Source: Rheinheimera pacifica
GTDB taxonomy: Bacteria > Pseudomonadota > Gammaproteobacteria > Enterobacterales > Alteromonadaceae
Direction: 5' to 3'
Length of the DNA: 64,000 bases
Assembly: GCF_900108485.1 (NCBI RefSeq)
Contig: NZ_FNXF01000016.1
Location: 1-64,000, forward strand
Shown one piece after another: positions 1 to 64,000 of this stretch; the first letter of the stretch is position 1; every line of letters begins with the position of its first letter. The position numbers were made by a program, and so were the translations under genes. The notes under the pieces were generated by a model. The model searched no databases. It had not been told where the DNA came from and saw only the letters and a list, made by a program, of their open reading frames with translations.

Positions 1-237
1 GTCACGTGGTGTATTCAATTCAAAGCTGCCGGCGGTGCTTTTCATGGTTTTGGCAGAGCTGCCGTTCTTGCGATTAGGGGCTTCATCTTGCTCAAGGTGC
101 TGCTCTAACTCGGCCTGCATCGCTGCTTCGGTCAGTTGTTTAATTAACGGCGTTAAGATACCGTCTTTACCAGACAAACCTTTGCCATCACGTAATGCCT
201 GAATGGCTGCTTGTATATCGAAAGTTGGGTTGGTCAT
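1..237 (-). CDS. IS256-family transposase, N-terminal part
   Basis: The 79 visible residues start MTNPTFDIQAAIQALRDGK and continue through LTPLIKQLTEAAMQAELEQH and PNRKNG to a segment ending SFELNTPRD. This is the conserved N-terminus of mutator-type (IS256) transposases, which cut and paste the element with a DDE catalytic core. The core lies outside the window. The gene is cut by the window edge, not visibly by mutation. The start ATG has a GAG nine bases upstream. Because the transposase reads in the same direction as the adjacent riboswitch leader, read-through from that leader would enter the gene in sense orientation. Confidence 0.9.
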   Translation of the reverse strand, partial: MTNPTFDIQAAIQALRDGKGLSGKDGILTPLIKQLTEAAMQAELEQHLEQDEAPNRKNGSSAKTMKSTAGSFELNTPRD

Positions 238-295
238 GTGTCATCTCGTTTTCGCTTAGTTTAATGAAATGACACAGAATTTTGAACACTACCTC
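1..295 (-). mobile_element. IS256-family insertion sequence, one end
   Basis: The transposase start lies at 235-237, and about 35 bp beyond it is a terminal sequence which, read inward, begins GGTAGTGTTCAAAATTCTG (about 275-293). This ending is typical of IS256-family elements. The element runs off the left edge, so the other inverted repeat and the target duplication cannot be checked. It sits about 50 bp downstream of a c-di-GMP riboswitch, in the same transcriptional direction. Confidence 0.85.
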
Positions 296-340
296 GGATA
301 ACGGTAAAAAGTACCGCTATGATTGACATCAAACAGATGT

Positions 341-580
341 GACTAAGCTAATGCAACCACTGCCATCATTAACATTCGTAACGAACATTATTAGACCAGC
401 GGCTTTGCGTCCTGACCTTTCGGTACAGTTTGCCTTTTAATTGTCTTAGCTTGAAACGAGAACGCTACTGCATTAACGCAAGCTGAACGGACAGCAAGAT
501 ATACAAATAATTACAAATTCACAAGTTGTTTTTTAGCCAATTTCGCAACAAGCTTTACAAATCAAGTATTAAGTAATGAT
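341..580 (-). repeat. Leader repeat, copy 1 (promoter plus riboswitch)
   Basis: About 240 bp that match 5248-5483 closely, in the same orientation. The match covers the riboswitch and about 130 bp upstream of it. The upstream part has AT-rich blocks with TTTGTAA-type repeats and TTGTGAATTTGTAA, where the promoter should lie. The rest of the gene-free stretch 450-711 shows no convincing coding sequence; a 61-codon frame at 576-761 is not supported. Confidence 0.85.
343..449 (-). promoter_or_regulatory. Cyclic-di-GMP-I (GEMM) riboswitch, copy 1
   Basis: Read on the minus strand the RNA has CTAAG (445-449) closing with CTTAG (343-347), then GGCAAACTG, an ACC-GAAA-GGT tetraloop stem, the invariant block GGACGCAAAGCC, GGTCTAA, and the 3' half GGCAGTGGTTGCATTAG. 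These are the conserved elements of the GEMM-I aptamer that binds c-di-GMP. The downstream sequence (lower coordinates) reaches only about 48 bp before an IS256 end, so the gene it once controlled has been displaced or lost. Confidence 0.88.
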
Positions 581-711
581 AATTTTTGCGGGAGGAGGAA
601 AAGCAGAGAAACGGGGGAGGAGTTGCTTTACAACAGAACAGTGGCGCAGCAAGTTGCACCACTGCAGGCAGTTACTTGATACAGCGAGCTACAGCATTAT
701 TGGGGAAATAC

Positions 712-1422
712 TCATGATCCCTCTGACAACTCATGACCCGTCTTGTTATTTTTTAAAGTGAAATCAAGAGTTACTGTACTCATAGCATCTGAACCTGTGG
801 GGCATATAGCTGCACGGCTAAACAATCTCTCTGCATTTCTGGAAAATACTCTTTCAGGAGTACTGACGATTTCAACAAACTCTTTATGAAAACCTGCACC
901 ATCAAATACTTGAGTAACTACCACCTTCCCCTCAATCCCATCACGGGCAGCCTGAACAGGATATCTTGACATCCTGGGGAGGTATAAGAATTTTTCTGGA
1001 GCAATTGCCAATTGCTGACACAAGTCCAGTGCCAAAGGCACATACAATCCCTTTTTATGTAACCATAGCGCACTGTCCAGCCAAAGAGCTGATGCTTTTA
1101 GCTCCAGAACAACTGCTTTGTGGAAACCTTCTTCATCCATTTCGGCTCTAAACTCACGCATACATACTTGGTACGCATCCTCTAATAATTCACTTCTTTT
1201 TGTCTGCCATGACAGCTCCGTTAAGCCAAACTTACAGTCGGCGATATAACTTTCATAATTTTTTCTTTCCTGCTCTTGTTGCATAGCACTGAGCTGCTTG
1301 TAGTATTTTTCTACAGTATTGCCATCTTTTTTATCGTGAACTTTCTGGGATTTATCCGCTGCACAAGCTGAAAGTCCTGCCAATAACACCACAAGACACA
1401 ACCGCGATTTTAATTGATCCAT
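712..1422 (-). CDS. Lipoprotein with TonB-C-like domain
   Basis: Predicted 236-residue lipoprotein. I chose the ATG at 1422 because it gives a clean signal peptide ending LSAC (Cys20) with GGATGAG upstream; an ATG at 1431 is the alternative. The middle (about 20-150) is helical and charged. About residues 155-225 resemble the TonB C-terminal fold, with YPVQAARDGIEGKVVVTQVF followed by a conserved-looking pair of strands, as in periplasmic proteins that borrow the TonB_C domain without a TonB transmembrane anchor. It is the last gene of the riboswitch-led operon. Role unknown; energy transduction is unlikely because there is no inner-membrane helix or proline-rich linker. Confidence 0.75.
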   Translation of the reverse strand: MDQLKSRLCLVVLLAGLSACAADKSQKVHDKKDGNTVEKYYKQLSAMQQEQERKNYESYIADCKFGLTELSWQTKRSELLEDAYQVCMREFRAEMDEEGFHKAVVLELKASALWLDSALWLHKKGLYVPLALDLCQQLAIAPEKFLYLPRMSRYPVQAARDGIEGKVVVTQVFDGAGFHKEFVEIVSTPERVFSRNAERLFSRAAICPTGSDAMSTVTLDFTLKNNKTGHELSEGS

Positions 1423-1543
1423 AGAACTCATCCAAAACAAGGTGACATTAAAATATTTTATAAAAAATATCGGACTTCCGCGCCAATGACCACGGCAAGA
1501 AAATACTGACAAGTTCACTATGGCTAGTGGAAATTAGTCGGTT

Positions 1544-1972
1544 TTATATCTCGCTTATTTTAAGCCGGACTCTTTTCGGTATGTCACCAGAGAAAATGCC
1601 ACTTTTAGTTTCTGTGATTATACATTCTAAGCGATATGTTTTTCCGGACTTAGCCTGCAGAGCTTGCTCGGAAATTGCTCTAACGCTATCAGTACCGCAA
1701 CGGAACACAACAATATATTTTCCAGGCTCTAAATAAATATCTTTCATTATCGGTTTCAAACCGCCGGTAAGCTTTTTGTCACCAACAATAATATTCTTCT
1801 TCATGTCGGACACACTCAAAATGCTGGCAAATACAGGGCCTTCACCTGGTATGTTATGGCTCTCTATTTTAGCCAGCTTGCTATGCGCTATCTGGCTGGG
1901 GTTATAAGTGGTCACCAATGTGCTACATGCGTTCACTAAAGATAAAATAGCTACCAGGAAAATAATTTTCAT
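1544..1972 (-). CDS. Small lipoprotein, DUF2846-like beta protein
   Basis: Predicted 142-residue lipoprotein, not recognised with certainty. The ATG at 1972 gives MKIIFLVAILSLVNACST with a lipobox ending at Cys16; upstream ATGs would put a long hydrophilic or aromatic stretch before it. The mature part is beta-rich, with the pattern EPGKYIVVFRC followed by SGKTYRLECI, which recalls DUF2846-type sandwich lipoproteins. Two cysteines in these strands may form a disulfide. It lies in the middle of the c-di-GMP riboswitch operon and is AT-rich like its neighbours. Confidence 0.7.
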   Translation of the reverse strand: MKIIFLVAILSLVNACSTLVTTYNPSQIAHSKLAKIESHNIPGEGPVFASILSVSDMKKNIIVGDKKLTGGLKPIMKDIYLEPGKYIVVFRCGTDSVRAISEQALQAKSGKTYRLECIITETKSGIFSGDIPKRVRLKISEI

Positions 1973-2046
1973 ATCAACGCCGCTCATCAAAAACCACCAC
2001 ACACCAAAAATTATATTCACTTGTTACTTTTTCACCATAAAAACAA

Positions 2047-2457
2047 CTATTTATATTTTTTCATATCTGCCGAAATAACTTTAAATGTCATCTCCCACTC
2101 CCGTTTTGCAACTTCCGCCAACTTATCCCGGGTCTTAATAAAAGCATCGCAATCTTTCCCTGCCACCAAGCTCATCAGTTTTAAACCATGAGTCATACGC
2201 TCAGCATACAACTTGCTCAACTCAGGCCTCGACAGCAATCCGACACTATAGTTAAGCAACTGATCTTCAGTCATTTTTGCCGCTTTCTTTAGTTCAGCTA
2301 GCATTGGCTTAAGTTTATCCTGACCTTGTGCATCTAATGCCGTCATTTCGGCTAACTGCTCCATAACGTAACCTTCTCCTTTTTCTGCCTTACACAGTTC
2401 CAAACCATGAGCAGAAAATGCCAATAACGTTAAAAAAAAGCTCAATAATATCCGCAT
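2047..2457 (-). CDS. Small secreted helical protein
   Basis: A 136-residue protein with a signal peptide (MRILLSFFLTLLAFSAHG, cleavage near residue 18). No lipobox is present, so it should be soluble in the periplasm or exported. The mature part is almost wholly helical, rich in Lys, Glu, Met and Leu, with two cysteines (in ELCKAE and KDCDAF) that could pair. I do not recognise a family. It lies between lipoprotein genes of the same operon, so it may act with them. Confidence 0.7.
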   Translation of the reverse strand: MRILLSFFLTLLAFSAHGLELCKAEKGEGYVMEQLAEMTALDAQGQDKLKPMLAELKKAAKMTEDQLLNYSVGLLSRPELSKLYAERMTHGLKLMSLVAGKDCDAFIKTRDKLAEVAKREWEMTFKVISADMKKYK

Positions 2458-2524
2458 TCCTTCACCCTACCTACAAAGAACAAATAAAAGTTATTTTTTA
2501 ATTTTCAATGGATTATATATAAAA

Positions 2525-3625
2525 CTATTTATTTTTTTGCAAAATCATCATCTGAAAGACCTTCAGCATCATTCTCCTATAATCCTGTCTAATTTTTGTT
2601 CTTGCAACCTCATGACCAACAATTTTTTGAAGGAGTTTACCCAGCAGATCATTAACCTGACTATCATCCGAGTTCACCTTGGATAGCTCAGTGAGCAGAG
2701 TAACAAAATCAGAGTCAAACTCCGCTATTATTTCATCATATTCCGCTAACAGGTTTGCAGTATCTTTACCAGCCATAACATCTTTACTTTTCAGTATTTC
2801 AGGGTTTAGTACTCCGCTGGATAGCTGCAGCAAAAAATGCATGCCTACCATCGTATCAACTTCCTTTCTGGCCTTTGTCTTTAGATCTAAATAAGTCACT
2901 AAAGCAGCCTTATATTCTTTATTAGCGAGCTGAGCTGCATTGCCAAAATGGCTTTGCGAAATGGCCAATAATGTTTGATACAGATGCTGCATTAGTAAGC
3001 TGAAGTGATACTGCGCCGAAATTGTATTGTTATACTGCGAATACTCATTGACTTCGAAAGCATATGTCATCCCCAAAACATTTAATTGAGGATACATCAT
3101 TTCTTTAAAACGGGAATAACGCTCATCATCTGACAAATAATTCCTGTCTCCAGGCATTAAAAAATCTTCAGAGGAAATATTATCAATAAACGATATTAAA
3201 GCATTACTGCATACAGCAATACCATTCTCCATTTCCAGCATAAAATCTTCAGAACTGTTTAACGCAACATCAGGTCTTTCCAATTTATGCGTTGTCAGCT
3301 TCTCTGCACGCTCTCTGATAGTTTGTAGTTGATCATGGATATTATTGCTGTTCTCTGACACTGCCAGCTTTATGTCGCCGGGCGCGTTTTTATTAAGCTT
3401 TAATAACTCTATGCCGGTGTAACTGAACAAGTACATACACTGTGTCCGTATCTTGACCGCATAATTTAAAATAGACGAAGCGGTAGCTACAGGCAGAAAG
3501 GCTTTTCCAGCTAAAGGCTGCGCTGCAGGTACTGCTGTATTTTGGTTATCCGGTGCACGGGTATCATTTGCCGCACAGCCTGCAATAGCGGAAATCAGCA
3601 GGGCAAAAATAAACTTGCCGGACAT
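2525..3625 (-). CDS. Hypothetical lipoprotein, helical
   Basis: Predicted 366-residue lipoprotein. The ATG at 3625 gives MSGKFIFALLISAIAGCAAND with lipobox IAGC (Cys17) and AAAGG just upstream; in-frame ATGs further upstream add residues in front of the signal peptide. The mature protein is helical throughout, with no catalytic motif I can name. Base composition is clearly AT-richer than the flanking core genes (near 38% GC in the lines I counted). It is the second gene downstream of the riboswitch at 5250-5355. Confidence 0.7.
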   Translation of the reverse strand: MSGKFIFALLISAIAGCAANDTRAPDNQNTAVPAAQPLAGKAFLPVATASSILNYAVKIRTQCMYLFSYTGIELLKLNKNAPGDIKLAVSENSNNIHDQLQTIRERAEKLTTHKLERPDVALNSSEDFMLEMENGIAVCSNALISFIDNISSEDFLMPGDRNYLSDDERYSRFKEMMYPQLNVLGMTYAFEVNEYSQYNNTISAQYHFSLLMQHLYQTLLAISQSHFGNAAQLANKEYKAALVTYLDLKTKARKEVDTMVGMHFLLQLSSGVLNPEILKSKDVMAGKDTANLLAEYDEIIAEFDSDFVTLLTELSKVNSDDSQVNDLLGKLLQKIVGHEVARTKIRQDYRRMMLKVFQMMILQKNK

Positions 3626-3730
3626 TGCCTTTACGCGATCAATAAGGTAACAAAGCATTACCATGCTCCTCAGAAACATATAGCAGACATAGGCGACAAC
3701 CGCATAGCCGGCTGTCGCTGAATGTAATGC

Positions 3731-5101
3731 TTACAATTTGCGAACAAACTTACCAGCGAATTCCCGCACTTTGTAGGTGTATGCATTGTCGGCAAGGTCA
3801 GTTAGAACTGCTTTGTATTTAGCATTGCCGGAACTCCCCAGTACCCTGCAACTCCAGGCGTGGAAGTCAGAATAGCCGGCGTAGCGGTTACGTTGCACCT
3901 TGGCTTCACGTTGCAGAATGTCACTTAGTTCATCCAGCAATCGCTCATTATTGAGCTGTTGCTTATAAATAACTTTTACTGCGTCAAGCCGCAACGAACT
4001 GTCGCTGCTATTCAACATATTTAGCAGTTGGTTAGTTTGCCAATCCAGTTCAGGATACATGGTTGAAATATCATGGATTACGCTGGCCTGCTCTGAACGA
4101 ACAGTCATAGTCTCAAGGTACTTTCTAACATAGTCTTGCAACTTTTTCGGTGCGTCGCCGGTTACTACCGTATCCAGCGTTGGGCGGTAGCGCTCTAAAC
4201 CGGAATAGGCCAGTGCTTTGGTCGCCCAAGTCATTTCCTCTACATCCGTAGCGGCGGTGTTTTGGTAACCTGCCAATACTCTGGCATTAATAACGTCATA
4301 TACAGCAGTACTGTTATTCCATTCAGAGATCAGTTGCTTATATAAATCAATACGCTTAGCCGCATTACCTTCTGTCAACGATAACAGATAACTTTGCACC
4401 AGTTCTTCGGGCAGATATTGCTCTGAGGCTAAACCCGCTGGTTTAGCTTTGGTTAATACCTCTTTTTTGGTATACAGCCGATTCTGCTTTATCTGTTCAG
4501 CGGACATGCCAGCAGTTATTGCAGCAAACGCATTCTTGTCGTATTGCATCGTGCTAATCAGCCGCTTGATCAAGCTGTTGGCAATGGCTTGCGCGGTTTT
4601 ATGTTCAAGTTCTATATTGTGAGTGGTAAGGCCGTTAAATATGTCTGCAAGTGCCATACCGCCACTAACTTTACTGCGGATAACCACATCACCTAAGTAG
4701 CTGTTTTCATGCAAGGCTATTATCGGAGACACCATTTTCTCAACAGGAAACGGGGTGGCGTCACCGACAAAGCGACGGGAATAATCAACAAAGATATCCA
4801 AATCAACTACGTTGATATCATCCTCTGCTGCAAGCAGGTTTTGCTCTGCCAACTGGCTGATAAAATGCTTTCTGATTATTGTTTCAAGCTGCTCACGGCT
4901 AAGGTAGTTACCTTTAAACTTCGCTACTGACTGAACTAAATCAGCTTCAAAATGACGCACTGCATACTTAATTTCAATGTCACTGTGCGGATAGCTTTGT
5001 ACCGGAGGCTTACTTTGTCCGGGAGATTTGCTCTGAGCGCATGCGCTAAGCAGTATTATGCTTGAGCAAACCAGCAAGATCTGTTTTATATATTGAGTCA
5101 T
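3731..5101 (-). CDS. Large lipoprotein with HEAT-like repeats
   Basis: Predicted 456-residue lipoprotein, the first gene behind the c-di-GMP riboswitch at 5250-5355. The ATG at 5101 yields a signal peptide with LSAC (Cys21); a TTG at 5143 would extend it but spoils the signal. The mature N-terminal part (about 50-200) is mixed alpha/beta. The last 130 residues look like tandem helical pairs of HEAT type, with MLNSSDSSLRLDAVKVIYK followed by ELSDILQREAK and VLTDLADNAYTYKVREFA. No enzyme motif is seen. The riboswitch suggests a role in surface attachment or motility changes; this is inference. Confidence 0.72.
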   Translation of the reverse strand: MTQYIKQILLVCSSIILLSACAQSKSPGQSKPPVQSYPHSDIEIKYAVRHFEADLVQSVAKFKGNYLSREQLETIIRKHFISQLAEQNLLAAEDDINVVDLDIFVDYSRRFVGDATPFPVEKMVSPIIALHENSYLGDVVIRSKVSGGMALADIFNGLTTHNIELEHKTAQAIANSLIKRLISTMQYDKNAFAAITAGMSAEQIKQNRLYTKKEVLTKAKPAGLASEQYLPEELVQSYLLSLTEGNAAKRIDLYKQLISEWNNSTAVYDVINARVLAGYQNTAATDVEEMTWATKALAYSGLERYRPTLDTVVTGDAPKKLQDYVRKYLETMTVRSEQASVIHDISTMYPELDWQTNQLLNMLNSSDSSLRLDAVKVIYKQQLNNERLLDELSDILQREAKVQRNRYAGYSDFHAWSCRVLGSSGNAKYKAVLTDLADNAYTYKVREFAGKFVRKL

Positions 5102-5247
5102 ATGTTTTACACCATTGCTAACCGCAATTCCTATATCCTGCAATAGCCGGACGGCAACAGTTATAGCTGCCGATAAGTAAGGAAAAACTACATAGAAAGT
5201 GCTGGCCGGGTGGCGTAAAAAGCTACACTGGTTACTTCGGCATATGC

Positions 5248-5483
5248 GACTAAGCTAATGCAACCACTGCCGTCATTAACATTCGTACGAACATTATTAG
5301 ACCAGTAGCTTTGCGTCCTGCCCTTTCGGTGCAGTTTGCCCTTTAATTGTCTTAGCTTGTGAGTTGCGATTAAAAATGAACCCAAGCTGAACAGGTGCAC
5401 GATATACAAATCTTTACAAATTCACAAGCTGTTTTTTAGCCAGTTTTGCAACAAGCTTTACAAATCAAACGTTAAGTAATGAT
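5248..5483 (-). repeat. Leader repeat, copy 2 (promoter plus riboswitch)
   Basis: Close match to 341-580 with a few substitutions and short indels. Conservation continues about 125 bp upstream of the aptamer, through the AT-rich blocks ACAAATTCACAAG, GTTTTTTAGCCA and GCAACAAGCTTTACAAATCA. The promoter and any activator sites were therefore duplicated together with the switch. The stretch 5144-5530 contains no credible gene. Confidence 0.85.
5250..5355 (-). promoter_or_regulatory. Cyclic-di-GMP-I (GEMM) riboswitch, copy 2
   Basis: Minus-strand RNA with closing stem CTAAG/CTTAG, GGGCAAACTG, a GAAA tetraloop stem (ACC-GAAA-GGG), GGACGCAAAGC, GGTCTAA and the 3' half GGCAGTGGTTGCATTAG. This is the GEMM-I aptamer. 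About 150 nt of leader follow before the ATG at 5101. That leader holds a short GCCG-type hairpin, but I cannot tell whether the switch acts on termination or translation. It heads the five-gene operon running to 712. Confidence 0.9.
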
Positions 5484-5530
5484 GGCTTTTCCAACAGAGC
5501 AAGCAGTAAAAACGCAGAGCGCGGAAAACA

Positions 5531-5565
5531 AAAAACCGCAGCCTGTTACAGCTGCGGTTTTTGTG
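5531..5565 (-). terminator. Terminator of rnpB
   Basis: Perfect stem CCGCAGC with an eight-base loop, flanked by A and T runs on both sides. On the minus strand it follows the 3' end of rnpB and ends in TTTTTTG, a good intrinsic terminator. Confidence 0.85.
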
Positions 5566-5570
5566 GTGTT

Positions 5571-5941
<371 letters not shown>

Positions 5942-5947
5942 GGCGCG

Positions 5948-5953
5948 ATTATA
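5948..5953 (-). promoter_or_regulatory. -10 box of the rnpB promoter
   Basis: A perfect TATAAT lies seven bases before the first paired base of rnpB helix P1, only a few bases below the rsmI stop. I see no good -35 hexamer at the normal distance; upstream sequence extends into the end of rsmI. Confidence 0.7.
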
Positions 5954-5959
5954 CCGGTT

Positions 5960-6811
5960 TTATCCGGTTTCACCAGACAATTGCAGTGCCACTTTATACA
6001 AAGCGTTTTTCTTACCGCCATGGATTTGTGCCGTTAACGCAGCGGCCTTTTTCAGTGGCAGCTCGGTTAGTAACAGTTTAAGGGTGCTTAGTTCAGCATC
6101 GCTTACTTCACTTTCGGCTTTGGGTGTGGGCGCTATCATCAGTACCATTTCGCCCTGGCAGCGCTGTGGATCGGCTTCGAGCCAGGCGGCGATCTGTGCC
6201 GCTGTGCCATATTCCAGATGCTCAAAGGTTTTGGTCAGCTCTTTGGCCAGTACTAACTCGCGCTCAGGTCCGAAGACCACAACCACATCCTGTAGCGTGT
6301 CTTTAATGCGCCGCGCGGTGTCATAACAAATAATAGTGCCGACACCGGCCGGAATATCTGCCAGCTGGTTTTGCCGCTGCTGGCTTTTCGGCATTAAAAA
6401 GCCGATAAAATGGAATTTGTCGGTCGGCAAGCCAGCTGCGCACAAGGCGGTAATTAGCGCACAGGGGCCGGGAATAGGGATTACCCGCACACCGGCGTCG
6501 CGGCACTGGCGCACTAAACTGTAGCCGGGGTCGCTTATCAGCGGCGTGCCGGCATCTGATACCAGCGCTACATGCTCACCGGCCAAACACTTTTGAATAA
6601 TACCGGCGGCACGTTGTTTTTCGTTGTGATCATGCAATGCCAGAGTTTTGGCATTGATACCAAGATGTGACAGCAGGCGCCCGGTGTGGCGCGTATCTTC
6701 GGCGGCTATCCAGTCGGCCTGCTTTAAGGTATCAATAGCACGCTGGCTGATATCGTCCAGATTGCCTATCGGGGTCGCCACTACATATAAAAAACCGTTA
6801 TCTTTTGCCAT
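5960..6811 (-). CDS. rsmI: 16S rRNA C1402 ribose 2'-O-methyltransferase
   Basis: RsmI uses S-adenosylmethionine to methylate the ribose of C1402 in the decoding centre of 16S rRNA. The protein (283 residues, normal length) has the tetrapyrrole-methylase fold motifs VATPIGNLDD (11-20), EDTRHTG (38-44) and VSDAGTPLISDPG (84-96), and IPIPGPCA. It is divergent from lpoA across a 71-bp gap, the same arrangement as yraL-yraM in E. coli. Its 3' end abuts the rnpB promoter. Confidence 0.96.
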   Translation of the reverse strand: MAKDNGFLYVVATPIGNLDDISQRAIDTLKQADWIAAEDTRHTGRLLSHLGINAKTLALHDHNEKQRAAGIIQKCLAGEHVALVSDAGTPLISDPGYSLVRQCRDAGVRVIPIPGPCALITALCAAGLPTDKFHFIGFLMPKSQQRQNQLADIPAGVGTIICYDTARRIKDTLQDVVVVFGPERELVLAKELTKTFEHLEYGTAAQIAAWLEADPQRCQGEMVLMIAPTPKAESEVSDAELSTLKLLLTELPLKKAAALTAQIHGGKKNALYKVALQLSGETG

Positions 6812-6882
6812 TTGATGATTAATGTACGCTATTTAATTGAGCTTAACCGGCAGTCTCAGTAAGATAAGACCATTGTTTCGCT

Positions 6883-8730
6883 ATGGTACTGTGCATTGTG
6901 ACTTCCAGCAAATTAAAGCCTTTGTTATTTCTCTGCGCCGCAGGCGTGATAAGCAGTTGCGCGCAAAGCCCGCAACAGCGCCAGACAGACACCCCGCTAC
7001 GCAGTGAAACTGTGGCCGAAGGCGAGGTTAAAACCGGTGTTGCTGCCCGCCAGTTATACCAGTTAGCGGCGAATTATCAGGCCGAGCCGCAACATTATCA
7101 TTTGCTTAAAGCGGCGCGTCAGGCGCTGATTGAGCAGGATTATCTGCTGGCGCTGGCCATCTGTGAAAACCTGAAACAAAGCCCTTTTGTGCAGATCCGT
7201 CAGCAAAACCTGCTGCCTCTGCTACAGGCTTATATTGCTACCGGTCAACATGCAAACCTGAGCAACTTGCTGGAAAAAACCGAGATAAAAGACGTTGCCC
7301 GTACTGATCAGGCCGACTTTCTCTGGTTAACTGCCAGCTATCACAGTGAGCAACGCCGCTATCTGGCCGCCAGCCGCAGCTTATTGCAACTGGAACAATA
7401 CGGCGATGTCAGCACCCACTACCCGCAATACAATGATTTACTCTGGCGTAACCTTAGTGCACTTAGCGACAGCCAGTTGGAAAGCCTGCGCGTAAATGCC
7501 CGGCAAAATACCCTGGCCTGGCTTAGCCTGGCTCAGTTAAGCCGCCGCCATATTGGCAGCCCGGCGGCATTGCAACAGGCATTTGCCGACTGGCAGCGAC
7601 GCTACAGTAGTATGCCGCCGTTACAGCAGCTACCTGAAGCCGTGCAGCAACTGTTTAGCCTGCAACCGTTTCAGCCGGCAAAAATTGCCGTGTTATTGCC
7701 ATTGCAAGGTCAGTTCCGCCAGCATGCTCAGGCCATTCAGTACGGCATACTGGCCGCTGCCAGCGCCAATAAGGCTGAGTTAGTGTTTATCGACAGCCAG
7801 CAATCAGCCAGTGCCCTGCGTGAGCAAATCAGCGCACTGCAGGCCGAGTTTGTTATCGGGCCTTTGTTAAAAGAACAGGTCGACACCATCAGCAATGAAG
7901 CCGACTGGCCCTGGCCAACGCTGTTCTTAAATACGCACGACGCAGCGAAAACCAACGCCAAAGATAAATTTTATTTTGCCCTTAGCATGGAAGATGAGGC
8001 CACGCAGGTAGCCGAACTGTTCCAGCAAAAAAACTATCGCCGCCCGGTGGTGATCAGTGCTGCTAATAACGTCGCGGTGCGAATGCAGCAGCACTTTAGC
8101 CGCCAGTGGCAGCAACTGGGCCACCAACCGGCTGAAAGCTACCAGTTTAATAGCAAAGAGGATCTGGAAGCACTGATCGCCCGTTTACTGGAAACGGATC
8201 GCAGCCGCGAACGCTTAAAACAAATTAATAGCCTGGTGCCGCAAAAACTGGAAACCGAGCCACACAGCCGGTTAGATATCGATGCCATTTATCTGATTGC
8301 CGATCCGGTGCAAACCCAGTTGTTTAAACCCTTTGTTGATGTGTCTGTCAGCCCGACAGCACCACGGCTACCTATTTATGCCAGCTCACGCAGCCATAGC
8401 ACCAGCCTTAGCAGCACAGATTTACGCGATTTAAACGGCCTGACCTTTACCGAAATGCCCTGGATGCTGGGCGAGCAAAGTTCAGTCGAGTTGCGAGCGC
8501 AATACCAGCAATTATTTAAAGAACAGGATGAAACACTGCAGCGTTTGTTTGCCATGGGGTATGATGCATTTAAGCTGGTGGGCAGCCTGCGCCAGCAACA
8601 ACAATTACCGTCTGCCGTGTTTCCCGGCCTTACCGGACAATTGCGGCTTAATGCTGATGGCAGCATAGTACGCCAGTTAAGCTGGGCCAGTTATCGCAAC
8701 AGCCGGTTATCTTCGGTTCAGGAACCCTGA
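6883..8730 (+). CDS. lpoA: Outer-membrane lipoprotein activator of PBP1A
   Basis: LpoA reaches from the outer membrane through the peptidoglycan and activates transpeptidation by PBP1A. The 615-residue product has a lipoprotein signal (VISSC, Cys near 26), an N-terminal TPR-like helical domain (about 50-260), and a C-terminal periplasmic-binding-protein-like domain starting at IAVLLPLQGQF. Length and architecture match the family. It heads the lpoA-yraN-diaA-dolP operon; yraN follows after 7 bp. An in-frame GTG five codons in is an alternative start. Confidence 0.93.
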   Translation: MVLCIVTSSKLKPLLFLCAAGVISSCAQSPQQRQTDTPLRSETVAEGEVKTGVAARQLYQLAANYQAEPQHYHLLKAARQALIEQDYLLALAICENLKQSPFVQIRQQNLLPLLQAYIATGQHANLSNLLEKTEIKDVARTDQADFLWLTASYHSEQRRYLAASRSLLQLEQYGDVSTHYPQYNDLLWRNLSALSDSQLESLRVNARQNTLAWLSLAQLSRRHIGSPAALQQAFADWQRRYSSMPPLQQLPEAVQQLFSLQPFQPAKIAVLLPLQGQFRQHAQAIQYGILAAASANKAELVFIDSQQSASALREQISALQAEFVIGPLLKEQVDTISNEADWPWPTLFLNTHDAAKTNAKDKFYFALSMEDEATQVAELFQQKNYRRPVVISAANNVAVRMQQHFSRQWQQLGHQPAESYQFNSKEDLEALIARLLETDRSRERLKQINSLVPQKLETEPHSRLDIDAIYLIADPVQTQLFKPFVDVSVSPTAPRLPIYASSRSHSTSLSSTDLRDLNGLTFTEMPWMLGEQSSVELRAQYQQLFKEQDETLQRLFAMGYDAFKLVGSLRQQQQLPSAVFPGLTGQLRLNADGSIVRQLSWASYRNSRLSSVQEP

Positions 8731-8737
8731 TTAGCTT

Positions 8738-9085
8738 ATGAATAAACTGGGCCAGCTGTATGAGCAACTTGCTCTGGCATATCTGCAGCGCCAGGGATTA
8801 CAGCTGGTACAGCAAAATTATCAGTGCAAAGCCGGTGAAATAGATTTAGTTATGCGCGATAGCACCACACTGGTATTTGTTGAAGTAAAATACCGCGCCA
8901 GCAGTGCTTTTGGCGGTGCCATCGCCGCCGTTACTGCAGCCAAACAGCAAAAACTGCTGCGCGCCAGCCGCTGGTATTTACAGCAACACAAATTAAGCGA
9001 TACCGCATGCAGGCTTGATGTGTTGGCCATTGAAGGCCAGCCGCCATATCAGTATCAATGGATAAAAAATGCGATTACGCAGTAG
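8738..9085 (+). CDS. yraN: YraN (UPF0102) endonuclease-like protein
   Basis: A 115-residue protein of the YraN family, which has a restriction-endonuclease-like fold. Visible are the GEIDLVMRD and FVEVKYR segments that carry the PD-(D/E)xK-type residues (Glu/Asp of GEID, Glu and Lys of EVK). Its precise substrate is not settled; family members are linked to DNA repair or processing. It is always found beside lpoA in gammaproteobacteria, as here, and is probably translated from the same mRNA. Confidence 0.93.
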   Translation: MNKLGQLYEQLALAYLQRQGLQLVQQNYQCKAGEIDLVMRDSTTLVFVEVKYRASSAFGGAIAAVTAAKQQKLLRASRWYLQQHKLSDTACRLDVLAIEGQPPYQYQWIKNAITQ

Positions 9086-9106
9086 TACAACAAGCAGGAT
9101 AACCTG

Positions 9107-9688
9107 ATGCAAGAGCATATTCGCCAGCTGTTTAGCGAAAATATTCAAACCATGATAGCCACTGGCGAAAGCCTGGCCGGCCCGCTGGAAAATGCCGCCT
9201 GTGTTATTGTTAATAACCTGATTAGCGGCGGCAAAGTCATTTGCTGTGGCGAAGGCGCCACCAGTGCGTTGGCAAACCACTTTGCCCAGCTATTGCTGGA
9301 CCAGTTTGAAACCGAACGCCCGACACTACCCGCACTGGCGTTATTGCCACACAACCATAGCCTGCAGCATTGCCATCAGCAGGATTACCTGGCGCGGCAA
9401 ATCAAGGCACTGGGGCAAAGTAACGATGTACTGCTGGTTATTTCGCTTACCGGTGCAGAACCAAGTTTAATAAAAGCCGTCGAAGCAGCATTAACCAACG
9501 ACATGAAAGTGATAGCGCTGACGGTAGATACCAGTGGCGAACTGTCGGGTTTGCTGAATCAACAAGATGTTGAGCTGAAAGTACCGGTACACCGGCCAGC
9601 ACGCATTTTTGAATGCTATACCTTTTTACTGCACAGTCTGTGCGAACTGATAGATATGACGTTGTTCCCACAACAAGGAGATTTATGA
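9107..9688 (+). CDS. diaA: DnaA initiator-associating SIS protein
   Basis: DiaA is a tetrameric sugar-isomerase-domain protein that binds DnaA and helps its assembly at oriC. The 193 residues are a single SIS domain, with GGKVICCGEGATSALANHFA as the phosphosugar loop and VLLVISLTGAEPSLIKAV following. It resembles GmhA but is placed in the lpoA-yraN-diaA-dolP order, which identifies it. The stop overlaps the dolP start (ATGA), suggesting coupled translation. Confidence 0.93.
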   Translation: MQEHIRQLFSENIQTMIATGESLAGPLENAACVIVNNLISGGKVICCGEGATSALANHFAQLLLDQFETERPTLPALALLPHNHSLQHCHQQDYLARQIKALGQSNDVLLVISLTGAEPSLIKAVEAALTNDMKVIALTVDTSGELSGLLNQQDVELKVPVHRPARIFECYTFLLHSLCELIDMTLFPQQGDL

Positions 9689-10260
9689 ATACGCTAAAGT
9701 TAGTCTGTGCCTGTACCCTACTGGCGTTATTACAAGGTTGTGCCGCGGCTGTGGTTGCCGGCGGCGCCTCAGCAGTTACATCGGCCAACGACAGACGCAC
9801 GCTGGGTGCGCAAATTGATGACAAAAACGTGGTGCTAAAAGCCAAGCGTGCGCTGTCTGATGACGCCACCACTGCTGAGGGCAGCAATATTAACGTAACC
9901 AGTTATAACGGTGTATTACTGCTTACCGGCCAAACCCGCAACGAAGCCATACGCCAGCAAGCACAGGCACTGGTTGGCAAAATTGATGGCGTGCGCGATG
10001 TGCAAAACCAGATCCGCCTGGGTAACAACACTGCCATGACCACCCGCACCCGCGACAGCTGGATTTCCACCAAAGTAAAAACCCAGTTGCTGGCAGATGA
10101 ACAGGTAAGTGGCCTGAATATCAAAGTGGTAACAGAAAACGCAGAGGTGTTTTTAATGGGTTTAGTTACCGAGCAGGAAGCCGCCAAAGCGGTGGATATT
10201 GCCCGTCATGTTGAAGGCGTATCGCGCGTAGTGCGCGCTTTTGAAATCCGCCAGAACTAA
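9685..10260 (+). CDS. dolP: Outer-membrane BON-domain lipoprotein DolP
   Basis: DolP (YraP) is an outer-membrane lipoprotein that supports envelope integrity and division-site processes. I start it at 9685, where ATG overlaps the diaA stop and is preceded by AAGGAG; this gives a signal peptide ending LQGC (Cys20). Two BON domains follow, about residues 45-115 (GVLLLTGQTRNE, GVRDVQNQI) and 120-190 (AEVFLMGLVTEQE, GVSRVVRAFEI). Length is typical. A strong terminator follows. Confidence 0.94.
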   Translation: MNTLKLVCACTLLALLQGCAAAVVAGGASAVTSANDRRTLGAQIDDKNVVLKAKRALSDDATTAEGSNINVTSYNGVLLLTGQTRNEAIRQQAQALVGKIDGVRDVQNQIRLGNNTAMTTRTRDSWISTKVKTQLLADEQVSGLNIKVVTENAEVFLMGLVTEQEAAKAVDIARHVEGVSRVVRAFEIRQN

Positions 10261-10290
10261 ACAGGTTAAGCAGAATAACCTGTTTGTTTA

Positions 10291-10330
10291 AATGCCCGAG
10301 CTTGCAACTGCAAGCTCGGGCATTTTATTT
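10291..10330. terminator. Bidirectional terminator after dolP
   Basis: A 16-bp stem (AATGCCCGAGCTTGCA with its complement) and a tiny loop, with A-rich and T-rich arms, lies between convergent dolP and the DUF599 gene. A weaker inverted repeat (ACAGGTTA/TAACCTGT) at 10261-10283 precedes it. Confidence 0.85.
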
Positions 10331-11006
10331 AGCATTCCTGCAGCGCTTTTAGCACCTTAGAATGGAACTCGCGGTGCTTCATAACCAGCATTACCACAAC
10401 TGACGCCACCATAAACAGTATCGGGTCGATAAACCAGGTTAACGCCGATAATGAAAAATAGATCGAACGCAAACCGTAGTTAAACGAGTGGCCGGCCTGA
10501 TCGATTAATTTAGCGGCCCGGTTGGCATATAACTGCTGATCTTCGACCGTCATCTCACGGCCATCAGGAGCCGCCCCTACCAACACACCACAAAAACCAT
10601 ACTGGCGTAATGACCAGGTAAACTGGAAAAAAGCAAACACAAAAATAAATGCCAGCAACAACAGTTTCAGTTGTACCGCGCTTTCGCTGTAGCTGGCCCA
10701 GGGCACCAGATTAGACAGCATCAGGCTCAGCTTTTCTGCTGACGCCATCGCCGTCAGCAAACCCGCCAGTATCAGTAAGGTGCTGGAAGCAAAAAAGGTG
10801 ACATTACGCTCCAATGTGGAAATAAGCCCGACATCTGCCATTTTGTTGTCGCGCAGCAACATCTTTTGCATCCAGTCGTTGCGTTTGCGCCGCAGTTCAA
10901 ACGACAGGCATGACACCACCTTAGCGCGGCGTTTGGCAAATAACGTATAGCCAACCCACAGGCAAAAAAACCAGACAACGGCAATTAAATCAATGCTACC
11001 GGCCAT
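10329..11006 (-). CDS. DUF599 integral membrane protein
   Basis: A 225-residue membrane protein of the DUF599 family, function unknown. Hydrophobic segments lie near residues 5-22, 70-92, 110-130 and 180-212, with conserved-looking polar stretches between them: RNDWMQKMLLRDNK and ANRAAKLIDQAGHSFNYGLR. I use the ATG at 11006 because AGGAG sits seven bases upstream; a TTG one codon earlier is less likely. It ends against the shared terminator with dolP. Confidence 0.82.
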   Translation of the reverse strand: MAGSIDLIAVVWFFCLWVGYTLFAKRRAKVVSCLSFELRRKRNDWMQKMLLRDNKMADVGLISTLERNVTFFASSTLLILAGLLTAMASAEKLSLMLSNLVPWASYSESAVQLKLLLLAFIFVFAFFQFTWSLRQYGFCGVLVGAAPDGREMTVEDQQLYANRAAKLIDQAGHSFNYGLRSIYFSLSALTWFIDPILFMVASVVVMLVMKHREFHSKVLKALQEC

Positions 11007-11041
11007 CAATGTACTCCTATTTCAGCTATCTCCAGCTTACG

Positions 11042-11950
11042 CTATTTTAGTTTTGCCTGCAGCCGGCGCTGGCGGTTAAATTGCCAGGCATCGGCGGTGT
11101 ACAACAGTAAGGCCAACCAAATTAAACCAAAAGTTACAAAGCGCTCAGCCGCAAAAGGCTCGTGATACAGCCAGACACCAAACACAAACATAAAGCTTGG
11201 GCCTATGTACTGGAAAAAGCCCATAGTCGACAGCTGTAAACGCCGGGCAGCGGCGATAAAACACAGTAGCGGCACGGTGGTAACCAGGCCTGCCGCTATC
11301 AGATAACCATTTAGCTGCCAGCTGTTAGTTAATAAATTTGCCGCACTGCTGTCGGCAAACTGCCACCAGTACCATAGCGCCAACGGTAACAATAACAAAG
11401 ACTCATAAAACAAGCCGGTAATCGCATCTACCGCCAGCTTTTTGCGCATCAAACCATAAATAGCAAAAGAGCCGGCCAGTGTCAGCGCTATCCACGGCAG
11501 TGAGCCAAAGGTGATCAGCTGGATCAGCACACCGCTGGTGGCAAGCGCTACCGCCGTCCATTGCATTTTTCGCAGCCGCTCGCCTAAAAACAACATTCCC
11601 AGCAACACATTAAGCAGCGGGTTAATGTAGTAACCCAGGCTGGCATCCAGCATATGATGATTATTTACCGACCAAATAAACAAGCCCCAGTTGCCGCCAA
11701 GCAACAAAGCCGACAGCAGCAACCAGCCAAGCATTTTAGGCTGACGCAAAATAGCCAGTACTTTGTCGCCCTGGCGCAACGCCAGCACGATCAATGACAG
11801 CAGCACAAAGGACCAGACAATACGGTGCAGCAGAATTTCTGTTGCCGGAATAAAATCAATCTGTTTGAAATACAGCGGGGCGACACCCCATAAACTGTAA
11901 GCACTGGCGGCGAAGATGCCCCCCAGTTTTTGTTCGCGACTTAACGACAT
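11042..11950 (-). CDS. rarD: EamA-family permease RarD
   Basis: RarD-type transporter of the drug/metabolite transporter superfamily, with ten predicted membrane helices in two EamA halves. The N-terminal segment ASAYSLWGVAPLYFKQ and RIVWSFVLL are characteristic of RarD; YYINPLLNVLLGMLFLGER ends the first half and FFQYIGPSFMFVFGVW lies in the second. The start at 11950 (MSLSREQ) gives 302 residues, close to the family length, whereas the longer frame adds a non-conserved tail. The substrate is unknown. Confidence 0.88.
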   Translation of the reverse strand: MSLSREQKLGGIFAASAYSLWGVAPLYFKQIDFIPATEILLHRIVWSFVLLSLIVLALRQGDKVLAILRQPKMLGWLLLSALLLGGNWGLFIWSVNNHHMLDASLGYYINPLLNVLLGMLFLGERLRKMQWTAVALATSGVLIQLITFGSLPWIALTLAGSFAIYGLMRKKLAVDAITGLFYESLLLLPLALWYWWQFADSSAANLLTNSWQLNGYLIAAGLVTTVPLLCFIAAARRLQLSTMGFFQYIGPSFMFVFGVWLYHEPFAAERFVTFGLIWLALLLYTADAWQFNRQRRLQAKLK

Positions 11951-12133
11951 GCAGGCAGGCTCCGGTAAATGAGGCGCTATTATACGCCCAAATAAGCCCG
12001 CCCAGCAGCTCACTTAACGGCAAAAATCAGTCAGCTAACTAAAGTACTGGCACCGATAAGCTGAATTTGTTGTTTCTGAGCACCGCTTTTGCCATTAGAA
12101 TGGCGGCTTATTTTCGTTACCCGATGGTATTAA

Positions 12134-13957
12134 GTGATAGACGCTCTGCTGCCCCTGTTAAAACAAGCCTTTGGTTACAGTGAATTCCGTGATGGTCAGT
12201 TGGATGTGATCCAGGCTGCGCTGCAGGGACAGGACAGCTTTGTGCTGATGCCAACCGGCGGGGGTAAATCGTTGTGTTATCAGTTGCCGGCATTATTGCT
12301 GCCACAGATCACGTTAGTGGTATCCCCGCTGATGTCACTGATGAAAGATCAGGTTGACTCACTTCAAGCCAACGGTATTGCCGCTGAATTTATTAACAGC
12401 AGCCAAAGCCGTGAAGAAATACTGCAGGTATTTGCCCGGCTGCGCCGTGGCGAACTCAAGCTGCTGTACGTGGCCCCCGAGCGCCTGTTACAACCGCAAT
12501 TTCTCGATCGGCTGCAGGATTTGGGTGTCAGCCTGTTTGCCATTGATGAAGCCCACTGTATTTCACAGTGGGGCCATGATTTCAGGCCAGACTATATGGC
12601 GCTGGCCCTGCTAAAGCAGCGTTTCCCGACGGTACCGGTAATGGCATTAACCGCCACTGCCGACGGCGCAACACGGCAGGATATTCTGCAACAGCTGAAC
12701 CTGCAGCAACCCTTAGTGCATTTGGGCAGCTTCGACCGGCCCAACATCCGCTATACCGTACAGGAGAAATTTCGCCCGGTAGAGCAGCTGGTCAGCTACC
12801 TGCAACAGCAAGACGGTGCCAGCGGCATAGTGTATTGCGGCTCAAGACGTAAAGTAGATGAGCTTACCGAACAGCTAAAACAGCGCGGTTTTAACGCTGC
12901 AGCTTACCACGCCGGCCTTAGCAGCGACGAGCGCAATAACGTGCAGGATGCCTTTAAGCGTGACGACTATCAGCTTATTGTCGCCACTGTCGCTTTTGGC
13001 ATGGGGGTAAATAAATCGAATATCCGTTACGTGGTGCACTTTGAGCTACCCCGCACCATTGAAGCCTATTACCAGGAAACCGGCCGGGCCGGGCGCGATG
13101 GTGTAGCGGCAGAAGCCATGTTGTTATTTGATCCGGCCGATATAGGCCGGATGAAACGCTGGCTGGACGCCGAAGAAAACGCGCAGCGCGCTGAAGTTAG
13201 CTGGCAACGTTTTTTAGCCATGGCCGCCTTTGCCGAAGCCCAAACCTGTCGCCGTCTGGTGTTGCTGAACTACTTTGGTGAAGCCCGGCAAACCCGCTGC
13301 GGCAACTGCGACATTTGCCTGCAGCCCCCCCAACAATTTAACGGCATTGAACTGGCACAAAAAGCCCTGTCATGTGTTTACCGTGTCGGCCAGAGTTTTG
13401 GTATGCATCATGTTATTGATGTACTGCGTGGTGGCCAGAGCCAAAAAGTGCTTGAACTGGGCCACGACAAGCTATCAACCTGGGGTATTGGCAAAGAGTT
13501 AAGCCATGATTACTGGCTGAGCATTTTGCGTCAGCTTATTCACTTTGGCTTGCTGCAGCAGGATATTACTGCTCATTCGGTGTTAAAACTACAACCGGCA
13601 GCCCGCCCGGTGCTGCGTGGCGAAACCGAACTGTCGCTGGCCGTGCCCAGGCTGCAAAGTGTAAAACGCGAACCAGAGCGCCTGAGCAAACAGCAATATG
13701 ACCGGGCCTTATTTGCCCGGCTTAAAACACTGCGTAAAAATATTGCCCAGCGCGATGATGTACCACCTTTTGTAGTATTCAGTGATGCCAGCTTAATTGA
13801 GATGTGCCAGCAACTGCCAACAGACAACCGTAGCCTGCTGGCAATATCAGGCGTTGGCCAGACAAAGCTGGCCCGGTACGGTGCTGACTTTATTGATGAG
13901 ATCAGTGATTATCTGGCAGCAGATAATCAGCCACCGCCCGGTAAGCTGGCAAAATAA
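12134..13957 (+). CDS. recQ: ATP-dependent DNA helicase RecQ
   Basis: 3'-5' DNA helicase for recombination and fork repair. All family parts are present in 607 residues: Walker A PTGGGKS (40-46), DEAH box followed by [13 protein letters not shown] (aromatic-rich loop), helicase C domain with GRAGRDG, the RQC zinc cysteines ([14 protein letters not shown]), and a C-terminal HRDC domain (from about 525). Translation starts at a GTG at 12134; no in-frame ATG is nearer the conserved N-terminus. The 3' end overlaps the convergent cytochrome gene by 31 bp. Confidence 0.96.
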
Positions 13958-14232
13958 GCGGCGATATTAGCCACATCAGCATCGGTTAAACCGGATGCCA
14001 TGGGTGACATGATCGGGTTTTTCCGCTCACCATCGCGATAAGCCTTGATTGAGCTTTCCAGATATTTTACTTTTTGCCCGGCCAGGTTAGGGTAGTCAGG
14101 AATAATCGAAATGCCATTCGCGCCGTGGCAAGCCGCGCACACTGCGGCTTTGGCCTTACCGGCAGCAATGTCAGCCGCACTGGCAGAGCCTGCCAGCAAC
14201 AAAAGCCCGCACATTAGTATCAGTGGTTTCAT
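13927..14232 (-). CDS. Small periplasmic cytochrome c
   Basis: A 101-residue class I cytochrome c with a signal peptide (cleavage after ASA, near residue 19), the haem motif CAACH and the axial methionine in [11 protein letters not shown]. The fold is like the c553/c5 single-haem carriers that shuttle electrons between membrane complexes. It is convergent with recQ, and the last 31 bp are read on both strands. The 195-bp region upstream shows no other gene. Confidence 0.9.
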
Positions 14233-14428
14233 AATGTCTCCGTGTTGTTGTTTTCTTATCTAGTTATAACCTAAGTTGCTGTCTGCTCAAACCGGATAAA
14301 GCGCCCGTTGTCTGATCCGTATCAAAACAACAGCTAACAATGTTTTTTGCTGACACCATAGCACGCCATATGTTACTGTTCACAGCTCATTTCGTTAACA
14401 TTTCAACCTGCTGCGGAGAAAGCTGTCA

Positions 14429-17293
14429 GTGAGAACAGGCACTTACTGCTTATTGCTATTGATCTGGCTGTTTACCCTGCCTGCCCATGCATTTCATGCT
14501 GAAGTTAACATGCTACACAGCCCGCTGCCAGAACAGCAGCGCCTGCAGCAGGTTTATTTTCAGGTTACACCGTCGCAACTGGGCCTGGACGATATTTTAG
14601 CAGACCCGGAAAAGCAGCATGCGTTTAGCTTACTTGCGCCCTCGCAGCAGGTTTTGTTTGCCGAACATCAGGTAGTATGGCTATTTGCCCGCCTGCAGAA
14701 CAACAGCCACCTGAAACGACAAGTCGTGCTGGAATATGATTTTCCGATGGCTGATAAAATTGAAATCTACCAGCGCAACAGACAAACGCAAGACGTCCGC
14801 CTGCTTAGCCGCTCGGGTAATGATTACCCGTACACAGAGCGTGCTTTACCCTATCGTAGTTACGCTGTCAGCCTGAACCTTGCTGCACACGAGCAAACCG
14901 ATATTTTTATACGCGTACAAGACGCCGCGTTAGTACCCAGTGACTTATTGTTATGGCGCTATAACAGCTTTATTGCTTACTCGCAAAAGGCAGCTATTCT
15001 GGATGGCCTGTTGCAAGGCGTGTTATTGCTACTGGCATTTTATAATCTGGTGCAATTTTTCCGTTTAAAAGCTAAAAACTATCTGTATTACAGCGCCTTT
15101 TTTGTCAGCTTCGCTCTGGTTATTGCCGTACTTAACGGTATGGCTTTTGCGATGCTATGGCCAGGCCACCCGGAAGTAAATCAGGCTATTTTATATATCA
15201 GCGTCGGTACCGCACTATTGTGCCTGAACTTATTTATTCACCACGCTTTACAGCATTTATATACCCCCTTGTGGCGCAGGCTTAGCCACGCCAGTAGTTT
15301 TGCCGCTATGTTGCTGTTGTTCAGCCCGCTATATGCTTCTGGCCAGTTGCGGCTGTTGCTGTTGTTTCTGGCACTGGGCTGGGTACTTGGCAGCAATATT
15401 ATACTGGCCGTCCGCTTCACGCTGGCAGGCCAACCACAAGCCCGCGCTTTTGTCTGGGCCTGTGTCTTTACGCTGTGCAGTGCCTTGTTACTGACACTAA
15501 GCCAGGCCGGATATCTGAACACCGGTTTTGACTGGCTCTACCTGCTGCAATTATTAATGCTGTTCAGCCTGGCATTAACCAGCTTTGGTTTGCAAAAAAT
15601 ACCGCGCCAGAGTGACGCAAACAGCTTAAGTATTAGCCAGTTACAACAGTACCATGATATTTTTCATAATGCCGTTGAGGGTATGTTTACCACCACTTTG
15701 GATGGCAAACTGTTAAACGCCAACACCGCCTTGCTGAATATTCTGGGTTACAACACTCTGGATGAACTAAAACAAGCTGTGAGTGGCAGCGGCATGGCAC
15801 GTTTTTATGCCGACCCGGCCGAGCGGCAAATGCTGGTGCGCCAGTTAGAGCTTGGCAACAACAAAAGCTTTGAAATTCAGGGGTTACGCGCCGACCACAG
15901 CCGGTTCTGGGCGTTGATGTCGGCCCGGCTGGCGCGCTCAGTAAATGATCGCGATGCTTTTGTACATGGCTCTGTTATTGATATTACCGAACAGAAACTG
16001 GCTCATGAACAACTGGCCTATCTGGCGAACCACGACAGCCTTACTGCACTGTATAACCGTTTTTACTTTGAACAGCAGTTGCAGGCACTGTGTCAGCAAG
16101 GCGGCGCTACGGCCGGCTGTATGCTGTATATTGATATTGATCAGTTTAAGCTTATCAATAACAACTGCAGCCATAGTGCCGGAAATGCTTTACTAAAACA
16201 GCTTAGCGAAGTGTTTAAACGTACACTTGGCCACAATGGCCCGCTGGCCCGGCTCGACAGCGACGAGTTTGGTGTCTTGCTAACCGGCAAAAATGCCAAT
16301 GAAGCCTTTGCTCTGGCCTACCGTTTACTGGACGCCGTAAAAGAATTCCGTTTTATCTGGCAAGACAGCATTTACCCCATCAGTGTCAGTATTGGTATCG
16401 CTGAAATCAGCGGCAATAATATTGTCGCCGATGATGTTATTAAGCAGGCCGATGCCGCCTGCAGCATTGCCAAAGATAAAGGCCGCAACCGTATTCAGCT
16501 GTTTGACAGCAACGATCTGGAAACCCAGCGCCATCAGGCAGAGATGCAATGGGTTGCGCAACTGCGTGATGCCATCACACAAGACCGTTTTGTCCTGTAT
16601 CAGCAGCCCATTCAGGCATTAAAACAGCAAAGCAGTGGCCTGCACTATGAAGTACTATTGCGCCTGCATGGTGAAGACAATACCCTGATTGGACCCGGCA
16701 GCTTCCTGAGCTCTGCAGAACGTTTTGGTTTGATGCCACAAATCGACCTGTGGGTTATTCGCCATTATTTCCGCTGGTTGCAGCAGAACCCGCAGCATCT
16801 GCAACAACTTGAGCTGTGCTGTATTAATTTGTCTGGCAGCTCGCTGGTCGACAGTGGTTTTAAAGAGCAGGTACAGCAACTATTTACTGACTATCAGATC
16901 CCCTATCAGCGTATCTGTTTTGAGATCACTGAAAGCGTGGCCATTGTGAACTTACAAAACACGCTGAGCTTTATTCAGTTCTTTCGTGGCCAGGGCTGCC
17001 TGTTTGCGCTGGACGATTTTGGCAGTGGCTTTTCATCTTACAGTTATCTGAAGCACTTTCCGGCCGATTTTATAAAAATTGACGGTCACTTTGTGCGTGA
17101 CTTGCTGGACGATCAATACGATAAAGCCATAGTAAAATCTATCCACGAGGTTGCCAAAGCCGTGGGTATGCGAACTATTGCCGAATATGTTGAAACCGAA
17201 GCTGTGCGCGACGCCCTGCAACTGCTGGGGGTAGATTATGTGCAAGGCTACGCCATAGCGCGGCCAATGCCGTTACTGGCGTTATCTGTTTAA
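14429..17293 (+). CDS. 7TM-PAS-GGDEF-EAL c-di-GMP phosphodiesterase
   Basis: A 954-residue membrane protein predicted to hydrolyse c-di-GMP. In order: signal peptide (1-21); periplasmic 7TMR-DISMED2-type domain (about 30-175); seven membrane helices (about 190-385); PAS domain (about 405-520); GGDEF domain in which the signature is degenerate (SDEF near residue 611), so cyclase activity is unlikely; and a full EAL domain with EVL near 741, INLSG, FEITES, LDDFGSG, KIDG and AEYVE, so catalysis looks intact. The start is a GTG with GGAGAAA upstream. The periplasmic domain class usually senses small molecules or carbohydrates; the ligand is unknown. Confidence 0.9.
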   Translation: MRTGTYCLLLLIWLFTLPAHAFHAEVNMLHSPLPEQQRLQQVYFQVTPSQLGLDDILADPEKQHAFSLLAPSQQVLFAEHQVVWLFARLQNNSHLKRQVVLEYDFPMADKIEIYQRNRQTQDVRLLSRSGNDYPYTERALPYRSYAVSLNLAAHEQTDIFIRVQDAALVPSDLLLWRYNSFIAYSQKAAILDGLLQGVLLLLAFYNLVQFFRLKAKNYLYYSAFFVSFALVIAVLNGMAFAMLWPGHPEVNQAILYISVGTALLCLNLFIHHALQHLYTPLWRRLSHASSFAAMLLLFSPLYASGQLRLLLLFLALGWVLGSNIILAVRFTLAGQPQARAFVWACVFTLCSALLLTLSQAGYLNTGFDWLYLLQLLMLFSLALTSFGLQKIPRQSDANSLSISQLQQYHDIFHNAVEGMFTTTLDGKLLNANTALLNILGYNTLDELKQAVSGSGMARFYADPAERQMLVRQLELGNNKSFEIQGLRADHSRFWALMSARLARSVNDRDAFVHGSVIDITEQKLAHEQLAYLANHDSLTALYNRFYFEQQLQALCQQGGATAGCMLYIDIDQFKLINNNCSHSAGNALLKQLSEVFKRTLGHNGPLARLDSDEFGVLLTGKNANEAFALAYRLLDAVKEFRFIWQDSIYPISVSIGIAEISGNNIVADDVIKQADAACSIAKDKGRNRIQLFDSNDLETQRHQAEMQWVAQLRDAITQDRFVLYQQPIQALKQQSSGLHYEVLLRLHGEDNTLIGPGSFLSSAERFGLMPQIDLWVIRHYFRWLQQNPQHLQQLELCCINLSGSSLVDSGFKEQVQQLFTDYQIPYQRICFEITESVAIVNLQNTLSFIQFFRGQGCLFALDDFGSGFSSYSYLKHFPADFIKIDGHFVRDLLDDQYDKAIVKSIHEVAKAVGMRTIAEYVETEAVRDALQLLGVDYVQGYAIARPMPLLALSV

Positions 17294-17417
17294 AGCTAAC
17301 TATATTTTACCGCGCCTATTGCTGACAGATTGAACAACTCAGTACAATGGCGCTGCAACATTTCGTTGCTCCTTAACAGGCAAACCCAAATTAATAATTA
17401 TTTCGTTCGGAGTCTTT

Positions 17418-18023
17418 ATGCAACGGCTGCGTGAATTATCGCGTCGTGTTGAGGCTGTGTATGGCGAAATAGCGGAAACATTTTCAGCGTACCAACAACA
17501 GCGTGGCTTAAACTGTCGCTCTGGCTGTGGTGAATGCTGTTTGCAACCGACGATAGAAGCGACGGTGCTGGAAATGATACCGCTGGCATTACACTTGTTT
17601 GATCAAGGTAAAGCAGAACAAACACTGACACAACTCGAAGAGTTAACAGAGCCTCAGGGCTGTTTTTTTTATCAGAAGCAGTCATTTGATGGCAAACAGG
17701 GCCAGTGCAGCGTATACCAGCAGCGCCCGAGTATTTGCCGCTTGTTTGGCGCCGCAGGTTATCGCGATAAACAGGGTAAAACCTCTTTGTCGGTGTGCAA
17801 GGTCATTAAAACTGACCGGCCGGTTCCGTATCAGGACACACTGATAGCACTGGAATCTGATCCGCCACCAATGATGATCATGGCCAAAGAGCAGGTAAAC
17901 GAGCTGGATTATGAATTGGGTAAGCAACATTTACCCATTAACGATGCCTTGCAACAGGCACTTGAAAGAGTGTTATTTAAAGCCTGGTATAGCGGCATGA
18001 ACGACGATCAGCAAATTGCCTGA
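17418..18023 (+). CDS. YkgJ-family cysteine-cluster protein
   Basis: A 201-residue protein of the YkgJ family (putative zinc or iron binding). The cysteine pattern CRSGCGECC (residues 32-40), then CSVYQQRPSICRLFG and a later cysteine, is the family signature. Function is unknown; a metal-binding role is inferred from the cysteines. It stands alone, convergent with the quinone oxidoreductase gene, with a strong stem-loop between them. Confidence 0.85.
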   Translation: MQRLRELSRRVEAVYGEIAETFSAYQQQRGLNCRSGCGECCLQPTIEATVLEMIPLALHLFDQGKAEQTLTQLEELTEPQGCFFYQKQSFDGKQGQCSVYQQRPSICRLFGAAGYRDKQGKTSLSVCKVIKTDRPVPYQDTLIALESDPPPMMIMAKEQVNELDYELGKQHLPINDALQQALERVLFKAWYSGMNDDQQIA

Positions 18024-18035
18024 TGCCGCGGTTTA

Positions 18036-18062
18036 ACAGCAGCCAGATTTGGCTGCTGTCCC
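18036..18062. terminator. Bidirectional terminator
   Basis: A perfect 10-bp stem ACAGCAGCCA/TGGCTGCTGT with a four-base loop lies between two convergent genes. The flanking T and A runs are short, so strength is moderate. Confidence 0.65.
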
Positions 18063-18072
18063 CTTTAAGCTG

Positions 18073-19095
18073 TTAACTCCAGCCTTCGAGCACGACTTTC
18101 CCAATAGCAGTACCGCTTTCCAGCAGTTGATGCGCACTACGCAAATTAGCCGCATTTATACTACCCAGGGTTTGCTTTAGCGTGGTTTTTATCTGACCTT
18201 GCTGAATAAGCCGCGCTAAATCGGTTAACAGCTGATGCTGCGCGTTCATATCCGGCGTGCCGAACATGGCACGGGTAAACATAAACTCCCAGTGCAGCGA
18301 AATACTTTTTTGCTTCAGCGGCATAATATCAAGGCCGCCAACCGGATCGTCTATCAGCGCCAGCTTGCCCTGCGGTGCCAGTAACTGCACCAGCTCAGCA
18401 TAATGCTGGTCGGTGTGGGTTAAACTGGCAACATGGCTTACGCAGCTTAAATCCAGCGCTTTTAGCTGTGGCAGCAACGGCTGGCTGTGATCCAGCACAT
18501 AATGGGCACCCAACTCCGTTACCCATTGTTTGGTTTCAGGCCTTGATGCCGTAGCAATAATTGTTGCTGTGGTTAACTGCCGGGCCAGTTGTACCAGCAC
18601 TGAGCCTACGCCACCGGCTGCGCCCGTTATCAGCAACACCGGGCGTGGATGCTTTAAACTGGGCTGCTGAATTTCCAGCCGGTCAAACAACAGCTCCCAG
18701 GCGGTAATAGCGGTTAATGGCAAAGCCGCTGCTTCGGCGTAGCTTAAGTTCTCGGGCATTACTGCAGCCAGGCGTTCATCAACCAGTTGCAGCTCGCTGT
18801 TGCTGCCAGGGCGGGTAAGTGAACCGGCATAAAACACTTTGTCGCCCACTTTAAATAAACTGACGTCTTCACCTACTGCGACCACTTCTCCGGCTGCGTC
18901 CCAACCCAGCACTTTATATTGGCCGGCTTCAGGCTGAACCCGTTTTCTGATTTTAGTATCCACCGGGTTAACGGATATTGCGTGCACCCGCACCAGAATA
19001 TCCTGCCCGCTGGCTACCGGATCTGCTAGCTCAATATCAACCAGGGCTTGTGGATCGGTTGCCGCTAGTGACTGCTGATAACCTACTGCTTTCAT
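18073..19095 (-). CDS. Zinc-free quinone oxidoreductase (MDR family)
   Basis: A 340-residue NADPH-dependent reductase of the medium-chain dehydrogenase/quinone oxidoreductase group. The sequence has the GroES-like N-terminal half (VHAISVNPVDTKIRKR) and the Rossmann motif GAAGGVGSVLVQLARQL (about 155-171). The cysteine/histidine zinc ligands of classical alcohol dehydrogenases are absent. The start at 19095 has GGAG eight bases upstream. It follows the response regulator by 28 bp, so it is probably the third gene of a kinase-regulator-reductase operon. The substrate may be a quinone or other electrophile; this is inference. Confidence 0.85.
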   Translation of the reverse strand: MKAVGYQQSLAATDPQALVDIELADPVASGQDILVRVHAISVNPVDTKIRKRVQPEAGQYKVLGWDAAGEVVAVGEDVSLFKVGDKVFYAGSLTRPGSNSELQLVDERLAAVMPENLSYAEAAALPLTAITAWELLFDRLEIQQPSLKHPRPVLLITGAAGGVGSVLVQLARQLTTATIIATASRPETKQWVTELGAHYVLDHSQPLLPQLKALDLSCVSHVASLTHTDQHYAELVQLLAPQGKLALIDDPVGGLDIMPLKQKSISLHWEFMFTRAMFGTPDMNAQHQLLTDLARLIQQGQIKTTLKQTLGSINAANLRSAHQLLESGTAIGKVVLEGWS

Positions 19096-19123
19096 TTTTA
19101 TTCTCCAAGTTTTGCTGCCTACC

Positions 19124-20494
19124 TTAATCTGCCAGTTGGTAGCGATCAATTTTTTTTAGTAACCCCTGCCGGGATAACCCCAGTTGGCGTGCGGCCTGGC
19201 TTTTGTTACCGTTACATTGCTCAAGCGCTTGTTTAATCATGCGTATTTCTAATTGTTGCACGGCCTGGTCTAACAATTGTAGACCCGCTTCTGTTACCGC
19301 TTGTGTAGTGCCCGCACTACCGGCTTCGGGGTGTAGTAAGCTGATATCGGCCATACTAATTACTCCGCCCTGAGCCACAGCAGCGACGCTTTCCAGCGTG
19401 TTTTTCAGCTCACGGATATTACCCGGCCAGTCGCGTTGTAAAAACCAGCTTAGGGCAGTACTGTCCAGCTTCAAACGCTGCCCCTGTTGCTGTGATAACT
19501 GTTCAAGAAAAAACTGCAGTAACAGCGGTATATCCTGGCTGCGGCTGCTAAGTGCTACCGTTTCCAGCGTAATGCCTTTAATACGGTAATATAAATCTTC
19601 ACGAAACAGCCCTTTTTGTACCAGTTGTGGCAAATTAGCATTGGTGGCAGAAATAAGCCGCAAATCAATTTTCTGCTGCTCACGGCCGCCAACCGGGAAA
19701 AAGGTGCCTTCCTGCAATACCCGTAACAGCTTAACCTGCATCGGTAATGGCATTTCGCCAATTTCGTCGAGAAACAAGGTGCCACCATCGGCCAGTTTCA
19801 GCAACCCCGGCCGGTCTTTATCGGCCCCGGTAAAAGCGCCTTTAACATAGCCAAACAACTCGCTTTCGAGCAAATCAGCCGGAATAGCGCCGCAATGCAC
19901 TGACACAAAGGCTTGCTCTGCGCGCCGGCTTAGCTCATGCAATGCGCGTGATACCACCTCTTTGCCGGTACCGGATGGCCCGGTTACCAGCACCCGTACA
20001 TCGGTAGGGGCAATACGCTGGATCAGCGTGCGCATAGCTTCCATCGCCGGTGATACACCAATTAAGCGCTGCACTGCTGTGCTGGCCTGACGCTGCTGCT
20101 TTAGCTGGCTAAGCTCTTGCTCCAATTGATGCTTACCCAGCGCGCGTTTTATTACCACGGCCAGTAAATCCGGATCGACCGGCTTGGCAATAAAATCCCA
20201 GGCGCCTAACGCTATAGCATCCAGCGCCAGTTGCCGCTCGGCATGGCCGGTTAAAATAATTACCGGCCTTGAAATAAGCTCTGGCAGGGCCTGTAGCGTA
20301 TGTTGCGGGTTAAATTCGGGCGGTAATGATAAATCCAGCAAAATCAGATCAGCATCAAATTGCTGCAGTTGCTGGCGAGCCACGGTTAAATCTGCCGCCG
20401 TCACCACCTGATAACCACTGTTTTGCAGCCAGCTTTGCGCCAGTTGGCGAAACGCCGGTTCATCGTCGATCAGTAAAATACGGCCTTTATTCAT
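19124..20494 (-). CDS. Sigma-54-dependent response regulator
   Basis: A 456-residue NtrC-type activator. Receiver domain at 1-120 with the phospho-acceptor Asp in LILLDLSLP; AAA+ domain (about 142-370) with Walker A GPSGTGKE, GAFTGA (the loop that touches sigma-54) and DEIGEMPL (Walker B); Fis-type helix-turn-helix at the C-terminus (NKSQAARQLGLSRQGLLKK). Its gene overlaps that of the kinase by 8 bp, so the two form a cognate pair. The sigma-54 promoter across the divergent region (22479-22494) is the obvious target. Confidence 0.94.
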   Translation of the reverse strand: MNKGRILLIDDEPAFRQLAQSWLQNSGYQVVTAADLTVARQQLQQFDADLILLDLSLPPEFNPQHTLQALPELISRPVIILTGHAERQLALDAIALGAWDFIAKPVDPDLLAVVIKRALGKHQLEQELSQLKQQRQASTAVQRLIGVSPAMEAMRTLIQRIAPTDVRVLVTGPSGTGKEVVSRALHELSRRAEQAFVSVHCGAIPADLLESELFGYVKGAFTGADKDRPGLLKLADGGTLFLDEIGEMPLPMQVKLLRVLQEGTFFPVGGREQQKIDLRLISATNANLPQLVQKGLFREDLYYRIKGITLETVALSSRSQDIPLLLQFFLEQLSQQQGQRLKLDSTALSWFLQRDWPGNIRELKNTLESVAAVAQGGVISMADISLLHPEAGSAGTTQAVTEAGLQLLDQAVQQLEIRMIKQALEQCNGNKSQAARQLGLSRQGLLKKIDRYQLAD

Positions 20495-22364
20495 CTGCTG
20501 TGTCTTCTGTATTTAAGTTAAAGCGTAATTCAAAGCTAACCGGCCAGCCCAGATCGGTGCGGTGGTTAACCTCACCACCATGTGCCTGCATAATACGCCG
20601 CACTATGGCCAGCCCCAGGCCACTGCCACCAGCCCGTTTGCTGACAAACGGCTGAAACAGGCTGCTGTGTTGCTCACTGGCAATAGCCGGGCCGTTATTA
20701 TGGACATACAGTAGCAATTGCGTGTCCTGTTGCTGCGCCTGCAGCTTAATAATGGCACCACTCTGATTACGGCAAAATGCCAGCGCATTATCCAGCAGGT
20801 TTACGATAACCTGCTGCAAGCGGTATACGTCAGCGGTGATCAACAGTTGTTCATCTACATCCAACTGGCAGCTTACCCCTTGCCAGTTATGTTGCTGTAT
20901 CAGGCTTTGCAGCAGGGCATTAAGCGGTACAGTGGTTAATTGCAACTGCAACTGGCCGGAGTAACTCAGTAAATCGGCTATCAGGCGGTCGGCGCGTTTT
21001 AACTGTTGCTGAATATGCTGGCGGGTATCGTCAGCGGTACTTGCTGCTGCCATAGCAATAATATTCAACGGGTTTCGTAGTTCATGCGCCATTGCGGCCG
21101 ACAATGCGCCAAGCTCAACCAGATGCTGTTGATCCAGCCGTTTACGCTCAGCTTCGGCCAGTTTTAAAGATTGCTCCAGAATACGGCAACTGCTTAGCAA
21201 TAAGGCAGCAAACACCTCGCCTTGCAGCCGGTAGCCCGGCGTCACATCATCCCAGCCTTTAAGCTCATAATGCCAGCCCTCGGCCCCGCGCTGGCAGTGA
21301 ATTTGCAGCTGTGCCGCCACTGCCTGAGTTTGTGGCAAATGCACGGCCACCCGCATACGTAACTGTTGCGATAACAATTTACTGCCAAGGGCTGCCAGCT
21401 CACTCCAGCTTTCAGTTTGCTGTAACTGTAAACGCCAGCGCTCCAGCAAGGCTTCATTTAAGGTAACGCCGGGGTATATTAACCGCCTGGCCAGCGCGGC
21501 TACCGGCTGATAACAGGCTGCAGACAATAACAGCAACAAAGCTGAATATAACCAAAGCTGTAATGCCGGAACCGCCGACAATGCCTGCATACCAAACTGC
21601 CCCAGCATGGCACTGACCAGTGCCATCAGTGCCAGCACCACCAACAACATGCAAAACCACAACAACGCTTTATTGGCAAAGGCATTAATGGCCAGCACCT
21701 GATACCGCACCACACCATACACCAGTAACAGCAGGTAGCTGGGTAGTAACAACATCGGATACGGATACCAGGTCAGGCCAAGTGACGGAAAAATAAAACT
21801 GGTAGCCAGCAACAAGCCCCAGCCGCCGGCAATAAACATGGCACCAATAGAACGCCTGCGGTTACCAGAATGATGCCGCCAGCCATACAGCAGCACGCCA
21901 TGGGCGGCAATACCTAATAGCACGGTATAAACCAAATTTAGCCAGCCCAGCCCCTGAAAAGCAAAAAAGGCACTAAAGCCGGTAGTAACAATGATTTTGC
22001 CGCCATTAAACAGCCAGCTTAGGGCAATTAGCAGACAAGTGAAGCCATAGAGTAAAGGGATCTGCCGTTGTAGCACCTTTAGCCGTGACGACAATGGCCG
22101 GCCAGCCGCAACAAACTGCAACGCAAAGTGTAAAAAGCACATTGGCATCAGCGGGTTTGCCAGTACCAATGCAATACCCAGTTGTGGCCACTGATGCAAA
22201 ATGGCGATATGCCCGGCGCACCACAGCGCCATCATAGCGGCAAAACCGGCTAATGCCGGCATACCTGGCTGGCGTTGCCCCTGCCAGAGTAACCAGCCAG
22301 CCAGCAACACCGCACAGATACTGGTTAACAGCATGCTTATTTCAAATACTAAATACAGTGGCAC
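20487..22364 (-). CDS. Membrane sensor histidine kinase
   Basis: A 625-residue kinase. About residues 1-290 hold some nine or ten membrane helices with little periplasmic loop, suggesting the signal is sensed in or at the membrane (for example quinol state; inference). A linker of about 130 residues precedes the H-box (SAAMAHELRNPLNIIAMAA) and the ATPase domain with N (NLLDNALAF) and G motifs (GSGLGLAIVRRI). Translation appears to start at a GTG at 22364, preceded by GAGG at six bases; that GAGG lies inside the palindrome 22365-22381. Confidence 0.9.
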   Translation of the reverse strand: MPLYLVFEISMLLTSICAVLLAGWLLWQGQRQPGMPALAGFAAMMALWCAGHIAILHQWPQLGIALVLANPLMPMCFLHFALQFVAAGRPLSSRLKVLQRQIPLLYGFTCLLIALSWLFNGGKIIVTTGFSAFFAFQGLGWLNLVYTVLLGIAAHGVLLYGWRHHSGNRRRSIGAMFIAGGWGLLLATSFIFPSLGLTWYPYPMLLLPSYLLLLVYGVVRYQVLAINAFANKALLWFCMLLVVLALMALVSAMLGQFGMQALSAVPALQLWLYSALLLLLSAACYQPVAALARRLIYPGVTLNEALLERWRLQLQQTESWSELAALGSKLLSQQLRMRVAVHLPQTQAVAAQLQIHCQRGAEGWHYELKGWDDVTPGYRLQGEVFAALLLSSCRILEQSLKLAEAERKRLDQQHLVELGALSAAMAHELRNPLNIIAMAAASTADDTRQHIQQQLKRADRLIADLLSYSGQLQLQLTTVPLNALLQSLIQQHNWQGVSCQLDVDEQLLITADVYRLQQVIVNLLDNALAFCRNQSGAIIKLQAQQQDTQLLLYVHNNGPAIASEQHSSLFQPFVSKRAGGSGLGLAIVRRIMQAHGGEVNHRTDLGWPVSFELRFNLNTEDTADE

Positions 22365-22381
22365 TGTAAACCTCGTTTACA
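22365..22381. promoter_or_regulatory. Palindromic operator 1
   Basis: TGTAAACCTCGTTTACA is an inverted repeat of TGTAAAC around three bases. It directly abuts the GTG start of the kinase gene and includes its GAGG ribosome binding site on the minus strand. A second copy lies 35 bp away (centre to centre). Likely bound by the adjacent response regulator. Confidence 0.7.
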
Positions 22382-22399
22382 TTAACCTGGTTCGCAAAG

Positions 22400-22416
22400 C
22401 GTAAACCTTGTTTACA
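22400..22416. promoter_or_regulatory. Palindromic operator 2
   Basis: GTAAACCTTGTTTAC, identical in both arms to operator 1 and differing only in the central base. It lies about 97 bp upstream of the expected sigma-54 start site; operator 1 lies about 132 bp upstream. These are normal distances for enhancers of NtrC-type activators. Confidence 0.7.
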
Positions 22417-22440
22417 CATCAAGCAAGAAAAATATAAAAA

Positions 22441-22454
22441 TTGATATAAATCAT
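22441..22454. promoter_or_regulatory. Possible FNR-type box
   Basis: TTGATATAAATCAT matches the FNR/Anr consensus TTGAT-N4-ATCAA in nine of ten positions. It lies about 58 bp upstream of the predicted sigma-54 start, in front of a cytochrome bd operon, a common oxygen-regulated target. A single near-match could be chance. Confidence 0.45.
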
Positions 22455-22478
22455 AAACTAATAAGTATACCCACAAAG

Positions 22479-22494
22479 TGGTAAGCATCTTGCA
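22479..22494 (+). promoter_or_regulatory. Sigma-54 (-24/-12) promoter
   Basis: TGGTAAGCATCTTGCA fits the consensus TGGCACG-N4-TTGCA: the GG and GC dinucleotides have the exact required spacing and only two of the twelve specified bases differ. Transcription would start near 22505, about 39 bases before the first small ORF. The divergent gene pair encodes a sigma-54 activator. Confidence 0.75.
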
Positions 22495-22543
22495 AATCTG
22501 GCTATATCTAAACTGAACAGATTTCGCATTAAGAGAGTAAGTT

Positions 22544-22648
22544 ATGAATAGTAGTTTATTAATCACTGAAGTTCTGGCTTTAAGCCTGATGGTGGCAGTA
22601 GCTTTAGCGCCTGCTTTATACCGCTATTTACAGCAACGGAGACGCTGA
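22544..22648 (+). CDS. 34-residue single-span membrane protein before cydA
   Basis: A short ORF with ATG at 22544, preceded by AAGAGAG, and TGA one base before the cydA ATG. The peptide has one hydrophobic helix (about residues 5-25: LLITEVLALSLMVAVALAPA) and a basic end (QQRRR). It fills the space between the sigma-54 promoter and cydA without a gap, which supports it being translated. Small accessory subunits such as CydX or CydH are known for bd oxidases, but this one is not an evident homologue of either. Confidence 0.6.
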   Translation: MNSSLLITEVLALSLMVAVALAPALYRYLQQRRR

Positions 22649-22649
22649 T

Positions 22650-24050
22650 ATGGAACTGGATGCTGCGCTGCTATCCCGTCTGCAGTTTGCTTTTACTGTT
22701 AGTTTTCATATTATTTTTCCGTCTATTACCATCGGCCTGGCAACACTGATTGCTATTTGGGAAGGCTTATGGCTGAAAACCGGCAACCCAGTCTATTTGC
22801 AACTGGCTAAATTCTGGATCAAACCCTTTGCCATTACCTTTGGTATGGGGGTGGTGTCGGGCATAGTGCTGTCATACGAATTTGGCACTAACTTTTCTGA
22901 GTTTTCCCGCATTACCGGTGCAGTACTGGGGCCATTAATGGCCTATGAAGTGCTGACGGCGTTTTTCCTTGAAGCCGGCTTTCTCGGCATTATGCTGTTT
23001 GGCTGGCAACGTGTCGGGCCTAAGCTGCATTTTATGGCTACTGTGGTAGTAGCGGTAGGTACCTGGATTTCAGCTTTCTGGATTATTGCCGCCAACTCCT
23101 GGATGCACACGCCGGCCGGGCACATTATTGTTGATGGTGTGTTTCAGGTAGAGAGCTGGTGGCAGGTGATCTTTAACCCGTCAATGCCATACCGCTTTAC
23201 TCACATGTTACTGGCAGCCTTTATTACCGGCACTTTTGTGGTGTTAGCCACCAGCGCCTGGCAACTGCGGCACAGCGAGCATAAAAACATGGCGCGCAAA
23301 GGCTTGTCGATGACACTGTGGCTAGCACTGATTTTAACGCCACTGCAGGCTTATGTCGGCGACTTGCACGGCCTGAATGTAAAAGAACATCAGCCGGTTA
23401 AACTGGCCGCGATGGAAGGGATTTGGGCCGAACGCGAAGCCGGTGCGCCACTGCTGTTATTTGCCATTCCCGACAGAGCGGCCGAAAAAAATCATTTTGA
23501 AATTGGTATTCCCAAACTCGCCAGCCTGATTTTAACCCACGACCCTGACGGTGAACTGATGGGCTTAAAGGCCGTACCGGCCGACGAGCGGCCTAATGTT
23601 GCCGTAGTGTTTTTCTCGTTCCGCGTAATGGTGGGTATTGGCGTACTGATGATTTTAATCGCGCTTACCGGTGCTTTTTTACGCTGGCGCGGCAGCTTAT
23701 ACCAAAGCCGCTGGTTTTTAACCGCCTGCAGCTATCTGGCACCCAGCGGTATTATTGCCGTACTGGCAGGCTGGTATGTGGTAGAAGTAGGCCGCCAGCC
23801 CTGGCTGGTGCATGGCCTGGTTCGCACCATTGATGTGGTATCGCCCCTGCCGGCCGAACGGGTGCTGTTTTCACTCACCTTGTTTGTGCTGACATACAGC
23901 CTGCTGTTTGGCGTTTATCTGTACTTTATGCGCAAGCTTATCCGCAAAGGGCCGCCGCCAATGGAAAAACTGTCGCAGCAGCTGATTGGTGTTAAAGCGT
24001 CGGGCTATGCCGTAGCACTGGCCAAACAAATAAAACCGGAACAGGAGTAA
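22650..24050 (+). CDS. cydA: Cytochrome bd-type ubiquinol oxidase subunit I
   Basis: Subunit I of the quinol oxidase that reduces oxygen to water. The 466 residues have the family opening SRLQFAFTVSFHIIFPSITIG with the haem ligand His, GMGVVSGIVLSYEFGTNF, the second haem-ligand histidine in RFTHMLLAAF, and ADHVE-equivalent loops. At 466 residues with a short region after GDLHGLNVKEHQPVK, it belongs to the short-Q-loop group that includes cyanide-insensitive oxidases (CioA), unlike the 522-residue E. coli CydA. It is followed by cydB after 5 bp. Confidence 0.93.
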   Translation: MELDAALLSRLQFAFTVSFHIIFPSITIGLATLIAIWEGLWLKTGNPVYLQLAKFWIKPFAITFGMGVVSGIVLSYEFGTNFSEFSRITGAVLGPLMAYEVLTAFFLEAGFLGIMLFGWQRVGPKLHFMATVVVAVGTWISAFWIIAANSWMHTPAGHIIVDGVFQVESWWQVIFNPSMPYRFTHMLLAAFITGTFVVLATSAWQLRHSEHKNMARKGLSMTLWLALILTPLQAYVGDLHGLNVKEHQPVKLAAMEGIWAEREAGAPLLLFAIPDRAAEKNHFEIGIPKLASLILTHDPDGELMGLKAVPADERPNVAVVFFSFRVMVGIGVLMILIALTGAFLRWRGSLYQSRWFLTACSYLAPSGIIAVLAGWYVVEVGRQPWLVHGLVRTIDVVSPLPAERVLFSLTLFVLTYSLLFGVYLYFMRKLIRKGPPPMEKLSQQLIGVKASGYAVALAKQIKPEQE

Positions 24051-24055
24051 CACTA

Positions 24056-25099
24056 ATGGAACTGCAAATAGGTCTACCGTTGTTTTACTTCTTGCTGCTG
24101 GGTTTTGCCATTTTAATGTACGTGCTGCTGGATGGCTTCGACTTGGGCATTGGCATTTTGTACCCCTGGTTTAACACTGATGCCGAACACGACCATTTAA
24201 TGCGTTCTATTTCGCATGTTTGGGATGGCAACGAAACCTGGCTGGTGTTTGGTGGTGTGATCCTGTTTGGCGCTTTTCCGCTGGCGTATGCCAGTATTGC
24301 GTCGTTATTGTACCTGCCGATTATGCTGATGCTGATTGGCCTGATCTTTCGCGGAGTCGCGTTTGAATACCGCTTTAAATCCCATACCTCTAAAGTATGG
24401 TGGAACCGGGCTTTTGCTATAGGTTCCAGCCTGGCAGCGTTTTGTCAGGGCCTGATGCTGGGTGTGTTAGTGCAAGGTGTTGATGCCGACAGCATAGCCT
24501 CGTCCAGCCTGCAGTGGTTAACGCCGTTTAGCCTGTTTACCGGTTTAGCCGTTATGGCAGGCTATGCTTTGCTGGGCTGTACTTACCTGACGATGAAAAG
24601 CAGGGGTGAAATTCAGCAAAAAGCAGCCCGCTATGGCCAACGCTTGCTGCTATTCGTTATGCTGGCAATGTTGTTAGTGAGTTTATTTACGCTGTACCAG
24701 CAACCGGAAATCCGCGAGCGCTGGTTTGGCGGCGCCCACAGCCTGATACTGATGTTATTGCCGCTGCTGGCAATACTGGCAGCCCGGCTGTTATTCCGTG
24801 ATTTGGGCCGGGTGCAGCGCCAGTTTGCTGCAGAGGCTGATATTAGCATCCGCCACGAAAGCCGCCCGTTCTGGCTGGCGGCCAGTTTGTTTTTGCTGGC
24901 GTTTGCCGGTTTGGTTGCCGGGTTATTCCCTTATTTACTGCCGCACCAAATCAGCTTTTATACCGCGGCGGCACCTGACAGCAGCCTGAGCTTTATGCTA
25001 CCGGGCGTACTGATCTTTTTACCGCTGATCCTGGCATACACCCTGTGGGGTTATCATATCTTTCGCGGTAAGGTCGAAGACTACGAGGAGGGTTACTAA
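24056..25099 (+). CDS. cydB: Cytochrome bd-type ubiquinol oxidase subunit II
   Basis: Subunit II, 347 residues, with the diagnostic N-terminus YVLLDGFDLGIGILYPWF and HVWDGNETWLVFGGVILFGA. Eight or so membrane helices follow. It partners CydA to form the oxidase core. Its TAA overlaps the ATG of the next small gene (TAATG), so the two are translationally coupled. Confidence 0.93.
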   Translation: MELQIGLPLFYFLLLGFAILMYVLLDGFDLGIGILYPWFNTDAEHDHLMRSISHVWDGNETWLVFGGVILFGAFPLAYASIASLLYLPIMLMLIGLIFRGVAFEYRFKSHTSKVWWNRAFAIGSSLAAFCQGLMLGVLVQGVDADSIASSSLQWLTPFSLFTGLAVMAGYALLGCTYLTMKSRGEIQQKAARYGQRLLLFVMLAMLLVSLFTLYQQPEIRERWFGGAHSLILMLLPLLAILAARLLFRDLGRVQRQFAAEADISIRHESRPFWLAASLFLLAFAGLVAGLFPYLLPHQISFYTAAAPDSSLSFMLPGVLIFLPLILAYTLWGYHIFRGKVEDYEEGY

Positions 25100-25230
25100 T
25101 GGTAAAACTATCACTGCCAAACGGACGGCCATTGCCGAAAATAGTCTGGTTTATCCTGCTGTATCTGGTGGGTTTAGGTAGCCTGACCTTAGTTGCCCTG
25201 TTGCTGAAAAGCCTGCTATCCGGGCTGTAA
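25099..25230 (+). CDS. 43-residue membrane protein, DUF2474-like
   Basis: A small ORF directly coupled to cydB by a TAATG overlap. A polar N-terminus (NGRPLPK) precedes one hydrophobic helix (about residues 14-40, IVWFILLYLVGLGSLTLVAL). Position and sequence pattern agree with the DUF2474 proteins found after cydB in CIO-type oxidase operons, which are thought to be accessory subunits. The assignment rests on pattern and place, not on a search. Confidence 0.7.
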   Translation: MVKLSLPNGRPLPKIVWFILLYLVGLGSLTLVALLLKSLLSGL

Positions 25231-25245
25231 ACGCCACTGTGTCGT

Positions 25246-25290
25246 GCAAAAATAGTCGTTAATCGCAATTTGCGGCTATTTTTGCAGCGC
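25246..25290 (+). terminator. Possible terminator of the bd oxidase operon
   Basis: Inverted repeat GCAAAAATAG/CTATTTTTGC (25246-25255 and 25276-25285) with extra CG pairing inside. The T run is within the second arm and not after it, so efficiency is uncertain. Confidence 0.5.
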
Positions 25291-25373
25291 CCCCTTGCGC
25301 CGGTTAACACAAGCGCTCATTATCAAATGACATCGTGTTACTTTAAAACGATGTATTAAGTGAATGAGGGTGT

Positions 25374-25691
25374 ATGCGCTGGCTAAGTAGTTTTGCCTTA
25401 CTGTTGTATCTAAGTTTATTGTGCACGCCGCAAGCCTTTGCTGTGCATGATCAGCGCTTGTCGCCGCTGGCAGATACGCAGTTTCATGCCCTTACGCCAT
25501 CTGTTTCACATCACACGGTAACGACAGAACAAGACAGTACTGACGAACCACAACCCGTGCTGCCGCTGTCTGCCGGGGTTACCAGTTTAGCTTTTTCCAG
25601 CACAGTTTATGCTGTGCGCAGTGTATTTAATAAAGCACCTTTCTTAGTTTCACTGCAGGCCCGCGCCCCGCCGGTTTTCTCCTCACATTAA
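25374..25691 (+). CDS. Small secreted protein, unknown
   Basis: A 105-residue protein with a signal peptide (MRWLSSFALLLYLSLLCTPQAFA, cleavage near 23). The mature part is low in charge and has a His-rich patch (PSVSHHTVTTEQD) and a second hydrophobic stretch (SAGVTSLAFSSTVYAV). GTGTATG precedes the start. I recognise no family. It is followed 85 bp later by the CBS protein, with which it may share a transcript. Confidence 0.5.
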   Translation: MRWLSSFALLLYLSLLCTPQAFAVHDQRLSPLADTQFHALTPSVSHHTVTTEQDSTDEPQPVLPLSAGVTSLAFSSTVYAVRSVFNKAPFLVSLQARAPPVFSSH

Positions 25692-25776
25692 GTTTCAACC
25701 AGAACAGCAGCGCTGTTCATACTTAAAGTATTTTTTAGCCGGTATGGCCTCTGCGTGCCGGTATGTGAGGAACACC

Positions 25777-26337
25777 ATGAAAACATTAGCATTATATTCT
25801 GTTGAAGCCATTGATCATTTAGTACAACCTACTGATTTCGATGGTATGACCTTAAACTCACCGGCACTGACGGTGGTAACCGATTTTAAACACAGCCAAC
25901 CTAATGTTGTGGCGGCATCGACCACAGCACGTGAAGCGCTGGACATGATGCAGCAAGAGCAAACCAAACTTAAGCTGGTAGTAGATCACGACGCCGAACT
26001 GGTGGGGTTACTACACCTTGACCAGTTGTCAGATCAGTCAATTATGCGCCGCATTGCCTTTGGCGACAGCCGCGATGACATTACTGTAGCGGATTTAATG
26101 CGCCCGCGTGAGCGTATTAAAGCGCTGGCATATCAGCAATTGCAGCACTGCAGCATTGCTGATGTGGTTAATACGCTGCAATCGAGCGGTGAGCAACACT
26201 GTGTGGTCATTGACCGTGAATCACACCAGATCCGCGGTGTAATAAGCGCGCAGGATATTGCCCGGCGTTTGCGCATGCAGCTGCATATTCAGCAAGCACC
26301 CACCTTTTTGCACATCTTCGACAGCTTATCTGCATAA
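25777..26337 (+). CDS. CBS-domain protein
   Basis: A 186-residue soluble protein. The ATG at 25777 has GAGG nine bases upstream and is preferred over an ATG eleven codons earlier. Two CBS motifs occupy about 50-110 (STTAREALDMMQQEQTKLKL) and 110-175 (VADLMRPRERIKAL, IRGVISAQDIARRLRM). CBS pairs bind adenosine nucleotides and usually regulate a partner enzyme or channel; no partner is evident nearby. A strong terminator follows. Confidence 0.8.
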   Translation: MKTLALYSVEAIDHLVQPTDFDGMTLNSPALTVVTDFKHSQPNVVAASTTAREALDMMQQEQTKLKLVVDHDAELVGLLHLDQLSDQSIMRRIAFGDSRDDITVADLMRPRERIKALAYQQLQHCSIADVVNTLQSSGEQHCVVIDRESHQIRGVISAQDIARRLRMQLHIQQAPTFLHIFDSLSA

Positions 26338-26343
26338 AACTAT

Positions 26344-26383
26344 AACGGCTGGCCTTAGTGCCAGCCGTTGGCTTTTTCTTTGT
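26344..26383 (+). terminator. Terminator after CBS-domain gene
   Basis: Ten-base stem AACGGCTGGC/GCCAGCCGTT with a six-base loop, followed by GGCTTTTTCTTTG. Good intrinsic terminator. Confidence 0.85.
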
Positions 26384-26511
26384 TATATTCCCGCAGCATA
26401 ATGGCTATGCCGCTTAAAACCCGCGCTTTGCCGCTGTGGGGTTTGTACTTCTGTATGGATCAGGTTAGGTTTAAACAAAAATAAACTTAAACTGCACTAT
26501 CCGGGAGCATT

Positions 26512-28611
26512 ATGCGTACATTTACCCGCTCAGCGTTGGTGATCACCACCAGCTTATTACTGAGCAGCCCTGCCTTACTGGCTGAAGAACCTGTTGCCGC
26601 CTCTGGCGCGACTAGCGCCAATACCACTGCCAGCAGCCGTTATTTTGAAGCCGAAGATATTTTTGCGCTGGAATATGCCGCCGATGTGCAAATATCGCCT
26701 GGTGGCAGCAAAATTGTCTATGTGCGTGCCAGCAACGATATTATGACCGACAGTACGCGCAACAGCCTGTGGTTGCTGGATGTTAAAACCGGCCAGCAAT
26801 CGCCGCTGTTTGCCGACCAGTTTAATTACAGCCAGCCGCGCTGGTCTGCCGACGGTAAACAGCTGGCATTTATTTCTGATCTCAGCGGCTCGCGGCAAAT
26901 TCACCTGCACTGGCTGGCAGAGAATAAAACCGCACAGTTATCTAAATTACTGCAAAGCCCGTCTAATCTGGTTTGGTCACCGGATGGCAAACAACTGGCT
27001 TTTACCATGAATGTGGACGCCCGTGAGGCCGCCGTAAAGCAAAGTGTAAAGCGGGTTAAAAAACCTAACGGTGCGAAATGGTCTGAACCTGCGGTAGTGC
27101 TGGACCGGGTACGTTACCAGGCCGATGGCCAGGGCTTTTTAAAGCCACAGTTCCGGCAAATATTTATTCTGCCGGCCAGTGGTGGCACTGAGCGTCAGCT
27201 AACTCAGGGCGACTTTAATTACGGCAGCGATTTAAGCTTTACGCCGGATAGCAAAGCACTGGTGTTTTCTGCCAACCTCGACCCGGAATGGGAATACCAG
27301 CCGCGCGACAGCAATTTATACCAGCTGGATTTAGCCACTGAGCAGTTAACTGCCCTTACTACGATGCCCGGCAGTGAATCATCACCGGTGTTTTCACCCG
27401 ACGGTAAACAACTGGCATTTTTATGGCAAAACAACGCTCTGGTGCCTTATAGCAACAGCAAGCTGAAAATTTTAAACCTTAGCTCAAACAACATCAGCGA
27501 CATTGCCGCAGACTTTGATCGCAGCATTGACCAACCAGCCTGGCTGAACAATTCCAGCTTTGTGGTGCAATACGATGATCGCGGTCAGCGCAAGCTGGCC
27601 ACCCTGAGCAGCAGCGGTAAAATTACCGAGCTTACTGCCAGTTTAGGTGGTGTATCACAGCCGCAACCTTATTTAAGTGGCTCATACTCGGTGGCCAATA
27701 ATGGCACCATCGCATATACCCATGGCACCAGCCAGCGCCCAAGTGAGGTTGCCGTACTACAAAAAGGCAAAACTACCGTACTTACTGCACTGAACGAAGA
27801 TTTGCTCGGCCATAAGAAGCTGGCACAGGTACATGAAATTACTTATAAATCGTCTTTTGATGGTGAAGAAATACAAGGCTGGTATATGACACCACCGGAT
27901 TTCGACCCGGCGAAAAAATACCCGCTGCTGCTTGAAATTCACGGCGGTCCGCACTTAGCCTACGGCGCCCAGTGGAGCGCAGAAATGCAGCGTTATGCCA
28001 AAGAAGGTTATGTGGTGTTTTATGACAACCACCGCGGTAGCTCATCTTACGGCGAACGTTTTGCCATGTTGCTGCACAATAAATACAGCTCACCGGAAGA
28101 CTATGCCGACCACGACAGCGGCGTAAATGCGATGCTGGCACTGGGCTTTATTGATGAAAACAACCTGTTTATCGGCGGCGGCTCGGCCGGTGGTATAGCT
28201 ACCGCTTATGCCATAGGCCTGACCGACCGCTACAAAGCGGCGGCAGTAGTAAAGCCGATTATTAACTGGTTAAGTAAAGTACTGACCGGCGACACTTATA
28301 CCTATCAGACCTTTCACCAGTTCCCCGGCGTGCCATGGGAAAATGTCGAGCACTACTGGCAGCGCTCGCCGCTAAGCCTGGTGGGTAATGTAAAAACCCC
28401 GACTATTCTGATCACCGGCGAAGCAGACCGGCGCACGCCTATCTCGGAATCGGAGCAGTTTTATCAGGCGCTGAAACTACGCCGGGTTGATACCACGCTG
28501 GTGCGGGTACCGGGCTCACCACACGGTATTTCTAACCGCCCCAGCCGGATGATTGAAAAAGTAGAGTATATGCTGGCCTGGTTTGAAAAATACCGCACGC
28601 CGTCAAATTAA
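26512..28611 (+). CDS. Exported S9-family prolyl oligopeptidase-like peptidase
   Basis: A 699-residue secreted serine peptidase of the DPP-IV/acylaminoacyl-peptidase type. Signal peptide at 1-24; beta-propeller of WD40-like PD40 repeats (about 45-420, e.g. RWSADGKQLAFISD, VWSPDGKQLAFTM, VFSPDGKQLAFLW); alpha/beta hydrolase domain (about 440-695) with LEIHGGPH (oxyanion), nucleophile Ser in GGSAGG, acid in GEADRRTP and His in GSPHGI. It should cleave short peptides in the periplasm. It is a single-gene unit. Confidence 0.92.
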   Translation: MRTFTRSALVITTSLLLSSPALLAEEPVAASGATSANTTASSRYFEAEDIFALEYAADVQISPGGSKIVYVRASNDIMTDSTRNSLWLLDVKTGQQSPLFADQFNYSQPRWSADGKQLAFISDLSGSRQIHLHWLAENKTAQLSKLLQSPSNLVWSPDGKQLAFTMNVDAREAAVKQSVKRVKKPNGAKWSEPAVVLDRVRYQADGQGFLKPQFRQIFILPASGGTERQLTQGDFNYGSDLSFTPDSKALVFSANLDPEWEYQPRDSNLYQLDLATEQLTALTTMPGSESSPVFSPDGKQLAFLWQNNALVPYSNSKLKILNLSSNNISDIAADFDRSIDQPAWLNNSSFVVQYDDRGQRKLATLSSSGKITELTASLGGVSQPQPYLSGSYSVANNGTIAYTHGTSQRPSEVAVLQKGKTTVLTALNEDLLGHKKLAQVHEITYKSSFDGEEIQGWYMTPPDFDPAKKYPLLLEIHGGPHLAYGAQWSAEMQRYAKEGYVVFYDNHRGSSSYGERFAMLLHNKYSSPEDYADHDSGVNAMLALGFIDENNLFIGGGSAGGIATAYAIGLTDRYKAAAVVKPIINWLSKVLTGDTYTYQTFHQFPGVPWENVEHYWQRSPLSLVGNVKTPTILITGEADRRTPISESEQFYQALKLRRVDTTLVRVPGSPHGISNRPSRMIEKVEYMLAWFEKYRTPSN

Positions 28612-28684
28612 CTGACCGGCTGCTGCAAATAACCTTAGCAGAACCGGCTTGCCTTAAACTAACCGTTGCAGGCCAGGATGCTGA

Positions 28685-28783
28685 CAAATTCGCCGGGAGC
28701 GAATTTGAACAGCTTTGCTGGTCCAACGGATAAACTTCAAGGATGAAGTTTATAATCGAGCGCCCAGGGATGGGTTTACGGCG
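28685..28783 (+). repeat. Array of three hairpins with GGA loops
   Basis: In the 281-bp gap there are three consecutive stem-loops on the plus strand: CAAATTCGC-cggga-GCGAATTTG (28685-28707), AAACTTCA-agga-TGAAGTTT (28732-28751), and CCCA-ggga-TGGG (28763-28774) inside an outer CGC/GCG pair. Each loop shows GGA; a further CAGGATG lies at 28674. This is the sequence and structure bound by CsrA/RsmA proteins. Confidence 0.6.
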
Positions 28784-28892
28784 TGTTAGTGTGGGCAACC
28801 GGTTCAGGCTCAAGCCCCAAAGTGCTTTTATATTGTGAATTTGCGGCCTGCATGCTAGTTTGCCGCCTGTTGTATTTGCCGGAGTGTCTGTG

Positions 28893-29354
28893 ATGGTGGC
28901 CAAGCTTGTTATTTTTAGTATCCGCTCGCTTATTTCCCTGCTGCTGGGCGTAGCGCATGTATATTTTGTGATTTTGTGCTTTGGTTTTATCGCCACTATA
29001 AACCCGTTACAACTGTGGATCATGGACTCCGATACCTTACGCGGCTCAGCCCTGTTATGGCTTTCCATTATGGATTTAGTGCTACACCTGCTGCTGGCTA
29101 TTCCGGTTACCATCGCCCTGCTGTATCTGCAAACCCAGCTACGCCGTTACCATTTATGCCTGGTTGCCATACCCATGCTGGGTTTTGGTTTATATAGTTT
29201 GTGGCAGCTGTTTAGCCAGCGACACGAGCTTAGCCTGACCTACCTCAGCTATATCAATACCTTGCTGCCGGCTTTGGCTTTACTGCTGATTGGCTTTTTG
29301 GCGCTAAAACACTTTGGCCATATCAAACCTGCAGCCGCGTCCTTGCGGCTGTAA
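28893..29354 (+). CDS. Four-helix membrane protein, unknown
   Basis: A 153-residue integral membrane protein with four hydrophobic segments (about 5-30, 50-80, 88-108, 120-143). The ATG at 28893 has GGAG nine bases upstream. No family is recognised and no charged catalytic residues stand out. It follows the GGA-loop hairpin array, which would be in its leader if transcription begins upstream of 28685. Confidence 0.65.
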   Translation: MVAKLVIFSIRSLISLLLGVAHVYFVILCFGFIATINPLQLWIMDSDTLRGSALLWLSIMDLVLHLLLAIPVTIALLYLQTQLRRYHLCLVAIPMLGFGLYSLWQLFSQRHELSLTYLSYINTLLPALALLLIGFLALKHFGHIKPAAASLRL

Positions 29355-29373
29355 CAGTTGCGGTTTTAACACT

Positions 29374-30348
29374 CTAAGACAGTAAAAAATAACGGTCTAA
29401 TATCGCCAGCGTATCGCGGATATACCCCATGCGCTGGCCAATATCGGCGCTATGTGGCCGGATACCAATTTTTGCCCCCAGCACCGGCAAGCCTGCGGCA
29501 TCGTTGCACGCTGCCAGACAACTGTGCATGGCCTGTTCTGTCATCCAGCTACCGGGTTCACCCTTTACTACCAGATCGCTGTTGCGCGGCGGTTGATGGC
29601 TATCGCGCCAGGCGCCGTATTCGCTATCCTGATCCGATACCCCAGAGAACATCAGCCCGCTTAGCACACCTGCAGCCTGTGCGGCCTGAATATGCTCAAC
29701 AGCACCTGCAACCCTGCGCGTTTCAAATACCGAGCGGCCCCAGTTAATCACCATACCCAATTGCTGTTCTTTGCTTAAAGCTGCATTTAACTGCGTGATA
29801 ACATCCAGCTCATCACTTAGTGCTAAAAAGCCTTTTGACGGTGTCTGGCTATCAATATAAGCATCGCAATGTTCAATCACAATACGGGCACCATGCCAGT
29901 TCCAGCTGAGCATAGTTTGCAACGATGCCAGCAGCGACGTTTTGGAAGACGCCGCTTTATGCCGTGCCGGTGCGGTTTGAATTTGAATTGCTGTTACCGC
30001 CTGGCGCCCCAAATGCGTGTTTAGTTTGCCAATCGCTGCACAGGCTTGTTGTATAAACGCCAGCGCTGCCTGGCGCCCGGCTTCATCATCAGAAGCAATA
30101 CCAAACATTGGGTTTTGCCCCAGTGCATTCATAATGCCGGGAATACAGGTAAACACGTAATTCCACTTTGGATCGATATTGGCCAGAAACCAGTTGTCAT
30201 CGTGCTGATGCAAAACGCCCCAAAACGGATGCTCCAGGCCTTTTATATTCGGCAGCGCTTTTAACTCGTTGTAATAAGCAGTTTCCAGTATTGGATCCCA
30301 ACCACTATGGTTGGGGGAAGCGGCGTAAGCGCCCAGATAATATTTCAT
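29374..30348 (-). CDS. DUF4862 TIM-barrel-like protein
   Basis: A 324-residue cytosolic protein that fits the DUF4862 family (xylose-isomerase-like barrel). Segments such as LEHPFWGVLHQHDDNWFL near the N-terminus, IVIEHCDAY in the middle and GLMFSGVSDQDSEYG near the end place acidic and His residues at strand ends, as in metal-using barrel enzymes. The reaction is not known. It is the last gene of a minus-strand series; the small gene upstream begins 334 bp away at 30682, and 25 bp separate the two. Confidence 0.7.
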   Translation of the reverse strand: MKYYLGAYAASPNHSGWDPILETAYYNELKALPNIKGLEHPFWGVLHQHDDNWFLANIDPKWNYVFTCIPGIMNALGQNPMFGIASDDEAGRQAALAFIQQACAAIGKLNTHLGRQAVTAIQIQTAPARHKAASSKTSLLASLQTMLSWNWHGARIVIEHCDAYIDSQTPSKGFLALSDELDVITQLNAALSKEQQLGMVINWGRSVFETRRVAGAVEHIQAAQAAGVLSGLMFSGVSDQDSEYGAWRDSHQPPRNSDLVVKGEPGSWMTEQAMHSCLAACNDAAGLPVLGAKIGIRPHSADIGQRMGYIRDTLAILDRYFLLS

Positions 30349-30373
30349 TGTGGTATGTATCCTTTTTTAACGC

Positions 30374-30682
30374 TTAATCATCAGGAGAATTAAGCGTAAA
30401 CACCAGATGCTTGCGCATATCTTTTAGCACTATGCCCTTTTTCAGCAGCAAACCGCTTAAACGCCTCTGCCACGCCAGCAACTGCGGCTGCGCCGCCTCA
30501 AGCTGAGCTTGCTCAGTAAGCTGCAACCGCACCAGTAGCGATACCGGAAAAGCTTCATATTCCAGGCTAAACCAGCACTGCACCGCGCCGGGGAGTTCCA
30601 CCAGCGCTTGCTGCTCTAACTTTGTCACCGCATCGAGCACCGCGGCCTGTTGTTTTTGTTGTACTACAGAGAGTTTTTTCAT
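30374..30682 (-). CDS. Small cytosolic protein, unknown
   Basis: A 102-residue protein; the ATG at 30682 (MKKLSVVQQ) is preferred over a start inside the neighbouring baiN-like gene. It is helical at the N-terminus (KQQAAVLDAVTKLEQQAL), then has beta-like stretches (CWFSLEYEAFPVSLLVRLQ). No signal peptide and no recognised motif. It follows the BaiN-like gene by 13 bp and is probably cotranscribed with it. Confidence 0.6.
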   Translation of the reverse strand: MKKLSVVQQKQQAAVLDAVTKLEQQALVELPGAVQCWFSLEYEAFPVSLLVRLQLTEQAQLEAAQPQLLAWQRRLSGLLLKKGIVLKDMRKHLVFTLNSPDD

Positions 30683-30695
30683 ATTGATATTTACC

Positions 30696-31877
30696 TTAAC
30701 AATACTGCCCTGCCACCCAACCAGACGCCCAGGCCCACTGAAAGTTATAGCCACCGAGCCAACCGGTTACGTCGACCACTTCGCCGATAAAATACAAACC
30801 TGGCTGATTTTTCGCTTCCATGGTTTTTGAGGATAAATAATCGGTATCGACACCGCCGATGGTGACTTCTGCGGTGCGGTAGCCTTCGGTGCCGTTGGGT
30901 TTAAACACATAAGCATGCAGGCTGTCGGCAAGTTGTTTAATACTTTTCGGGTTTAACGCTTTCAGCGGCTGGTTAGTAAAAACTTTTAGCTCCAGTAGTT
31001 TTTCTACCAGCCGTTTTGGTAGCAATTTAGCCAGTGCGGTTTTTACTTCCTGCTCCGGGTGCGCTTGCTGTTGCGCCGATAAAAACTCTGCCACATCAGT
31101 TTGCGGTGCCATATTCACTATTACTTCATCACCCGGTTGCCAGTAGCTGGAAATTTGCAGTATGGCTGGCCCGCTTAAACCGCGGTGGGTAAACAGCATA
31201 TCTTCCGGGAATACGGTGCCATTCACTTCAGCCGTGACCGGCAAGGATACCCCGCTGATTTCTTCAAACACCGCTTTGTCGGCCGGTTGCCAGGTTAATG
31301 GCACTAAGGCGGCGCGCAGCGGCAGCACTTTTAAACCAAACTGCTCAGCCAGCTGAAAACCAAAAGCGGTAGCGCCTAAATTCGGCAGGCTTAAACCACC
31401 GCTGGCCACTACTAAACTGTGACACTGGCGGCTAAGCTCTGCTGTAGTGACAGTGTATTGGCCATCAGCAAAGCTGACGCCGGTAATAGTTTGCTGCAGG
31501 GCAATTTGCACATTGGCGGCTTTGGCCTCGCTTAGCAGCATATCAACAATATCTTTAGCGCTATCATCACAAAACAGCTGGCCAAGCGTTTTCTCATGGT
31601 AGGCAATAGCATGCTTTTGCACCAGGGCGATAAAATCCCACTGCGTATAGCGACTGAGAGCCGATTTACAGAAGTGTTTGTTTTGCGAAAGGAAGTTCTC
31701 CGGCCCGGCATACATATTAGTAAAATTACAGCGGCCGCCGCCCGACATCAGGATCTTACGGCCCACCCGTTTACCATTATCTAATAGCAGCACTCTGCGG
31801 CCGCGTTTACCGGCTTCAATGGCGCACATTAAGCCAGCTGCACCAGCCCCTATTATTATTACATCCCACTGCTGCAT
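30696..31877 (-). CDS. BaiN/YhiN-family flavoprotein
   Basis: A 393-residue NAD(P)/FAD-dependent oxidoreductase of the HI0933/YhiN (BaiN) family. The FAD-binding motif GAGAAGLMCAIEAGKRG is at about 11-27, followed by VGRKILMSGGGRCNFTN, the family signature, and a C-terminal FAD contact GEVVDVTGWLGGYNFQWAW. The physiological substrate of most members is unknown. Its start overlaps the stop of the waaA-kdkA gene by one base (TAATG). Confidence 0.9.
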   Translation of the reverse strand: MQQWDVIIIGAGAAGLMCAIEAGKRGRRVLLLDNGKRVGRKILMSGGGRCNFTNMYAGPENFLSQNKHFCKSALSRYTQWDFIALVQKHAIAYHEKTLGQLFCDDSAKDIVDMLLSEAKAANVQIALQQTITGVSFADGQYTVTTAELSRQCHSLVVASGGLSLPNLGATAFGFQLAEQFGLKVLPLRAALVPLTWQPADKAVFEEISGVSLPVTAEVNGTVFPEDMLFTHRGLSGPAILQISSYWQPGDEVIVNMAPQTDVAEFLSAQQQAHPEQEVKTALAKLLPKRLVEKLLELKVFTNQPLKALNPKSIKQLADSLHAYVFKPNGTEGYRTAEVTIGGVDTDYLSSKTMEAKNQPGLYFIGEVVDVTGWLGGYNFQWAWASGWVAGQYC

Positions 31878-33979
31878 TAATTTTTACTCTGTATGACTAA
31901 AGGCGTGGCTGCCGCCAACTGCTGCTGATAGCCTTGTTGCAGGCTTTGCCAATCGGCCTCTTGCCAGTTAAATACCACCAGTTTGCCCTTTTCTTTATTA
32001 AAGGAGCGTAAAAGACGCGCTAAATTTTGCTCCGTCCACTCCCCTGGGCTGCGGCGACTGCATTTATCAAAATCAATCAGCCACACTTTACCGGCAGCAT
32101 CGAGCATAATATTGCGGCAGTTAAGATCCGAGTGATACACCCCAAGTTGATGCATTTGCGCAATAGCCGCACCAATGGCTTGCCACTCGCTTGGGGTAAT
32201 AGCGCGCTGCTGTAATATTGCCGCTAAATCTTTGCTGTCAGGAATAAGCTCAATCAGTAAATCGGCGCGATAAATCAGGCCACTACGCTGATAACTGGCA
32301 GCAACCGGGCGCGGTACGGCTAAACCTTGCGCGCGCATCCAGCTTAATAATTGGTATTCCTGCATCGCACGGCTTTGCGCCACTGGCTGTAGCCAAAATT
32401 GATCGTGCAGCACTTTGCCCACTAAACCGCCACGATAATAGTGCCTTAGCACCAGCTTATGCTCGCCATGCTGTACAAAATACGCGGTATTGCGGCCGGT
32501 AGAGCTACCGATAACCGCTTGTTGCTGTTGCCACCATGTGCTTTGAAAGTACTGGGGGCGAATGTCGCTGAAAAGCGCTGGATCAAACCAGTAATGTGTA
32601 CCGTTTTGTTGGATTTGCTGATAATCGGTATGTTGCCGCTTTGCAGCAGCGGTTGAAATATCATCTGTAGACATGCGACTTCCTATTAAAAGTGAATCTA
32701 TTGCAGCTAGAGTGCGTGCTGTAGCGCCCTGCTGCTGTAAGAAAAATTGCTGAGCGCGTTGCCCTTGCGCCGCGCGGGCACTCGCATCGGCCAATAACAT
32801 TTGGCTATTGTTTAACAATGCCTGATTGTCGGCAACCAGCGCTACCGCATGCTGTAGCTGTAATTGCCGGTAGGCGTCTTTAAAATTAAAAATATGTGGC
32901 CCGCTTTGCACGGCTTTGGCAAAGCAAATCGCTTCCAGCGGATTATGGCCGCCCCGTTCAATTAAGCTGCCACCAATAAACACCAAATCAGCCAATTGAT
33001 ACCAGGCCAATAGCTCGCCCATCGAATCCCCAAGCGCAATATCGGCCGTAATAGGTGATACGGGTGCAGTAGGCATAGCCGATACGCTGCTGCGCCGCCA
33101 CAGACTGAAACCGGCTTGCTGCACCAGCTCGGCTACTTTGGCAAAGCGCTCAGGATGGCGCGGTACCAACAAGAGTAATAATTGCGGAAACTGCTGTTTT
33201 AATTCTGGATACAGAGCCAGTAATTGTTCATCTTCACCGGCGTGTGTACTGGCAGCTACCCATAATAAGCGCGCGGCAAAGGCAGGGCGAAACTGGCTGA
33301 GTAAATCCTGGGTATTAGCCGGAATGGCCAGCTCGAACTTAAGGTTGCCACTTACCGCTAATTGCCCCTGATAACCCAATGCCTGAAAGCGCTGGCTGCT
33401 GGCCCGGTCTTGCGTTAATAACAAACTGATATTACGCAGTAACACTTTACTTAATACCGAAAAGCGTCGGTAACCTTTGGCAGAGCGTGCCGATAAACGG
33501 GCATTGACTACCGCAACTGGCACGCCTTGCTTGGCACAAGAATTAAGTAGGTTAGGCCACAATTCCGTTTCCAGGATCACTAACAATGCTGGCTGCAGTG
33601 TCTTTAAAAAGCGCCGTACCGCACCGGGGTAATCCAGCGGTAAATAACAATGTTGTACGCTGCTGCCAAAGCGACTGGCGATAGTGGCAGAGCCGGTTGG
33701 CGTAGTACATGTTACCGTTATCGTTTTTGCAGGGTACTGCTGCTGTAGTTGTTTAATCAGCGGGGTTGCGGCAATCACCTCGCCTACCGATACCGTATGT
33801 ACCACTATGCCACCGGGTTTTAGCTGCTTCGCTATTAAGCCAAAAGCAAAACGCTCTGCCAAGCGCTGCCGGTAGGCCGGGTCTTTACGCGAGCGCCAGA
33901 GGAAGTAACTCAACACTAAAGGGCTGCTGAGGTAAAGTAGCAGCTGATATAAAAACAAAGTAAGGGCTGGCGCTAACAT
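31877..33979 (-). CDS. Fused Kdo transferase and Kdo kinase (WaaA-KdkA)
   Basis: A 700-residue fusion. Residues 1-430 are WaaA: an N-terminal membrane anchor, HTVSVGEVIAATPLI, ETELWPNLL, VNARLS and IGGSLIERGGHNPLEA, the enzyme that adds Kdo to lipid IVA at the inner membrane. Residues 436-700 are KdkA, the Kdo 4-kinase: LRHYYRGGLVGK, VPRPVAA, YRADLLIE, HSDLNCRNIMLD (catalytic loop) and LIDFDKC (metal-binding Asp). No frameshift or stop separates them. An internal ATG at 32674 sits at the junction and could allow separate KdkA synthesis. Usually these are separate genes. Confidence 0.92.
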   Translation of the reverse strand: MLAPALTLFLYQLLLYLSSPLVLSYFLWRSRKDPAYRQRLAERFAFGLIAKQLKPGGIVVHTVSVGEVIAATPLIKQLQQQYPAKTITVTCTTPTGSATIASRFGSSVQHCYLPLDYPGAVRRFLKTLQPALLVILETELWPNLLNSCAKQGVPVAVVNARLSARSAKGYRRFSVLSKVLLRNISLLLTQDRASSQRFQALGYQGQLAVSGNLKFELAIPANTQDLLSQFRPAFAARLLWVAASTHAGEDEQLLALYPELKQQFPQLLLLLVPRHPERFAKVAELVQQAGFSLWRRSSVSAMPTAPVSPITADIALGDSMGELLAWYQLADLVFIGGSLIERGGHNPLEAICFAKAVQSGPHIFNFKDAYRQLQLQHAVALVADNQALLNNSQMLLADASARAAQGQRAQQFFLQQQGATARTLAAIDSLLIGSRMSTDDISTAAAKRQHTDYQQIQQNGTHYWFDPALFSDIRPQYFQSTWWQQQQAVIGSSTGRNTAYFVQHGEHKLVLRHYYRGGLVGKVLHDQFWLQPVAQSRAMQEYQLLSWMRAQGLAVPRPVAASYQRSGLIYRADLLIELIPDSKDLAAILQQRAITPSEWQAIGAAIAQMHQLGVYHSDLNCRNIMLDAAGKVWLIDFDKCSRRSPGEWTEQNLARLLRSFNKEKGKLVVFNWQEADWQSLQQGYQQQLAAATPLVIQSKN

Positions 33980-33984
33980 ACGCC

Positions 33985-35106
33985 TTATCCGAATGAAGCC
34001 GGCTGAACTAATTGTAAAAACAGCTTCTCATAGTTCTGATTCATTCTCTCCCGGCTAAATTCAGTTAATGCCCGCTGCCGTCCCGCATCGGCTATAGGTT
34101 GCAATTCATGTATTTGCGCTAAGCTCTTTCTTATTACCGCAGCCAAGGCTGCCACATCATTTTCAGCCACCAAAAATCCATCCTGCCCGTCATTCAGCAC
34201 TTCCTGGATACCGGGTACTTTAGTACCGATAGCTATACAGCCAGCAGCCATCCCCTCTAATAGTGCCAATGGCATACCTTCATAGTGTGAACTTAACACT
34301 GCCAACTGGTTTTGCTGCAGCAATTCCGGCACATTACGTACCACACCTAAAAAGTGCACCTGTCCTGTGATCCCTAATTGTTCAGCCAGCTTCTCCAGTG
34401 GTTTGCGATGCAAGGACTTGCCGCCACCAGCCAGGTACAGCTTAGGCAACAATCCTTCGGTTTTTAATAGTGCCAGCGCTTTAAATAAAGTGCCATGGTC
34501 TTTTTGCTTGGAGAAACGGGACACCATGACAATATCCGGTGCCCGCGTCAGCAAAGGCGGCACAGTACCAAGGAAAGGCATGGTATTAATACCATTTGAT
34601 ATAGCATAAGTACGCTGTGCAGGCATCCCCTGCGCCAGCAACACCGAGCGCACACCTTCGGAACAACCGACTATAGCTGCAGTTCTTTTACTTAACCAAC
34701 GCGATTGTGCCAGCCGCCAGCTATTGTAGCGTTCACGGGTATTGTGCTCTACGTGTACCAACTTTGGCACCTTAGCCAGCAAACCGGCATAGCGTCCCCA
34801 TAAGTGTTCACTAAAACCATGCGCTACCAATATATCTGGCTGATATTGCTTACACAGCTTAATTAACGCCCAAATAGTGGCGACTTTGCTCCAGCCAGGC
34901 ACTACTGCCAACGGAATCCCCTGTTGCTGTAACTCTGCAATCCGCGCCGGATCGCCACGGCGTTTACGTCGTAGCACTAAAAGCGGACTAACATGCTCTG
35001 ATGCCAGTGCAGCACGCACCAGAGAAATTGCCACTTGGGTTGCACCACCAGAAAAGCCACCGGTAACAAAGTGTAAAACTTTAATTTTAGCGTGCCCTTC
35101 CGGCAT
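33985..35106 (-). CDS. Family 4 glycosyltransferase, LPS core
   Basis: A 373-residue GT-B glycosyltransferase. N-terminal domain with HFVTGGFSGGATQVAISL (nucleotide-independent acceptor side) and EHNTRERYNSW; C-terminal donor domain with VSRFSKQKDH, and SSHYEGMPLALLEGMAAG, carrying the E-x7-E motif typical of GT4. It ends 5 bp before waaA-kdkA, so the two are surely cotranscribed and it probably adds a sugar to the LPS core. The donor sugar cannot be told from sequence. Confidence 0.88.
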   Translation of the reverse strand: MPEGHAKIKVLHFVTGGFSGGATQVAISLVRAALASEHVSPLLVLRRKRRGDPARIAELQQQGIPLAVVPGWSKVATIWALIKLCKQYQPDILVAHGFSEHLWGRYAGLLAKVPKLVHVEHNTRERYNSWRLAQSRWLSKRTAAIVGCSEGVRSVLLAQGMPAQRTYAISNGINTMPFLGTVPPLLTRAPDIVMVSRFSKQKDHGTLFKALALLKTEGLLPKLYLAGGGKSLHRKPLEKLAEQLGITGQVHFLGVVRNVPELLQQNQLAVLSSHYEGMPLALLEGMAAGCIAIGTKVPGIQEVLNDGQDGFLVAENDVAALAAVIRKSLAQIHELQPIADAGRQRALTEFSRERMNQNYEKLFLQLVQPASFG

Positions 35107-35141
35107 AAAACCTCCACTACAGAAAAAGCTTGCTGCTACAA

Positions 35142-35170
35142 ATAAAAATCCCCGCCATCAGCAGCAGGGA
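35142..35170 (-). terminator. Possible weak terminator or attenuator
   Basis: On the minus strand an imperfect stem CCCTGC/GCGGGG is followed by ATTTTTATTTG, between two glycosyltransferase genes. It may separate them into two units, or attenuate. Confidence 0.4.
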
Positions 35171-35217
35171 ATTCGCTTTACCAGCAGCCATATTATCGCT
35201 TTACACTCAGGCCGTTA

Positions 35218-35958
35218 CTAACGCCATAATTCTTTGACCCACTGTACCGGCATAACCCGGCGATACCATTTACCACTGATACCTGCAATAGCATCCGGTG
35301 GGTTTGGTTTACCATGGAAAGCTACGATTTTAGCCCCTTGAGGAATTGTTGCCGGTTTAAACCAGCACATAATAGCACCTGGTAAACAATGCCGTTTAAA
35401 GCTGACACACCAGCCTTCAGGCCAGTATTGCAGTTTGCCTTGCTTTGCCAGGTTTTGCGTCACAAACTCCTGCTCGTTTCGTACCTTGGCCAGCTCACGC
35501 TCTTTATGGTTTTTCAACAGCTCAATCAGGTCGCTATGGGCGCCGATATCATAACGATAGACGGAAGTATTGCCGGTATCGTCCGATTTATCCCATTCTT
35601 TGATTACATAAAACTCACCTTGAGGCTCAAAGAAACAGTCGATATTATCAACAATTACCACATCCAGATCGATAAACAACGTAGGGCCGAACAAATCATA
35701 TAACGGGTTTGCAAAACTGGTCACTTTCAGCCAGCCGTGACCGAATGACCACGGATGCCGTTCATCAAAATCTTTAAAACCTACGGCGGGAATATCCTTA
35801 ACTTCAATATCTGCATTAATACCGCTGGCATCATCGGTTAAACAGACAAAACGAAACGGTAATGTCAGATTACGGCTAACCATCGAATGCAGCTTGTTGA
35901 CATACTCAGGGCCATATTTCTTGCCCCATTTAATACATAACACATTTACTGTTGTCAT
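35218..35958 (-). CDS. Glycosyltransferase-like protein (GT-A type)
   Basis: A 246-residue protein. The ATG at 35958 has GAGG six bases upstream. The N-terminus (VNVLCIKWGKKYGPEYVNKL) and the acidic strand FIDLDVVIVDNID with a D-x-D-like cluster resemble GT-A nucleotide-sugar transferases of the small family found in LPS and capsule loci. A conserved-looking segment (PEGWCVSFKRHCLPG) closes the fold. No membrane helix. With its neighbours it points to outer-core or surface glycan assembly; acceptor and donor are unknown. Confidence 0.75.
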   Translation of the reverse strand: MTTVNVLCIKWGKKYGPEYVNKLHSMVSRNLTLPFRFVCLTDDASGINADIEVKDIPAVGFKDFDERHPWSFGHGWLKVTSFANPLYDLFGPTLFIDLDVVIVDNIDCFFEPQGEFYVIKEWDKSDDTGNTSVYRYDIGAHSDLIELLKNHKERELAKVRNEQEFVTQNLAKQGKLQYWPEGWCVSFKRHCLPGAIMCWFKPATIPQGAKIVAFHGKPNPPDAIAGISGKWYRRVMPVQWVKELWR

Positions 35959-36096
35959 AGAATCCTCTGTTTTGGCAACAAGCTCTAACACCGATTTACA
36001 ACCACTTTCCTGCTCAAATGGCAATATATCGTAATAACCGGCAATAATACCTGTTCATGTTTCACTTCGCACAAAAAATTTCTGCGTTAGGTTTTG

Positions 36097-37062
36097 TTAA
36101 ACAACCTTGTTATCTTCCGGTAGCGCCTGCAAATAGCGTCCAGCAATGCTTGCCTTACGATATATTCCCCATTTCAGATAACTTTCTAACTTTGTTCGCT
36201 CACCACCCCGCAGTTTGATCAAGGCAGGTCTGTCATCTTTTTCGGTAAACAGCAAGCGCATATAAAGCCTCTTACGCCGCCAGTTAGAAGTTACCTGCAA
36301 TGCGTAGGCGCTATCTTCCGCTTTTAACAGCGCCAGACGATAGGTAGTGGCAGCGCGTTCTAATACGTCCTGTGCGGCAATATGGATAGTGTGATAATAA
36401 GGATCTGAGATAGCCTGGCGCAGCCCTTCAAAACGTCCTTGCACTGATAACGCCTGAATATAATCGGCGGTATCACCCTCGATAACTTCACACCTAAATA
36501 ATGCCAGCCAATCCGCAACAAAGCGACTTTGTGCAGGAGCAGCTAAAAACCAGCTATCAACTACTGGCCTGTGGACATTTGTGGTATAACGTTCCAGATA
36601 ATAACCAACAAACTCAGTATTTTGTTCAGCCCGGATTCGCTCAACCCAATCCAGTGAAGCAGTAAGAATAATAGACGCATCCAACCAAATGCCACCATAG
36701 CGGTTTAATAGCTCCAAACGGATCCAATCTGTTTGTTTGGCTACATTTAAGCGCGTTAACTTGTCAGGTACAGGCCGAATATAATCAGTTATATTATCGG
36801 CATTTAGCACGTGGATATGATAATCCGGATTTAAAGCCTGCCAACCCGCAATGCAACGCTTTACTACTTCAGGTTGCTCTGCACTGTGCCAGTACGTCCA
36901 GATGGTTTTAGGTATTGCTGCTGAGGTCTGCAGCGGTTCAGCCGCCATTGTCAGTAGCTGAAGATGCGGTTCTGGCAAGTGCAAACGTCGGCTTTGCTGA
37001 TACACCCAGTACAATAACAGCGTGACCACAATCAGAACAACAGTAAACAATAAAGACCACAC
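36097..37062 (-). CDS. DXD glycosyltransferase, capsular/LPS type
   Basis: A 321-residue protein with one N-terminal membrane helix (about 3-20) and a glycosyltransferase domain of the Gly_transf_sug/Caps_synth kind. Key segments are IPKTIWTYWHSAEQPEVV, the sugar-binding stretch QTDWIRLELLNRYGGIWLD ending in Asp, and ASIILTASLDWVE. Such enzymes add hexoses using a metal held by the DxD. It is the farthest upstream gene of the surface glycan cluster; 72 bp separate it from peroxiredoxin's end. Confidence 0.82.
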   Translation of the reverse strand: MWSLLFTVVLIVVTLLLYWVYQQSRRLHLPEPHLQLLTMAAEPLQTSAAIPKTIWTYWHSAEQPEVVKRCIAGWQALNPDYHIHVLNADNITDYIRPVPDKLTRLNVAKQTDWIRLELLNRYGGIWLDASIILTASLDWVERIRAEQNTEFVGYYLERYTTNVHRPVVDSWFLAAPAQSRFVADWLALFRCEVIEGDTADYIQALSVQGRFEGLRQAISDPYYHTIHIAAQDVLERAATTYRLALLKAEDSAYALQVTSNWRRKRLYMRLLFTEKDDRPALIKLRGGERTKLESYLKWGIYRKASIAGRYLQALPEDNKVV

Positions 37063-37144
37063 GCTGCGTTTTTTCCTTTAATCAGATTACGAAACAACAT
37101 AAAGCAAGGCCAGCAACAGCATGCGTGACCTTGAATGGCAACTA

Positions 37145-37618
37145 TTACAACGCCGCTAAAACCACTTCAGCTTTACTGACTTCAAAGGTTTTTGGTGCTT
37201 CTACATTTAGCAGTGTTACCACGCCGTTTTCAACGATCATGGCATAGCGCTGTGAGCGTACACCACCAAAGTCACCGGTTTCCATGGTCAGGCCAATAGC
37301 TTTATGAAAAGCGGCACCACCGTCGGCTAAAAACACAATTTCTTCGGCGTTCTGGCTTTTTGCCCAGGCACTCATTACAAAAGCATCGTTTACTGCGGTG
37401 CAAACAATAGTATCAACGCCTTTGGCTTTGATCTGGTCGGCCAGCGTAATATAACCCGGTAAGTGTGCTGCAGAGCAGGTAGGTGTAAAAGCACCTGGCA
37501 CAGCAAACAGTACCACTTTTTTATTGGCAAAAATCTGGCTGGTGGTTGGGTTCATTACACCTTCTTTGGTCAGTTGCGAAAAACTCACCTCAGGTAACTT
37601 GTCGCCGGTTTTAATCAT
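37145..37618 (-). CDS. Peroxiredoxin, Prx5 type
   Basis: A 157-residue thiol peroxidase that reduces hydroperoxides. The peroxidatic Cys48 lies in VPGAFTPTCSAAHLPG, the Prx5/AhpE-like signature, and a second Cys (about 73, in TIVCTAVND) is present. No glutaredoxin domain is fused. The ATG at 37618 has GGGGAA upstream and is preferred to an upstream in-frame start. It lies 41 bp downstream of rsmJ and may share its transcript. Confidence 0.92.
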   Translation of the reverse strand: MIKTGDKLPEVSFSQLTKEGVMNPTTSQIFANKKVVLFAVPGAFTPTCSAAHLPGYITLADQIKAKGVDTIVCTAVNDAFVMSAWAKSQNAEEIVFLADGGAAFHKAIGLTMETGDFGGVRSQRYAMIVENGVVTLLNVEAPKTFEVSKAEVVLAAL

Positions 37619-37659
37619 GTTAATTCCCCTGTTTAATTTATCTGTTGTCAAAAGTATCA

Positions 37660-38409
37660 CTAAATTGCTGCATTAATATACACATCAAAACGGTTATTTT
37701 TACCGGTGACAGACATTGCAGGCGCCTTTTGCGCTAAAAAATCAGCATAACCGGGCCGTTTTACCACCACACGTTTTTGCGCCAGCTTAAGTGCTGGTGC
37801 CAGTAAGGCATCAGCATCGGTATCGCTACCCACTACATCATGAAAAGCGCGCATTTCTTTTTTAACCAGCGCGGTTTTATCCCGCGGTGGAAACATCGGG
37901 TCCAGATACACCACATCAACAGCACCATGCTGTTGCAGCGCCTCCAGCGCGCTGCTATGCAGTAGCTGCATACGCTCGCCCAACCAGTTAAGGTCAGCTG
38001 TAGCCGCAGCCCGGCGCAAACCATCAAACAGTAAAGCTGCCACGGCCGGGTTACGCTCAACCAGAGTGACCTTAGCGCCCAGGCTGGCCAGTACAAAGGC
38101 ATCACGGCCCAGGCCAGCAGTAGCATCTAATACGGTGAGATCGCGCTTTTTATTCAGCCCGCAAGCTTTGGCAATCGCCTCACCTTTGCCACCGCCATGC
38201 AAGCGCCGGTAACTGGCAGCACCACTGGCAAAGTCGACCAGGATATCACCTTGTTTGGGTAACTCACTGTGGCGTAACACCAGCGCATTATCCTGCCAGG
38301 CCAGATGCCAGCCACTGGCTTTAGTGGCTAAGGTTAAACCAAACTGCTGACAGAGGCTGGCAGCATAGTCTGCATTAAGCTCAGGGCTGTGTAGTAAATT
38401 CAGCGGCAT
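37660..38409 (-). CDS. rsmJ: 16S rRNA G1516 N2-methyltransferase
   Basis: RsmJ methylates N2 of G1516 in 16S rRNA. The 249-residue protein has the SAM-binding motif VLDATAGLGRDAFVLASLGA (about 92-111), the acidic VERN and the catalytic DPMFPPRDKTALVKKEMR. Length is normal. The start overlaps the stop of the Tag-like gene (TAATG). In E. coli rsmJ lies next to prlC; here the two are separated by two genes. Confidence 0.95.
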   Translation of the reverse strand: MPLNLLHSPELNADYAASLCQQFGLTLATKASGWHLAWQDNALVLRHSELPKQGDILVDFASGAASYRRLHGGGKGEAIAKACGLNKKRDLTVLDATAGLGRDAFVLASLGAKVTLVERNPAVAALLFDGLRRAAATADLNWLGERMQLLHSSALEALQQHGAVDVVYLDPMFPPRDKTALVKKEMRAFHDVVGSDTDADALLAPALKLAQKRVVVKRPGYADFLAQKAPAMSVTGKNNRFDVYINAAI

Positions 38410-39122
38410 TATTGCTGCATTCCAACAATATTCTCGCCAACACTTAACGCAATAATCTGGCTGATGTGCGCCAGGCTACGGCCTGATTGCTTATGCCAAA
38501 GATTAAACTGCTGCTGGATCTGATTTAAACTGCGTTTGCTGTTTATACCGCCATCAAATATGTTGGTTGCCCGCAGGTAAGCTTCAACATCAGTGCTTAA
38601 AATAAAGGTATCTTTACCAATAGCCCGCAACGCATAAGGCCCGGTATTACCGCCAAGGCGGGCGCCATGCTGCTTAAGGTAAGCCCATAAACCGATAATA
38701 TCGGATGTTGGCCAGTCAGCAATAAAACGGCCGAAGCTGCCATGTTTGCGGGCAATATCATCAATCATCATGGCATTGTGGCGGATGGTAAATACTTTGC
38801 CAGCGTTGCGGATAATACGTTCATCACGGGCTTTGGCTTCAAGCATTTCATCGCTCATCAGCAGCATTTTTTCGATATTAAAATCGAAAAACACTTCACA
38901 AAAGCCCGGCCACTTTTGCCGCACCACGCGCCAGACAAAACCAGACTGAAACACTTTTTTGGTTAGCTCGCCCAGCAGCAGGTTATCTGGTATAGCGGCA
39001 ATATCAGCATTGCTGGCACTTTGCCCCAGCAATGCTTCAAGTGCTGCAGCGCCGCCTTTACGCTCGCAGGCGCGCTGATAGATACGGTCAAAAGGTTCTG
39101 CGGTCGTCAAAATTGTACTCAT
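38409..39122 (-). CDS. DNA-3-methyladenine glycosylase I family, zinc-free type
   Basis: A 237-residue HhH-fold DNA glycosylase of the Tag superfamily. Recognisable are FQSGFVWRVVRQKWPGFCEV, MSDEMLEAKARDERIIRNAGK (with the RNxxK element) and HGSFGRFIADWP, plus a helix with GARLGGNTGPYALR. The Cys/His residues that form Tag's zinc snap (an N-terminal Cys with a C-terminal HxxxC) are not present, so this is a distinct subgroup; substrate range is not established. It is cotranscribed with rsmJ. Confidence 0.85.
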   Translation of the reverse strand: MSTILTTAEPFDRIYQRACERKGGAAALEALLGQSASNADIAAIPDNLLLGELTKKVFQSGFVWRVVRQKWPGFCEVFFDFNIEKMLLMSDEMLEAKARDERIIRNAGKVFTIRHNAMMIDDIARKHGSFGRFIADWPTSDIIGLWAYLKQHGARLGGNTGPYALRAIGKDTFILSTDVEAYLRATNIFDGGINSKRSLNQIQQQFNLWHKQSGRSLAHISQIIALSVGENIVGMQQ

Positions 39123-39191
39123 CTTCAGTGAAAAAATAAGGCAACACGGGAATGGTTGCCTTTATGCTTATATTGTAACCGTTACTGCTGG

Positions 39192-39689
39192 TTAATAGGC
39201 TGAGGTTTCGCCGCCCTCTTTTAGCGTACAAACGCCGTTTTGCAGCACTACAGCTGGTTTTGGCACGACAGCGCAGTCAGACATAAGGCCAATGCGCTCG
39301 TTCTCTGCTTTGGCAGCAGAGTTGTATCTGGCTATCAGAGCCATAATCTCCGTTTCATTGCCGCCTTTAGTAGACACTGCTATGTAGCTGGCCGGGCCGC
39401 CGCAAGGTTTGCTGCCAAAGCCTACTACCCGGCATTGTTCAACATTATCTGCTTTTGCATCGCCAACCCGTGCCATAATTTCAGCCCGCATGGCGCTGAG
39501 GTTTACTTCATCTGCCATTTGTTGCTTCCTCGCTTTTACCGCACTTACCGGATCTTTGCTTGGGTCTATCGGCTCTATCAATGGTTTGGGTGGCAACCGC
39601 TCTGCAGTGGTATCACTGCCTGCCTGGCCCTGCTGACACGCTGCCAGCGTTAAAGCCGTCATGATTACTATCAATACCTTAGTGCGCAT
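39192..39689 (-). CDS. Hypothetical lipoprotein
   Basis: A 165-residue lipoprotein with signal peptide MRTKVLIVIMTALTLAACQQG (Cys18 in LAAC). A proline-rich linker (PPKPLIEPIDPSKDP) is followed by a helical region and four cysteines in the second half (QCRVVGFGSKPCGG, SDCAVV, NGVCTL), likely two disulfides. No family recognised. It lies between tag-like and prlC genes; the role is unknown. Confidence 0.65.
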   Translation of the reverse strand: MRTKVLIVIMTALTLAACQQGQAGSDTTAERLPPKPLIEPIDPSKDPVSAVKARKQQMADEVNLSAMRAEIMARVGDAKADNVEQCRVVGFGSKPCGGPASYIAVSTKGGNETEIMALIARYNSAAKAENERIGLMSDCAVVPKPAVVLQNGVCTLKEGGETSAY

Positions 39690-39775
39690 ATTTATTCCTC
39701 CGCGTTGTGCTTCAGCTTGGCAGAGCTGGTCTGAATTCGCAATGAATTGTTAAGTTTAAATTAACCACGCCGGTA

Positions 39776-41824
39776 CTAACCGGCGATACCCATATGGCGC
39801 AACAACGCTTCGTTCGATGGCTCACGGCCACGGAAACCTTTAAATAACTCCATTGGCTCGGCACTGCCGCCACGCTCTAAAATCCAGCGCAAAAAGTCAC
39901 GGCCGGTGTCGGCATTAAATATACCTTCCTCCTCAAAACGGCCAAAAGCGTCGGCTGATAACACTTCAGCCCACAGGTAGCTGTAATAACCGGCGCCATA
40001 ACCACCGGCAAAAATATGGCTGAAACCATGCTGAAAGCGGTTAAAGCGTGGCGGTACAATAACCGACACTTCATTACGCACTTCGTCCAGCATCTGCTGG
40101 ACACGGCCGCCCTGCGCCGGATCGTATTCGGCGTGCAAACGAAAATCGAATAAGGCAAATTCAAGCTGGCGCACCAAGAACATCGCCGACTGGAAGTTTT
40201 TCGCCGCCAGCATTTTATCCAGTAAGTCCTGCGGTAAAGGCTCGCCAATCTCATAGTGGCCGGAAATAATGGCCAGGGCCTCGCTTTGCCAGCACCAGTT
40301 TTCCAGAAATTGGCTGGGCAGCTCTACCGCGTCCCAGGCAACACCGTTAATGCCGGCTACCGCAGCAGCATCCACTTTGGTGAGCATATGATGAATGCCA
40401 TGGCCAAATTCGTGGAATAACGTAACCACTTCATCATGAGTAAACAGTGCCGGCTTGCCACCCACCGGTTTATTAAAGTTACAGGTTAAATAAGCTACCG
40501 GCGTTTGTATGCTGCCATCAGGCAAAATACGCCGGCCCTGGCAGTCGTCCATCCAGGCACCGCCGCGCTTTTTCGCCCGGGCGTATAAATCCAGATAAAA
40601 ACTACCGCGTAAAGTGCCGGTGGCATCAATAATGTCGTAAAACTTAACGTCGCTGTGCCATACATCCACCCCGTCGCGCTGCTTTACTTCTACACCAAAC
40701 AGCTTGTTCAGTACGGTAAATAAACCGGCTACCACTTTGTGTTCAGGGAAATATGGCCGCAGTTGTTCATCAGAAATAGCGTATTTGGCCTGTTTTAGCT
40801 TTTCGGCATAGTAAGTAATATCCCAGGCTGCCAGTTCTTTCACAGCATATTCGCTTTGGGCAAAAGCCCTTAACTCCGCTAAATCCTGCTGCGCCTGAGG
40901 CTTGGCTCGGCGGGCTAAATCCTGCAGGAAATCCAGCACCTGCGCAGGGCTTTGTGCCATTTTGGTGGCCAGTGATTCTTCTGCCGCGTTGTTAAAGTCG
41001 AGCAATTGCGCCAGCTCATGCTTTAATGCCAGCGTTTCTTCAATAATGGCGCTGTTATCAAACTGGCCCGCAGTCGGGCCCTGATCCGATGCCCGGGTGC
41101 AGTAGGCGCTGTACAGCTCTTCGCGCAGCTCACGTTTGTCAGCATAGGTCATTACGGCAATGTAGCTGGGGAATTCCAGCGTAAACACCCAACCTTCCAA
41201 CTCACGGCTTTGAGCTTCTTCGGCGGCGGCCAGTTTGGCGTCGTCGGGTAACCCCAACAAATCTGCTGCATCGGTAATATGTTTAAACCAGGCTTGGGTA
41301 GCGTCCAGCGTATTGTTGGAAAACTGCGAGCTTAAATCTGATAAGCGGCTTTGAATTTCGCCGTAGCGCTGTTTTTTCCCGGCCGATAAGCCAATGCCCG
41401 ACAGCTTAAAATCACGCAGGGCATTTTGAATCACTTTTTGCTGCGCCGCCGTTAAGCCAGCATACTGCTCGCTTTGCGCCAGTTGCTGGTACTTCTGGTA
41501 CAGGCCTTCATGCTGGCCAACCCAAGTGCTGTATTCAGACAGCAACGGCAGACAGCTCTCATAGGCTTCGCGCAGCTCGGGGGTATTTACTACCGAGTTC
41601 ATATGCGACACCGGCGACCACAATTTACCTAAACGCTCACTGTCCTGATCCAGCTGTTCTATCAGCGTATGCCAGCTAACGTCCGGCAGTGCCACTGCAG
41701 CCTCTACCGCAGCCCGTGCCTGTGCAATAGCTTGTTCAACCGCAGGCTTAACCTGCTCTGGCGTAATCTGGGAAAACGGCGGTAAATCCGGGAACGACAA
41801 CAGTATATTTTGGGTAGCAGACAT
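39776..41824 (-). CDS. prlC: Oligopeptidase A (M3 metallopeptidase)
   Basis: A 682-residue zinc endopeptidase that degrades short peptides, including cleaved signal peptides, in the cytosol. The zinc motif FHEFGHGIHHML is in the C-terminal third, followed by the third ligand region (ELPSQFLENW). Length is that of the family. The start at 41824 (MSATQN) is supported by conservation with E. coli PrlC, whose start is similar. Place in the rsmJ-prlC-gor order confirms the identity. Confidence 0.95.
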   Translation of the reverse strand: MSATQNILLSFPDLPPFSQITPEQVKPAVEQAIAQARAAVEAAVALPDVSWHTLIEQLDQDSERLGKLWSPVSHMNSVVNTPELREAYESCLPLLSEYSTWVGQHEGLYQKYQQLAQSEQYAGLTAAQQKVIQNALRDFKLSGIGLSAGKKQRYGEIQSRLSDLSSQFSNNTLDATQAWFKHITDAADLLGLPDDAKLAAAEEAQSRELEGWVFTLEFPSYIAVMTYADKRELREELYSAYCTRASDQGPTAGQFDNSAIIEETLALKHELAQLLDFNNAAEESLATKMAQSPAQVLDFLQDLARRAKPQAQQDLAELRAFAQSEYAVKELAAWDITYYAEKLKQAKYAISDEQLRPYFPEHKVVAGLFTVLNKLFGVEVKQRDGVDVWHSDVKFYDIIDATGTLRGSFYLDLYARAKKRGGAWMDDCQGRRILPDGSIQTPVAYLTCNFNKPVGGKPALFTHDEVVTLFHEFGHGIHHMLTKVDAAAVAGINGVAWDAVELPSQFLENWCWQSEALAIISGHYEIGEPLPQDLLDKMLAAKNFQSAMFLVRQLEFALFDFRLHAEYDPAQGGRVQQMLDEVRNEVSVIVPPRFNRFQHGFSHIFAGGYGAGYYSYLWAEVLSADAFGRFEEEGIFNADTGRDFLRWILERGGSAEPMELFKGFRGREPSNEALLRHMGIAG

Positions 41825-41969
41825 AGCAAACCTTAAACAAAGTGACAAACATTAGCCATAATGTTGGGGCAAACACCGCCATTGTCAATGCTAAAACGGC
41901 CTTATTGGCAGTAACTAATGTCGTTGGCTATACTGTGCAAAATTTGTTAATCAAAGGAATGAAACCCAA

Positions 41970-42545
41970 ATGAAAATACTGCAAAAAACCGCTGTCAGCT
42001 GCCTGTTACTTAGCTGCCTGAACCTGTCGGCTAGTGCCGGCGAAATAGATGAAGCCATAACCGCTGCCACTAAACACTATAAAGCCGGAGAATTGTCGCA
42101 GGCGATATCTCAGCTGGATTATGCCAGCACCTTAATCCGCCAGGAAAAAGGCGAGCAGGTAAAACTGGCCTTCCCCGCCGCACCCAGCGGCTGGCAGGCG
42201 CAGGATGCCAATGCTGAAGTGGCCGCAGCCGCGATGTTTGGCGGTGGTATCAGTGCCTCGCGCAATTACTACAACGACAGTGACAGCATTGATATTGAAC
42301 TGATGATGGATTCTCCGATGCTGCAGGCGTTTTCAATGATGTTGAGTAACCCTTCAATGATAGCAATGTCGGGTGGCAAAATGACTAAAATTCAAGGGCT
42401 GCAGGCAGTACAGCGGCTTGATGGCGGCAGGCTGGAAATTCAGTTTGTTACCCAAAGCGGTGCCATGGTTACCGTACGGGGCGATAACGCTAACCAAAGT
42501 ACTATGTTAGCGCTGGCCAACAGCATTGATTTAAAAAAGCTGTAA
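41970..42545 (+). CDS. Periplasmic hypothetical protein
   Basis: A 191-residue protein with a signal peptide (MKILQKTAVSCLLLSCLNLSASAG, cleavage near 23). A short helix pair (KHYKAGELSQAISQLDYAS) resembles a single TPR unit; the rest is beta-rich with Met-rich stretches (MLQAFSMMLSNPSMIAMSGGK). It lies between prlC and gor, in the place where E. coli carries rlmJ, but bears no resemblance to it. Function unknown. Confidence 0.7.
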   Translation: MKILQKTAVSCLLLSCLNLSASAGEIDEAITAATKHYKAGELSQAISQLDYASTLIRQEKGEQVKLAFPAAPSGWQAQDANAEVAAAAMFGGGISASRNYYNDSDSIDIELMMDSPMLQAFSMMLSNPSMIAMSGGKMTKIQGLQAVQRLDGGRLEIQFVTQSGAMVTVRGDNANQSTMLALANSIDLKKL

Positions 42546-42662
42546 CTACGGTCTTAGGCCCTACTGCCCTGTCGCCGGAACAGAACAGTCTGGCAACAGG
42601 GCTTGTAAAACACCACCCTAACCCCTATAACCGCAGTAATGTCTACTTTGCGGAATTGTCTG

Positions 42663-44018
42663 ATGTCTCGTCATTTTAACTATCTGTCTATTGGTGGCGG
42701 CAGCGGCGGTATTGCCAGCGCCAACCGTGCGGCTATTCGTGGTGCTACTGCTGCAGTAATTGAAGCAAAAGCCGTAGGCGGCACCTGCGTGAATGTCGGT
42801 TGCGTGCCCAAAAAAGTGATGTGGTACGGCGCGCATATTGCCGAAGCACTAAAATACAGCCCGGCCTATGGCTTTGACATTACACAAAACAGCTTTAACT
42901 GGGCCACGCTGGTAAAAAACCGCGAAGCTTATATCCAGCGCATTCATGGCAGCTATCACAAGGGCTTTGATAATAATGGCGTGACCTATATTGAAGGTTT
43001 TGCCCGCTTTATTGACGAACGTACCGTTGAAGTTAACGGCGAGCGTATTACTGCCGATCATATTACTATCGCCACCGGCGGCCGCCCGGTACTGCCTGAT
43101 ATTCCTGGCGCAGAGCACGGTATAGATTCAGACGGTTTTTTTGCCTTAACAGAGCAGCCGAAAAAAGCGCTGGTAATAGGTGCCGGTTATATTGCGGTAG
43201 AAGTTGCCGGTGTATTACATGCACTTGGCACAGAAACACACTTACTAATACGCGGCGATAAGCCACTGCGCAGTTTCGACTCTGACATTACCGATATGCT
43301 GCTTGAGCGGATGACGCAGGACAAACTCAAACTGCATAAGCAAACCAACGTGATTAAAATAGAGAAAATCAGCGACGGCAACTTAACGGTGCATTGCGAT
43401 AACGGCGTTGAGTTTACCGGCGTAGATTGTGTAATCTGGGCCATCGGCCGTGCCCCTGCCAGTGACAAACTCAACCTGGCGGCAGCCGGGGTGAAAACAG
43501 ATAAAGACGGCAATATCACTACCGACAAATACCAGAATACTAACGTAAAAGGCATTTATGCTGTGGGTGACGTTACCGGTGAAGCCCAATTAACCCCGGT
43601 AGCAGTTAAAGCCGGCCGTTTATTAGCAGAGCGCTTATTTAATAAAAATATGCCCGATGCGCATATGGATTACTCATTGATCCCAACCGTAGTGTTCAGC
43701 CATCCGCCAATTGGCACCATTGGGCTAACCGAAGCTGAAGCCATTGAAAAGTATGGCGCAACCAATGTAAAAGTGTACCGCTCTGGCTTTGCTGCTATGT
43801 ATAACGCCATAACCGAGCATCGCGCCCTTAGCCGCTTTAAGCTGGTATGCACAGGCAAAGACGAAAAAGTAGTGGGCCTGCATGGTATTGGCGAAGGTAT
43901 GGATGAAGTGCTGCAAGGCTTTGCTGTAGCAATAAAAATGGGCGCCACCAAGGCTGATTTTGACGCCACTGTGGCACTGCACCCTACCAGTGCGGAAGAA
44001 TTTGTTACCATGAGATAA
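42663..44018 (+). CDS. gor: Glutathione reductase
   Basis: Flavoenzyme that reduces glutathione disulfide with NADPH. The start at 42663 gives 451 residues, like E. coli Gor. FAD-binding [14 protein letters not shown] is at about 11-24; the redox-active disulfide is in [13 protein letters not shown] (about 39-51); the NADPH domain has [13 protein letters not shown]; the C-terminus ends with the catalytic [12 protein letters not shown]. It stands 144 bp after the small periplasmic gene and has its own leader. Confidence 0.97.
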
Positions 44019-44029
44019 AACCCAAGGGA

Positions 44030-45448
44030 TCAACTCATAAGGGACCGCAGCCGGGTAAGCGCCGCTGTGGTTTCCTGCTCTGTGAAGGCCCCAAAACCAA
44101 ACCGCACAGCGCAACTCTGCTTATCTACAAAAAAGTACGCCTCTGTTGCTAACTCTGCCAGATTAAACTGCTGCCGGGGACCAAACTGCAGCCAGAATGC
44201 CAGCCCTCCTGCAGGAATATGAAAACGCACTGTGTCAGCAAACAACCGTTTGAGCTCATTTACACAGTGATCCCGACGGGTTTTGTAGAGTTTTTTGCAT
44301 TTGCGGATATGACGTTTCACTTCCCCCGACTCGAGTAATTCAGCTAAAGCCAGCTCAGTTAATGTATTGCCCTGGCGGTCGATCATTAAAATTTGTTGTA
44401 CTGCTTTTTTGATAAAGGCCGCGCTGGCCACCAGATAACCGACCCGCAGGCCTGGAGCAAAGACCTTGGATAAAGAGCCTATATGCAGCACCCGTTCTGC
44501 ACCTGGCAGGCTGGCAAGCGGCGGTATAGGCCTGCTGTCAAAATGAAACTCGTGATCATAATCGTCTTCCACTATATAAAAATCATGTTGGGCCGACAGT
44601 TGCAGCAACAGCAAACGCCGCTCCATCACCAGAGTAACAGTGGTTGGATAATGATGATGAGGAGTCGTGTAAATAGCCGCTACTTTCCGGCCTGCGATCA
44701 ATTGTTGTAAATGCGTGATATCCAGCCCCTGCTGATCCGTTTTGCAGCGCAGTATGGTAAATCCTGCCTCCGCAAAAGCGGCCAGAGCGGGCGCATAAGT
44801 CAACTCTTCAAACACCATCACACCATCAGACGGCCTAAGCACGCGGGAGGCCAGATAAATCGCCATCTGGCTGCCCCGCACAATGCAAATCTGCGCGCAG
44901 CTCAGATGCAGATAGCGTTCCTGCCTCAGCATACGTTGTAAAGCCTGACGCAATTCGATAGTTCCCTGCGGATCGCCATAACCAAGGTACTGCTTGCGGC
45001 TGGCGGCAATTAATGCCCGGCGGTAAGCCCGCGCCATCAGTTCGTAGGGAATAAGACGTGCATCCGGGATCCCGTCATTGCCGGATTGGCTCTGTTTGCC
45101 CGCAACGGGCGCCACTTCTGCCTGTTCGCTGTCGGTTCTGGCTGCACCTGCAAGTAAGTGCTGGTATTGCTCAGACATACGTTGCTCGGGTAGCCGGTCT
45201 GATACGAACGTTCCGCGTTTTGCCTGGGTAACCAGCCATCCCTGTGCAATCAGTTCGTCATAGGCTATTTGCACCGTTTTACGATTCAGCCCCAACACCG
45301 TGGCTAAAGAGCGGGAACCCGGCAACAGAGCTCCGGCTTCCAGCCTGCCGGTTAAGATGTCTGCAATCAGCTTATTTACCAGCCTCGAGTGAATAGTGTC
45401 ACCCGTACTGTGCTCCAGCGATAACTGCGTTTGCCACGGACGTAACAT
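44030..45448 (-). CDS. MocR/PdxR-type transcriptional regulator
   Basis: A 472-residue fusion of a GntR winged helix (about 10-80: LPGSRSLATVLGLNRKTVQIAYDEL) and a fold-type I aminotransferase domain (about 110-470) that binds PLP, seen by YEDDYDHEFHFDSRPIPPL-like and SLSKVFAPGLRVGYLV motifs (the lysine of SLSK). Proteins of this kind usually act on a divergent gene cluster; here the target would be the aldolase pair at 45585. The effector is unknown. Confidence 0.9.
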   Translation of the reverse strand: MLRPWQTQLSLEHSTGDTIHSRLVNKLIADILTGRLEAGALLPGSRSLATVLGLNRKTVQIAYDELIAQGWLVTQAKRGTFVSDRLPEQRMSEQYQHLLAGAARTDSEQAEVAPVAGKQSQSGNDGIPDARLIPYELMARAYRRALIAASRKQYLGYGDPQGTIELRQALQRMLRQERYLHLSCAQICIVRGSQMAIYLASRVLRPSDGVMVFEELTYAPALAAFAEAGFTILRCKTDQQGLDITHLQQLIAGRKVAAIYTTPHHHYPTTVTLVMERRLLLLQLSAQHDFYIVEDDYDHEFHFDSRPIPPLASLPGAERVLHIGSLSKVFAPGLRVGYLVASAAFIKKAVQQILMIDRQGNTLTELALAELLESGEVKRHIRKCKKLYKTRRDHCVNELKRLFADTVRFHIPAGGLAFWLQFGPRQQFNLAELATEAYFFVDKQSCAVRFGFGAFTEQETTAALTRLRSLMS

Positions 45449-45486
45449 CTTTACCCTCCACTCTCAGCGGTAATCTGGCCACCGAA

Positions 45487-45531
45487 CTGGACCATCACTG
45501 ATTATAAAACTGGATGTTCTTACCGGTCCAG
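45487..45531. promoter_or_regulatory. Divergent promoter with MocR operator candidate
   Basis: Inverted repeat CTGGACC (45487-45493) and GGTCCAG (45525-45531), centres 38 bp apart, with an extra CTGGATG between. On the minus strand a TATAAT (45498-45503 region) sits 18 bp from the TGGACC arm, so the arm would overlap the regulator's -35 and allow autoregulation. Confidence 0.5.
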
Positions 45532-45584
45532 AATCATTTTAATCTTGGCGGCAGTGAATCAACGTCCAGATCCGGAGGCAGACC

Positions 45585-46364
45585 ATGATGAAAACAGCAC
45601 ATCTAGATAAACAACAGTTAATGTCCATTGCGCAACAGCAAATGGATGCGTTACTGAATCAAGGCCAGTTTAACGACAGGCAAAAACTCGCTTTAACCTG
45701 CAGAATTTTGTATGACCACGGCCATGATGCAGGTTTGGCGGGTCAGATCACTGCCCGCACTGCAGCGGGCAATACCTTTATCACCCAGCGATTTGGCTTG
45801 GGTTTTGATGAAATCACCGCGGATAACCTGATAGAAGTCAATCAGGATCTGGAGCCTGTCGACCAACAGGCGATGCCAAATCCTGCCAACAGATTTCATA
45901 CCTGGATTTACCAGCAACACCCTGAAGTCAATTGCATTATTCACACTCACCCCACTCATGTAGCGGCACTTTCTATGCTCAGAGTTCCGCTGCTGGTGGC
46001 CCAAATGGATACCTGCAGTTTATTTAATGACTGTGCCTTTTTAGGTGAGTGGCCAGGCGTTCCTGTGGGGAATGAAGAAGGCGTCATTATTTCCAATGCG
46101 CTGGGCAACAACAGAGCCATTTTGCTCGCCCATCACGGTCAGTTGGTCGTAGGCAAAACCATTGAAGAAGCTTGCAACCTTGCGCTGATGATTGAACGCG
46201 CCGCCCGTTTACAACTGCTGGCCATGGCCGCTGGTCAGGTGCAACCGCTGCCTGCCGCTTTGGCTCAGGAAGCCCATGACTGGCTATCGACGGAACGTCG
46301 CAGCAAAGTCAATTTTGCCTATTACGCCAGAAAAGCACTGAAGTCCCACCCTGAATCTATCTGA
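45585..46364 (+). CDS. Class II aldolase/adducin-family protein
   Basis: A 259-residue cytosolic enzyme of the class II aldolase fold (fuculose-phosphate aldolase type). Zinc ligands are visible in IHTHPTHVAALS (two His) and HHGQLVVG (third His), with GLAGQITART near the N-terminus. It probably cleaves or decarboxylates a small hydroxy-acid or sugar derivative. AGGAGG precedes the tandem ATGs. The DapA-like gene follows 10 bp later, so both form one unit controlled by the divergent MocR regulator. Confidence 0.88.
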   Translation: MMKTAHLDKQQLMSIAQQQMDALLNQGQFNDRQKLALTCRILYDHGHDAGLAGQITARTAAGNTFITQRFGLGFDEITADNLIEVNQDLEPVDQQAMPNPANRFHTWIYQQHPEVNCIIHTHPTHVAALSMLRVPLLVAQMDTCSLFNDCAFLGEWPGVPVGNEEGVIISNALGNNRAILLAHHGQLVVGKTIEEACNLALMIERAARLQLLAMAAGQVQPLPAALAQEAHDWLSTERRSKVNFAYYARKALKSHPESI

Positions 46365-46374
46365 GGAGTTTAAG

Positions 46375-47250
46375 ATGAAATTAACCGGCATTATTGCTTA
46401 TCCAATCACCCCTTTTACGGCAGACGGCAGCCAACCGGATTTACAGAAACTGGCGCAAAGTATCGAGTTGTTGCTGCAAAACGGTTGCGATGCCATAGCA
46501 CCGTTAGGCAGCACAGGTGAGAGTGCATATCTGAGTTTTGCCGAATGGCAGCAAGTAGCGCAGCACTCGGTGCAGGTTGTCGCCAAACGTATTCCTGTGA
46601 TCATAGGTATTTCTGAACTGACGACAGAGCAGGCGATTAACAAAGCCCGTTTTGCTGCAGAAATTGGTGCCGATGCCATTATGGTGATCCCGGTTTCCTA
46701 CTGGAAACTGACAGATGATGAGATTTTTGGCTACTACCAGGCTATCACCGCTGAAGTCTCTTTACCGGTAATGGTCTATAACAATCCGGCGACCAGTGGC
46801 GTGGATATGTCACCTGAGCTAATTGTAAAAATGTTCAGAGGCATACCTCAAATTACTATGGTGAAAGAAAGCACGGGTGATATTCAGCGGATGCACAAAA
46901 TCTATCAGCTTTCATCCGGTGAACTGCCTTTTTACAATGGTAGTAATCCACTGGCTTTAGAAGCTTTATGTGCCGGCGCCAGTGGTTGGTGTACCGCAGC
47001 ACCTAATTTACTGGGTAGCTTACCAAAAGAGTTGTTTAATCAGGTTCAGGCAGGCGATCTGCAGGCGGCTAAAGATAACTTTTACCGCCAGTTGCCATTG
47101 TTAAACTTTATTGTATCAGGTGGTCTGCCTAAAACAGTCAAAGCTGGTTTGGCATTAAAAGGTTTTGACGTCGGCCAGCCCCGTAAGCCTTTAACTGCAG
47201 CAAACGAACAGCAACTGGCAACGTTAACCCGTTTATTAAACCAATTCTAA
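46375..47250 (+). CDS. Dihydrodipicolinate synthase-family lyase
   Basis: A 291-residue class I aldolase of the DapA/NAL superfamily. Family motifs are GSTGESAYLS (carboxylate binding GxxGE), the catalytic Tyr in VMVYNNPATSG and the Schiff-base Lys in MVKESTGD. It is unlikely to be the housekeeping DapA, since it sits in a MocR-controlled pair with a class II aldolase and shows a changed tail. The substrate may be a 2-keto-acid derived from a hydroxylated amino or sugar acid; this is inference. Confidence 0.85.
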   Translation: MKLTGIIAYPITPFTADGSQPDLQKLAQSIELLLQNGCDAIAPLGSTGESAYLSFAEWQQVAQHSVQVVAKRIPVIIGISELTTEQAINKARFAAEIGADAIMVIPVSYWKLTDDEIFGYYQAITAEVSLPVMVYNNPATSGVDMSPELIVKMFRGIPQITMVKESTGDIQRMHKIYQLSSGELPFYNGSNPLALEALCAGASGWCTAAPNLLGSLPKELFNQVQAGDLQAAKDNFYRQLPLLNFIVSGGLPKTVKAGLALKGFDVGQPRKPLTAANEQQLATLTRLLNQF

Positions 47251-47260
47251 CCAGCCAGGC

Positions 47261-47302
47261 CGGGTCAGAGTAACATTAGCAACACGCTTGTATTCTGACC
47301 CG
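47261..47302. repeat. Palindromic intergenic element, REP-like
   Basis: CGGGTCAGA and TCTGACCCG (47261-47269 and 47294-47302) face each other across 24 bases between convergent genes. The GGGTCAGA core resembles the short palindromes mobilised by RAYT transposases in related genomes; it could also act as a terminator. Confidence 0.5.
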
Positions 47303-47326
47303 AATAATTCTGATAGCAAGCGCCGG

Positions 47327-48721
47327 CTATATAGCGGTAAAGCTACCACTGTTCTCAATATTCACACCGTTGTCGGTATGCAGTTGCAACCGGAACATCA
47401 ACCCCGGCTGCATTTTATGTGCTGATATTGCCCAGCCATGAGCGCGGGCAATTTCGCGGCAAATGGTCAGGCCCAGCCCGGCTCCGGTATCGCGCTTGTG
47501 TGCGCCGCGCCAGAAGCGCTCAAACAACTTTGCTAAATGAGCGTCTGCAATACCCGGGCCCTGGTCGCGCACGGTAATATTGTCAGAGAACACGTCTACC
47601 GACACAGCGCTGCCTTCAGGTGCATGTTGTATGGCATTTTCCAGCAGGTTCTTTAGCAGCGTAAATAAAGCGCCCTTGTCAGCCTGTAACATAGTGCCGG
47701 GGGCATGCAGCTCCAAATTCAGCTTAACCTGTGTAGCGTCGGCCATCCGTTGTAAATAGGCTACTGTCTCTGCTACCTGTTCCGGCACATTAACCCGGAT
47801 AAACTTGTAGTTCTGCCGTTCACTGGCTTCTGCCAGCAATAACAATTGCTGTACCTGACGCGACATATAGCTGACGTCATGCAGTAACCAGTTGCGTTGT
47901 TCTGTTTGCGGCATTAATTCAAGTTGGGCGCGGATTAATGCCAACGGGGTTTTTAGTTCATGCGCTGCGGTGGCCAGAAACTCCTGTTGTACACGATAAC
48001 CATGTTCCAACCGCTCAAGTGCCTGATTAAAGCTGCTTACCAGCGGGGCAAGTTCGTTAGGCACGCCTTTAACCGGCAGACGCACATCCAGAGAATAAGG
48101 AGAGATAGTGGACGCAGACTGAGATATATCTTTAAGCGGCCTTAGGGTATAGCGCAAAGTGATGTAAGCAAACAAACCGAAAGCAAGCAGTAGCACCACA
48201 CTAAACAGCGCAACACCGGCTCCCACCAGCGGCATTGCAATATGGCGATGCATAAGCTCCATAAACCTTGTGCTGGCGGTAAGCTGCAAATACCAGATTT
48301 TACCATTGTGCCTGATTGGCTCAGTTGCCCCATGCATGGTAAGGCCATTATGCTCAAAATCGAACCGGCCGCGCACCAGTCTGAGTACCTGTTTGCTCTT
48401 TGGCCAGACTGACTCGCCGGTACCTGATTGCAATACCACGTTACCGGCTTCGTCCAGTATCCGGTACGCCGTTTCACGCGGGATACTTTCAAATAACCAT
48501 GTCACATCCTCTACCTTCGCAGCAAATCCAATCGGCGTGCCATCGTTGTCGTACCTGATATCATCTGCAATCCCAGCCGCCGCGTCAGCCAGATCCATTC
48601 TGGCAAGCGTATTGTCTTGCAACACCCAAAGCGCAGCCAACACCAGCAATATTACGCTTAAAATCATCCCGGCGAGATACGATAGCAGTACCTGCAGGCG
48701 TAAACTATTGAAGTGACGCAT
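47327..48721 (-). CDS. HAMP-type sensor histidine kinase
   Basis: A 464-residue kinase (ATG at 48721; another in-frame ATG lies five codons upstream). Two membrane helices (about 10-33 and 160-182) enclose a periplasmic domain of about 125 residues. HAMP follows, then the H-box EFLATAAHELKTPLALIRAQ, N-box NLLENAIQHA, and G-box GAGLGLTICREIARAHG. The arrangement is that of QseC/PmrB-like kinases. The gene overlaps that of the response regulator, so they form one pair. Confidence 0.9.
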   Translation of the reverse strand: MRHFNSLRLQVLLSYLAGMILSVILLVLAALWVLQDNTLARMDLADAAAGIADDIRYDNDGTPIGFAAKVEDVTWLFESIPRETAYRILDEAGNVVLQSGTGESVWPKSKQVLRLVRGRFDFEHNGLTMHGATEPIRHNGKIWYLQLTASTRFMELMHRHIAMPLVGAGVALFSVVLLLAFGLFAYITLRYTLRPLKDISQSASTISPYSLDVRLPVKGVPNELAPLVSSFNQALERLEHGYRVQQEFLATAAHELKTPLALIRAQLELMPQTEQRNWLLHDVSYMSRQVQQLLLLAEASERQNYKFIRVNVPEQVAETVAYLQRMADATQVKLNLELHAPGTMLQADKGALFTLLKNLLENAIQHAPEGSAVSVDVFSDNITVRDQGPGIADAHLAKLFERFWRGAHKRDTGAGLGLTICREIARAHGWAISAHKMQPGLMFRLQLHTDNGVNIENSGSFTAI

Positions 48722-49391
48722 CGTTACGAAGCGCATAGCCTATACCTCTTATATTTACTATCCGCTGTTGCGAACCAATGGCCTGTAGTTTGCGCCGTAG
48801 CCGGTGCAACACCACATCCAGTGCTTTGGGTGTAACCGCCTCACTAAAGCCCCAACCGGCGGCTTCAAGCGCACTGTGGCGCACTGCTTCATTACATCTG
48901 CGCACCAGTAACAGCATAATTTGCAGCTCGGCCTGCGCCAGTATCTCGCTTTTACCATTGCAGCACATAAGGCTGTCAGCCGGGCGCAAGGTTAAATCGC
49001 CACATCGGGGCTCCAGTGAGCGTACTTCCGCCGGCCTGCGCAATAATGCTCGCACCCGCGCCACCATTTCTTCCATGGCAAAGGGTTTGGCCAGATAATC
49101 ATCGGCGCCGGCATCGAGCCCTTCCACCCGATCATTTAGTGCCGTGCGCGCAGTCAGTACCAGGCAGGGAATAGTATTGCCGGCCTCACGTAAACGCCGC
49201 AACAGCGATAAGCCATCACCGTCTGGTACGCCACGATCTATCACCAGTGCCTGATAAGGCACTTGCTGTAAAGCCCCCCAGGCATGGTCAATGCGGCTAA
49301 ATACATCGGCAGCAATACCAGCAGGCGCCAGCCCTTCGCCTATCAGCCGGGCTAAGCGCTCGTGATCTTCAAGTAACAGGATGCGGTTCAT
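48705..49391 (-). CDS. OmpR-family response regulator
   Basis: A 228-residue regulator with a receiver domain (1-115; acidic pocket LLEDH, phospho-acceptor Asp in LVIDRGVPDGDG, Lys in YLAKPF) and an OmpR-type winged helix (about 130-225; LDVVLHRLRRKL, IRGIGYALR). It follows mipA by a one-base overlap (stop of mipA at 49391). Likely targets are the divergent promoters at 50277-50294, which carry a matching direct repeat. Confidence 0.92.
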   Translation of the reverse strand: MNRILLLEDHERLARLIGEGLAPAGIAADVFSRIDHAWGALQQVPYQALVIDRGVPDGDGLSLLRRLREAGNTIPCLVLTARTALNDRVEGLDAGADDYLAKPFAMEEMVARVRALLRRPAEVRSLEPRCGDLTLRPADSLMCCNGKSEILAQAELQIMLLLVRRCNEAVRHSALEAAGWGFSEAVTPKALDVVLHRLRRKLQAIGSQQRIVNIRGIGYALRNDASLQ

Positions 49392-50206
49392 CAGAAGCGG
49401 TAAATATAACCGAGTATCACCCGGTTTTCTGTTGAACTATCTACCAAAGGGCTATCTTTTATTTCTGACGCCAGGCTGGTAACGCTAACATCAAGAAACA
49501 CAAAATGCTTTTGTTTAAACATATAGCCTCCACGGGCGCCTACCTCAATATTTACTGCAGATTCACCCTGATAATAAGCCCTGTCAGCCGTTACTTCATT
49601 GGCGCGCACACCATAGTAATAATCAACATACTTTTTATCCAGTAAGCTCACTACCACCCGCGGGGTAAACATAAAATGTTGTTTAAAATGCCAAGTTCTC
49701 TCTAAACCAAAATTAAAGGCGCTACCTTCGCTGTCGCCAGCGACTTCAGTAATATATTCGGCACTAATATCAACCAGGCTGTTTTGCCATTCTGCTTTAA
49801 AGCCCGCCCAGAAACCACCGTCGCGATCTTCCATACCATTAAGAATTGGCGCATCGCTTTGTTTATAGTCGGTAAAGTCGTATTTGCCGATAACACTGAA
49901 ATTAAGTTTATTTGATTCACTAAACTGATAACCCGGTAACTTTACTGCCAGCTCGGGCCCGGCCAGCCGGATATAGCGGTTTTCGTAGCTCAGTATCGGT
50001 AACACCTTGGTGTCACGGTCAATATCCGTGTATGCCTTTTGGCTGCTGCCTACTGCCACTCCCAGCCCCCAGGAAGAGGAACCGTCATCCGGCTGCTGTG
50101 CGGCAACGGCCAAAGGTAAACCTGCGCCAAGCAGCATAAACGAAGCCGTAACAGTACGGGCCAATACCGCTTTGGAATTAGGCACGGTGGAGATCAATAA
50201 GCGCAT
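49391..50206 (-). CDS. MipA/OmpV outer-membrane protein
   Basis: A 271-residue beta-barrel of the MipA/OmpV family, with a signal peptide (cleavage after AVAA, near 35) and a C-terminal Phe (YIYRF) used for outer-membrane insertion. The start at 50206 has AAGGAAG upstream. MipA proteins scaffold murein synthesis in E. coli and are often partnered with two-component systems that answer to peptides or cations. Here it is the first gene of mipA-regulator-kinase. Confidence 0.9.
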   Translation of the reverse strand: MRLLISTVPNSKAVLARTVTASFMLLGAGLPLAVAAQQPDDGSSSWGLGVAVGSSQKAYTDIDRDTKVLPILSYENRYIRLAGPELAVKLPGYQFSESNKLNFSVIGKYDFTDYKQSDAPILNGMEDRDGGFWAGFKAEWQNSLVDISAEYITEVAGDSEGSAFNFGLERTWHFKQHFMFTPRVVVSLLDKKYVDYYYGVRANEVTADRAYYQGESAVNIEVGARGGYMFKQKHFVFLDVSVTSLASEIKDSPLVDSSTENRVILGYIYRF

Positions 50207-50276
50207 AGATAACTTCCTTTCAGGTGATGTATAGGTGGCGTTGTATGTAAAAACAGCCTCCATCATCCACCGCCTG

Positions 50277-50294
50277 ACTTACCTAAAACTTACC
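50277..50294. promoter_or_regulatory. Direct repeat, OmpR-family box
   Basis: ACTTACCTAAAACTTACC: two identical heptamers with an 11-bp period, in the divergent region between mipA and the efflux adaptor. This spacing is what PmrA/QseB-type regulators use (CTTAA-N6-type half-sites). Confidence 0.6.
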
Positions 50295-50389
50295 AAAACT
50301 TTTTTTTGCTGTTTTTGCGTCAGTAAGTTTGCTGAAAGACAACTTAACGGAAAGTAGCTGCCATGCCCGATCTAATAAGGAAGCAGAAC

Positions 50390-51559
50390 ATGAAAAGGTC
50401 ACATCAGGTTGTTTTAATAGCCACAGTGTTTGTGGTGGCCATTACAACGGTAATAGTCATCGCCGCTGATACGCCGGCTCCCCCTCCCGGCATTGCGGCC
50501 GCTAAGCCAACGTTGACAGTTAACCTGGCGACACCGCAACTTATAGTATTGCCGCTGACAATATCGGCCAATGGCAGTATCAGCGCCTGGCAGGAAGCCA
50601 TTATCGGTAATGAAACCGACGGTTTAAGGCTGGCACAAGTGAATGTGAATGTTGGCGATATTGTACAGCGTGGCCAGCTGCTGGCGACTTTCGCTGCAGA
50701 TACGGTTAAGGCAGAACTGGCACAAAGCCAGGCTGCGGTGGCAGAAGCCGAAGCGGTACTGGCTGAGGCTGCCGACAACGTAAAGCGTACTATTGAACTG
50801 CAAAGCAGCGGCGCGCTGTCTGCACAGCAAATTCAGCAATACCGCACCACAGAGAAAACCGCACAGGCCAGGCTTAAATCGGCACAAGCTCAGCTGGACA
50901 CCCAGCAACTACGCCTGAAACAAACGCAGGTGCTGGCACCTGACAACGGCATAATTTCTGCCAGAACCGCCACTGTCGGCGCTGTGTTGCCGGTAGGCCA
51001 GGAGCTATTCCGGCTGATCCGCGGTAGCCGGCTGGAATGGAGGGCTGAAGTGTCCGCACAGGATTTGGCAAAACTGCAACCGGGACAAATGGTACAGGTT
51101 ACCCCGGTCGGCGGTAACACCATCACAGGTTCGCTGCGTATGATAGCGCCGGTGGTAGATACCCAAACCCGCAATGCTTTGGTTTATGTTGATCTGCCTG
51201 TCGATAGCACCACCCGGGCTGGTAGCTTTGCCCGCGGTCAGTTTGACCTGGGTGCCGCTGAGGTACTAACACTGCCGCAAAGTGCCGTGCAACTGCGGGA
51301 TGGTTTTAGCTATGTACTGCGTGTAGGCCCGGATGGCCGCGCCAGGCAAACCAAAGTCAGCACCGGGCGGCGCACTGCTGATTTGGTGGAAATTACCAGC
51401 GGCATTACCCCGGCTGATCAGGTTGTTGCCACAGGCGGTGCCTTTCTTGGCGATGGTGATTTGGTGCAGGTTGTCCCCCTCCCCACCGCCACGCGGCCAG
51501 CAGTAAAACCCAATACAACCCCAGCGGCTGTCACCGCTTCATCAGACGAAGCGATGTAG
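50390..51559 (+). CDS. RND efflux periplasmic adaptor
   Basis: A 389-residue membrane-fusion protein. The ATG at 50390 has GGAAG upstream. An N-terminal anchor helix (about 8-24) is followed by a lipoyl/biotinyl motif split around a helical hairpin (about 100-170: AELAQSQAAVAEAEAVLAEA), beta-barrel (QDLAKLQPGQMVQVTP) and a membrane-proximal domain (GDGDLVQVVPL). There is no lipobox. It partners the permease that begins 13 bp later. No TolC-type gene lies beside them. Confidence 0.91.
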   Translation: MKRSHQVVLIATVFVVAITTVIVIAADTPAPPPGIAAAKPTLTVNLATPQLIVLPLTISANGSISAWQEAIIGNETDGLRLAQVNVNVGDIVQRGQLLATFAADTVKAELAQSQAAVAEAEAVLAEAADNVKRTIELQSSGALSAQQIQQYRTTEKTAQARLKSAQAQLDTQQLRLKQTQVLAPDNGIISARTATVGAVLPVGQELFRLIRGSRLEWRAEVSAQDLAKLQPGQMVQVTPVGGNTITGSLRMIAPVVDTQTRNALVYVDLPVDSTTRAGSFARGQFDLGAAEVLTLPQSAVQLRDGFSYVLRVGPDGRARQTKVSTGRRTADLVEITSGITPADQVVATGGAFLGDGDLVQVVPLPTATRPAVKPNTTPAAVTASSDEAM

Positions 51560-51571
51560 CCGGAGTACAAA

Positions 51572-54500
51572 ATGAATTTAAATATCTCTACCTGGGCCAT
51601 ACGCAACCCTACGCCGGCTATTCTGCTATTTATTCTGCTGACCTTTGCCGGAATTATTAGTTTTCGGGCGATGAAAGTTCAGGATTTACCTGATCTTGAT
51701 TTACCCACTGTTACCGTAACAGTGGCGTTGCCGGGGGCTTCTCCGTCGCAACTTGAAACCGATGTGGTACGTAAAATCGAAAGCTCTCTGGCTATCGTGC
51801 AGGGCGTTAAACATATATACAGCAACCTGACCGATGGTGAAGCCAGTATTTCGGTAGAGTTCCGGCTGGAGCGTTCGATACAGGAAGCCGTTGATGATGT
51901 ACGCGATGCGGTATCGCGCATCCGGGCCGATTTGCCGTCAGACTTGCGCGATCCGGTAATAAAAAAGGAAGAATTGTCCGGCTCACCTATTCTGACTTAC
52001 AGCCTGAGCTCAGCACAGATGGATAACGAAGCCTTATCCTGGTTTGTTGATAACGACATCAGCAAAGCTCTGCTGGCAGTTCGGGGCGTGGGTGCTGTTA
52101 GCCGGGTGGGTGGCGTTAACCGCGAAATACGCATTGATCTGGATTTTGCCGCCCTGCTGGCATTCAATACCACTGCCGCCGATATTTCACGCCAGTTACG
52201 GCTGGTGCAGCAGGAAGCTGCCGGGGGCCGCGCCCATTTTGGCGGTATGGAACAATCGGTAAGAACCATTGCTACCGTGCAGTCGGCTGCAGAGTTCGCC
52301 GCTATGGAACTTACTTTAACTGATGGCCGCAGGTTGCGGCTGGATCAAATAGCGACAGTGTCTGACACCGTGGCCGAGCAACGTTCTGCGGCCTTTCTTA
52401 ACGGCGAAGCTGTGGTCGGTTTTGAGATCACTCGCGCCATCGGTTACGGCGAAATTGAAGTAGCAGAAGGGGTACGGGCGGCACTGCAGCAGCTACAAAC
52501 TCAGCGGCCGGATATCAGCGTAACAGAAGTGTTTAACCTGATTGACCCGGTAGCGGAAAACTATGCCGGTTCCATGCAGCTACTATATGAAGGTGCCTTG
52601 CTGGCGGTACTGGTGGTATTTCTGTTCTTACGCGACTGGCGCGCCACCTTTATTTCTGCGCTGGCACTGCCTCTGTCTATTATCCCCACCTTTATGGTGA
52701 TCCATATGATGGGCTTTTCGCTCAATACCGTCACTTTATTATCGTTATCTTTGGTGATCGGGGTGTTGGTTGACGATGCTATCGTTCAAATTGAAAACAT
52801 CGAGCGCCACTTGCTAATGGGCAAAACGCCTTACCAGGCTGCTATGGAAGCTGCCGATGAAATAGGTCTGGCAGTGGTTGCCACCACCTTTACATTGATA
52901 GCGGTATTTTTACCCACCGCCTTTATGAGCGGCGTAATAGGCAAGTTCTTCGTACAGTTTGGCTGGACAGCCGCCATAGCAGTGCTGTTTTCCCTGCTGG
53001 TGGCCCGCATGCTTACGCCAATGATGGCCGCGTACCTGCTGCGCTCACCCCAGTTGCAAAATAAGCAGCAGGTTAAAGCAGAGCCGGGTTGGATCCGCCA
53101 CTACCTTAATCTGGTGACCTGGTGTTTGCAGCACAAAAGTACAACCCTGGCTGCTGCGTCAGTATTTTTTGCTGGCGGTATTATGCTGGCCATGGTACTG
53201 CCCGGTGACTTTATGCCGGCAGATGACAATCAGCAAACCCAGGTTACGCTTACACTGCAGCCTGGCACTAAATTGCAGGACACCGTCGCCCTGGCTGAAC
53301 AGGCGCGCCAGATACTGCAGCAAAATGAGCATGTAAAACAGGTTTACACTGCTATTGGCAGTAGCAGCTCGGGTGCATTTAATGACGCAGGCAGCACAGC
53401 AGCCAGTGTGCGCTCTGCGGTACTAACACTTAGCCTTACCCATCGGCATCAGCGGGCTGGCTTACATAAACAACAAATTGAACAGCAACTGCGCGACATG
53501 TTAAGTACATTGCCGGGTGCCAGGGTTAAAGTCGGTATGGGCGGAAGCGAAAACTATATGCTGGTGCTGGCCGGCGAAGATAGCCGTATTTTACAGCAAC
53601 ATGCACTGCAGGTAGAGCGCGAACTGCGCGCTATCCCAGGCATTGGTGCCGTTACCTCAACGGCCAGCCTGGTACGGCCGGAGCTGATTGTTACCCCTGA
53701 TTTTGCCCGCGCAGCCGACCTTGGTGTAACCTCCTCGGCCATTGCCGATACGCTGCGGGTTGCCACCTCCGGCGACTATGATCAGGACTTACCCAAGCTT
53801 AACCTGAGTGAACGCCAGGTACCGGTAGTAGTGCGCCTGAACGATATCGCCCGCGAAGACTTTGACACCTTTAAACGCTTACCCATACCCGGTGCCCGCG
53901 GTCCGGTAGCACTGGAAAACGTCGCCCGGCTGGAAATAGGCAGTGGCCCGGCTGAAATTGCCCGTTTTGACCGGATGCGTAATATTAACTTTGAAGTAGA
54001 GCTAAACAACCTGCCGCTGGGTGTGGTTGAGCAGGCTGTACTGGCGCTGCCAAGCCTGCAAACCCTGCCGCCCGGTGTGTTCCAAACTACATTGGGCGAT
54101 GCTGAAATGATGGGTGAACTCGCCAGCGGTTTCGCAGTGGCCATGTTAACCGGCGTGATCTGTATTTATATGGTGCTGGTGTTGTTACTAAAAGATTTTA
54201 TTCAGCCGCTAACTATCCTTACCGCGCTGGTTCTTTCTGTACCGGGTGCCTTTCTGGCGCTGTTTTTAACCAATGCCGCACTGTCGTTACCGGCAATGAT
54301 TGGCTTAATTATGTTAATGGGTATCGCCACCAAAAACTCTATTCTGCTGATTGATTACATCATCATTGCCAGACGCGAACACCAGCTGAACCGCTGGGAT
54401 GCCGTGATCGACGCTTGCCGCAAACGGGCGCGGCCAATAGTGATGACAACCATTGCCATGGGCGCCGGCATGATGCCGATCGCCTTAGGTATGGGCGGCG

Positions 54501-54661
54501 ATCCGGGCTTTCGCGCCCCGATGGCAATTGTCGTTATTGGTGGTCTTATCACCTCTACCTTTCTCAGCCTGCTGGTAATACCGGTGGTGTACAGCTGTGT
54601 AGATGATGTTTTACAGTGGCTAAAACCGCGGTTGCGCCGCTTTTCGCCGCTTAATCATTAA
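51572..54661 (+). CDS. RND efflux permease
   Basis: A 1029-residue inner-membrane pump of the AcrB/MexF superfamily with twelve helices and two large periplasmic loops. The proton relay is present: VLVDDAIVQIEN (about residue 400) carries the Asp pair and TKNSILLIDY (about 920) the Lys. The start has AAAATG with a weak leader after the adaptor stop. The trimeric pump should expel hydrophobic or amphipathic compounds. Regulation from the shared divergent promoter by the adjacent two-component system is likely. Confidence 0.94.
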   Translation: MNLNISTWAIRNPTPAILLFILLTFAGIISFRAMKVQDLPDLDLPTVTVTVALPGASPSQLETDVVRKIESSLAIVQGVKHIYSNLTDGEASISVEFRLERSIQEAVDDVRDAVSRIRADLPSDLRDPVIKKEELSGSPILTYSLSSAQMDNEALSWFVDNDISKALLAVRGVGAVSRVGGVNREIRIDLDFAALLAFNTTAADISRQLRLVQQEAAGGRAHFGGMEQSVRTIATVQSAAEFAAMELTLTDGRRLRLDQIATVSDTVAEQRSAAFLNGEAVVGFEITRAIGYGEIEVAEGVRAALQQLQTQRPDISVTEVFNLIDPVAENYAGSMQLLYEGALLAVLVVFLFLRDWRATFISALALPLSIIPTFMVIHMMGFSLNTVTLLSLSLVIGVLVDDAIVQIENIERHLLMGKTPYQAAMEAADEIGLAVVATTFTLIAVFLPTAFMSGVIGKFFVQFGWTAAIAVLFSLLVARMLTPMMAAYLLRSPQLQNKQQVKAEPGWIRHYLNLVTWCLQHKSTTLAAASVFFAGGIMLAMVLPGDFMPADDNQQTQVTLTLQPGTKLQDTVALAEQARQILQQNEHVKQVYTAIGSSSSGAFNDAGSTAASVRSAVLTLSLTHRHQRAGLHKQQIEQQLRDMLSTLPGARVKVGMGGSENYMLVLAGEDSRILQQHALQVERELRAIPGIGAVTSTASLVRPELIVTPDFARAADLGVTSSAIADTLRVATSGDYDQDLPKLNLSERQVPVVVRLNDIAREDFDTFKRLPIPGARGPVALENVARLEIGSGPAEIARFDRMRNINFEVELNNLPLGVVEQAVLALPSLQTLPPGVFQTTLGDAEMMGELASGFAVAMLTGVICIYMVLVLLLKDFIQPLTILTALVLSVPGAFLALFLTNAALSLPAMIGLIMLMGIATKNSILLIDYIIIARREHQLNRWDAVIDACRKRARPIVMTTIAMGAGMMPIALGMGGDPGFRAPMAIVVIGGLITSTFLSLLVIPVVYSCVDDVLQWLKPRLRRFSPLNH

Positions 54662-54831
54662 GCGTATCGCAGCTGAGCGGGCTGGTAGCGTTGTAACAGC
54701 CCTATCTCGTCTGCTAACAACCTTGTAGCGCTAACAGTTTCACTTGCTGTATCTTTGTTTCGGTTGTTACAACACCTTTGCCCAATGTTGACTAAGCTGA
54801 TTTTTAGCTGTAACCGCAAACAGGACTAAAA

Positions 54832-55803
54832 ATGAATTTTTTCAATGAATTACTAAACGGTGATTTTATGCCGCATGGCCATTGTTTGCTATGGCGCACC
54901 GATTTACTGCTGCTACATGTGGGGGGCGATACGCTGACATTTATCGCCTATATGCTGATCCCGATAGCCTTGATAAGGCTCGTAAGGGCAAGGGATGATC
55001 TGCGCTTTGACTGGATGTTTCTGCTATTTGCCGGTTTTATCTTTTTCTGCGGCGCCACCCATATTCTTGGCATTATCAATGTCTGGCATGGCTATTACTA
55101 TATTCACGGCATTATAAAGTCGATGACCGGCATTATCTCCATCCTGACAGCGATATTACTCTGGTACTTGCTGCCGCAGGCGATAAGCTTACCCGGCAAA
55201 CGTGCTATGGAGGCTAAAATTGTGGCACTGATGCGGGCTGAACATGAACTGGCCGCATCGAACCAGCGGCTGGAAGCTGAGGTAAAAAAACGTACGGCCC
55301 AGTTGGAGAAAATGGCCACCACGGATGAGCTGACAGAGCTGTTAAACCGGCGCGAAATTATGCGCCTGCTTGAGCTGGAGGTTGCCCGCGCTGATCGCCA
55401 GGGTGCTGCGCTGAGTATTATGATGCTGGACCTGGATCACTTTAAGGCGATAAACGACAGTTATGGCCATCAGGCCGGCGATCGGGCCTTAAAAAGTGCC
55501 GCTGAAACTTTTAAACAACAGCTGAGAAAAACCGACTTTATCGGCCGCATTGGCGGCGAAGAGTTTCTGGTTCTTTTACCCGACACCAATATCAGCAGTG
55601 CTTGCGTGCTTGCCAACCGCATTCGTCAGGCTTTGGAACAGCAAACCACCGACAACTCTGCAATACCAACCTGTACCGCCAGCATAGGGGTGACACAATA
55701 TATCGCCTCTGACGATCTGCACAGTTTAATCCAGCGCGCCGATGAAACTCTGTATCAGGCAAAATCCAATGGCCGTAATTGTGTGTATCAGTCACCAGAC
55801 TAA
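54832..55803 (+). CDS. Diguanylate cyclase with ethylene-receptor-like domain
   Basis: A 323-residue membrane protein predicted to make c-di-GMP. Residues about 25-125 form three helices very like the ethylene-binding domain of ETR1: Asp33, Tyr40, Ile43-Pro44 and CGATH (Cys73, His77) match ETR1 Asp25, Tyr32, Ile35-Pro36, Cys65 and His69 with the same spacing. These residues bind the copper cofactor and ethylene. A coiled coil (about 130-165) leads to a GGDEF domain with LDLDHFKAINDSYGHQAGD, intact GGEEF (241-245) and the inhibitory I-site RKTD (232-235). The 170-bp upstream gap has no other gene. Confidence 0.9.
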   Translation: MNFFNELLNGDFMPHGHCLLWRTDLLLLHVGGDTLTFIAYMLIPIALIRLVRARDDLRFDWMFLLFAGFIFFCGATHILGIINVWHGYYYIHGIIKSMTGIISILTAILLWYLLPQAISLPGKRAMEAKIVALMRAEHELAASNQRLEAEVKKRTAQLEKMATTDELTELLNRREIMRLLELEVARADRQGAALSIMMLDLDHFKAINDSYGHQAGDRALKSAAETFKQQLRKTDFIGRIGGEEFLVLLPDTNISSACVLANRIRQALEQQTTDNSAIPTCTASIGVTQYIASDDLHSLIQRADETLYQAKSNGRNCVYQSPD

Positions 55804-55845
55804 CGCCGCCACAACCGTCGTTGCGTACTGCGCAGCAAAGCAGAA

Positions 55846-56850
55846 TTATAGTTTGCCTGGTTGCAGCTTAATCCGCAGTAAATAACGGCTGGCGGTGATA
55901 TACAGCCAACTGTTGTCACGGCTTAACGCCACATTGGCCGCAGCTACACCGGTTTGTATTGTGCCAAGGTGTTCACCCTGTGGCGATAACAGCCAAACGC
56001 CACCCGGCCCGGTGGCTAGCAATACGCCTGATGGCAGCACTTTTAAGCCATCGGGCAGGCCGCTGGCAGTTTTAGTTGCATCTGTGGCATCAAAAAACAG
56101 CTCGCCTTTCGCCAAACTGCCATCGGCGTTAACAGCATAACGCCACCACTGCGCTGCCGCAGGGTCAGAATTGGCAACATACAGCCATTGCTCGTCCGGT
56201 GAAAACGCCAGGCCATTCGGTCGTGTTAAATTATCAGCTAACAGCGTGATCTTGCCATCTGGTCCCAGCCGGTATACGCCATTTACGCTTTGCTGTTTTT
56301 GCGCTGAATCATCACCGCCTTTTAAGCCATAAGGCGGATCAGTAAAGTAGTAAGCACCGCTGCTATGCTGCACCAGATCATTCGGGCTGTTTAGCAGTTT
56401 GCCCTGATAATGGCTCACCAATGTCTGATAACGCGGTAATTTGCCGGAGGCATCCTGCAACAGCGCCAGGCGCCGATCGCCATGCTGCGCCAGCACCAGC
56501 TGATTGTCGGCATTAAAGATCAGGCCGTTGGCACCTTCCTGCAGATTATTCTCCGGGTACAGGCCACTATAGCCAGAAGGCTGCAGATATACCGTTAAAC
56601 CGCGTGCTTCACTCCAGCGGAAAACTTTATTCTCCGGTACATCGGAGAACAGAATATCGCCGGTATCAGGCTCGGCTACCGGCCCTTCTGCCCAGCGAAA
56701 GCCTGTGGCCAGCTGCTCCAGCGTTGCATCTGCAGCCACTAACTGCTGCATTTGCGGCTTAAGTGTTAATACCGGCTGTGCCGGCCAGGGCGGGTTGGCA
56801 GCCAGTGCCGGGGCAATAAGTAAACACAGTGCAAAAGCTGAAAAACGCAT
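55846..56850 (-). CDS. Secreted SMP-30/gluconolactonase-family protein
   Basis: A 334-residue exported six-bladed beta-propeller with a signal peptide (cleavage after LAA, near 18). Family landmarks are GFRWAEGPVAEPDTGDILFS (metal-binding Glu), NSPNDLVQHSSGAYYFTDPP, and RPNGLAFSPDEQWLYVANSD. These carry the divalent-metal ligands of gluconolactonase-type enzymes. The substrate could be an aldonolactone or similar ester. The gene stands alone, and 91 bp upstream of it lies the convergent-free start of map in the same direction. Confidence 0.88.
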   Translation of the reverse strand: MRFSAFALCLLIAPALAANPPWPAQPVLTLKPQMQQLVAADATLEQLATGFRWAEGPVAEPDTGDILFSDVPENKVFRWSEARGLTVYLQPSGYSGLYPENNLQEGANGLIFNADNQLVLAQHGDRRLALLQDASGKLPRYQTLVSHYQGKLLNSPNDLVQHSSGAYYFTDPPYGLKGGDDSAQKQQSVNGVYRLGPDGKITLLADNLTRPNGLAFSPDEQWLYVANSDPAAAQWWRYAVNADGSLAKGELFFDATDATKTASGLPDGLKVLPSGVLLATGPGGVWLLSPQGEHLGTIQTGVAAANVALSRDNSWLYITASRYLLRIKLQPGKL

Positions 56851-56941
56851 AAAAATTCCGCTAAGTCAGAGCAAGTGCTTACAGGCTAGCATTAGTACCC
56901 GTTTGAAGAAATGCTCAAATTTGCTGTTTTGTTTATGTTTA

Positions 56942-57724
56942 TTAACACAACCGGGCTTGTTCTTCCGCTCGCAGCGTTAACACCTCTACCCCGTCTTCGG
57001 TTACGGCAACGGTATGCTCCCACTGCGCCGATAACTTTTTGTCGCGGGTTACCACTGTCCAGCCATCTTTTTTGGTTTTTACTTTGGCGCTGCCCTGGTT
57101 CAGCATGGGCTCTATGGTAAATACCATGCCCGGCTTTAACAGCATACCGGTTCCCGCAGCACCATAATGCAGTACCTGTGGCTCTTCGTGCATTTCACGG
57201 CCAATGCCGTGGCCGCAATATTCGCGTACCACGCTATAACCTTTGCTGCGGGCAAACTGTTCAATGGCAAAGCCAATATCGCCTAAACGGGCACCGGGTT
57301 TTACCGCCTTAATACCAAGCCATAGCGCGCTGTAACAGTCGTCTATTAACTGGCGCGCCAGAAAGCTCAGCTCACCAATGCCGTACATCTTGCTGGAATC
57401 GGCAATAAAGCCATGTTTTTCCAGCGTAATATCGACATTAACAATATCACCGTCTTTCAGCACCTGCGTAGCTGAAGGCACGCCATGGCATACGACGTCG
57501 TTAACCGACGTATTCAGTACATAAGCAAAACCATACTGGCCTTTGCTGGCCGGGCGCGCCTGTAATTCATCAACAATATAGCGCTCTGCCAAATCATTGA
57601 TCTGCAACGTAGACATGCCCGCTACGATGTTTTTATCCAGCATGGCAAATACCTGAGTCAGCAAGCGGCCGGCCTCACGCTGCAACGCCAGCTCGGCGGC
57701 AGTTTTAAGCTGAACGGCGCTCAT
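56942..57724 (-). CDS. map: Type I methionine aminopeptidase
   Basis: Removes the initiator methionine from new proteins. The 260 residues keep the full active site: CHGVP (His), NVDIT and ADSSKMY (two Asp), CGHGIGREMHEEPQ (metal His and second His), FTIEPM and QWEHTV (two Glu). GDTS of the usual enzyme is changed to ADSS, but the ligand Asp remains. Its start lies inside the 3' end of the ParD-like gene (20-bp overlap), so translation is coupled. It is probably a second MAP; a housekeeping copy is expected elsewhere. Confidence 0.92.
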   Translation of the reverse strand: MSAVQLKTAAELALQREAGRLLTQVFAMLDKNIVAGMSTLQINDLAERYIVDELQARPASKGQYGFAYVLNTSVNDVVCHGVPSATQVLKDGDIVNVDITLEKHGFIADSSKMYGIGELSFLARQLIDDCYSALWLGIKAVKPGARLGDIGFAIEQFARSKGYSVVREYCGHGIGREMHEEPQVLHYGAAGTGMLLKPGMVFTIEPMLNQGSAKVKTKKDGWTVVTRDKKLSAQWEHTVAVTEDGVEVLTLRAEEQARLC

Positions 57725-57923
57725 CGCTGCCTCCGGCCAGTTTAAACTCGGCCTGCTGCAGCAGCATTTGCACCAACTGCTGATAATTATGTGTTGGGTG
57801 CAGTTCAGCCAGCATACCCATTTTCAACCAGAATTCGGCCTGCGCATTAATTGAGCGTGACATAGCGCCGCTGGCTTTACGAATTTCTTCATGCAGTTCA
57901 TCTGCAATTTTAACAATACCCAA
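57705..57923 (-). CDS. ParD-like antitoxin-family protein
   Basis: A 72-residue protein with a ribbon-helix-helix-type N-terminus (GIVKIADELHEEIRKASG) and a helix with SRSINAQAEFWLKMGMLAE, as in the ParD-like family (PF11903). It starts with TTG at 57923, preceded by GGAG at seven bases. The gene overlaps map by 20 bp. A perfect inverted repeat lies about 36 bp upstream, as expected of an autorepressor. No ParE-type toxin is present next to it. Confidence 0.78.
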   Translation of the reverse strand: MGIVKIADELHEEIRKASGAMSRSINAQAEFWLKMGMLAELHPTHNYQQLVQMLLQQAEFKLAGGSDERRSA

Positions 57924-57949
57924 GGTGATACTCCGCTACTGGGGCCGCA

Positions 57950-57979
57950 ATATACGAAGTATATATAAAACATATATAC
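57950..57979. promoter_or_regulatory. Operator of the ParD-like/map operon
   Basis: GTATATAT-N5-ATATATAC (57959-57979) is an exact palindrome, and ATATAC-GAA-GTATAT (57950-57964) overlaps it, giving three half-sites. This is the pattern of an antitoxin operator between the start codon and the upstream promoter. Confidence 0.65.
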
Positions 57980-58105
57980 CGGTAAAGTCAGGCGTGTAAT
58001 TCCGGTTGCCCTAGCATTTTCAGTTGTACTAATTTTAAGTTGCGCTAAGGCGGTTATTTTCGCAAAGTAAACACCTCTGTTAATAAGCGCGAGATCAATA
58101 TACCA

Positions 58106-59143
58106 ATGGCTTCAGAACTGCGTACTCTGCTGGTGGGTTATGGTTATGCCGGTAAAACTTTTCACGCACCGCTGCTACGGGCAACGCCGGGCATTAAGCT
58201 GACGCATGTCGCGTCATCGCAGGCAGCACAGGTTAAACAACAGCTGGGGATTGATGTCACTGTACTGGCCGATTACCCTGCCGCCGTGCAACTGGCGGAT
58301 ATTGATCTGGTGGTAATTGCCAGCCCGAACGACAGCCATGCACCTTTAGCCGAACTGGCACTGCGCGCCGGTAAGCATGTAGTGGTAGATAAACCCTTTG
58401 CCCTCACCTTTAAAGAAGCCACAGCGTTAACCGCACTGGCGACAGAACAAAAACTGCTGCTGTCGGTATTTCATAACCGCCGCTTTGATGCCGATTTTCT
58501 CAGCCTGCAGCAACTGCTAAATAGCGCTCAGCTGGGCCGGGTAGCACATTTAGAATCACGCTTTGACCGCTTCCGGCCGCAGGTGCGTGAGCGCTGGCGT
58601 GAACAGGCCGGGCCGGGCGCCGGTTTATGGTTCGATTTAGGCCCGCACCTGCTGGACCAAAGCCTGGTGTTATTTGGCCTGCCTCACAGCATTACGGCCA
58701 GCTTAAAAACGCTACGGCCAGATGCCACAGCCACCGACTGGTTCTCGGTGTTGCTGGATTACAGCCACTTTAGCGTAACCCTTGGCGCCTCTATGCTGGC
58801 CGCCGCCCCTTCGCCGCGCTTTACCTTGCAGGCTCAACTGGGTAACTGGCAAAAATTTGGTCTGGATATACAGGAAGATCAGCTAAAACAAGGCTTAACA
58901 CCTGCTGATGCTGGCTGGGGCATAGAACCCCAACCCGGCTTATTGTATCAGGCAGACCACGTTACACCGTACAGCACAGCCGTGGGCTGTTATCAGCATT
59001 ATTATGCAGCCATTGTTGCTGCCATAAACGGCAAGGGCCCAAACCCGGTACCGCCACTGCAAGCCTGCAGCGTAATGCAGCTGCTTGAACTGGCTGAGCA
59101 ATCGGCAGCTGCCGGAAGAACATTGCCAGTTCAGCCGTTATAG
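58106..59143 (+). CDS. Gfo/Idh/MocA-family oxidoreductase
   Basis: A 345-residue NAD(P)-dependent dehydrogenase, close in pattern to YdgJ-type enzymes. The Rossmann start LLVGYGYAGKTFHAPLL lies at about 8-24; DLVVIASPNDSHAPLAELAL and HVVVDKPFALT hold the catalytic Lys (EKP-like motif DKP); GPGAGLWFDLGPHLLDQ contains the substrate-domain Asp/His. Probable substrates are sugars or inositols. It is divergent from the ParD-like gene, with 182 bp between. Confidence 0.9.
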   Translation: MASELRTLLVGYGYAGKTFHAPLLRATPGIKLTHVASSQAAQVKQQLGIDVTVLADYPAAVQLADIDLVVIASPNDSHAPLAELALRAGKHVVVDKPFALTFKEATALTALATEQKLLLSVFHNRRFDADFLSLQQLLNSAQLGRVAHLESRFDRFRPQVRERWREQAGPGAGLWFDLGPHLLDQSLVLFGLPHSITASLKTLRPDATATDWFSVLLDYSHFSVTLGASMLAAAPSPRFTLQAQLGNWQKFGLDIQEDQLKQGLTPADAGWGIEPQPGLLYQADHVTPYSTAVGCYQHYYAAIVAAINGKGPNPVPPLQACSVMQLLELAEQSAAAGRTLPVQPL

Positions 59144-59198
59144 CTAACACTACATCGCAGCGTTATTGAGTAACAGTGCAATTAGACAAGGAGATACT

Positions 59199-59798
59199 AT
59201 GGCCCGCTTTGCCCTGAGTAAGCTGTATTTACTGCCATTGCTGTGCACACCGCTATTGGCATCAGCGCAATTTAACCAATGTGACATCGATGCCCCTGCG
59301 GCAGTTTACGGTGCCCAAACCTGGCTGGAAATGGGCCATCCGCTAAATATGACTATAGAGCGCCTTGGCCGCTTGCCGGACAGCGCCGGCGCTAAGCTTA
59401 TTGCACTGGCGTATCAGGGCTGGCAGCAAGGCAAAGCCGAACAGCAAATCAATACCGAAGTTACCGCACTGTGTAAAACCTTTACTGCCGACGCCCTGCT
59501 GGCAGACGTAATAGAAAGCCCCTGGCCGGTGCTGCGCACAGTATGCGGCGATGCCAGTGAAAACCTGGTTACCGTGCTAAACGACGCCGGTGGCGTTAAT
59601 GCCAGTGCAGCTACAGTGCTGTTTTATCTTAAAGGTGAAGAACCAGCACCAAATTTACTGCCACTGGCCGAACAGGCTGTAGCACTTAAACGGCAAAATC
59701 GCGCCGATATGCAGATCCTTGAGCAGTTGTATAGCAGCTGCGCCAGCAAAAGCGATGCCTACAAATTAGCATTGGGCAAAGAAATATATGTTGAATAG
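59199..59798 (+). CDS. Periplasmic hypothetical protein
   Basis: A 199-residue protein with a signal peptide (MARFALSKLYLLPLLCTPLLASAQ, cleavage near 23). The ATG at 59199 has GGAG six bases upstream. The mature chain is helical and has four cysteines (NQCDID, TALCKTF, RTVCGDA, YSSCASK) that may form two disulfides. I recognise no family. It follows the oxidoreductase by 55 bp, so cotranscription is possible. Confidence 0.65.
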   Translation: MARFALSKLYLLPLLCTPLLASAQFNQCDIDAPAAVYGAQTWLEMGHPLNMTIERLGRLPDSAGAKLIALAYQGWQQGKAEQQINTEVTALCKTFTADALLADVIESPWPVLRTVCGDASENLVTVLNDAGGVNASAATVLFYLKGEEPAPNLLPLAEQAVALKRQNRADMQILEQLYSSCASKSDAYKLALGKEIYVE

Positions 59799-59824
59799 CC
59801 GGCACTGTATAAAGGGTTAATTAG

Positions 59825-61864
59825 CTACTGGCTTAGCTCGCTAATATTGCCGTTGGTTAAATCCAGCATAAAGTGCATATCGCTTTCACCATGGCGAAAG
59901 GCCTGTAGCAGCTGAAACACATCGCCAAACTGCCGGGCAAAGCTATTGCTGCCGGTTGCGGTTTCGGCTTTAGCCGCCAGTAAGCGCGTAAGCAACTGAT
60001 ACTGCGCCAGCCGCTGCGGGCTGATATCCTGCAGTGCCAGTTGGCCGGCATTACGCAGCCGGTAAAAATCTACTGCTAAATCAAAACCATTCCAGCTGGC
60101 AAACTGCTGCAGCGTAAAACCAGCCTCTGCTGCCAATGTATCGGCTACCGCTGTAGCCTGCTGCCAGTTTTGGCTTTGCTGCAAGGTTGGCAGCTCTGCC
60201 AATAGCGGTGCTACAACCAGCGGGTTTTGCAGTTGTGATAACACCAGCATTTGCCGGCCATTTAATACCAGCAGGCTATCGCGCAGCGGCGCTGGCCAGT
60301 CTTGCGGTAAAAAGCGTTGCCGGGTTAATTCGCTAAGATGCCAGTTGGTAAATTCGCGGTAGTTTTTTGCCGTTAAAATCGCTTTGTTCCACAACGGTGC
60401 GCCCTGCTGTGTCAGCCTGTTATGCTCTTGCTGATAATGCTCAAATAACTCGTTATAACGCGGGATATCATTTAGTACCACGGTTTGTACTTCAACTTTT
60501 TGCTGCGGCTTTATTGTTACCAGCTTATACGCCGGTACATAAGCGGCCAGCGACGGCGCCTGTACATTAACCAGCACTTTACCATCCGGGCTTTTGCTGA
60601 TGCCGGTGTCGTTAATATGCATGTGGCCGCCAATATGCAGCTTTAAGCCGGTATCAGCCAGCAACTGGCTGACATTGTCGGCCGGGCGGCGTGCCAGCTG
60701 AAAACTGTCGGCACCAAACTGCGCGGCAATAGCAGCAGACTGGCCATTGTAAAACTCGGTCATCGGGTAATGGCTAAAGGCAATCAGCGTTTTGCCGGCT
60801 TGCTCAGCGCGCTGCACTACCTGGGTTATCCAGTCTGTTACCTGGGTTTTATGGCTAAACATTCTGTTATAACCGGCATTACCGGCCCCGGCATAACCGT
60901 TGCCATCGGCCTGCGGCAAATAAACATTGGCATCTATTGCCAGCAACCATAGCCCCTCTACCGGCTCTACCAGATAACTGCTGTCGGGTACCATGCTGCA
61001 CTGGCTGTATCCGGGCTGCTTATAGCGCCCGCCGGTGCCTTGCAGGCATATTTCATACTGGCGTTGGCTGTAAGTAGCCTGCTCACTGGCAAGGTTAGCG
61101 CTGTAGTTATGTTCGGTATAATCGCTGTACGGCGTTTCCCAATAGATATACCACGGCTGAGGGTAAAAACCAAACGGCGCCAGCTGCGCCATAATCTCTT
61201 GATAGCCCAGCTCTTTTACCTCTTCGCTGCAAATGGTGCTAAGTTTGCTGTGGCTCTGTGCTGCTGGCAATGTACCAGCGCACGCAGCACTGCCGGGGCT
61301 ATAGATCGGTTGTTCATAGCCATCAGCGCCTAAATAATCACTTTTACCGGCCGGGCGGCTAAAGGGCCGTACCGGATCATGGTTACCGGGGGCTGCAAAA
61401 AACTGCATGCCGTAAGTGTCGCTGTAATGCTGCAAAATAGCTGCCAGGCCGCGGATATGCAGCGGCTGGCCGTCATCGCTAAAATCACCGGGCAGCGCTA
61501 TCAGTTTAACACCGCGGGAGGCGGCATCGTCCAATGCCGCCAGCAAAGCAAAGTAGTTTTCATTAAATAACCGGGTAGATTTAAGCTGGGCTGCCATGCT
61601 ACGGATAGTGGCATTTTTACCGCTTTGGCTGTTAGGTAAACCGGCAAAGGCGCCATCGCTGAAATTAGCGTAAATATCGTGAAAATGAATGTCTGGCATA
61701 AAAGCGATTTGCAGCTCTTGCCCGGCAGCTAACTCAGCAGCGGGTGTTGCTGTTGATACTGATGTTAAAGCTTGTGTGGAGGCAGGTTGCTCCGAGCAAG
61801 CGCTGATACCCAGCGCGATGCCTGTTGCCGCCAGAACAAAACCGGGAAAATACTTAAACTGCAT
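59825..61864 (-). CDS. Metallophosphoesterase lipoprotein
   Basis: A 679-residue calcineurin-like phosphoesterase anchored as a lipoprotein (ISAC, Cys23; ATG at 61864). The dimetal motifs are in order: FMPDIHFHD, GDFSDDGQ, GNHDPV, FSHYPMT and GGHMHIND. Extra segments between GNHD and the later motifs, and a helical C-terminal third, make it longer than simple family members. The substrate is likely an extracellular phosphodiester or nucleotide. The TonB-dependent receptor gene is just upstream (89 bp) in the same direction, suggesting a scavenging pair. Confidence 0.88.
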   Translation of the reverse strand: MQFKYFPGFVLAATGIALGISACSEQPASTQALTSVSTATPAAELAAGQELQIAFMPDIHFHDIYANFSDGAFAGLPNSQSGKNATIRSMAAQLKSTRLFNENYFALLAALDDAASRGVKLIALPGDFSDDGQPLHIRGLAAILQHYSDTYGMQFFAAPGNHDPVRPFSRPAGKSDYLGADGYEQPIYSPGSAACAGTLPAAQSHSKLSTICSEEVKELGYQEIMAQLAPFGFYPQPWYIYWETPYSDYTEHNYSANLASEQATYSQRQYEICLQGTGGRYKQPGYSQCSMVPDSSYLVEPVEGLWLLAIDANVYLPQADGNGYAGAGNAGYNRMFSHKTQVTDWITQVVQRAEQAGKTLIAFSHYPMTEFYNGQSAAIAAQFGADSFQLARRPADNVSQLLADTGLKLHIGGHMHINDTGISKSPDGKVLVNVQAPSLAAYVPAYKLVTIKPQQKVEVQTVVLNDIPRYNELFEHYQQEHNRLTQQGAPLWNKAILTAKNYREFTNWHLSELTRQRFLPQDWPAPLRDSLLVLNGRQMLVLSQLQNPLVVAPLLAELPTLQQSQNWQQATAVADTLAAEAGFTLQQFASWNGFDLAVDFYRLRNAGQLALQDISPQRLAQYQLLTRLLAAKAETATGSNSFARQFGDVFQLLQAFRHGESDMHFMLDLTNGNISELSQ

Positions 61865-61909
61865 ACTTTTGCCAACTACTACTACAAAATCAAAACAGTG
61901 TACCGCCAA

Positions 61910-61934
61910 CGCTGTAACCAGCAAAGTTACAGCG
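61910..61934. repeat. Inverted repeat between receptor and phosphoesterase
   Basis: CGCTGTAAC and GTTACAGCG with a seven-base loop, in the gap between the TonB-receptor stop and the phosphoesterase start. No T run follows on the minus strand, so it may set differential expression and not terminate. Confidence 0.45.
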
Positions 61935-61952
61935 CCGGGGTGCTTATTGCAC

Positions 61953-64000
61953 TTAGAAATCCGCGCGGATGCCTAAGCTGATCCGCCGACCGGAGAACTC
62001 ATTCATTACCGGGAACAACGGGCTTAACGTATAGCCGGTAGCTTCTTCGTCGGTAATATTAATACCTTTTAAGCTCAGCTTGATATTGTCGGTAAGGTTA
62101 TAGCCAATAGCGATATCTACCTGGCCATAAGCATCACGGTATACCGGGTACATATTCAGGTGGATATACTCTACGTACTTGTCTTTGTAGTTATAAGAAA
62201 TACGGGTATCGAAGCGGTCATTCTCATAGTACAACGTAAAGTTGTAGGTTTTATCGGCCAGGCCTTCCGGCGGGGTGGGAATGTCCAAATCAGAAGCGCC
62301 GGTTAACGAGTTATCCAGCATGGTGTAGTTGCTGTTAATACCAAAACCTTCCAGTGCCGGATGCAGCACATTCAGCGGCAGCTGGGCAATCAGCTCCAGC
62401 CCGGTTACTTTGTACGAGCCTGCAGCATTTACCGGCTGGAACACATCAAAATCGTAGTAACCATCTAAAGTACCGTTGGCATTGCGTTTTTCAACGTTTT
62501 CTACCACACCGGTCAGGGCTTCACGCACCACCCCGTCAATTTCTTTCCAGAAGTAAGACGCCGCCAGAATACCACCGCTTTCCAGATACCATTCCACACC
62601 GGCTTCCCACTGCTTGGCCGTGGTAGGTTTAAGATCCGGGTTGCCGTCTTTAAAGCGGAATTCACTCCAGCTAACCGAGCGCTTATAAGCAATATCGCCC
62701 AGCGCCGGGCGCATCAGGGTTTCTGAGGCTGCAGCGCGCAGTAATACGCCATCTGCCAGCTCCACCGTCATATTCAGGCTGGGTAACAGGTCGTTATAAC
62801 TGCCTTTTTTCGAAATTGGTGTATCGGTGTAGCCGTTAGAGCCATCTTCGTTTTGCACCTGGTGGTAACCAAACGACAATACCGAGGTATCTACCGCCCG
62901 TACACCGGCGTTCAGGGTTACCGGCAGGCCGGCCAGATCAAAGTCCAGGTTTGCCATGGCATACAGGCTGATAACTTCTTCATCTACGCGGTAGTAGTTG
63001 CCCTCGGTAAACGGCGTGCTAAAACCGGCATAGCGAAAAGTGTTACGGGCGTAATCGTTAGCTACCTGCATCCAGTTCAGATCTTTAGCTTTATACGCAC
63101 CGCCTGGCACTATATCAGTTACCCATTGCAGTTCGCTGTCAGCCAGAGTACGGCTATTTACCCAGGACGCATCACCTGCCGCCGGGCCCTGAATTTTAGC
63201 ACTGCCAAACTGACGCTCTTTTGATTTATCGGTGTAACGCACACCAAATTGTACACTGCTCAGCGCTGGCATAAACGACAGCTCAAGCGCTTTTTTAAAA
63301 TCAAGCTGGGCGGCATATTTATCGTCGGTAACCCGTTCCAGTTCAGTTTCGTACGCTTCAAACAGGTAACTTTGCGGCGAGTTGTACATATCAATACTGG
63401 CCGGGTTAGCGCTAACAATGGTTTCACCGCCGGTTGCTGTCCAGCGTGTGCGTGACGGCGCATAGGCCACGTGTTTCAGGTTAGCGTAATCCTGATCTTT
63501 CTTTGCCCCCGAGTAACCTACCAGGCCGTTGATATCCCAGCCGTTGGTTTGCCAGTCCAGTGCCAGGCTGTACTGCGAGTAATCGGTTTCGTTAATACGC
63601 TGTTTGCTTAAAAACTCGTGCTGTGTTGCGGTGTACGACACATCGGTCAGTACCACTATGCCGTATTGCGCCAACGTGGTGTCGTCGTAGTCGTGAATGG
63701 TTTCCAGCGTGCTGCGGCTGGACGCCGAATAAGCTGCAGCGTCATACTCATCTTCTGTTACATCGTAGCCGCCTTTCATCGCATCCAGCGTCAGGCTGAA
63801 ATCATTGCTTGGTTTGTACTGCAGCGATGCGGTAGCGCCCCATTTATCCTGATCATTCAGGTATAACCGGTCGCCGACTTTATCCTGAAAAATAATCCGG
63901 CTGGTTTCGTTTTTATCTCTGCGGTCGCTCACCACTATACCGGCATCACGTTCCAGCACGGCAGCAGCCTGATCAGAGCGCGTGCCTGTAGCTTCCAAAA
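61953..64000 (-). CDS. TonB-dependent receptor, C-terminal part
   Basis: At least 681 residues of an outer-membrane TonB-dependent receptor, cut by the right edge; the plug, TonB box and signal peptide lie outside. The barrel shows the usual alternating strands, LLPSLNMTVELADGVLLRAA and AASETLMRPALGDI (the receptor segment with the S-E-T-x-x-R-P motif), NPDLKPTTAKQWEAGVEWYL, and a C-terminal strand ending in Phe (ISLGIRADF). The family includes substrate-specific importers often paired with hydrolases, as here. Its substrate is unknown. Confidence 0.9.
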   Translation of the reverse strand, partial: LEATGTRSDQAAAVLERDAGIVVSDRRDKNETSRIIFQDKVGDRLYLNDQDKWGATASLQYKPSNDFSLTLDAMKGGYDVTEDEYDAAAYSASSRSTLETIHDYDDTTLAQYGIVVLTDVSYTATQHEFLSKQRINETDYSQYSLALDWQTNGWDINGLVGYSGAKKDQDYANLKHVAYAPSRTRWTATGGETIVSANPASIDMYNSPQSYLFEAYETELERVTDDKYAAQLDFKKALELSFMPALSSVQFGVRYTDKSKERQFGSAKIQGPAAGDASWVNSRTLADSELQWVTDIVPGGAYKAKDLNWMQVANDYARNTFRYAGFSTPFTEGNYYRVDEEVISLYAMANLDFDLAGLPVTLNAGVRAVDTSVLSFGYHQVQNEDGSNGYTDTPISKKGSYNDLLPSLNMTVELADGVLLRAAASETLMRPALGDIAYKRSVSWSEFRFKDGNPDLKPTTAKQWEAGVEWYLESGGILAASYFWKEIDGVVREALTGVVENVEKRNANGTLDGYYDFDVFQPVNAAGSYKVTGLELIAQLPLNVLHPALEGFGINSNYTMLDNSLTGASDLDIPTPPEGLADKTYNFTLYYENDRFDTRISYNYKDKYVEYIHLNMYPVYRDAYGQVDIAIGYNLTDNIKLSLKGINITDEEATGYTLSPLFPVMNEFSGRRISLGIRADF

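Follow-up and report, generated by a model that had tools for sequence, protein, structure and literature searches.

Locus and domain architecture

The window, by which we mean the whole stretch of 64,000 nucleotides analyzed, corresponds to bases 1-64000 of one contig of the source genome (4.46 Mb in 46 contigs). It contains a gene that joins a membrane sensor of the ethylene-binding type to a diguanylate cyclase in a single chain, with the following features in and around it:

50363-51559 and 51572-54661, plus strand: RND efflux-like gene pair, named by eye
54832..55803, plus strand: EBD-GGDEF gene, ethylene-binding-type membrane sensor and diguanylate cyclase (ATG start, 323 aa)
54868..54885, plus strand: N-terminal MPHGHC motif, residues 13-18, present in many of the sampled bacterial ETR1_N proteins
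54904..55191, plus strand: ETR1_N domain (PF25487), three predicted helices, with D33, Y40, I43, P44, I70, C73, H77, and K96
55198..55320, plus strand: linker helix, residues 123-163, a single predicted helix entering the GGDEF domain, putatively a coiled coil
55315..55779, plus strand: GGDEF diguanylate cyclase domain (PF00990), with GGEEF at 241-245 and the I-site RKTD at 232-235
55846-56850, minus strand: gene convergent with the fusion gene

Pfam assigned residues 25-120 of the 323-aa protein to ETR1_N (110.2 bits against a cut-off of 27, E 6e-32) and residues 162-316 to GGDEF (156.6 bits, E 6e-46), while a Cas10 palm model also scored over its threshold (29.8 bits against a cut-off of 27), with a match that overlaps GGDEF. 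These were the only Pfam matches, and a kinase domain (HisKA/HATPase) was absent. Among the NCBIfam models, the general GGDEF domain was above cut-off and all matching named equivalogs (cyclases and GGDEF-bearing phosphodiesterases) were below it, so the protein belongs to none of these named cyclase types. The closest named relative was that of Rheinheimera sp. EpRS3, with 97% identity.

The gene starts 170 bases past the second member of the RND-like pair, on the same strand, and a promoter scan of positions 54600-55900 gave no site upstream of it. It is the only ETR1_N gene in the source genome, which has 50 GGDEF matches (two of them in one frame, hence ca. 49 domains) and 23 EAL matches; with such numbers, one cyclase may matter little globally. 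The window also contains one of the other proteins of this kind, a GGDEF-EAL protein (964-aa frame) at 16025-17266.

Residues of the sensor pocket

The preliminary description, made from the sequence alone, had likened the membrane domain to that of plant ethylene receptors, and both the Pfam assignment and the identity to AzoEtr1 of Azospirillum (38% over 143 aa) bear this out. The residues it listed (D33, Y40, I43, P44, C73, and H77) are all at the places given, so that its six ETR1 contacts are present; the required set, however, has seven members and not six, the seventh being I70. We take Y32, I35, P36, and I62 to be the ETR1 numbering of four of these seven. The requirement of seven residues for ethylene binding in ETR1, and the residue numbers C65, D25, H69, and K91, are from excerpts of PMC11819568. 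From P44 to C73 there are 29 positions, the same step as from P36 to C65 in ETR1; the claim of identical spacing thus holds, with 28 residues in between instead of the 29 originally counted. The output lysine, K91 in ETR1 and K98 in AzoEtr1, has its counterpart in K96. The ETR1_N profile matched none of 14 control genomes and, judged from profile and residues, the sensor is a genuine member of the ETR1_N family. The N-terminal HGHC motif is a possible extra metal site.

Comparison with known receptors

Plant ETR1 and cyanobacterial SynEtr1 have a three-helix N-terminal domain with the seven residues, as predicted for the window protein, and in these two receptors it binds copper and ethylene. 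Their outputs are of the kinase type, in contrast to the GGDEF domain found here, and SynEtr1 also senses light; this comparison follows published descriptions (excerpts of PMC6682694 and PMC11819568). According to excerpts of PMC6682694, plant receptors have two N-terminal cysteines and cyanobacterial receptors one.

AzoEtr1 allowed a direct alignment, using the sequence read from an A. brasilense Sp7 plasmid (525 aa from its Met). According to excerpts of PMC11819568, the first 130 residues of this 525-aa protein bind ethylene, and D35 and C75 were altered to give forms predicted not to bind. The BLASTP alignment with the window protein was gapless through the sensor, pairing D35, C75, H79, and K98 with D33, C73, H77, and K96, and all seven residues plus the lysine are shared. 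The two differ in what follows, since the AzoEtr1 sensor is followed by PAS and histidine kinase domains, with the response regulator encoded by a gene of its own (excerpts of PMC11819568), whereas in the window protein the sensor leads directly into GGDEF.

Four ETR1_N proteins from Catenovulum and Hahella (L084-L087; 386-902 aa) have the same seven residues as the window protein, but the GG[DE]EF motif was not found in them and a kinase output is assumed. Two others, L090 and L093, have an ETR1_N-PAS-PAS-GGDEF arrangement, so that sensor and GGDEF share one chain in this order, as in the window protein, but with PAS domains intervening and with each departing from the seven residues at one position; in L090, the start of an EAL domain was also seen.

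Distribution of the sensor and of the fusion

To search for relatives, an 18-member alignment was used to scan a species-genome collection (84,980 species), requiring one of two short peptide patterns, one of them the MPHGHC motif. This gave 57 loci, 50 of which proved on reading to be full-length direct fusions, a lower bound given the pattern requirement. Of the other seven, four (L084-L087) had no GGDEF motif, two (L054 and L088) were truncated at contig ends, and one, the Methylophaga sulfidovorans copy, was interrupted by an early in-frame stop (L061, 6001-6060); other Methylophaga have intact copies. Hosts of the fusion include Rheinheimera, Arsukibacterium, Alteromonas, Paraglaciecola, Aliiglaciecola, and Catenovulum, together with Halioglobus and Haliea (Halieaceae), Dasania, Reinekea, and Methylophaga. 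The link between sensor and cyclase first noticed in one gammaproteobacterium is therefore present, not as a single case but as a clade found in many Gammaproteobacteria.

Within the genus of the window, 17 of 31 genomes had ETR1_N above cut-off, and the 16 loci besides that of the window were all read and are all fusions. The remaining 14 genomes had no ETR1_N gene over the cut-off, which indicates that the gene is dispensable. One of them, G005, contained a weak below-cut-off match with stop codons, but its interpretation as a decayed copy was not supported (tblastn of the window protein against this locus gave chance-level matches only, best E 4.6), and the genome was counted as lacking the gene. 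ETR1_N was above cut-off in 60 of 246 genomes of the family, in 12 of 369 from an even sample of the class, and in 28 of 398 of the phylum.

In these wider groups, the sensor mostly carries other outputs. Among 49 loci outside the window-type fusions (from the genome, genus, class, and phylum surveys plus AzoEtr1, with ca. 500 aa downstream covered), a GGDEF domain in the same frame was found only in L090 and L093 and not in the other 47. In the family survey, none of the 23 newly read loci among the best-scoring 30 had a GGDEF domain in its own frame within the stretch covered. Ten other-output ETR1_N proteins classified by Pfam comprised five with a kinase, two with GGDEF, two with no further domain, and one with PAS only. 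The two without any output domain (L002 and L092) are ca. 200-230 aa long; L092 adjoins a divergent gene resembling a receiver-GGDEF protein, and further short ETR1_N frames (185-194 aa) appeared in the family survey. With the window protein alone as query, which reaches close relatives only, no viral carriage was detected in IMG/VR. The window sensor matched 18 plasmid records, all at <60% identity, and one ETR1_N-type protein (L131) lies on a plasmid of Pseudanabaena sp. PCC 7367 typed as conjugative.

Conservation and selection

D33, Y40, I43, P44, I70, C73, H77, and K96 were invariant in all 50 full-length fusions, and the pocket residues were kept down to 48% pairwise sensor identity. None of these eight sites falls within the two patterns by which the relatives were recruited, while conservation of MPHGHC among the scan relatives is partly built in, the motif being itself a search pattern. 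Adding the window and L005 (L010-L025 were omitted as copies of named loci), the seven residues were kept in 52 of 52 fusions versus 31 of 53 other ETR1_N proteins sampled, a contrast that is suggestive only, as the groups differ in breadth and discovery route. Loss of the pocket does occur: Cys or His is missing in some of the other proteins (L097, L098, L125, L126, and L128). Close relatives lacking Cys73 and His77, which the preliminary description had named as evidence against its reading, were not found among the fusions: all 52 keep both.

Selection was estimated on 15 gene copies of equal length (105 pairs). Sensor dN/dS had a median of 0.055 (range 0.033-0.204, 60 usable pairs), compared with 0.124 in the linker (0.01-0.603, 62 pairs), and 0.124 in the cyclase (0.083-0.222, 33 pairs), where the usable pairs differ by region and the ranges overlap. 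In all four listed comparisons involving the window, the sensor had a lower dN/dS than the cyclase. Of the two domains, the sensor thus seems to evolve the more slowly.

Cyclase domain and predicted structure

The GGDEF domain had been described as intact in both active site and I-site, and the GGEEF (241-245) and RKTD (232-235) motifs agree with this. D200, K205, N208, and D209, which we take to be the metal and substrate residues of the domain, were invariant in the 50 full-length relatives, as was GGEE; F245 was replaced by Y in one, and R232 and D235 of the I-site were kept in all.

An AlphaFold2 model (monomer only, alignment of 47 sequences) predicted helices at 23-53, 61-86, and 89-119, then the 41-residue linker helix (123-163), followed by the GGDEF domain. 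Mean pLDDT was 82.6 and pTM 0.55, with sensor blocks at ca. 63-79 and values below 50 for most of residues 1-21. From this moderate-confidence model and the hydrophobic sequence, we infer that the three sensor helices cross the membrane. Helices 1 and 2 are connected by an arginine-rich loop, and the linker begins with basic residues; by the positive-inside rule, this points to an N-terminus outside and a C-terminus inside, as in ETR1.

No solved structure of the sensor appeared among 56 sequence matches at E <= 0.01, among the 60 listed of 75 matches at E <= 10, or among the best 50 of 552 Foldseek matches. The last are GGDEF proteins, judged by titles and sequence matches, and include a GCN4-WspR fusion and a phytochrome cyclase. 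One solved chain, 8qj3, named as an ammonium transporter, also combines a membrane module with a C-terminal GGDEF match; its sensor is unrelated by name.

Phylogeny of the sensor

A tree was built from 96 sensors and 129 columns after dropping nine sequences (L097-L099, L105, and L124-L128); the program warned of few columns and of some long outside branches. The 52 fusions formed one side of a branch with support of 100/98, recovered in 100% of 200 bootstrap trees. The Catenovulum and Hahella proteins without GGDEF adjoined this clade with weak support (83/64). Within it, the Paraglaciecola hydrolytica copy (L049, 67% identity to the window) was nested in the Rheinheimera/Arsukibacterium group (18 members, 99/97), pointing to a likely transfer of this Rheinheimera-type copy between families. 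L090 and L093 were placed away from the fusions, so that the pairing of sensor and GGDEF probably arose more than once.

Genomic neighborhood and separate GGDEF genes

No neighbor cluster recurred in more than 8 of the 52 loci, with clusters defined at >30% identity so that distant kin may be missed. A conserved partner gene was discarded as a candidate on this count, and the fusion protein probably works alone, with no obligate partner suggested. In four Arsukibacterium loci (L040, L041, L044, and L081), the fusion gene is closely preceded by genes for a ca. 420- to 427-aa protein of one cluster (probably GGDEF), for a ca. 655- to 687-aa protein, and for one of 164 aa.

Outside the fusions, long ETR1_N genes stand head to head with a receiver-GGDEF-like gene in L008, L116, L128, and L136 (receiver assigned by eye; L128 matches ETR1_N weakly), pairs that represent a possible two-component route from the sensor to c-di-GMP. 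A divergent GGDEF gene also adjoins the ETR1_N gene in L137, L138, L141, L142, and L145; together with L136, these account for 6 of the 23 loci newly read in the family survey, several of them from one genus. A separate GGDEF gene was present in the stretch in 5 of the 49 loci outside the window-type fusions, on the same strand in L130.

A single fusion event may have given rise to a dedicated family of one-component ethylene-to-c-di-GMP receptors, spread by descent and some transfer among aquatic Gammaproteobacteria, with the sensor repeatedly tied to c-di-GMP (direct fusion, PAS-GGDEF(-EAL), and head-to-head genes). In this scenario, which we rate slightly short of an even call, ethylene of algal, plant, or photochemical origin would act in water as a general cue to settle or swim.

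Proposed signaling mechanism and alternatives

We consider it probable that the protein is a complete receptor in which Cu(I)-bound ethylene, or a similar small olefin, sets the diguanylate cyclase activity through a putative coiled coil. The three membrane helices would form an ETR1-type pocket, with the N-terminus outside. Cys73 and His77 in helix 2 would hold Cu(I), with assistance from Asp33 on helix 1 and Lys96 on helix 3, and ethylene or a close small olefin would bind the copper. The resulting shift would pass from helix 3 along the linker helix (123-163) to paired GGDEF domains, altering c-di-GMP synthesis, and the product would inhibit the enzyme at the RxxD I-site. The copper, ligand, dimer, topology, signal transfer, sign, and biofilm outcome in this scheme are all inferred from the family; the preliminary description, too, had worded the step from ethylene to c-di-GMP conditionally.

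As to the sign, ethylene negatively regulates the cyanobacterial receptor (excerpts of PMC7700396), and by analogy with such ethylene-repressed receptors we guess that it would lower cyclase activity here. Ethylene reduced c-di-GMP (by metabolomics) and biofilm in A. brasilense, whereas in Synechocystis it raised biofilm (excerpts of PMC11819568), and these opposite effects make the sign uncertain. The effects of SynEtr1 and AzoEtr1 on biofilm, and that on c-di-GMP in A. brasilense, are not known to be direct.

The same copper pocket could instead read another signal (copper status, CO, acetylene, isoprene or another small olefin, or redox), ethylene not being the natural ligand. Many of the carrier genera, which we take to be marine or freshwater, are no obvious plant-root set, some are methylotrophs, and the extra HGHC motif could bind metal. 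Copper-type P-ATPases, with four frames over cut-off in the genome, carry little weight, being found in 13 of the 14 controls too. The invariance of the seven residues and K96 speaks against such a signal, including as it does Y40, I43, P44, and I70, not expected at a metal, and so does the lack of a neighbor cluster in more than 8 of the 52 loci, although, the clusters being unnamed, some of the copies may have a copper gene next to them. We regard this alternative as unlikely, yet the most serious competitor to ethylene sensing.

It is considerably less probable that the sensor is a mere membrane anchor and dimerizer for a cyclase that is constitutive or otherwise regulated, e.g., by expression. 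Membrane-anchored GGDEF proteins are common and ligand binding by the fusion is deduced from its sequence, but pocket residues invariant in 52 of 52 fusions would be needless in a bare anchor, and the sensor seems to be under stronger constraint than the catalytic domain. A chance resemblance to ETR1, conceivable when the first reading relied on six residues of a hydrophobic domain, has practically no probability and was ruled out by the ETR1_N and GGDEF scores of 110.2 and 156.6 bits, the profile E of 6e-32, the absence of matches in the 14 control genomes, and residue conservation down to 48% sensor identity.

Implications and precedents

With sensor and cyclase in one chain, direct control of c-di-GMP by ethylene could be tested with one gene, and the fusion protein could serve as a compact ethylene biosensor. 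To our knowledge, few gases set c-di-GMP; if the ethylene reading is true, a plant or algal hormone gas would join them, and it may control this signal in one step.

Full-text literature searches, in which the sources were available in part, returned no description of an ETR1_N-GGDEF fusion; earlier surveys may list GGDEF outputs. SynEtr1 and AzoEtr1, receptors with tested ethylene binding, have kinase outputs (excerpts of PMC6682694 and PMC11819568). In Geitlerinema, a gene with a diguanylate cyclase domain is grouped with GeiEtr2 (excerpts of PMC6682694).
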